NCBI GenBank assembly: GCA_011389855.1
Contig: JAABTM010000020.1
Span: 1-35,472 of the forward strand
Reading direction: 5' to 3'
Source: Desulfobacteraceae bacterium
Lineage (GTDB): Bacteria; Desulfobacterota; Desulfobacteria; Desulfobacterales; JAABSP01
Length of the DNA: 35,472 bases
Under the pieces are notes generated by a model. That model was not told the DNA's origin. It searched no databases and saw nothing but the letters and a program-made list of their open reading frames with translations. A program made the translations under genes and the position numbers. Below are positions 1 to 35,472 of the stretch, piece after piece (the stretch's first letter is position 1; the number at the start of each line of letters is the position of its first letter).

Positions 1-14
1 TGCTCTTCCGATCT
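1..14. other. Residual Illumina TruSeq adapter at the contig end (artefact)
   Basis: TGCTCTTCCGATCT; reverse complement AGATCGGAAGAGCA equals the first 14 nt of the standard TruSeq 3' adapter. Confidence 0.93.
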
Positions 15-466
15 GTTTCGGCCGAGATTGCGTCCTTGCCCAGGCGAAACGTCCCTTCGCCCCCGTGGGACAAGATCGTCACGGACTCGATGGGCCGCCC
101 CAACTCCTCAGACAATGCCGCAACGCGGTCCATCACATCCTCGGCCGTCTCGCCGTCCGCGTCATACACGATCACTTCGGCGTCCGGATCAACCGCGTCC
201 TTCAAGGTTTCCACATCGGAAAGGTTGTCCGAAATCAACACCACATCCACCGGCTCCGCCGCGGGTTCGGGGTCGGCCAGGAGCGCCGCGGCGCCGGCGG
301 CCGCATCGGCGAACCGGTTCGCATCATGGCCGTCATCCGGAGCGAACGACGCATCGGTCTGCGCGTCGGCCTGGACCGCATCGTGGTCGATGGCGTGATC
401 AATGGCCTCGCCGACCGCGGCCCCGTCCAGAACGATCCTGTCTTCCAGTTTCATCAGATGCAACAT
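15..466 (-). CDS. N-terminus of a DUF4347-type large surface/adhesin protein, truncated by the contig end
   Basis: Not in the ORF track. Minus-strand ATG at 466 preceded by AGGGAGGAG. Translation MLHLMKLEDRIVLDGAAVGEAIDHAI...DVVLISDNLSDVETLKDAVDPDAEVIVYDADGETAEDVMDRVAALSEELGRPIESVTILSHGGEGTFRLGKDAISAET. LEPR-like N-terminal motif plus DUF4347-like ILSHG core. Confidence 0.8.
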
Positions 467-532
467 GGCGACTCCTCCCTTCCCATTGGGCTATCTTATG
501 TGTGGCGCGTTTCCTGGTGTTTAAATGATCTT

Positions 533-558
533 GGCCGGCTGCTCATATGCAGCCGGCC
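533..558. repeat. Perfect 10-bp inverted repeat (hairpin) between the tolC-like gene and the DUF4347 gene
   Basis: GGCCGGCTGC-TCATAT-GCAGCCGGCC; no T-tract on either side. Confidence 0.7.
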
Positions 559-594
559 GTGTCTGTTTCAGGGCGGACGTGCGGCCCGAACTGG

Positions 595-2643
595 CTACCA
601 GTGTTTGCTGTCGGGCGGAATGACCCAGTATTCCATCCCCTTTTGCTGCAAGTCGCTGGCAAGGGTTTTTGCCTGGGGTTCGGTCAACCCCATCACCCGG
701 ACCCGGTTGAACAGGCTGGGTCCGAGGCGCTTGGTGGTGATCCGCGCGTCCCGGTTGTCCAGGAGCCGGAGGTCGAGATTCTGAACCTGGTCGATCCGTT
801 TTCCGGGGCCGCCGGGCTCGGTGAAGGCCCCCATCTGGACCTTCCACAGAAAGCGGTCCGACGCGCCGCTGGCCCAGCCTTCGTCGCCCATGCCCGCCGA
901 CCTCGTTCCGCCTGCCGCGGCCTCTCCGGCGCCGGAGGAGGAGGATTCCCATTCCGCCGGCGGCAGGTCGCTGCCGAACTCGGAGGCGTCCGACCACCCC
1001 CCCGCGCTCGCGTCCGGGGGATTATTGACGGCCGTGCCGATGGCGTCGCCGCCCAGGTCGGCGGTGTTGAACCCGCCGGTCCCGGCGCCGCCGAAATCCG
1101 ATGCGCCGCCGCTCATATCGCCGGCCAGGGTCGTATCGAATTGAGTGGGTTCCCCTCCACCGACGAGAACCGCGCTGTCGCAGTCCTGGGGGGCCATGCC
1201 GATGCTCACGCAGAGTCGCTTGTGGGCCACCAGCATGTCGACGACCGCCTCGTCCCGCCTCAATTTAGAGGCCATCTCTTCCAGGTATCGCTGGGTCACC
1301 GCCAGGTCGGGAAGGCGTCCCGCGCTGTTTTTCGTCTGGGCCATGTCCAGCAAATCGGCGGCCAGCAAATAGGTCTCCTCGAGCAACCTGAAGCGGTCCA
1401 CCTTGATGGCGTAGTCCAGCAGCGCGATGTGAACCTGGGTGATGACGCCCACGGTCATCATGAGGCGCTGGGCTTCGGCCATGTCGATTGTTTTCTCCTG
1501 GCCCTTCAACCGGGCCAGATTGGCGGGGATGTCCAGAAGATTCCAGCCGATGCCGGCCCCCACCGTATTCCATGTGTTGGAGAGGAGCAGCCGGTTGTCA
1601 TCGTAATGTGTAGCGGCAAAAAAACTGACGCCGGGAAAGAGACTGAGGAAGGCCCGCTTGGCCTCCTCTTTCTGGATCATCACCTGGATGTCGCTCTGAT
1701 AGAGTTCCGGCCGATGGAGCAGCGCGTATTCCTCCAGGGAATCGATATCCAGCTCCCTGGTGTGGGGCATGGCCGCCACGATGGGCTTGATGGGGGGGCG
1801 GGCCAGGGTGTACTGGACGTTCTGATTGAAGCCCAAAAGCCGGGAGAGTTCCAGCCGGGACGAAGAGAGGTTGGCCTGGAGCTGCCGGATGGTCAGTTCC
1901 AGCTCCTTGAGCCGAAGCTCCGATTCCGCGGCGTCCATGCGATCAAGATCCCGGGCGTCCACGGCGCTGTCGATCTTCCGTTTCACGGCCTTGAGCCGTT
2001 TCTCCACCGCGTGGACGTAGTCGAGGGCGTCTTCAAGGGCCGCCGCCTGCCAGTATGCCTCGGTGATGTCCAGGGCCAGTTGCTGGGCCTGCCGGATTCG
2101 CTTCCGCTCCAGCACCTGCTCCTGCATCTCCATGGCGTTGGACCGGACGTAGGCCACGACCGTGTCAAGAACGTTCCAGGTCAGGGAGAGATTCCCACGG
2201 AGCGAGTCTTTGAGTTCGGAGACGGTATAATCCCGATCATCTCTGTCGTCTTTCCAATTGTAAACATCGCTTTTCCGGAGCAGATCCCGATACTCGAACC
2301 GGGCGTCCGCCGTCAGCCCGGGCAGCATCCGGAGCCGTTGCGCCAGCGTCTCCTTGTTGGAGATCTCCTGGTTCAGCTTGGAGATGCGGACCTCCAGGTT
2401 GTTGTGCAGCCCGATCTGGATGAGATCTTCGAGTGTCAGGGGTTGCTCGAAATTGATGTCCATGGGCGGCTTGAGAACTTCCAGGTCGTTTCTGGCCTGC
2501 CGCTCCCGATGATCCGCGAGTTCCGAATCATTGAGAATTTTGGTACACCCGCCGATAAGCAGCAGCACGCAGGAGAAAACCAGCAGCTTTTTCCATGCCG
2601 ACCGCGACACCCTTCCACCGGAATGTTTTTCTCTCTTAACCAT
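595..2643 (-). CDS. TolC-family outer membrane efflux lipoprotein with low-complexity linker and C-terminal SPOR-like domain
   Basis: Signal/lipobox LLLIGGC-T; OEP-like coiled-coil body (LTLEDLIQIGLHNNLEVRISKLN...); C-terminus WKVQMGAFTEPGGPGKRIDQVQ...RVRVMGLTEPQAKTLASDLQQKGMEYWVI resembles SPOR. Confidence 0.85.
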   Translation of the reverse strand: MVKREKHSGGRVSRSAWKKLLVFSCVLLLIGGCTKILNDSELADHRERQARNDLEVLKPPMDINFEQPLTLEDLIQIGLHNNLEVRISKLNQEISNKETLAQRLRMLPGLTADARFEYRDLLRKSDVYNWKDDRDDRDYTVSELKDSLRGNLSLTWNVLDTVVAYVRSNAMEMQEQVLERKRIRQAQQLALDITEAYWQAAALEDALDYVHAVEKRLKAVKRKIDSAVDARDLDRMDAAESELRLKELELTIRQLQANLSSSRLELSRLLGFNQNVQYTLARPPIKPIVAAMPHTRELDIDSLEEYALLHRPELYQSDIQVMIQKEEAKRAFLSLFPGVSFFAATHYDDNRLLLSNTWNTVGAGIGWNLLDIPANLARLKGQEKTIDMAEAQRLMMTVGVITQVHIALLDYAIKVDRFRLLEETYLLAADLLDMAQTKNSAGRLPDLAVTQRYLEEMASKLRRDEAVVDMLVAHKRLCVSIGMAPQDCDSAVLVGGGEPTQFDTTLAGDMSGGASDFGGAGTGGFNTADLGGDAIGTAVNNPPDASAGGWSDASEFGSDLPPAEWESSSSGAGEAAAGGTRSAGMGDEGWASGASDRFLWKVQMGAFTEPGGPGKRIDQVQNLDLRLLDNRDARITTKRLGPSLFNRVRVMGLTEPQAKTLASDLQQKGMEYWVIPPDSKHW

Positions 2644-2731
2644 AAGAACCCTCTCCGTTTTCTACGCTGGCGTTTTTGTTGTCAAGTCGTCGCACTACAA
2701 ACCGCCCCTCGATTTCCGTTCTATTACTACT

Positions 2732-2760
2732 TTATTATTGAAAAGCCTCTTGATTGTCAA
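2732..2760 (-). promoter_or_regulatory. Sigma70-like promoter for the tolC-like/DUF4347 operon
   Basis: Minus strand TTGACA-N17-TAATAA, about 90 nt upstream of the tolC-like start. Confidence 0.65.
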
Positions 2761-2898
2761 GCGATTTTGCTTATAAACGCTTGCGGACAGAGGCTTGGAA
2801 GAAAAAGTGTCTCAGAAACCCCCGGCTTCGGCAATGGGTGAATGCTCGTATTCAACGGTAGGATTTCTCTACTTGATTTTCATATTGGCCCGTCCCGG

Positions 2899-4467
2899 TC
2901 AATAAATCCCCCAGGAGCCTTCCTGGTAATATCGAAATAGCACCGGGGTGATTTTCGTATTGACGGCTACCGCGTCCATGAGGTCCGGCTCCAATACGCC
3001 TTTTCCGAAATGGAGCATGCCCACCACCGCGTCGCGGTTCAGAAACCGGGTCTCGATCCCGTCGTAACCGGTTGTCATGAGCCGTTGCTTCAGAAGGGCC
3101 GGGTCGGCCTCGTCGGCGTCGATCCCGAGGCCCCATCCCCATTCCCCCATGGTCGGCACCTGGTTGTGGTAGGGGACGACCGAAAATCCGGCGGCGGCCA
3201 TGGTCTTCAAAATGCAGCGAAATGCCTTGTTGGAAAAATAGGGGCTGGTCGCCTGGGTCACCGCGACGCCTCCCCGGATCAGGTGGCGGCGCGCCATCTC
3301 ATAGAAGCTGGCGGAATAAACGTGCATCAGATCCACGGTGTCGGGATCGGGCAGATCGATGATGATCACCCCGAACAGGTCTTCGCTTTCTTCGAGGAAC
3401 CGGTAGGCGTCTCCGTTGACCACGTCGACGCGAGGGTCTTTCATGGCCCCGTCGTTGATGGTCAAAAGGATCGGATGGCTGGCGGCCAGATCGGTCATGG
3501 CCGGATCCAGATCCACCAGCGTGACCGCGGTCGCGTCCGGATATTTCAGCACCTCCCGGAGGGCCAGACCGTCGCCGCCGCCCAGGATCAACACCCGGGA
3601 CGGGTCGCCGGACAGGGCCATGGCCGGATGGACCAGGGGTTCGTGATACCGCTCCTCGTCGTAGGTGGAGAACTGCTCCTGCCCGTTGATGTAGAGCCAG
3701 TAGTGGGACTTCCACTGGGTGATGACGATTTTCTGGTAGGCGGTCTGCCGGGCATAGACGATCTTGTCGACGTATTTCCGCTGTTCGCCGTAGGTCATCA
3801 CCGGTTCCGCGAGCACCCCCAGCAGGACCAGGATCGTCAGGGTCGCGCCAAAGGCCGAAACCAGCGCCTTCCGCCGCTCCAGCAGGTAGAAAAACCGCCA
3901 CAGGATAACCGAGGCCACCAGAAAATTGATGGACCCCAGGACGATGGGGGTATAGGTCAGGCCCAGGTTGGGCAGGGCGAAAAAGGCGAAGAGCAGCCCG
4001 CCCGCCAGGGCGCCGTAATAATCCTTTTCCATGACGCCGGAGATGTTGACCCGCAGCACTTCGTAGGCCTCGTTCATCCGGGTCGCGAGTGGGATTTCCA
4101 GCCCGATGAGCACCCCGATGGCGAAGGCCTCGGCATAGATGATCAGATCGTAGTGTTCCACGAAGGGCGCCAGGGTGTATGCGAGGATGGCCGAAACGGC
4201 GCACAGGATGGAAAGGCCGAATTCAATGGCCACGAAGGCGTCCAGCAGACGGGTATGGAAAAACCGGCTGACGCGGCTGCCGACGCCCATGGCGAAAAGC
4301 ATCAGCGACATGACGATGGTCCACTGGATGATGGCGTTGCCCAGCAAGTAGGTGGCCAGGGTGGACAGGACGAATTCCGCGACGATGCCCGCGCACCCGG
4401 TGGCGAAGAGCGCGACCTTCAGTACGAGACCGAAGTTCCGGGAATCAGATGCACCAGAGAAGGACAA
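2899..4467 (-). CDS. Membrane-embedded spermidine synthase-like aminopropyltransferase
   Basis: N-terminal multi-TM region, then SpeE-like Rossmann motifs ILGGGDGLALREVLKYP, VDLDPAM, IIIDLPDPDTVDLMHVYSASFY. TTG start overlapping the upstream DUF350 gene. Confidence 0.85.
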   Translation of the reverse strand: MSFSGASDSRNFGLVLKVALFATGCAGIVAEFVLSTLATYLLGNAIIQWTIVMSLMLFAMGVGSRVSRFFHTRLLDAFVAIEFGLSILCAVSAILAYTLAPFVEHYDLIIYAEAFAIGVLIGLEIPLATRMNEAYEVLRVNISGVMEKDYYGALAGGLLFAFFALPNLGLTYTPIVLGSINFLVASVILWRFFYLLERRKALVSAFGATLTILVLLGVLAEPVMTYGEQRKYVDKIVYARQTAYQKIVITQWKSHYWLYINGQEQFSTYDEERYHEPLVHPAMALSGDPSRVLILGGGDGLALREVLKYPDATAVTLVDLDPAMTDLAASHPILLTINDGAMKDPRVDVVNGDAYRFLEESEDLFGVIIIDLPDPDTVDLMHVYSASFYEMARRHLIRGGVAVTQATSPYFSNKAFRCILKTMAAAGFSVVPYHNQVPTMGEWGWGLGIDADEADPALLKQRLMTTGYDGIETRFLNRDAVVGMLHFGKGVLEPDLMDAVAVNTKITPVLFRYYQEGSWGIY

Positions 4468-5293
4468 GGGACGCCGCGATATAGGAAAAAGCCTCGATGT
4501 ACGCCGCCCCCACGTTTGGGGTTTCCTGGCCGGCGATCTCGTCGGTCAGCTTGACGTTGGGAATCAGCACCAGGTCGGTGAGAAACCGGATGGCCGGCAG
4601 CAGGATCAGTCCCGCCAGGGCGATAATGACATAAGACCCCAGGCTCTCGGCCCAGGACTGGAACTCGTGCTGGGCCGCCAGTCCCACCACGATGCCGATG
4701 CCGATCAGGGCGCCGGCGAACCCTACCCCGGCGGCGACGTTGTCCTTTTCAATCTCGGCATGGACGTCATACGGGATGATGGCGGCGTAGACCCGGGCGG
4801 CGACCACCAGGATGAGCTGGCCCACGGCCCAGAAGGCCAGGGCGCTGAGCATACCGCCCCCCTCCCCGGACATGGAGCCGAAGATGATAAGGCCCGAGGC
4901 GAAACTCATGCCGAAGGAGATCACGCCCGTGCCGCAGTTCCGGTCCCGGATCAGTTCGTCGCTGATCTTGAACCGGTTGAGGATCGCCAGATCGCAGAGG
5001 AACCAGGAGATGTTGAGCAGCACAATCCCTACAAGGCCGTAGATCCCCAGATAGATCATGTCCATGATCAGGCCGTAGCTGGGCCCCACGATGGCGCCGC
5101 CGATGGCGAAAACCATTCCGATGTAGTAGCCGGTCAGCGCAATGGCCACGGCCGGGTTGTCCTTCTCCACCAGTTCCTTGCTCAGATCGTATTCCCGGTG
5201 CAGGAGCTGATGGACCAGTTTGCCGATGAAGAAGAGCGCGTAAAACAGAATAAGGTAAATGATTGCCGTCAGCAGTCTGTCAAGAACGATCAT
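4445..5293 (-). CDS. DUF350 family integral membrane protein (two DUF350-like halves)
   Basis: Repeated motif KDNPAVAIALTGYYIGMVFAIGG and KDNVAAGVGFAGALIGIGIVVG; multiple TM segments. Confidence 0.85.
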   Translation of the reverse strand: MIVLDRLLTAIIYLILFYALFFIGKLVHQLLHREYDLSKELVEKDNPAVAIALTGYYIGMVFAIGGAIVGPSYGLIMDMIYLGIYGLVGIVLLNISWFLCDLAILNRFKISDELIRDRNCGTGVISFGMSFASGLIIFGSMSGEGGGMLSALAFWAVGQLILVVAARVYAAIIPYDVHAEIEKDNVAAGVGFAGALIGIGIVVGLAAQHEFQSWAESLGSYVIIALAGLILLPAIRFLTDLVLIPNVKLTDEIAGQETPNVGAAYIEAFSYIAASLVLLWCI

Positions 5294-5295
5294 GG

Positions 5296-6006
5296 CTATT
5301 TCCCCCTGCTCCCGGAGCGGCCCCTGTACCCGGACCGGGACCGGCCGATGCTTTTGCTAACCTTGTCGGAAAAGGACGCATTCTTCATGCTCGCTTTGGC
5401 CTTTTGTCGCTGAAAAAACGTGGGTTTGGCTTTTTTGGTGTAGGATCCCCGGGTCCCGAACTGCCCCTTGCCGCCGAAATACGGAACCCCTTTGGAGTGG
5501 GACGACCGGTATTTCCGGTAGTCGCTTCGGTAGATGTGGGGAAAATCGTTGTCGATCTCGATTTCGTCGTACAGGGGGGTGTTGCGGTTAAACGCCCAGT
5601 ATTCGCCGCCCCGGCCCGACCGCCAGCGGCCGTACCGGGGATCCCCGACGTACTGATAACCGGGCGGCGCCGCCGCCATCAGCGGCTCGCCTTCCTTCTT
5701 CCCGGCGACGGCCATGCCCAGGTACATGGCGTACCGCTGATAAAAGTCCTTGGGGGCTTCCAGCCACCCGGTGGCCCAGGTCTTTTCCGGGGTGGCGATC
5801 TGGTACTGGTGAAAATAGTTCTTGAAAAAGGTTCCCTCCTGCTTCATGTTCTCCAGAACGATGGAATAGGTCTGTTTGTCCGCCAGTTTCCGCTGAATCT
5901 CCGTCAGGGGCGGCTCGCCCGGTCCGCACCCCCACGGAACCGACAGCAGAAAGACCACCGTTAGGGTCAGGCGGGTCCGCAACTGCAATTTATGACGTCG
6001 TTCCAT
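5296..6006 (-). CDS. Putative lipoprotein/secreted protein with basic Ser/Arg/Gly-rich C-terminal tail
   Basis: N-terminal signal TLTVVFLLSVPWGC; tail SIGRSRSGYRGRSGSRGK; 2-bp gap to the DUF350 gene. Confidence 0.75.
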   Translation of the reverse strand: MERRHKLQLRTRLTLTVVFLLSVPWGCGPGEPPLTEIQRKLADKQTYSIVLENMKQEGTFFKNYFHQYQIATPEKTWATGWLEAPKDFYQRYAMYLGMAVAGKKEGEPLMAAAPPGYQYVGDPRYGRWRSGRGGEYWAFNRNTPLYDEIEIDNDFPHIYRSDYRKYRSSHSKGVPYFGGKGQFGTRGSYTKKAKPTFFQRQKAKASMKNASFSDKVSKSIGRSRSGYRGRSGSRGK

Positions 6007-6054
6007 GGATGCTCCCCTCGATTGGTGAGGAACTTTTCAATTTATAATTACAGT

Positions 6055-6083
6055 CTAATATCAGAGAATCCGCCGCCGGTCAA
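6055..6083 (-). promoter_or_regulatory. Sigma70-like promoter for the lipoprotein/DUF350/SpeE-like operon
   Basis: Minus strand TTGACC-N17-TATTAG, about 50 nt upstream of the first gene. Confidence 0.5.
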
Positions 6084-6172
6084 GCCGAAAGGCGCTTTTA
6101 TCCGCCCTTGACGCCGTCGCTTTAGTGGTGTAGAGGGTGCGCCCACGGCATCGCAACCGAAGAAAGGACGGC

Positions 6173-8475
<2,303 letters not shown>

Positions 8476-8479
<4 letters not shown>

Positions 8480-8916
8480 TCGCTCTGATCCAACGGGTGT
8501 CGGAAGCCGCCGTAACCGTCGAAGGCGAGACCGTCGGCCGCATCGGCCGGGGGTTTCTGGTGCTTTTAGGCGTCGGCAGGGGAGATATCGAAACGGATGC
8601 CGACTACCTGGTGGAGAAAGTCGCCGGCCTCCGGATCTTCGAGGATGAAAACGGCAAGATGAACCGGTCGCTTTCGGATGTCGGCGGCCGGATGCTTGTG
8701 GTCTCTCAGTTCACCCTGCTGGGGGACTGCCGAAAAGGCCGGCGGCCCTCTTTCGGCAATGCCGCTGATCCGGAAACCGCCAACCGGCTCTACGGCTATT
8801 TCGCCCGCCGGGTCGCGGAAAAAGGCATCGGCGTGGAGACGGGCCGGTTCGGGGCCATGATGGCCGTCTCCCTGGTCAACGACGGACCGGTCACCCTCAT
8901 CGTGGAGAGCCCATGA
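8476..8916 (+). CDS. dtd: D-aminoacyl-tRNA deacylase
   Basis: [18 protein letters not shown]...[19 protein letters not shown]...[17 protein letters not shown] overlap with tex. Confidence 0.96.
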
Positions 8917-10127
8917 CCCCCCCGCCTTTCCGCCGAAAGGCCGCGGCGCTTTTTCTGACCCTCATCCTGCCGATGGTCTGGGCCGCCGCATCGTCGGCCG
9001 ACCCCTTTGCCGCGCTCCGCGCTCGAATCGGGCCCAAAGACGGCGTCCTTCTGGCCGACGAAACAGGAAAAGTGGTGTTTTCCCAAAACGGGGATACGCC
9101 CCTCATCCCCGCCTCCACCCTCAAGATCTTCACCGCCCTGGCGGCCCTCCATTACCTGGGGCCGGATTACCGCTTCGTCACCGAGTTCTACATGGACGGG
9201 GACGGGAATCTCAAGATCAAGGGATACGGCGATCCGTTGCTCATATCCGAGGTCATCGCCGACATGGCCCGACGCGCGGCGGCGGAAACGGCGGAATACC
9301 GGGACCTGGTGCTGGACAATTCCCATTTTTCAGACATCGAGATCCCGGGCGTCGCCACCACCCTCAACCCCTACGACGCCCCCAACGGGGCCCTCTGCGC
9401 CAATTTCAACACGGTCTATTTCCGCTGGTCCAACGGCCGGCTGGCGAGCGCCGAACCCCAGACGCCCCTGCTGAACTTCGCGGCGGAACGGATCAGGGCC
9501 CGGCGGTCGGAGGGCGGACGGATCATCCTCTCCAGGGAAGCGGACGAGACGGCGCTTTACGCCGGCCACCTGATCCGCCATTTTTTGGACAAAGCCGGGG
9601 TTCGGGGGGGAGACGTTATCCGCATGGGGCGGGTCGATCCAGAACGCGACCGGCTGGTGCTGCGATACGCCTCGCCGTACACCCTGACGGATGTCCTTTC
9701 CAAGCTCCTGGCGCATTCCAACAATTTCATCGCCAATCAGGCGCTGGCGACCGCCGGGATCGCGGCCTTCGGCCCGCCGGGGACCCTTGAAAAAGGCCTC
9801 CGGGCGGCCCGGCGATACAGCAACGACGTTTTGAAATTAAAGGGACTTCAGCTGGCGGAGGGGTCGGGGATCTCCCGGTCCAACCGGATCACGGCCCGGG
9901 CCATGGGCCGGGTTCTGGCGGCGTTCGCCCCCCATTACCGGCTCATGCGCCGGGACGGGAACATTTTTTATAAGACGGGAACATTGAGCGGCATCAACAC
10001 GCTGGCGGGATACATCGTGTCGGCGAAGGGGACGCGCTACCGCTTCGCGGCCCTGGTCAACACGCCGGGCCGGTCAGCCCGACGTCTCGCCGCCGGTCTC
10101 GCAAAAATCGTAGACGTCCTGGATTAG
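8913..10127 (+). CDS. dacB: D-alanyl-D-alanine carboxypeptidase/endopeptidase (PBP4 family)
   Basis: Signal peptide; active-site motifs [10 protein letters not shown] (SxxK), SNNF (SxN), YKTGTLSG (KTG); ATGA overlap with dtd. Confidence 0.85.
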
Positions 10128-10916
10128 CACCTTCCCCTTCAGCCTCTCGACGCTGGTAATGGAGGCGTAGGCGCTGTGGTTGTGGATCGATTCGAAGTTC
10201 TCGGCGCTGACGGTAAACCAGGTGATGTTGTCGTCGGCCTTGAGGCGGGTGGCGATGTCCCGGACGATGTCCTCCACGAACTTGGGGTTCTCGAACCCCC
10301 GTTCCGTCACGCACTTCTCGTCCACCCGCTTTAAAATGGAGTAGACCTCGCAGGAGGCGCACCGCTCCACCAGTTCGATCATGTCCTCCATCCAGATGAA
10401 CCGGTTGAACCGGATGGACAACCGGACCTCCCCCCGCTGGTTGTGGGCCCCGCCTTCGCTGATCTCCTTGGAACAGGGGCAGACCGACGAAATGGGCACC
10501 ACCACCTCGGAGATGAGATCGACGTTGCCGGCGGCGTCGCTGGACCCGATGATGGCGCAGGTGTAGTCCATCAGCCCCGGCGCCTCGCTGATGGGGGCCA
10601 GCTTTTCCATGAAATAGGGAAACGTCACCTCGATGTGGGCCGATTCGGCGTTGAGGTGGGACTTCATCTGGTCCAGGATCATGGCGAACTTCTTCAGGGA
10701 GACCTCCTGGCGGAAGAGATGGAGCATCTCCACGAAGCGGCTCATGTGGGTCCCCTTGTATTTGTCGGGGAGGTCCACGTACATGTTGATGGTGGCGACG
10801 GTGTGCTGCGACCCTTTGGCGCGGTCGAGCACCGTGATGGGATAGCGGAGGTTCTTGATGCCGACCTTGTCGATGGGCAGGTTCCGATGGTCCGGCAGGC
10901 TCTGGATATCGATCAT
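10074..10916 (-). CDS. folE2: GTP cyclohydrolase FolE2 (type IB)
   Basis: MIDIQSLPDHRNLPIDKVGIKNLRYPITVLD...PCSKEISEGGAHNQRG...; the track ORF is extended upstream to 11312, but the start at 10916 overlaps the ttcA-like stop (ATGA). Confidence 0.94.
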   Translation of the reverse strand: MIDIQSLPDHRNLPIDKVGIKNLRYPITVLDRAKGSQHTVATINMYVDLPDKYKGTHMSRFVEMLHLFRQEVSLKKFAMILDQMKSHLNAESAHIEVTFPYFMEKLAPISEAPGLMDYTCAIIGSSDAAGNVDLISEVVVPISSVCPCSKEISEGGAHNQRGEVRLSIRFNRFIWMEDMIELVERCASCEVYSILKRVDEKCVTERGFENPKFVEDIVRDIATRLKADDNITWFTVSAENFESIHNHSAYASITSVERLKGKVLIQDVYDFCETGGETSG

Positions 10917-11644
10917 GGCTTTAGCAGGTATTCCGGCTTGACATGGCGCATGGCCCTGAAGATGTTCCCCTTGATTTTTCGGTTTCTCCGGTAGAGACCG
11001 TTCAGCAACGCTTTGATTTCGCTTCGCTTTGAAACATCGGCACTGGGGCAAGGGTTTTGGAACGCGGGAAATCCTTCGCCCCGGGCAAAGCGCTTTATAG
11101 CATCTTCGTCGCAAAAAGCCAATGGCCTGATGACGGTAAACAGCCCTTTGAAAAACGATTGGGCCGGCAGCATGGTGGACACTTCGCCGGCGTAGAGGAT
11201 GTTGATGAAGAAGGTTTCGATCAGGTCGTCCTTGTGGTGACCCAGGGCCACCTTGCCGCACCCCAGCCCGTCGGCGATCTCGAAAAGCCGCTGCCGGCGA
11301 CGGCGGGCGCACAGAAAACAGGGATTTTCCCGGTTCGCCTCGCTGTGGGCCACGACCCCGAAATCCGTGGCCTCGACCCGGAGGTCGAGACCGAGTGCTT
11401 CCCTGACGAACCGGGACAACGGCTCGCCGTAGCCGCCGCTGAACCCCGGATCGATATAGACCGGGAAGATCTCATAATCGATGGGCGCCCGGGCCCGCCG
11501 TTCGGCCAGCATCCACAAAAGCGTGAGGCTGTCCTTGCCCCCGGACAGCCCCACCACGATCCGATCTCCGTGGGCGATCATGTCATAATGATGAATCGCC
11601 TTGCCCACGGACCGGTTCAATGCCTTGAACGCCGCGCCCGACAC
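10913..11644 (-). CDS. ttcA: TtcA-like tRNA 2-thiocytidine biosynthesis protein (PP-loop)
   Basis: PP-loop VVGLSGGKDSLTLLWML; NPCFLCARRRRQRLFEIA; LGHHKDDLIETFFINILYAGEVSTMLP. Confidence 0.85.
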   Translation of the reverse strand: MSGAAFKALNRSVGKAIHHYDMIAHGDRIVVGLSGGKDSLTLLWMLAERRARAPIDYEIFPVYIDPGFSGGYGEPLSRFVREALGLDLRVEATDFGVVAHSEANRENPCFLCARRRRQRLFEIADGLGCGKVALGHHKDDLIETFFINILYAGEVSTMLPAQSFFKGLFTVIRPLAFCDEDAIKRFARGEGFPAFQNPCPSADVSKRSEIKALLNGLYRRNRKIKGNIFRAMRHVKPEYLLKP

Positions 11645-11657
11645 GAAGGATTTCCGG

Positions 11658-11858
11658 TCAGGCGTCTTTTTCGTCTCTGATCTTGACCTTGCCGGCCGCG
11701 ATCTCCCGCAACGCGACCACGATGTCTTCGTTTTTCGGGGAACTGACCAGGTATTCCGAGCCTTCCCGGATCTGCCGGACCCGCTTGGCCACCATATGCA
11801 CCAGCATGAACCGGTTTTCCACCTTCTGGAGGCAGTCTTCTACAGTGATCCGCGCCAT
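11658..11858 (-). CDS. rpoZ: RNA polymerase omega subunit
   Basis: MARITVEDCLQKVENRFMLVHMVAKRVRQI...VVALREIAAGKV; AAGGAG upstream. Confidence 0.95.
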   Translation of the reverse strand: MARITVEDCLQKVENRFMLVHMVAKRVRQIREGSEYLVSSPKNEDIVVALREIAAGKVKIRDEKDA

Positions 11859-11895
11859 GGCGCTTTCTCCTTATTGATTGTGATTGGAAGATCCT

Positions 11896-12363
11896 TCACT
11901 CGATCTCCACCAGTTCATAGGAACGGCGCCCGCCCGGCGCCTGGAGGACCACTTCGGCCCCCTCGCCCTTGCCGAGAATGGCTTTGCCCAGCGGGGAAGA
12001 GACGGAGATCCGGCCCTGTTCGATGTTCGACTCGTCCGGCCCCACCAGCTGGTACCGGACCTCTTCGCCGGTGTCGATGTTTTCCAGCACCACCCGGCAC
12101 CCGAAGACCGCCTTGTCCTTTGGGACGGAATCAGGGTCGATGATGTCGGCGTTGGCCAGCTTGAACTCCAGCTCGCCGATGCGGCCCTCCAGAAATCCCT
12201 GGCGGTCCTTGGCCGCGTCGAATTCCGCGTTCTCCGAGAGGTCGCCGTGGGCACGGGCCTCCTCGATGGCCTTGATGTTCTCGGGCCGGGCCACGGTCTT
12301 CAGGTGGACCAGTTCCTGTTTGAGGTGATCATATCCCTGTTTCGTGATGGGTACGCGTTGCAA
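11896..12363 (-). CDS. greA: Transcription elongation factor GreA (TTG start)
   Basis: LQRVPITKQGYDHLKQELVHLK...ARAHGDLSENAEFDAAKDRQGFLEGRI; start inferred as TTG at 12363 with TTAGGAG upstream. The track ORF (to 13467) overextends through asd. Confidence 0.94.
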   Translation of the reverse strand: MQRVPITKQGYDHLKQELVHLKTVARPENIKAIEEARAHGDLSENAEFDAAKDRQGFLEGRIGELEFKLANADIIDPDSVPKDKAVFGCRVVLENIDTGEEVRYQLVGPDESNIEQGRISVSSPLGKAILGKGEGAEVVLQAPGGRRSYELVEIE

Positions 12364-12407
12364 TGGTTCGACTCCTAATTTCTTACTTTGGGTTTCGTTC
12401 TTTTGGG

Positions 12408-13430
12408 TTACAGATAATCGGAGGCCAGCAGCTGGGCGATCTGGACGGCGTTGGTGGCCGCCCCTTTGCGGATGTTGTCCGCCACCACCCACATGTCGAG
12501 GCCGTTTTCGATGGAGATGTCCTTCCGAAGGCGGCCCACCAGGGTCATATCCTGGCCGGCCCCGTCGATGGCCATGGGGTAGACGTCGTTGGCCGGGTCG
12601 TCCACCACCTTGACGCCGGGGGCGTTTTCCAGCAGCGCCCGGGCCGCTTCGGCCGAGAGCGGATCCCGGGTCTCCACATTGACGGCCTCGGAATGGCCGT
12701 AAAAGACCGGCACCCGGACGGTGGTGGCGGTCACGGCGATGCGGTCGTCCTCCAGGATCTTCCGGGTTTCGTTGACCATCTTCATTTCTTCCCCGGTGTA
12801 GCCGTTTTCCTGGAACTTGTCGATGTGGGGAAGGCAATTGAAGGCGATCCGGTGGGGGTAGACCTTCTCCTTGTAATCGAGAAAGTTGATCATGGCCCGG
12901 GTCCCGTCGAAGAGTTCGTCCACCGCCTTTTTGCCGGTGCCGGAAACAGCCTGGTAGGTGGCCACCACGATCCGCTTGATGCCGGCCTTCCGGTAGATCG
13001 GGTTGAGGGCCACCACCATCTGGATGGTGGAGCAGTTGGGGTTGGCGATGATCCCTTTTTTGGTGTAGCCGGCGATGGCGTGAGGGTTGACTTCGGGCAC
13101 GACTAACGGCACGTCGGGGTCCATCCGCCAGGCGCTGGAATTGTCCACCACCACGCACCCGCTCTTTGCCGCCGCCGGGGCGAACCGCCGGCTGGTCCCG
13201 CCGCCGGCGGAGAAGATGGCGATGTCCACGCCCTTGAAGGAGGACTCGGTCAGTTCTTCCACTTCCACGTCGTTGCCTTTGAACCGCAGCCGGCGGCCCG
13301 CCGAGCGGGCGGAGGCCATAAGGCGGAGACCGTTCAGGGGAAAGTCGCTTTCTTCCAGGCAGGCGATCATCTGATTGCCCACCGCCCCGGTGGCGCCGAC
13401 AACCGCCACATTCAATTTTTTCTGCGTCAT
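12408..13430 (-). CDS. asd: Aspartate-semialdehyde dehydrogenase
   Basis: LNVAVVGATGAVGNQMIACLEE...SAGGGTSRRFAPAAAKSGCVVVDNSSAWRMDPDVPLVVPEVN...NPNCSTIQMVVAL. Confidence 0.97.
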   Translation of the reverse strand: MTQKKLNVAVVGATGAVGNQMIACLEESDFPLNGLRLMASARSAGRRLRFKGNDVEVEELTESSFKGVDIAIFSAGGGTSRRFAPAAAKSGCVVVDNSSAWRMDPDVPLVVPEVNPHAIAGYTKKGIIANPNCSTIQMVVALNPIYRKAGIKRIVVATYQAVSGTGKKAVDELFDGTRAMINFLDYKEKVYPHRIAFNCLPHIDKFQENGYTGEEMKMVNETRKILEDDRIAVTATTVRVPVFYGHSEAVNVETRDPLSAEAARALLENAPGVKVVDDPANDVYPMAIDGAGQDMTLVGRLRKDISIENGLDMWVVADNIRKGAATNAVQIAQLLASDYL

Positions 13431-13455
13431 GATGTTCGCCTTCCTTCCCGCGAAG

Positions 13456-13587
13456 ATGTAAAGCCAATACCCGTGAACGAATTCTCAGTAGAACAGCCTT
13501 CCAGGCTGTTCAAACAGCCTGGAAGGCTGTTTTACGGGTAAAAAACCGACTGAATCTCATTCATTCACGGGTATTGGATGTAAAGCC
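13456..13587. mobile_element. MITE-like 114-bp palindromic element (13464-13577) flanked by direct repeats
   Basis: Terminal IR CCAATACCCGTGAA (13464-13477)/TTCACGGGTATTGG (13564-13577); direct repeat ATGTAAAGCC at 13456-13465 and 13578-13587; internal AACAGCCTTCCAGGCTGTT-CA-AACAGCCTGGAAGGCTGTT perfect 19-bp IR. Confidence 0.75.
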
Positions 13588-13602
13588 TGTCCGAAAACCG
13601 AA

Positions 13603-13647
13603 AAAACTTCCGACGCCGGGCGGGGTCGCCCGCCGGCCGGAAGTTTT
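13603..13647 (-). terminator. Rho-independent terminator downstream of leuB
   Basis: AAAACTTCCG...CGGAAGTTTT stem with GC-rich inner stem; T-tract on the minus strand (TTTTTTCGG). Confidence 0.8.
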
Positions 13648-13680
13648 CAAGGACTGGCGTCGAATACCGTCTAAGGTCGG

Positions 13681-14748
13681 TCAGATAGAATCGATGTGGG
13701 CCGCGATCAGATCGCCCACCCCGGAAGTGGAATACCCCATTTTCCCGGCGCCCACGTCCTCGATGTCGTCCCGCAGCGCCTTGATCACGCCGCTCTCGAT
13801 CAGAGAGGCGGCCCGGGTTTCGCCCAGGGTCTCCATCATCAACTGGGCCGCGGAGATCGCCGCTATGGGGTTGATGATCCCCTTGCCCGTGTATTTGGGC
13901 GCCGACCCGCCGATGGGCTCGAACATGGAGACCTTTTCCGGGTTGATGTTGCCGCCGGCCGCGATCCCCATGCCCCCCTGAACCATGGCGCCCAGATCGG
14001 TGATGATGTCGCCGAACATGTTGTCGGTGACGATCACGTCGAACCATTCGGGGTTTTTCACCATCCACATGCAGATGGCGTCCACGTGGGCGTAATCGGT
14101 CTCGATGTCCGGGTACTCGGCGGCCACCTCGTTAAACGTTCGCTCCCAGAGGTCGAAGGCGTAGGTGAGGACGTTGGTCTTGCCGCAGAGGGTCAGCTTT
14201 TTCCGCTTGTCCCGCTTCCGGCAGTAGTCGAAGGCGAACCGGATGCACCGCTCCACGCCCTTTCGGGTGTTGATGGACTCCTGGACCGCAACCTCGTCGG
14301 GGGTTCCGTATTTGAGGGACCCGCCGGCGCCGGCGTAGAGTCCTTCGGTGTTCTCCCGGACCACCACGAAATCGATGTCCGCCGGGCCCTTGTTTTTGAT
14401 CGGGGTTTCGACCCCTTCATAGAGCTTGACCGGCCGGAGGTTGATGTACTGATCCAGGTGGAATCGCAGCTTCAGCAGAATCCCTTTTTCCAGGATTCCG
14501 GGCTTCACCTCGGGGTGACCGATGGCGCCCAGGAAGATGGCGTCGGCTTTTTCCAGGGCCTGAACGGTCCTGTCGGGCAGGATCTCGCCGGTGGCCTTGT
14601 AGTGTTCGCCCCCCAGGCGGTAATCGGTGAAATTGAAGGTCAGGTCGCATTTTTGGGCCGCGACCTTCAGAACCTTGATTCCTTCGGCCACGACTTCGGG
14701 GCCGGTGCCGTCCCCCGGAATCACCGCGATGTTATACGTTTTCGACAT
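13681..14748 (-). CDS. leuB: 3-isopropylmalate dehydrogenase
   Basis: [23 protein letters not shown]...[15 protein letters not shown]...[32 protein letters not shown]...[21 protein letters not shown]. Confidence 0.92.
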
Positions 14749-15439
14749 GATCGGTCCCCCTTAAATAGGCAAGTATGGATGTCCCCGCCCGGACTTTGTC
14801 TCCCACCGCGACCTCGGGATGGGCGTCGGCGGGCAGATAGACGTCGAGCCGGGAGCCGAGGCAGATCATCCCGAAGCGCTCCCCCCGGGCAACGGCGTCC
14901 CCTTCCCGGAGGCCGCAAACGATGCGGCGGGCCACCAGGCCGGCGATCTGCACAAAGACGATCTCTTCGCTCTCCCCGGTCCGGACATAGACGGCGTTGT
15001 GCTCGTTCTCCCTGGACGCCTTGTCCAGGTTGGCGGAGAAGAATTTGCCGGGATGGTACTGAATCCGGGTCACCGTCCCCTCGCAGGGGATGCGGTTGAC
15101 ATGGACGTTGAAGACATTCATGAAGATGCTGATCCGGAGCCGCTCCCCTTCCAGGTAGTCGGTCTCCGCCACCTCCGATTTGATGACCTTGCCGTCGGCC
15201 GGGGAGACCACCGCGCCCATGGCCGTGGGCGTCACCCGTTCCGGATCCCGGAAAAAGAGGCAGACGAACAGGGTCGCGACCAGAAAGACCAGGGCCGGAA
15301 CGGCCATCTCCAGCAGGGCGAAAATCACCGTCACAAAGGCCAGGGCCGCGATGAGCGGGTATCCGGTCCTGGCGATGGGAACGGCGGTCTGACTCGGCGG
15401 CTGGGGCCAGTCGTACGGTTTTCCTTCTCGGTTTTCCAT
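14732..15439 (-). CDS. psd: Phosphatidylserine decarboxylase proenzyme (short type)
   Basis: VVSPADGKVIKSEVAETDYLEGERLRISIFMNVFNVHVNRIPCEGTV...GERFGMICLGSRLDVYLP (LGS cleavage motif); start taken at MENREGK; 17-bp overlap with leuB. Confidence 0.92.
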   Translation of the reverse strand: MENREGKPYDWPQPPSQTAVPIARTGYPLIAALAFVTVIFALLEMAVPALVFLVATLFVCLFFRDPERVTPTAMGAVVSPADGKVIKSEVAETDYLEGERLRISIFMNVFNVHVNRIPCEGTVTRIQYHPGKFFSANLDKASRENEHNAVYVRTGESEEIVFVQIAGLVARRIVCGLREGDAVARGERFGMICLGSRLDVYLPADAHPEVAVGDKVRAGTSILAYLRGTDHVENV

Positions 15440-15502
15440 GTCGGCTTTCGTTTGGTCTGTTTTACCTGTCCCGGGTCGCCCCTCCGGTTGCATCGCGTGT
15501 AA

Positions 15503-15536
15503 AAAATCGGAGTGCAAAACAGTGGTTTTGCACTCC
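15503..15536 (-). terminator. Rho-independent terminator downstream of tsaB / upstream of psd
   Basis: Minus strand GGAGTGCAAAAC-CACT-GTTTTGCACTCC-GATTTTTT; perfect 12-bp stem. Confidence 0.88.
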
Positions 15537-15601
15537 GTTGGGGTCGATCCGGCTATATATATTCGATTGACCCTAACAAAGGGCGGGAAAGCTGTCAATA
15601 T

Positions 15602-16315
15602 CTATGTAGAATGAGGCGCGCCTTTTTTGCCGGGGACAGTCCCGGGCAGCCGGGCGTCGGACTTCCGGATATAGTGGGGCGCGAACCGGACCGGGTCGTC
15701 CGAGTCGTTTTTCGCCAGCCGTTCCAGCCCCATAAAGGCCAGGGTGGAGGCCCGGAGGACGTGGGCTTCGGGTGGCGCGAACCGGGCTTTGTCGCCCAGG
15801 GCCTCCCGGATGACCTGTCGGTAGAGCGCCGCGCCGTTGCCTATGAACAAACAGGGACCGTCCATGGCGGACAGGGCCGCGGCCGGCGGCAGGGCGTCCT
15901 CCGGCGTCTCTTTCCGAAGGATCCCGTCTTCGCAACGGTACCGGCAGCAGAAGACCTCGTTGCGCCGGGCGTCGATCCAGGCGCGGACCGCGCCGTCCCG
16001 GACCGGGGCCTGACGGGCCAGCCCCTCCAGGTTGGAGATCCCCGCCAGGGGTTTGCCGACCGCGGTGCAGAGGCCCTTCAAGGTGCTGATGCCGATGCGA
16101 AGGCCCGTAAAACTGCCCGGTCCCCGGGCCGCGACGAACCCGTCCAGATCGCCCAGGGACCAGCCGGCCATGTCCAGCGCCCGCTGGATCGTCTCCATGA
16201 GATGCCGGGAGTGGGTCTGCCGGCTGACGGCGGTGATCTCCGCCCGAAGGGTCTCCCCCTCGGTCAGGGCGACGCCGAGGCTTTCCGTGGCCGTGTCCAC
16301 CGCCAGGAGCTTCAT
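15602..16315 (-). CDS. tsaB: tRNA threonylcarbamoyladenosine biosynthesis protein TsaB
   Basis: MKLLAVDTATESLGVALTEGE...GFVAARGPGSFTGLRIGISTLKGLC; ATGA overlap with lon. Confidence 0.93.
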   Translation of the reverse strand: MKLLAVDTATESLGVALTEGETLRAEITAVSRQTHSRHLMETIQRALDMAGWSLGDLDGFVAARGPGSFTGLRIGISTLKGLCTAVGKPLAGISNLEGLARQAPVRDGAVRAWIDARRNEVFCCRYRCEDGILRKETPEDALPPAAALSAMDGPCLFIGNGAALYRQVIREALGDKARFAPPEAHVLRASTLAFMGLERLAKNDSDDPVRFAPHYIRKSDARLPGTVPGKKGAPHST

Positions 16316-18705
16316 GGGGCGGATTCCGCCTCCGCTTCCTTGAGGGTCAGATCGAGCACCTCGTCCATGTTCCGGACGGAGACGAACCGGAGTTTCCGCT
16401 TCACGTTCATGGGGATCTCCGACAGATCCTTCCGGTTCTTGTGGGGTATTATCACCGTCTTGATCCCGCCCCGGACCGCGCCCAGGGCCTTTTCCTTGAG
16501 ACCGCCGATGGGCAGTATCCGGCCCCGGAGGGTGATCTCGCCGGTCATGGCCACGTACTGGTCGATGGGGCGACCCGTCAGCGCCGAAATGAGGGCCGCG
16601 GCCATGGCCACGCCGGCGGAGGGGCCGTCCTTGGGGATAGCGCCCGCCGGCACATGGATGTGGATGTCCACATTTTCAAACAAACTCTCCTCGATGCCGA
16701 AGTCGGCGAGGTTTTTCCGGGCGTAGGAGACGGCGGCCCGGGCCGACTCCTGCATCACCTCCCCCAACTGGCCGGTTATGATCAGATCCCCCTTGCCGCC
16801 GATGAGGGATGCCTCCACGTAGAGAACCTCGCCCCCCACCTGGGTCCAGGCCAGGCCGGTGGCCAGCCCCACCTGGCTCTCCTCCTGGTCCATTTCGGGG
16901 ATGTACTGGGCAACGCCGAGGTATTTGGAGATGTTGTTCTTGGTGATGGTGTACGGCCCCTTGTCCCCTTCGGCGATCTTCCGGGCCACCTTCCGGCAGA
17001 GGGTTCCGATCTCTCGTTCCAGGTTCCGCAGCCCCGCCTCGGAGGTGTACTCGGTGATCATCTGGTACATGGCCCCCGGGCTGATGGCGATGTTTTTGGG
17101 CTTGAGGCCGTTTTCTTTGATCTGCCGGGGCAGCAGATGGGTTTCGGCGATGATCTTCTTCTCTTCCTCGGTGTAGCCCGACAGATGAATCACCTCCATC
17201 CGGTCGTAAAGGGCCGAGGGGATGGTGTCGGTGAGGTTGGCCGTGAGAATGAACATCACCTTGGACAGATCGAAAGGCAGGTTGAGGTAATGATCGCTGA
17301 AAGCGACGTTTTGCTCGGGATCCAGGGCCTCCAGAAGGGCCGACGACGGGTCGCCCCGGAAGTCGGAGACGAGCTTGTCGATCTCGTCCATCATGAAGAC
17401 CGGATTGTTGACGCCGCATCCTTTGACGCCCTGGATGATCCGGCCCGGCAGGGCTCCAATATAGGTGCGCCGATGGCCCCGGATTTCGGCTTCGTCACGG
17501 ACCCCGCCAAGGGAGATCCGAACGAACTTCCGCTTCATGGCCGTGGAGATGGCCCGGCCCAGGGAGGTCTTGCCCACGCCCGGCGGACCCACGAAACACA
17601 GGATCGGCCCCTTCATGTCGGGGTTGAGCTTCCGGACGCTCAGGTATTCGAGAATCCGGTCCTTGATCCGGTCGAGGCCGTAGTGGTGCTTGTCCAGCAC
17701 CGCCTTGGCCTTTTTGATGTCGAGCATGTCCTTGGTGGACTTGTTCCATGGGAGTTCCACCAGCCACTCGAGATAGGTGCGGACGATGGAGGATTCCGCC
17801 GAATCGGGGTGCATCCCCTCCAGCCGCTTGAGCTGCTTTTTGGCCTCCCCGTCCACCTCCCGGGGCATTTTGGCCTTCTTGATCTTCTTGCCGAACTCCT
17901 CGATCTCCTGGATCTTGTCGTCGTATTCCCCCAGCTCCCGGTGAATGGCCCGGACCTGTTCCCGCAGATAGTAATCCCGCTGGCTCTTGGAGATTTCGTC
18001 CCGAACGTCGGACTGGATCTTGGCCTGCATGGCGGACAGTTCCATCTCCCGGGAGAGGAGGTCGTTGACTTTTTTGAGCCGTTCGGCCGGATCGACGATC
18101 TCCAGGAGCATCTGGGCTTCTTCGATCTTGAGCTTCAGGTTGGAGCCCACCAGGTCGGCCAGCTTGCCGGGATCGTCGATGCTCTCCAGGATGGCCCCCA
18201 CCTCGCCGGTCAGTTCCCCCCGCAGGGCCAGTATCTTCTCGGAGTGTTCCCGGACGTTGCGCATGAGGGCTTCGGTCTCCATGTCGGCCTCTTCCGGAGA
18301 AAACTCGGGAATCAACTCCACCTTTACCCGGTACCAGGACCGCTTCCGGGTGTAGGTGTCGATCCTGGCCTTGGAGATCCCCTGGACCAGGGCCTTGAGA
18401 CGGCCGTCGGGGAGCTTGAGCATCCGCAGCACCCTTCCCACGGTCCCCACGCCGTAGATCTGCTCGGGCTTGGGATCTTCGAGGGTGGTGTCCTTCTGGG
18501 TGGCCAGAAAAATGTAGCTGTCACGGGCCACGGCTTCTTCCACCGCGCGCACCGATTTTTCCCGACCCACGAACAGGGGCAGCAGCATATCCGTAAAGAT
18601 GACCACATCCCGGACCGGCATCAGGGGCATGTTGTCCGGGATGTCCTCTTCTTTGTCCTCTTCTTCGATGATGCTGATCAAATCGTCATTGTCCGTTTCA
18701 GCCAT
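16312..18705 (-). CDS. lon: ATP-dependent protease Lon
   Basis: LMPVRDVVIFTDMLLPLFVGREKS...CFVGPPGVGKTSLGRAISTAM...VPAGAIPKDGPSAGVAMAAALISALTGRP. Confidence 0.98.
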   Translation of the reverse strand: MAETDNDDLISIIEEEDKEEDIPDNMPLMPVRDVVIFTDMLLPLFVGREKSVRAVEEAVARDSYIFLATQKDTTLEDPKPEQIYGVGTVGRVLRMLKLPDGRLKALVQGISKARIDTYTRKRSWYRVKVELIPEFSPEEADMETEALMRNVREHSEKILALRGELTGEVGAILESIDDPGKLADLVGSNLKLKIEEAQMLLEIVDPAERLKKVNDLLSREMELSAMQAKIQSDVRDEISKSQRDYYLREQVRAIHRELGEYDDKIQEIEEFGKKIKKAKMPREVDGEAKKQLKRLEGMHPDSAESSIVRTYLEWLVELPWNKSTKDMLDIKKAKAVLDKHHYGLDRIKDRILEYLSVRKLNPDMKGPILCFVGPPGVGKTSLGRAISTAMKRKFVRISLGGVRDEAEIRGHRRTYIGALPGRIIQGVKGCGVNNPVFMMDEIDKLVSDFRGDPSSALLEALDPEQNVAFSDHYLNLPFDLSKVMFILTANLTDTIPSALYDRMEVIHLSGYTEEEKKIIAETHLLPRQIKENGLKPKNIAISPGAMYQMITEYTSEAGLRNLEREIGTLCRKVARKIAEGDKGPYTITKNNISKYLGVAQYIPEMDQEESQVGLATGLAWTQVGGEVLYVEASLIGGKGDLIITGQLGEVMQESARAAVSYARKNLADFGIEESLFENVDIHIHVPAGAIPKDGPSAGVAMAAALISALTGRPIDQYVAMTGEITLRGRILPIGGLKEKALGAVRGGIKTVIIPHKNRKDLSEIPMNVKRKLRFVSVRNMDEVLDLTLKEAEAESAP

Positions 18706-18751
18706 GGGCCCTCCATCCTTTCGATCTCTTCGCGTAAACCATAAACAATCA

Positions 18752-18779
18752 ATAATAAATCATTCCTCGGATTTGACAA
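18752..18779 (-). promoter_or_regulatory. Sigma70-like promoter for lon-tsaB
   Basis: Minus strand TTGTCA-N16-TATTAT, about 50 nt upstream of lon. Confidence 0.5.
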
Positions 18780-18903
18780 CATGGACGCTTGATTTTTTTC
18801 GGTGATCCGCTTAAGATGCGGGCAAATACGGACGCAAAAGAGACCTCAACCGCGGGGTTCCCGGCCCGCCCGCGCAAAGAAAACAAAAAGGATCGCCGCA
18901 CCC

Positions 18904-19680
18904 ATGCCCCAACCGATCATCGTCGGAATTTTCGCCTTTTTCTTCGGGCTCTGCATCGGCAGCTTTCTCAATGTCTGCATCTACCGGCTGCCGACCTCCC
19001 GATCCATCGTCAGGCCCCGATCCATGTGCCTTAAATGCGGCCATCAGCTCTCCGCCGCCGACAACATCCCCCTCCTCAGCTACGCGGCGCTCGGGGGAAA
19101 ATGCCGGAGCTGCGGCGTGCGGATCTCTCTCCGCTATCCCCTGGTGGAACTGCTGAGCGGGATCATGGCCGTCGCCGCCCTCTACCGGTTCGGCCTCACG
19201 CCGCAGGCCCTGATCTATTATATTTTTATCGCGACCCTGATCGTCATCACCTTCATCGACCTGGACCACCGGATCATCCCCGACGTCGTCACCCTGCCGG
19301 GGATCCCCGTCTTCTTTCTGGCGGCCCTGTTCCTGCCGGAGGTGAGCGTCAAGGATTCCATCACCGGCCTGCTGGCGGGGGGCGGGATTCTGTTCCTGGT
19401 GGCCTGGTCCTACGAACGGTTGACGGGCAAGGAGGGCATGGGCGGGGGCGACATCAAGCTGCTGGCCATGATGGGGACGCTTTTGGGGTGGAAAGGGGTG
19501 GTCTTCACCATTTTTGTGTCCTCGGCCGCCGGGACCCTGGTGGGGATTCCCCTCATGCTGTTCAGCCGGGCCGACATGAAGCTGGCGATCCCCTACGGCC
19601 CCTTTCTGGCCGCCGCCTGCGTCGCATATTTCTTCTTTGGACCGGAACTGATCGGCTGGTATTTCAATATGCTCCGGTAG
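18904..19680 (+). CDS. Type IV prepilin leader peptidase (A24 family)
   Basis: MPQPIIVGIFAFFFGLCIGSFLNVCIYRLP; CLKCG...CRSCG zinc-type motifs; GMGGGDIKLLAMMG. Start trimmed from track start 18802. Confidence 0.93.
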   Translation: MPQPIIVGIFAFFFGLCIGSFLNVCIYRLPTSRSIVRPRSMCLKCGHQLSAADNIPLLSYAALGGKCRSCGVRISLRYPLVELLSGIMAVAALYRFGLTPQALIYYIFIATLIVITFIDLDHRIIPDVVTLPGIPVFFLAALFLPEVSVKDSITGLLAGGGILFLVAWSYERLTGKEGMGGGDIKLLAMMGTLLGWKGVVFTIFVSSAAGTLVGIPLMLFSRADMKLAIPYGPFLAAACVAYFFFGPELIGWYFNMLR

Positions 19681-19685
19681 GCGCC

Positions 19686-20768
19686 TCAGCCGGGATGACG
19701 TTCCGGGAGCATCCGCACCCCCAGGAGGAAGGCGACGGCCGCGCCCAGCAGCACCGCCGCCAGGATGGGCCGGACCACGAACCAGACCGCCGCGATAACG
19801 GCGAAGGAGAGGGCCGCCGCCACCAGAAACGCCAGCAGCCAGGGATCGGCCTTGGCGGCCAGCCCCCTGATGAAGGGTCCCCCCGTTTCCGCGCCCCGCA
19901 TGATAGGCGCGAAGACCAGGGCCAATCCCAGAAACATCAGCGCGAATCCCCCCAGACGCAGCCCCCAGGTCAGGGCGGCATGGCCCTCCCGGGCCGAGGG
20001 AAACACCCCGTCGACGCTGTGGGCGCCGACCCGCAGCAGGGAGATCATCCCCTTGTCGGACAGGTACGGCAAGAGCAGGTTCCCGGCCTGTCGCCCCACC
20101 ACGGTCACCGTCAGCGGCCCCGCCGCCTGGAAGGTCACCCGCAGATCCCCCACAGCCGGCTTTTCCGGGTCATCGCCGATAAAAAACCCATCCGATTGGC
20201 GGCGGGCGTCCCATCGGATATCCGCGGGCAGCCGGGCGAGAGCCTCCCGGTCGAGTTTCAGGGGGCGGAACCGGTCGATCTGTTCGATAAAGGGTTGAGA
20301 GAGGGTGTAGGCGCCGAGGGTCACCGTTTTGGCCGTGAATTCCCGGGCCGCATACGGGGGCGCCGGGGGATTCGGATGCTCGGCCGCCGCCTGGAATTCC
20401 GAGGACGGGATGGGTCGGATCGTTTTCTCCCGCCACTGATAGACCTCGACCCGCCGCCGCAGCTTGACGGCGTTGGCCGTCACCCCGAACACCGGATCCC
20501 GGAGGGTCTCGCCGGTGATGGCCAGGCCGCAGACGTGGACCAGCTTTCCGTTCATATCCGGATCGATATGGTCCATTCGCACGGGATGGACCTCCAGGAT
20601 CCCTTCCCCGGATCTCCGATACTGGCCGAGGGCCCGGCTCTCGTTCCAGAAGAGCAGCGGGAAGGCGGCGAGGAACAACGCCATTCCCGGCAATACCCAT
20701 CGATACAGGCGGCGCGGCCGTTCTGTTTGTGAAAGCGTGTGGGATTCCGAATCCAAAGTATCCGCCAT
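19686..20768 (-). CDS. TMEM43 (LUMA) family membrane protein
   Basis: LYRWVLPGMALFLAAFPLLFWNESRA...; large central soluble domain and C-terminal TM cluster typical of the family. Confidence 0.75.
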   Translation of the reverse strand: MADTLDSESHTLSQTERPRRLYRWVLPGMALFLAAFPLLFWNESRALGQYRRSGEGILEVHPVRMDHIDPDMNGKLVHVCGLAITGETLRDPVFGVTANAVKLRRRVEVYQWREKTIRPIPSSEFQAAAEHPNPPAPPYAAREFTAKTVTLGAYTLSQPFIEQIDRFRPLKLDREALARLPADIRWDARRQSDGFFIGDDPEKPAVGDLRVTFQAAGPLTVTVVGRQAGNLLLPYLSDKGMISLLRVGAHSVDGVFPSAREGHAALTWGLRLGGFALMFLGLALVFAPIMRGAETGGPFIRGLAAKADPWLLAFLVAAALSFAVIAAVWFVVRPILAAVLLGAAVAFLLGVRMLPERHPG

Positions 20769-20984
20769 CGCCCTGCCCCTTTGTGTTCAGGTTCACAAGG
20801 AATTCAGACGCATTGTAACAAAATCCTAAAAAGATGCAACCTTAAGTCGAAGCCTGTTGTCCCCCCGAAAGAGGGATCGACCCTTTGTCCGTGCGCGGTC
20901 ATCGAAAATTGACATTTCGGGAGGGACGCTTACTTTGTCGCCAAACGATATCGGACACCGCAACGAAACCGCTAAGGAGGCGCC

Positions 20985-21386
20985 ATGGGAACGGTAAACA
21001 TCGACGACCTGAAGAATTATTTTGAAAACACCAAGGGAACCGGCGTGCTGGCCACGGCCGACAGCGACGGCAAGGTGGACGCCGCCATCTACGCCCGCCC
21101 CCACTTCATGGAGGACGGCACGGCGGCCGTGATCATGAACGACCGGCTGACCCACGCCAACATCCGCTCCAACCCCCATGCCGCCTTTCTCTTCATCGAA
21201 GAGGGCAAGGGCTACAAGGGGAAGCGGCTCTATATGACCATGGTCCGGGAGGAAGAAGAAAGCGAGCTGCTCTACGAACTGAAGCGGCGTCAGTACGCTT
21301 CCAATGCCGAGGCCTCCAAGGGGCCGAAGTTCCTGGTCTTCTTTAAGGTCAACGACGCTTTGCCCCTGGTAGGCGCCGGCGAATAG
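20985..21386 (+). CDS. Pyridoxamine 5'-phosphate oxidase-like (split beta-barrel) protein
   Basis: GTGVLATADSDGKVDAAIYARPHFMEDGTAAVIMNDRLTHANIRSNPHAAFLFIEEGKGYKGKRLYMT; AAGGAGG upstream. Confidence 0.8.
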   Translation: MGTVNIDDLKNYFENTKGTGVLATADSDGKVDAAIYARPHFMEDGTAAVIMNDRLTHANIRSNPHAAFLFIEEGKGYKGKRLYMTMVREEEESELLYELKRRQYASNAEASKGPKFLVFFKVNDALPLVGAGE

Positions 21387-21387
21387 G

Positions 21388-21405
21388 CCGGGCCGTCAGG
21401 CCCGG
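21388..21405. terminator. Hairpin between convergent genes
   Basis: CCGGGCC-GTCA-GGCCCGG, overlapping the rarD stop; no T-tract, so termination is not certain. Confidence 0.4.
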
Positions 21406-22310
21406 GGATGGGTCCGGCGGTAGTACCGGAAGGAGTCGACCGAATAGATGGCCAGGGCGATCCAGATGAGGGCGAAGGCCAGGGCCTTGGCGCCGGAAAA
21501 GGGCTCCCCGAAGGCAAAGACCGCCAGAAAGAAACTGCACGTCGGCGCGATATACTGGAGAAAGCCGACCGTGCTCAAATGGATGCGGCGCGCGCCGATG
21601 GTGAACAGCAACAGGGGCAATCCCGTCACCGTGGCGGCGCCCATCAGCAGGATCGAAATGGCGGCGCCGGCGCGGAGAAACGCCCCCTGCCCCGTCGCAT
21701 CCAGGAACACCAGATAGGCCATCGCCGGCGCCGACAACAGCAGGGTTTCAATGGTCAACCCCACGAGAGCGCCGACCGCCACCATCTTCCGGATGAGGCC
21801 GTAAAAACCGAAGGAAAAGGCGAGGATCAGCGCCATCCAGGGGATGCGCCCATAGCCGAACGTCAGGTACAACACGGCAACGGCGGCGATGACCACGGCC
21901 GCGCCCTGAATGGGCCGCAACCGCTCCTTCAGCACGAGCGTGCCCAGCAGCACGTTGACCAGGGGGCTGATGTAATAGCCGAGGCTGGTCTGCAAGATCT
22001 GATCGTGGTTTATGGCATATATAAAGGTGAACCAGTTGACGGTCACAAAGACGGTGGAAGCCAGCAGGCCGATCATCCGGCGCGGGGTTTTCAACGTGGC
22101 GATGAACTCCGACCACCGGCCCCGGAGCGCCAGAAAGGGCAGGAGGAACAAAAACGACCAGACCATCCGGTGCATGAGGATCTCGAAGGCGTCCACGCTT
22201 TTAAGGAGCTTCCAGTAGGCCGGGCTCAACCCCCAGATGAGAAAGGCCAGAATCGCGCAGGCGACCCCGGCCGACGCCCCGTCGTCCGCCCCTTTTTGAG
22301 TTGTCGCCAT
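21396..22310 (-). CDS. rarD: EamA/RarD family transporter
   Basis: ILAFLIWGLSPAYWKLLKSVDAFEILMHRMVWSFLFLL...NWFTFIYAINHDQILQTSLGYYISPLVNVLLG...QYIAPTCSFFLAVFAFGEPFS. Confidence 0.92.
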   Translation of the reverse strand: MATTQKGADDGASAGVACAILAFLIWGLSPAYWKLLKSVDAFEILMHRMVWSFLFLLPFLALRGRWSEFIATLKTPRRMIGLLASTVFVTVNWFTFIYAINHDQILQTSLGYYISPLVNVLLGTLVLKERLRPIQGAAVVIAAVAVLYLTFGYGRIPWMALILAFSFGFYGLIRKMVAVGALVGLTIETLLLSAPAMAYLVFLDATGQGAFLRAGAAISILLMGAATVTGLPLLLFTIGARRIHLSTVGFLQYIAPTCSFFLAVFAFGEPFSGAKALAFALIWIALAIYSVDSFRYYRRTHPRA

Positions 22311-22395
22311 GTGTCGGCTCCTGTTCCCTGATGTTTGAATCTCGAAAAACAGATGACCCTATCCTGAAACCACCGCCCGTGTCAAAGGATTCCCC

Positions 22396-24006
22396 ATGAA
22401 AACCGACGGCGCCCCATCGACATCGCCCCCGCCCCCAGGTCTCGTCGCCAACTGGGAGACCCTCCAGCGGATCTTCATCCGGCCGGAAAACGAGGCGGCC
22501 CGGGCCGTGCTGCTCAAGTACATGGAGCAGATCCTTTTCGGCCTCCACGACTTTCTGAAGCAGCACCTGGGTATCACCCAGGAGGCGAGCCTCAAGGATC
22601 TGGCCGACCGGTTCACCGACAGCCGGATCGGCGAGCATCCGGTGAGAAAGCTGGCCGACGTCATCAACGGCCTCATCGAGGAGGTCGCCCCCCATGCCGT
22701 CAACGTGGCCTCTCCCTATTTCGTCGGTCACATGACCTCGGCCATTCCGTTTTACATGGTCCATCTGGCCACCATCGTGGCGGCCCTCAACCAGAATCCG
22801 GTGAAGCTGGAGACCTCCAAAGTGGTGTCGGTGCTGGAGCGGCAGGTGCTGGCCAAAATCCACCGGGTGGTGTATGGGTTCGACGGCGGTTTCTACCACC
22901 GCCACATCCAGAAACCCGAATCGACCCTGGGCGGTTTCGTGGAAGACGGCACCCTGGCCAACATGACGGCGCTGTGGGTGGCCCGGAACACCCTCCTGGG
23001 CGCCAAGCCCGGATTCGACGGCGTTGAAAAAGAAGGCATGGCCGCGGCCCTGGCGGCCCACGGCATTCTGCGCTGCGTGGTCCTGGTCTCCCGGCTGGGT
23101 CATTATTCCCTCCGGAAATCGGCCGGCGTGCTGGGGATCGGCAACCGGAACGTGATCCCCGTGCCCGTGGACGCCGGCCAGCGGCTGGACATCAACGCCC
23201 TGGAGGAAACCCTCCGGACCCTGAAGCGGGACGAGCCCGGGACCCGGATCTTAGCGGTGGTGGGCGTCGCCGGGACCACCGAGACCGGCACGGTGGACCC
23301 GCTGGAGGCCATGGCCGGCATCTGCGAGCGGGAAAAGATCCATTTCCATGTGGATGCGGCCTGGGGCGGCCCCACCCTGCTCTCCGGGACCTATCGCCAT
23401 CTCCTGAAGGGCATCGAACGGGCCGATTCGGCGACCATCGACGGCCACAAGCAGTTCTACATGCCCATGAGCTGCGGCATGGTCTATTTCAAAAACCCGA
23501 CTCATATGGACGCCGCGGCCTATCACGCCCGGTACATCAACCGGCCCGGCTCGGTGGACCTGGGGATCCGGTCCCTGGTGGGCTCCCGTGCCGCCGCTTC
23601 ATTGGTGCTGGGCTCGGCCCTGGACATCATGGGATCCCGGGGGTACGCCCTCCTCATCGACCACGGCATCGAACTGGCCCGGTCATTCGCCGGCGAAATC
23701 ATGAAGCGGCCGCTGTTCCAACTGGTCACGCCCCCCTGCCTCAACATCCTCACCTATCGACTGCTGCCCGAAGGGACGGAAGCCGATACGGAAACGGCCA
23801 ACAGGATCAACAAGACGGTCCAGCGGCTTCAGCGGGAAGCGGGTCGGAGCTTCGTTTCCCGGACCACCCTTTCCCTCCCGGAGACCGGCGAGACCGTGGT
23901 CCTCCGGGTGGTGCTCATGAACCCCTTCACGACCATCGGGATCCTCCGGGAGATCCTCGACGAGCAGGAGACCCTCTACCGCCGCGAGATCGCCGGCCGG
24001 CCTTGA
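22396..24006 (+). CDS. panP: PLP-dependent decarboxylase, PanP-like (putative aspartate 1-decarboxylase)
   Basis: HTS-type core VASPYFVGHMTSAIPFYMVHLATIVAALNQNPVKLETSKVVSVLERQVLAKIH...VDAAWGGPTLLSGTYRHLLKGIERADSATIDGHKQFYMPMSCG (PLP Lys). Confidence 0.75.
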   Translation: MKTDGAPSTSPPPPGLVANWETLQRIFIRPENEAARAVLLKYMEQILFGLHDFLKQHLGITQEASLKDLADRFTDSRIGEHPVRKLADVINGLIEEVAPHAVNVASPYFVGHMTSAIPFYMVHLATIVAALNQNPVKLETSKVVSVLERQVLAKIHRVVYGFDGGFYHRHIQKPESTLGGFVEDGTLANMTALWVARNTLLGAKPGFDGVEKEGMAAALAAHGILRCVVLVSRLGHYSLRKSAGVLGIGNRNVIPVPVDAGQRLDINALEETLRTLKRDEPGTRILAVVGVAGTTETGTVDPLEAMAGICEREKIHFHVDAAWGGPTLLSGTYRHLLKGIERADSATIDGHKQFYMPMSCGMVYFKNPTHMDAAAYHARYINRPGSVDLGIRSLVGSRAAASLVLGSALDIMGSRGYALLIDHGIELARSFAGEIMKRPLFQLVTPPCLNILTYRLLPEGTEADTETANRINKTVQRLQREAGRSFVSRTTLSLPETGETVVLRVVLMNPFTTIGILREILDEQETLYRREIAGRP

Positions 24007-24031
24007 CATTTTCCATTTCGCGCCCATTTTA
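24002..24031 (+). promoter_or_regulatory. Sigma32-like heat-shock promoter for htpG
   Basis: CTTGACA-N13-GCCCATTTTA, close to CTTGAAA-N13..15-CCCCATnTA; overlaps the panP stop codon. Confidence 0.6.
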
Positions 24032-24114
24032 TTGTTGAAAATTGAGCGCATATCCGAAAACGGATTTATTTTATCATTTTTAGAGACTTTATTCGACAAA
24101 GGAGCTATCCGCCT

Positions 24115-26046
24115 ATGACCGCCAGGAAAGAAACCCATGAGTTTAAAACCGAGGTCAAACAGATCCTCAACCTCATCATCAACTCCCTCTACTCCAACCG
24201 GGACATCTTCCTCCGGGAGCTGATCTCCAATGGATCGGACGCCATCGACCGCCTCCGGTTCAAGTCCCAGACCGAGCCGGACATCCTCGGGGGCGACGCC
24301 GAACTCCGGATCCGGCTTATCCCCCACAAGGAAAACCGCACCCTGGAGGTCTCCGACAACGGCATCGGCATGACCTACGACGAGATCATGGAGAACATCG
24401 GCACCATCGCCAGGAGCGGCACCGCCTCCTTTCTGGCGGCCCTGGAAGCCTCCCAAAGCGCCGACGTCCTCACCCCGGAACTCATCGGCCAGTTCGGCGT
24501 CGGGTTCTACAGCGCTTTTATCGTGGCCGACAAGGTGACCGTCCTCACCCGGGCCGCCGGCGAGGAGAAGGGCGTGAAATGGGAGTCCGAGGGCGACGGG
24601 GCCTATACCATCGAGGAGATCGACCGGCCCTTCCGGGGCACATCGGTCATCCTGAAGCTCAAGGAGCATGAGGAGGGCGAAGCCGATTTCACCGACCAGT
24701 GGACCCTCCAGTCCATCGTCAAAAAGCACTCCGATTTCGTCCGCTATCCCATCGTCATGGACATGGAGAAGCAGGAGCCGATCCCGGAAGAAGAACAGAT
24801 CAAGGACAAGGACGGCAAGCCGGTGGGCGAGACCATGCGCACGGTGGTCAAGGAGGAGACCCTCAACTCCATGAAGGCCATCTGGGCCCGCAACAAGAGC
24901 GAGGTCACGGACGAGGAATACAAGGAGTTCTACAAACACCTCAGCCACGACTGGAACGACCCGCTGACCCATCTCCACCTGAAGCTGGAAGGGGTCACGG
25001 AGTACAGCGCCCTGCTCTACATCCCCGGCAGCGCCCCTTTCGACATGTTCGACCGGGAACGGAAACACGGCATCCGGCTGTTCTGCAAACGGGTCTTCAT
25101 CATGGACGACTGCAAGGAACTGATGCCGGAATACCTTCGCTTCATCAAGGGCGTGGTGGACGCGCCGGATCTCAACCTCAACGTCAGCCGGGAGATCCTC
25201 CAGCAGGACCGGCTGGTAAGGAACATCCGGAAAAACCTGGTCAAAAAGGTGCTGGAGCTGATCAAGAACCTGGAGGAGAAGGATTTCGAGACCTTCTACG
25301 AGGAGTTCGGCCAGGTTCTGAAGGAGGGGGTCCACACCGACTGGGACAACAAGGACAAGATCGCCGAGCTGATCCGGTTCAAGACCACCCGGTCCGAGGA
25401 CAAGCTGATCTCCCTGAAGCAGTACGTGGAGAACATGAAGCCGGACCAGAAGGAGATCTACTACATCACCGGCGAAAACCTCACCACCATCGCCAACAGC
25501 CCGCTGCTGGAGCGGCTCAAGGAGAAGGACTACGAAGTCCTGCTCATGACCGATCCGGTGGACGAATTCGTGGTGACCTCGCTCACCGAATACGACGGCA
25601 AGCAGTTGAAGAGCGCGGAAAAAGGCGATCTGGACATCGAGGAGGGGAAGGAAGAAAAAGAGAAGAAGGACGCCTACACCGCCCTGTTCGGCTTCATCAA
25701 AACCAAACTCCAGGACAAAGTCAAGGACGTCAAGCCCTCCTCGCGGCTCAAGGACTCCATCGCCTGCCTGTCCGGCGACGCCTACGACATGAGCGCCTAC
25801 ATGGAAAAGCTGCTCAAGGCCTCCGGCGCCCAGGCCCCCGAGAACAAGCGGGTATTGGAGATCAACACCGGCCACCCGGTTGTGGACAAGATCAAGACCA
25901 AATTCGAGTCCAACCGCGACGACCCGTCGTTGTCCGATTACAGCGAGCTGTTGTTCGACATGGCGGTGATCAGCGAAGGCGGGAAGGTGGAAAACCCGTC
26001 GAAGTTCAATAAAATGATCGGGGAGTTGATGACGAGCGCGTTGTAG
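24115..26046 (+). CDS. htpG: Molecular chaperone HtpG (Hsp90)
   Basis: [44 protein letters not shown]...[14 protein letters not shown]...[29 protein letters not shown]. Confidence 0.98.
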
Positions 26047-26064
26047 GATTTTGCGCTCCGCCCT

Positions 26065-26109
26065 CCCCTGCCCCTTCCTGTCCCTTTTGGGACGGGCAGG
26101 GGTTTTTTT
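26065..26109 (+). terminator. Rho-independent terminator of htpG
   Basis: CCCCTGCCC...GTCCC-TTTT-GGGAC-GGGCAGGGG-TTTTTTT. Confidence 0.88.
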
Positions 26110-26121
26110 CGCAATGCGTCT

Positions 26122-26973
26122 TCATGGGATGCGCCTTGCTGTCCCATGCGCCTCCAAAAACCCCCTCACCGTCTCCTCATACCCCGCCTGAGCCGAAGCG
26201 TCGCTGTGCCCCGCTCCCTTCGCCACCCATAGCTGGGCACGCCCCTCGGGAAAGCTCCGGGCCAGTTTTTCCGCATAAGATACGGGGAATGTGGGGTCGA
26301 GTTCGCCGTGGATCAGTAGCACCGGCACATCCAGGTTCCGGGCGAGGGCGGCGGGGCTGGTCTCTTCCAGTTCTTTTCCGTAGAGCGCCTTTTCCATCCA
26401 GAAGATGATGGCCGGGCCGAACACCTTTCCGAAAAAGCGGTTGAAGGAGCGATAGAGGCTCAGCAGGGCCGGTTTGGCGTCGGCGTAGCTTCCCTCCAGG
26501 AAGAGAAGCCGGATCCTGTGCGGCATCTTCGCCGCCGCGATCATGGCGCCGGCCGATCCGGCGGAGTGGCCGTAGAGCAGCACCGGTTCGCCCACCCATT
26601 TCAGCACCGTCTCGATGTCTTCGCCGAATCTGAAGGCGTTCATCATCCGGCGCCGGGAGGAACCGCCATGGTCCCGGGCGCTGTGGATGACCGTGGTGTA
26701 TCCCCACGCGCCGAACATCCGGGCCCGGTTGACCATTCGGTCGCGGTTTCGGCTCCAGCCGTGGGCCAGCACCACGATGCCCTTGGATGGCCCGTCCGGT
26801 TCGATGCGCCAGACTTCCAGAAAGCCGCCGTCCACCGCCGGAATGGCGACATCGGTGACCGAACCCCAGTCGGGGGATTCCTTTACCGGCCGCCGGGGTT
26901 GGGCGTGGACCAGGTAAGTGAAAAGTATAGAGAGAACCCCGTAAACCAGCGCCGCGAATAGAATGATGTTCAT
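26122..26973 (-). CDS. Alpha/beta hydrolase with N-terminal TM segment
   Basis: GIVVLAHGWSRNRDRMVNRARMFGAWGYTTVIHSARDHGGSS...LYGHSAGSAGAMIAA (GHSAG nucleophile elbow)...VLLIHGELDPTFPV. Confidence 0.85.
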   Translation of the reverse strand: MNIILFAALVYGVLSILFTYLVHAQPRRPVKESPDWGSVTDVAIPAVDGGFLEVWRIEPDGPSKGIVVLAHGWSRNRDRMVNRARMFGAWGYTTVIHSARDHGGSSRRRMMNAFRFGEDIETVLKWVGEPVLLYGHSAGSAGAMIAAAKMPHRIRLLFLEGSYADAKPALLSLYRSFNRFFGKVFGPAIIFWMEKALYGKELEETSPAALARNLDVPVLLIHGELDPTFPVSYAEKLARSFPEGRAQLWVAKGAGHSDASAQAGYEETVRGFLEAHGTARRIP

Positions 26974-26979
26974 GGCCGG

Positions 26980-27090
26980 TTACGCCGCTCCTTCCCGCTC
27001 CGCGGCCATTCCCTCCCAGGTCGCCGACCGGATGAACCGATTGGGCAGGGTCATGCCGTTGATGTCGCTCGTTTGAAACAGGATGCTCAT
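26980..27090 (-). pseudogene. Truncated N-terminus of an NADH:flavin oxidoreductase (old yellow enzyme family), 36 codons
   Basis: MSILFQTSDINGMTLPNRFIRSATWEGMAAEREGAA*; AAAGGAG RBS upstream; stops 6 bp before the hydrolase start. Confidence 0.75.
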
Positions 27091-27151
27091 GCTGGGGGCG
27101 CTCCTTTCTTTCCGGATCGAAAACAGGTTTTTCTCCAATTCTTCGGCCTCG

Positions 27152-27179
27152 AATATACCATTCGGTATTTTTCTGTCAA
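27152..27179 (-). promoter_or_regulatory. Strong sigma70-like promoter overlapping a dyad operator
   Basis: Minus strand TTGACA-N16-TATATT; ATACC-N4-GGTAT dyad (27155-27168) lies in the spacer and runs into the -10. Confidence 0.7.
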
Positions 27180-27201
27180 TCCGCAACCCCGTATGGCCTC
27201 G

Positions 27202-27244
27202 AAAAAAGATAACCCTTCGCCCCCCAAATCGGGGACGAAGGGTT
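27202..27244 (-). terminator. Rho-independent terminator downstream of the di-heme cytochrome gene
   Basis: Minus strand AACCCTTCG-TCCCCGATTTGGGGGG-CGAAGGGTT-ATCTTTTTT. Confidence 0.88.
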
Positions 27245-27327
27245 CGGATGAGGAGGGGGATTATGGGGGAAAAGGCGCAGAGGGCGTCCAGCCAAGGGCC
27301 TTGCGCCGGTGGGAACCGGAGAATCTT

Positions 27328-28755
27328 CTATAACTGTCGCATGAAAGCGACCAGGGCCGTCTTTTCTTTCTGTTCCAGATCCAGTTCCAGAACCAGGTTG
27401 AAAAATTCGACCGTATCTTCCAGGGTCAGGCAGCGGCCATCGTGCATGAATGGCGGCGAATCTTTGATTCCCCGGAGGGTGAAGGTCTTGATGGCGCCTT
27501 CGGCGTGGATCCACTGGCCGTTGATCATCTGGGGCTTGTAGAACCGTTCCACCTTCAGGTCGTGCATCTTGTCGTCCAGGTAGAACGGGGCCGGATGGCA
27601 TTCCGCGCACTGCCCTTTGCCGAAAAAGACATCCTGGCCCATCATCTCTTCTTCAGTGGCCTTGTCGGGATCGAGTTTGCCCAGCCGGTTCAGCTTGGGC
27701 GCCGGCGGAAAGTCGAGCAGGTTCTGCATCTGGGCCATCATGGAGACCTGGCTGGACCGGTTGGGCAGATTGACGCCCTTTTTGGCCGCCGTCACATGGT
27801 CGCCGTCGAAATAGGCGGTCCGCTGTTCAAATTCCGTGAAGTCCTCCACGGAGCGCAGGGACCGTTTGGAGCCGTGGATCTGCTGGTTGTACAGGCCCCG
27901 AAGGCTCACCGTGTCCAGCCGCAGCCTGGCCGTGTGGGGCCGGGTGTCGGGGTTGAGATGGAACGCGCCGTTGGTGTGGCCGTTGGCGTGGCAATCCAGG
28001 CAGGAAATGCCGAGGGACGGCTCTTCGACCTTTCGGTCGTGAGTCTGGTTGAACTGCTGTTGGGGAAACGGCGTCAGGAGGAGGCGCAGTCCTTCCATCT
28101 GGACCGGCGTCAGGATGCCGTGCATGATGTCGTAGTAGTTTTTGATGGAAAGGAGCTTTCCCTGGGACACGTCGCCCAGCTCGGGACGGGTCGTCAGGAA
28201 GATCGGCGGCGGAAATTCCGGCAGGAGGTGATCGGGAAGATCGAACTCGACGTCGAACCGTTTCAGGTTTCGCTTTTCGAGCTTCATGATCTCATCGATG
28301 TGAAACTGCGGAATGACCTGCCCGCCGGTTTCGTGCTTGGCGTGGGGAAGGGGCAGAAAGCCCTTGGGAAACAGCCCATTTTCCTTCATCTTCATGGGAT
28401 CCATCTTCGCCAGCTTCTCCCAGGTCATCTTCTCCGGGAGCTTGACCCGGACCCCGGCCTGGACCGGTTTCCGTCCGGCGGACATCAGAACGCCGTCGGC
28501 CGGGCGGTCGCTGAGGTCGTACCGTCGGGTCAGAAGTTCCTCATGCCGCTCCATGAACTTGTCTTTTTCAGCCACGTCCTTTTTCATGATCGTTTCAAAA
28601 TCAGGCGTGACCACGGGGATGTACGTATCGTGGATTGTCTTTTCCGGGTGCATGGACGCGTCTTTCCCGGCATAGGCGTGAAGCCCCGCCGCCAGAAAGA
28701 CGCCCAGAACGATGCACCCCCCGATCGCCAGCTTCTTTTTTCCAAATGTCGTCAA
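27328..28755 (-). CDS. Exported di-heme c-type cytochrome, cytochrome c peroxidase/MauG-like
   Basis: Two CxxCH motifs (CLDCHANG, CAECHPAP); N-terminal signal anchor; FTLRGIKDSPPFMHDGRCLTLEDTVEFFN. Start proposed as TTG at 28755 behind AAAGGAGG; the track start is GTG at 28791. Confidence 0.8.
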   Translation of the reverse strand: MTTFGKKKLAIGGCIVLGVFLAAGLHAYAGKDASMHPEKTIHDTYIPVVTPDFETIMKKDVAEKDKFMERHEELLTRRYDLSDRPADGVLMSAGRKPVQAGVRVKLPEKMTWEKLAKMDPMKMKENGLFPKGFLPLPHAKHETGGQVIPQFHIDEIMKLEKRNLKRFDVEFDLPDHLLPEFPPPIFLTTRPELGDVSQGKLLSIKNYYDIMHGILTPVQMEGLRLLLTPFPQQQFNQTHDRKVEEPSLGISCLDCHANGHTNGAFHLNPDTRPHTARLRLDTVSLRGLYNQQIHGSKRSLRSVEDFTEFEQRTAYFDGDHVTAAKKGVNLPNRSSQVSMMAQMQNLLDFPPAPKLNRLGKLDPDKATEEEMMGQDVFFGKGQCAECHPAPFYLDDKMHDLKVERFYKPQMINGQWIHAEGAIKTFTLRGIKDSPPFMHDGRCLTLEDTVEFFNLVLELDLEQKEKTALVAFMRQL

Positions 28756-28815
28756 AATACCTCCTTTTGTTTTGTCCGTTTCGATTCGCACTTTTTTCGG
28801 ACGTGGAGGTATTTT
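28754..28815 (-). promoter_or_regulatory. Predicted SD-sequestering 5'-leader hairpin
   Basis: Minus RNA: AAAATACCTCC (28815-28805) pairs perfectly with GGAGGTATTTT (28764-28754), which holds the SD and the first bases of the TTG start; inner GTCCG/CGGAC stem. Confidence 0.6.
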
Positions 28816-28976
28816 AGGCGAGAAGAGCGCCGGCGGTAAATAACGTCAAGTGTGTATTTTCCGCTTCGGAACCCGTTAGAGGGTTCTGCTCCACCTCTCT
28901 TTTATTGCAGTCCCCTCCCCTGTTCACCCCATCCCGCCCCAAAGAATCAGTCCCAACGCCGCTCCCCCGGGGCAGG

Positions 28977-29765
28977 TCACTTCTGGCAGTCGGGGCAGTA
29001 ATAGGCCGACCGGTCGGAGATTTTGATCTGCTTGATGGCGCCGCCGCATTTGGGGCAGGCGTCGTCCGTGTCGCGGTGGGGAAGCAGGTAATCGTCGGGA
29101 AACTGGTTCACATCGGCCCGGCGGTCGATGGCCGTCCGGAGGACCGTTTTCATCTTGTCGAAAAGGGTTTCGAAGCGGGCATCGTCCAGATCCTTCATCT
29201 GGCGCTTGGGGCGGATGCCGGCATGGAAGAGGATTTCGTCGGCGTAGACGTTGCCGACGCCGGCCATTTTTTCCTGGTCCATGAGGGCGGTCTTGACCAT
29301 GGCCTGGCTGCCGGCGAAAATATCTTTAAAGGCGCTGAAATCGAAGTCTTCGTCCAGGGCGTCGGGCCCCAGCCCCTTTTTCCGGATGAACCGGTCGACG
29401 CTTCGGGTCGGTTCGATCCGTCCCAGCATCCGTTTGGAGACATAGGCGAGATGGTAGCCGTTGGTGAAGGAGAACTGGGCTCGGTCGAAATGGGGCTGCT
29501 TGTTGCAATTCTTGAAGTATTTCAGGTAGCCGGTCATGCCGAAATGAAACACCAGGCAACTGTCGTCGTCCACATGGACGAAGAGGTACTTGCCGTGTCG
29601 CCGGGAGCCGGTGAATCGCCGTCCCTGGTGGTTGAGTTTCAGCTCTTTCTCGGTGATGCCCTTGAGCACCTGAGCCGGGTAGACCTCCACCTTTCGGATC
29701 TCCTTGTGGAGGGCGGTGACGTCGAAATATTGTTTGAACACTTCTACATCGGGAAGTTCCGGCAT
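28977..29765 (-). CDS. mutM: Formamidopyrimidine-DNA glycosylase family (Fpg/Nei)
   Basis: MPELPDVEVFKQYF; MAGVGNVYADEILFHAGIRP; C-terminal zinc finger CPKCGG...YYCPDCQ. Start trimmed to MPELPD. Confidence 0.9.
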   Translation of the reverse strand: MPELPDVEVFKQYFDVTALHKEIRKVEVYPAQVLKGITEKELKLNHQGRRFTGSRRHGKYLFVHVDDDSCLVFHFGMTGYLKYFKNCNKQPHFDRAQFSFTNGYHLAYVSKRMLGRIEPTRSVDRFIRKKGLGPDALDEDFDFSAFKDIFAGSQAMVKTALMDQEKMAGVGNVYADEILFHAGIRPKRQMKDLDDARFETLFDKMKTVLRTAIDRRADVNQFPDDYLLPHRDTDDACPKCGGAIKQIKISDRSAYYCPDCQK

Positions 29766-29925
29766 GGTCTGTCCCCTTTGCATCCTCTGGGTTTAGGGTC
29801 TTAATGCGCTGTATTCTTAACGCTTGACCGCTACTGGGATCAACGTATTACACTTGAAAAGGGGAGTCAATCCGGAAAAAGGATGGAGATTGATCCGCAT
29901 CGGGGACAACGGCCCAATCGGTGGA

Positions 29926-30696
29926 TCAGAGGGGAATGGGGGTTCGGAGGAAAAAGGATCCGGCGTCTTCATGGCGGACCAGCACCACCGACACATTGTC
30001 GATTCCGCCATTTTCCAGGGCCCTGGACACGAGCCCGTCCACCGTCTTCTCGAGCAGGTCTTCCCGCCGGGGGACGACGATGCCCGCGATGTCCTCGTCG
30101 GAGACCATATCCGTCAGGCCGTCGGTACACAGGAGAAGGATGTCCACGGGTTTGAGGTTCAACCGGTTGACCTCCGGCTGGATCGTCTCGGATTTGCCGA
30201 TGGCCTGGATCAGGGCATGCCACGCCTTTTTGGGGACGTCTTCCGCGGCGACCCCCTCCTCCGCCACCATCTGGGCGCCCCTGGAATGGTCTCGGGTGAT
30301 CTGGCGGATCCCCTTTCGGATGAGGTAGGCCCGACTGTCGCCGGCATGGCAGATGACGGCGAGGTTGTTGATGACCATGGCCATGACCAGGGTCGTCCCC
30401 ATGCCGGACAGGGCCGGATTGTTCTGGGTGCTGAACTTGATGGTGTCGTGGACCCGATGGACCGCAGTTTTCATCGCGGCTTCCACATCGGGCAGCGGGG
30501 TTTCCGGCGTGACGGCGCTGATAAGATGATCGTAGGTGATCTCCACCGCCATCCGGCTGGCCATCTCCCCGGCACGTGAGCCGCCCATGCCGTCGGCGAC
30601 GATGAAAATGGCCCGTTTGGCGTCCACCAGGACGGCGTCCTCATTGTTTTTCCGCCGTTTGCCGGCATCGCTTTTAAAGGCAACCTGCATCGTCAT
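29926..30696 (-). CDS. PP2C-type (PPM) serine/threonine phosphatase
   Basis: SDAGKRRKNNEDAVLVDAKRAIFIVADGMGGSRAGEMAS...MGTTLVMAMVINNLAVICHAGDSRAYLIRKGIRQITRDHS...LLLCTDGLTDMVSDEDI. Confidence 0.93.
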   Translation of the reverse strand: MTMQVAFKSDAGKRRKNNEDAVLVDAKRAIFIVADGMGGSRAGEMASRMAVEITYDHLISAVTPETPLPDVEAAMKTAVHRVHDTIKFSTQNNPALSGMGTTLVMAMVINNLAVICHAGDSRAYLIRKGIRQITRDHSRGAQMVAEEGVAAEDVPKKAWHALIQAIGKSETIQPEVNRLNLKPVDILLLCTDGLTDMVSDEDIAGIVVPRREDLLEKTVDGLVSRALENGGIDNVSVVLVRHEDAGSFFLRTPIPL

Positions 30697-30713
30697 AAGT
30701 CCGACCGCCGGGG

Positions 30714-30764
30714 ATAAAAAAAGCCCCCACGACGCGCATGAGGGCGGTTTTCGCAAACCGGGGG
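30714..30764 (-). terminator. Putative Rho-independent terminator after the TRAP substrate-binding protein gene
   Basis: Minus strand CCCCC-CGGTTT-GCGA-AAACCG...GGGGG-CTTTTTTT. Confidence 0.55.
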
Positions 30765-30797
30765 AAAGGCATCCATTGGATCCCTGTCAACCGGCAG

Positions 30798-31901
30798 CTA
30801 CCCTTTGAGGGAATACTTGTCCGCGATCACGTTGTAGTAGGCGTTTTCCGAGACCGATCCCCAGACGCCCACCTGTTCCTTGAACTTCTTGAAGGCTTCA
30901 TGCACCTTGCGGGATTCCTTGTCCTTATCCGCCTCCTCCTCCAGGGTCTCCATGGACAACTTGCGAAGCTCGTCCATCATCGGCTCGGGAAAACGGATCA
31001 GCTCCACCTTGTGCTTGGATATCAGTTCCTGGAGGGCCGCGCCGTTTCCGGCCTCGAACTGGGAAAGGCTCCACAGATTGGTCTCCATGGCCACGGCGTC
31101 GATAATCAACTGAAGGTCTTTGGGAAGAGACTCGTAAGCCTTCTTGTTGAAAATGACCTCCAGGCAGGTGCCCGGCTCGTGCCAGCCCGGGTAGTAATAG
31201 TAGGGAGCGGCTTTGTAAAAGCCCATCCGCAGGTCGTGCAAGGGCCCCACCCACTCGGTGGCGTCGAGCACGCCGCGTTCCAGGGAGGTGAAGATTTCGC
31301 CGCCGGCCAACAGCACCACGGTGCCGCCGGCTTTGGCGATGACCTTGCCGCCCAGGCCAGGAATGCGCATCTTCAATCCCTTGAAATCACCCAGTGTTTC
31401 CATCTTTTTGCGGAACCAGCCGCCCATCTGTACGCCGGTGTTGCCCTGGGGCCGGGGGACCACGTTGAAGGGGGCGTACACCTCCTCCCAGAGTTCCAGG
31501 CCGCCGCCGCCGTAAAACCAGGCGTTGATGCCCTGGGCGTTCAACCCGAAGGGAACGGAGGAAAACCACTGGGCCGCCGGCGCCTTGCCCGCCCAATAAT
31601 ACGCGGCGCCGCTGCCCGCCTCCACGGTGCCCTGAGACACCGCGTCGAAGACGCCCAGGCCGGGCACCAACTCACCCGCGGCAAAGACCTGGATGGTAAG
31701 CCGTCCCTCGCTCACCTCGCTCACCCGTTTGGCGAATCGTTCCGCGCCGGTCTGGAGCACGGGGAGATTGGGCGGCCAGGTCGTTACCATCTTCCAACGG
31801 TATTTCTTCTGCGCCAGCACGGCCGGCGCGGCAATGGCGCCGCCGGCCACGGCCGCGGCGGTCGCCGCCCCTGTTTTCTTCAGAAACTCACGTCGTTGCA
31901 T
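30798..31901 (-). CDS. TRAP transporter periplasmic solute-binding protein (DctP/TakP-like), Tat-type signal
   Basis: MQRREFLKKTGAATAAAVAGG; FAAGELVPGLGVFDAVSQGTVEAGSGAAYYWAGKAPAAQWFSSVPFGLNAQGINAWFYGGGGLELW; MRIPGLGGKVIAKAGGTVVLLAGGEIFTSLERGVLDATEWVGP. Confidence 0.94.
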   Translation of the reverse strand: MQRREFLKKTGAATAAAVAGGAIAAPAVLAQKKYRWKMVTTWPPNLPVLQTGAERFAKRVSEVSEGRLTIQVFAAGELVPGLGVFDAVSQGTVEAGSGAAYYWAGKAPAAQWFSSVPFGLNAQGINAWFYGGGGLELWEEVYAPFNVVPRPQGNTGVQMGGWFRKKMETLGDFKGLKMRIPGLGGKVIAKAGGTVVLLAGGEIFTSLERGVLDATEWVGPLHDLRMGFYKAAPYYYYPGWHEPGTCLEVIFNKKAYESLPKDLQLIIDAVAMETNLWSLSQFEAGNGAALQELISKHKVELIRFPEPMMDELRKLSMETLEEEADKDKESRKVHEAFKKFKEQVGVWGSVSENAYYNVIADKYSLKG

Positions 31902-31955
31902 ACTCGCCGTCTCCTTTCCTGCTTAAGGTTGAGGGTTTCTTGACCAAGCGCCCAA

Positions 31956-31984
31956 TAATTAATAAACATTATTCAGTTTGTCAA
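31956..31984 (-). promoter_or_regulatory. Sigma70-like promoter for the TRAP solute-binding protein gene
   Basis: Minus strand TTGACA-N17-TAATTA. Confidence 0.55.
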
Positions 31985-32009
31985 ATGAATTCCATCTTTT
32001 CACCGCGCC

Positions 32010-33950
32010 TCAATTCCCGAAAACGACTTTGGGCAGCCACGTCACCAGGATGGGGAAAAAGACCACGATCAACAGGCCGATGAGCTGAAACAAAACGAAC
32101 GGAATAATGCCCCGATAGATTTCGCCGGTGGTGATCTCCGGCGGGGTGACCGCCTTGAGGTAAAAAAGTGAAAACCCGAAGGGCGGCGTCATGAACGAGG
32201 TCTGGAGGTTGACGGCGATGAGGATGCAGAACCAGGCCGGGTCGAAGCCGAACTCGATCATGATGGGCGCCAGCACCGGGACGTGGATGAAGGTGATCTC
32301 GATGAAGTCGAGGAAAAACCCGATAACGAAAATCAACCCCATGACCACCGCCAGCACGAACCATTTCCCGTGGGTTTCGGCGATGCCCCCCAGAAAATGG
32401 CGCACCAGTTCGTCGCCGCCCATGCCCCGGAAGACCAGACCGAAGGCGGCGGCCCCCACCAGAATGATAAAGACCATGCAGGTGAGCTGCATTGTGGCGT
32501 GCATGACGTCGTTGAGGATCTTCAGTGTAAACCGCTTGTTGGCGATGGTCAGCGCCGTGGCGCCCACTGCCCCCACGGCGGCGGCTTCCGTCGGCGACGC
32601 CACGCCGGCGAAGATGGAACCGAGTACCGCCACCATCAGAAACAGGGGCGGAAACATGGCTACGAGAACCCGCCAGATGAGCGACCCGCCGCCCATGGCC
32701 AGTTCTCCCTTTGGAATGGCCGGCGCCCTGTCCGGCCAGATGATGGACGCAATGAGGATGTAAAGGATATAGAGGCCCACCAGTACCAGCCCCGGAAAGA
32801 CCGCGCCCATGAAGAGGTCGCCGACCGAGACCCCCACAATGTCGCCGATGAGCACCAGGACGATGCTCGGGGGGATGATCTGCCCCAACGTTCCCGAGGC
32901 CGCCACCGTGCCCGTGGCCAGTTCGGGATGGTACCCCCGCTTGAGCATGGTGGGCACCGCCAAAAGTCCCATAGTGACCACGGTGGCGCCCACAATCCCG
33001 GTGGAGGCGCCCAGGAGCGCGCCCACCACCACGACGGAAATGGCCAGCCCGCCGCGCAATCGCCCGAAAAGCATGCCCATGGTATCCAGCAGTTCTTCGG
33101 CCAGCCCCGAGCGCTCGAGCATGACCCCCATGAAGACAAAAAGCGGCACCGCCAGGAGGGTGACGTTGGTCATGACGCCCCAGATCCGGAGGGGCAGCAG
33201 GTTGAAAAACCCCCATCCGAAGCCGAGAAGGCCGAAAAACAGAGCCGTTCCCATCAGGGTGAAGGTGACCGGAAAGCCGAACATGAGCAGAACCGTCAGG
33301 GCCAGAAACATCCATCCGGGAAGATAATCGATGAACCAGGGGGGAAGCCCTTCCAGTCCCGCCCCGGTCCAGCTCGTTACGCTGCGGAACACCAGAAACC
33401 CGACGACCGCCGCCCCGATGACGACGGGGTAAACAATCGCTTTTTTTTGGGTCAGGGTCAGCAGGCTCCGGATTCCCAGCGCGATGCCCTGGAGGGTGAT
33501 GAGAACGAATCCGGCTGGGATGAATCCTTTAACGATGAACCGCAGCGGGATGCCGCCGGGGTCCGGTGAGCCCTCCATGATCGACCACGCGTTGTAGACG
33601 AACCCCCAGGAGGTGGCCATGATCATGTAGCAGCCGGGGAGAAGAAACAGGAGAACGCCGATCAGATTGACCCAGGCCTGGGCTTTGTCGCTCATCCGCT
33701 GATAAAAGATGTCCACCCGAACGTGGCCGTCCTTCAACAGGGTGTAGCCGGCGCCCATGAGGAAGATGAACGCGAACATATGCCATTCCAGCTCCTGGAC
33801 GAAAACGAAACTGGTATTGAACGCATATCGCATGACCACGTCGATGAAGACCACCAGAACCACCAGAAAGGTCGCCCAGGCCACGATGTGTCCCGCCCAT
33901 TCGTTGATGGTGTCGATGACGCAGCTGATCAACGGGAGAGATTTCATCAT
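32010..33950 (-). CDS. TRAP transporter fused small/large permease (DctQ-DctM)
   Basis: N-terminal DctQ-like 4TM (DVVMRYAFNTSFVFVQELEWHMFAFIFLMGAGYTLLKDGHVRVDIFY), C-terminal DctM (FGFPVTFTLMGTALFFGLL...PLFVFMGVMLERSGLAEELLDTMG). Confidence 0.94.
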   Translation of the reverse strand: MMKSLPLISCVIDTINEWAGHIVAWATFLVVLVVFIDVVMRYAFNTSFVFVQELEWHMFAFIFLMGAGYTLLKDGHVRVDIFYQRMSDKAQAWVNLIGVLLFLLPGCYMIMATSWGFVYNAWSIMEGSPDPGGIPLRFIVKGFIPAGFVLITLQGIALGIRSLLTLTQKKAIVYPVVIGAAVVGFLVFRSVTSWTGAGLEGLPPWFIDYLPGWMFLALTVLLMFGFPVTFTLMGTALFFGLLGFGWGFFNLLPLRIWGVMTNVTLLAVPLFVFMGVMLERSGLAEELLDTMGMLFGRLRGGLAISVVVVGALLGASTGIVGATVVTMGLLAVPTMLKRGYHPELATGTVAASGTLGQIIPPSIVLVLIGDIVGVSVGDLFMGAVFPGLVLVGLYILYILIASIIWPDRAPAIPKGELAMGGGSLIWRVLVAMFPPLFLMVAVLGSIFAGVASPTEAAAVGAVGATALTIANKRFTLKILNDVMHATMQLTCMVFIILVGAAAFGLVFRGMGGDELVRHFLGGIAETHGKWFVLAVVMGLIFVIGFFLDFIEITFIHVPVLAPIMIEFGFDPAWFCILIAVNLQTSFMTPPFGFSLFYLKAVTPPEITTGEIYRGIIPFVLFQLIGLLIVVFFPILVTWLPKVVFGN

Positions 33951-35472
33951 TCCTGTCCCTTTTCCACACGGTTTATCGGATCCGTTTCAGCGGCCGCCGG
34001 CCCCGGCGGGGCCGCGGGTCGGATGATCATCAGGTACCGGAGATCTTTTTCGAGGAAGAAATGCTGCAATCGATAGGATTGACCGGGCGCCAGGGTCATC
34101 GTCGCCCGGAACCCGGAAGGCCGGTTCGGCTCGGCGCGCATTTTCCGTATGGAACCGGCGGGCGTTTCCGGCATCTTCGCCGAAACGTCGAAGCCGGCCC
34201 GGGCCCCCGGAAAATCGCAGACCACCGTCGGCCCTTTTCGGCTTATAAACGACACATTAGGTCGCATCGGCCGGGTCAGTTCGAAGATCACCCGGGTCTC
34301 GTCGGCCATCGTCTCGATGCCGATATTCAGTATCCGCGGAACAGGCCTGGGTTTCCGGGCCGCCGGTTTGAGATGGGGGGAAAAGAGGCTGTAGTGGGCC
34401 CAGCCGGACCGCCCCTTGTCGTCCATGACGTGGTTCCAGTCGCCCCGGACCCCCAGAACGGACATCCGGGCCCCCTTGTCGACCCGAAAGAGGATTTCCG
34501 AAGACAGGGAGGGCCCGGCCCGGACCCGTCCCCGCCGGACCCGCACCCGGATTTTCCGCACCGGCTCCGCCGGCGGGCTCTTGAATTGTTTCTCCGGCGC
34601 CTTCCGTTTGATGGTCGGCGCGGCAGCCGGTTCGGCGAAAACCTCTTCCGGCTCGGCCGGTTTTGGGAGTTCCGTTTCCACCGCCGGTTCCGGCTCGGCC
34701 GGTTCCACGGTCGGCAACTCTTCCGTTGAATCGGCGCCAGCCGTCGGGGGGGCGATGTCCGCCGGGGCTTCGGCCGGGGTCGGGATCGCCATTTCTGAGG
34801 TCGCCGCCCCGGCCAGGGCCGCCTTCAGCTCGCCTTTGTCCGTCACCCGATGGTACCGGCCGCCGGTGTTCCCGGAGATGCAGACCATGCGGGTCTCTTC
34901 GGAGAGGGGGACCTCCAGCCCGACCACGTGGATCACCAGGGACCGGTAGATCCGCTTGAGACGCCGGGCCTCCTCGCAGGGATCGCCCAGGCAGGTCTCC
35001 TGGCCGTCCGCCACGATGACGGCGGTGGTGGGATCCCGGAATCCTTTCACCTTTTGCCGGAGTTGGGCCAGGGCCGCCGCCAGGGGCGTCATGCCCGTGG
35101 GGGAGACGGCGGCCAGCTTCTTCGCGAAGGTCCGGACATCGTGTTTGCCCACCGGCAGCGCCGTCGCCACATCGTCGCAATCCCCCTTGCGCCGCCCGCC
35201 GAAAACCATGAGGCCCGCATCGACGTCCCCGGGGAGGGTTTTGACCGCATCGATCAGGGCCTCCCGGACGGCCCCGATTTTGGAATCCCCGCCCAAGGGG
35301 CCGGACATGCTCGCCGAAGCGTCCACGATGAAGATAAGATTCTGTCCCGCCCAGCAGGCGCCCGCCGTCATCAAAACGGCGACGCCTATGATCGCGATTA
35401 GGATCGCCGAAAACAGGGCCGCTTTCCCCGTGCGATCCTTCCAGTCCTTCCAGCTCCCAATGCCGCTGCCTG
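33947..35472 (-). CDS. Exported VWA-SH3-AMIN multidomain protein, 5' end beyond the window
   Basis: VWA MIDAS IFIVDASASMSG; SH3-like VRAGPSLSSEILFRVDKGARMSVLGVRGDWNHVMDDKGRSGWAHYSLF; AMIN-like ILNIGIETMADETRVIFELTRPM. The frame stays open to the window edge and encodes a signal peptide (KAALFSAILIAIIGVAVLMTAGACWAGQ) upstream of the track start. Confidence 0.8.
   Translation of the reverse strand, partial: GSGIGSWKDWKDRTGKAALFSAILIAIIGVAVLMTAGACWAGQNLIFIVDASASMSGPLGGDSKIGAVREALIDAVKTLPGDVDAGLMVFGGRRKGDCDDVATALPVGKHDVRTFAKKLAAVSPTGMTPLAAALAQLRQKVKGFRDPTTAVIVADGQETCLGDPCEEARRLKRIYRSLVIHVVGLEVPLSEETRMVCISGNTGGRYHRVTDKGELKAALAGAATSEMAIPTPAEAPADIAPPTAGADSTEELPTVEPAEPEPAVETELPKPAEPEEVFAEPAAAPTIKRKAPEKQFKSPPAEPVRKIRVRVRRGRVRAGPSLSSEILFRVDKGARMSVLGVRGDWNHVMDDKGRSGWAHYSLFSPHLKPAARKPRPVPRILNIGIETMADETRVIFELTRPMRPNVSFISRKGPTVVCDFPGARAGFDVSAKMPETPAGSIRKMRAEPNRPSGFRATMTLAPGQSYRLQHFFLEKDLRYLMIIRPAAPPGPAAAETDPINRVEKGQE

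Follow-up and report, generated by a model that had tools for sequence, protein, structure and literature searches.

The window analysed here, a stretch of 35,472 nucleotides corresponding to contig C427 of the 5.26-Mb, 569-contig assembly of a Desulfobacteraceae bacterium, carries a palindrome between asd and leuB. Does this palindrome belong to the regulation of its neighbour genes, or is it a mobile element that inserted between them? The original prediction, made from the window sequence, correctly identified asd and leuB, both on the minus strand, and read the palindrome as a 114-bp MITE with perfect 14-bp terminal inverted repeats (TIRs). The palindromic element proved to be real, with slightly different limits. 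Its termini are CAATACCCGTGAA/TTCACGGGTATTG, and two nested inverted repeats were found at window positions 13459-13582, the outer one of 24 nt and imperfect and the inner one of 23 nt, the latter lying inside the TIRs as proposed. Because the base preceding CAATACCC varied among copies (G, T, A or C), we delimited the conserved element as CAATACCC...GGGTATTG, which gives 112 bp instead of 114 bp. The TIRs are perfect over 13 bp and imperfect out to about 24 bp, the outermost C/G of the proposed 14-bp repeats being part of the duplication. Direct repeats do flank the element, as the 10-bp GATGTAAAGC and not as ATGTAAAG or ATGTAAAGCC. These boundary corrections left the predicted sequence of the joined empty site unchanged. 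The MITE is non-coding, 112 bp being too short for a transposase. When folded as RNA, it reached -65.5 kcal/mol compared to -21.8 +/- 3.5 kcal/mol in shuffles (z = -12.5), a fold far beyond chance.

Table 1. Features of the asd-leuB region, in window coordinates.
Feature	Position	Strand	Remarks
asd, aspartate-semialdehyde dehydrogenase	12408..13430	-	TIGR01296; start codon (ATG) 34 bp from the element, which lies upstream of it
Left target-site duplication GATGTAAAGC	13455..13464	.	Identical to 13577-13586; sister copies also with 10-bp duplications
MITE proper, 112 bp	13465..13576	.	Ends set by comparing copies
TIR, end type 1, CAATACCCGTGAA then CGAATTCTCA	13465..13477	+	Matches the right end of the IS L204 exactly over its first 23 bp
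Internal palindrome AACAGCCTTCCAGGCTGTT, first arm	13492..13510	.	Occurs in these elements or in fragments of them
Internal palindrome, second arm AACAGCCTGGAAGGCTGTT	13513..13531	.	Only one palindrome in the 92-bp form
TIR, end type 2, CAATACCCGTGAA then TGAATGAGATTCAGTC (minus-strand reading)	13564..13576	-	Appears similar to the 3′ end of IS copies from desulfobacteria
Right target-site duplication GATGTAAAGC	13577..13586	.	10 bp
leuB, 3-isopropylmalate dehydrogenase	13681..14748	-	Neighbour

As the original prediction had anticipated, the genome holds multiple copies with different 10-bp flanks. BLASTN with the 114-bp query returned about 15 copies of nearly full length, 94-100% identical to it, along with dozens of partial or variant copies; copy numbers per genome were taken from searches and loci throughout. 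With at most one mismatch, the TIR occurred 49 times in this genome versus once for the reversed control. The copy on contig C240 was 100% identical to that of the window over 113 bp, suggesting recent transposition. Twelve full-length copies had both TIRs. Six of them were flanked by perfect 10-bp duplications of differing sequence and two others by duplications matching at 8 or 9 of 10 positions, when the chance per copy is 5.5e-5 for a 10/10 match and 3.6e-4 for a match of at least 8/10. The flanks of the other four matched poorly (3-6 of 10), which we counted against the MITE reading. When the perfect duplications of all loci and genomes were pooled, the 24 distinct ones gave a palindromic target consensus of about GNYTTAARNC, with a YTTAAR core and most of the information at positions 4-7. 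The inner palindrome occurred in these elements or in their fragments, fragment status being judged from the copy listings. The copies examined sat between ORFs, outside recognisable genes, and ten flanking ORFs searched against Pfam were ordinary genes (e.g. PheT, acetyl-CoA synthetase, peptidase M48 and release factor 3).

A sequence resembling the predicted empty site was found at the orthologous locus of G001, a genome of the same genus, where asd and leuB are adjacent on contig C21 without the element and CAGCGGAGTTG-GATGTTTGCC-CTTCCG aligns with the expected CGCGAA-GATGTAAAGC-CTGTCCG. The asd-leuB spacers of four other genomes (G002, G003, G004 and G026) contained no copy and were too diverged for an exact-site alignment. 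A single-copy element with no empty site and no related TIRs elsewhere, the outcome that had been named as contrary to the prediction, was not what we observed. These results bear directly on the view that the palindrome is a structured RNA (attenuator, riboswitch or terminator) of asd or leuB, conserved at the locus. Its very stable hairpin and its position in the asd leader would fit such a role. However, the same-genus genome lacks the element at its asd locus, many unrelated loci carry it, the window gave no Rfam match and no terminator-like site was detected within the element. The empty site and the dispersed copies refute an origin as structured RNA, and we regard this explanation as highly improbable.

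A scan of the element for promoters and terminators detected neither a sigma-70-like promoter nor a terminator-like site, although promoters of this lineage may differ from the consensus. The proposal that the MITE occupies most of the asd promoter/leader region holds as a matter of position, no promoter having been found. In view of this negative scan, an influence on asd is unsupported, and the present effect of the MITE on this gene is probably small. Outside the element, at window positions 13590-13650, a stem-loop with T/A-rich ends (AAAACTTC...GAAGTTTT) lies behind leuB and is likely its terminator. This stem-loop is kept in G001 and also, with another sequence, in G002.

A search for an autonomous IS with the same ends had also been proposed. 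We scanned 85,462 species, each represented by one genome, for CAATACCCGTGAAYGAAT and obtained at least 100 matches, those listed including Desulfobacteraceae, Anaerolineae, cyanobacteria and others. Complete IS with MITE-like ends were found in other genomes at no fewer than four loci: L130 (1680 bp), L133 (1681 bp), L204 (1553 bp) and L211 (1546 bp). L211 is flanked by a perfect 10-bp duplication, GCTTTTATCC/GCTTTTATCC, of the same target type as the MITE. The transposases of the complete IS, of 456-484 aa and without frameshift, matched PF13006 (Nterm_IS4) and PF01609 (DDE_Tnp_1) above the cut-off, scored 162-180 bits against the NCBIfam IS4 family model NF033592 (cut-off 115) and carried the YREK motif (Y-2-R-3-E-6-K) in YHKRWDIEIAFDEIK; a PDB profile search with them gave no match. 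The MITE's C-type end and the right end of L204 share 23 identical bp. On our reading of the sequences, the T-type end appears to resemble IS copies of desulfobacteria at their 3′ end, with the stop-codon region of the transposase included. Only about 20-30 bp of the IS ends match the MITE, which was counted against the relationship, and no counterpart of the palindromic interior was found in the complete IS. In BH30, a Desulfobacteraceae MAG, many contigs break off just inside such IS ends, the pattern that a multicopy IS would be expected to leave.

The dispersed copies, their different 10-bp flanks, the empty site and the complete IS with the same ends all support the reading as a non-autonomous transposed element. 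We consider it almost certain that the element is a MITE, an internally deleted relative of IS4-family IS. The MITE would have kept both ends recognised by the transposase, and an IS4-type DDE enzyme acting in trans would have moved it by cut-and-paste. The cut-and-paste chemistry is assumed by analogy with the IS4 family. Insertion at a palindromic GNYTTAARNC-like site would then produce the 10-bp target duplication, and the transposase of such an IS would now be absent from the host genome or not assembled in it.

ISAs1 elements also make 8-10 bp duplications, and a transposase of that or another family could in principle move the MITE, its similarity to IS4 ends being convergent. The lack of any IS4 transposase of the group among the genes found in the genome would agree with this. 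On the other hand, 23 identical terminal bases are common to the MITE and L204, and both target type and duplication length are as in L211, so that we give this alternative very little credence. Least probable of all is that the element is no DDE-type MITE but an extragenic palindrome of the REP/BIME kind, mobilised by a tyrosine transposase associated with REPs. Its palindromic interior and mostly intergenic positions are offset by the TIRs and 10-bp target duplications, features that REPs are not known to have, and by ends matching complete IS4-family elements.

The IS4-derived MITE was then compared with known systems. The IS4 subgroup comprises IS of 1400-1650 bp with ends of the form -AATR--------WTW---- and direct repeats of 10-13 bp (De Palmenaer et al. 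2008, PMC2266710). The complete IS found here share with it YREK, Nterm_IS4, a length of about 1.5-1.7 kb, -AATR ends and the 10-bp duplication, but two of the four slightly exceed the published 1650 bp. Compared to the end consensus (PMC2266710), CAATACCCGTGAATGA matched AATR and left the inner WTW (positions 14-16) unmatched, with T/C-G-A in its place; the MITE itself also differs in having no transposase. According to the description in a review (PMC10969869), the Chunjie MITE of Geobacter uraniireducens similarly occurs as dozens of short, mostly intergenic copies that have direct repeats and conserved TIRs, alongside many partial ones, but it measures 178-235 bp versus 112 or 92 bp here. 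As described in the same review, SPRITE, RUP and BOX of pneumococcus are likewise short repeats with mostly intergenic positions and a tendency to cluster and nest, whereas no terminator-like site was detected in the present element. Searching the literature for the sequence of the TIR turned up no publication on this element.

The mobiliser was also sought within the lineage. Neither tblastn nor a four-transposase profile revealed a related transposase in the host or in its genus and family relatives G001 and G002. Matches appeared in only five of the 244 genomes of an order sample, as partial or interrupted copies in four of them and as a distant 27% match in the fifth; the broken copies of G026 (C140) and G133 (C126) lay next to a matching TIR. 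The MITE family looks orphaned in the host, or its transposase unassembled; the family may have outlived its transposase in this lineage, but the assemblies are draft and fragmented, and assembly often loses multicopy IS. Two candidates were rejected. The unpaired TIR ends of G001 (C85) and G002 (C3) lay by an ORF of about 430 aa that by eye reads as glycogen synthase-like and not as a transposase, and the sole DDE_Tnp_1 match of the own genome (C95) had no unpaired TIR in its locus. Three loci, L081 (G002, C3), L083 (G001, C85) and L089 (G002, C107), showed a single TIR end with an AT-rich interior beside the glycogen synthase-like ORF, L089 with a methyl-accepting chemotaxis protein-like start as well; no partner TIR end was found at any of them.

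Variant forms were present in several genomes. A 92-bp form, which has a single palindrome, is present in the own genome, G001 and G026, while the 112-bp form holds the palindrome twice in inverted order, from which we infer that it arose from the 92-bp form. G026 contains about 147 TIR ends. A composite unit, made of the MITE, GGTTTAAGGG and a further stretch of about 269 bp with the same TIR at its end, was observed at L006 (1501-1892, own genome, C201) and L062 (873-1243, G026, C373), 90% identical across two families of the order. The G026 unit has its own duplication, TACTTATACC, and MITE and neighbour hence appear to have moved together. At L069 (1240-1540, G026, C310), two tandem MITEs are separated and flanked by the same 10-bp target (GTTCTAAATC-like), which suggests repeated insertion at one duplicated target. 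The 10-bp flanks at L169 (357-583) are exact reverse complements (AACTTAAGGC / GCCTTAAGTT) instead of direct repeats, possibly because copies recombined or an inversion took place. Intergenic palindromes of a second family, GCCGGGGGCTAAACCCCCCGGCAA-like, were seen at L012, L019, L061 and L066, often nested with or adjoining MITEs. We lean slightly towards the broader view that an IS4-type lineage with TTAA-centred 10-bp targets gave rise, in unrelated bacteria, to parallel MITE families of high copy number (92, 112, about 130 and up to about 390 bp), and that composite units of MITE and neighbour DNA themselves moved, in some hosts with no transposase left.

The IS4-derived MITE family is apparently undescribed and unnamed, the kind itself being already known as an ordinary mobile repeat, and the understanding of how such elements work is unchanged. 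What is added is a well-delimited MITE family whose target consensus is clear and whose duplications are precise, and for which an empty site and complete relatives could be identified. It is useful for the annotation of Desulfobacteraceae genomes, where unannotated palindromes could pass for regulatory RNAs.
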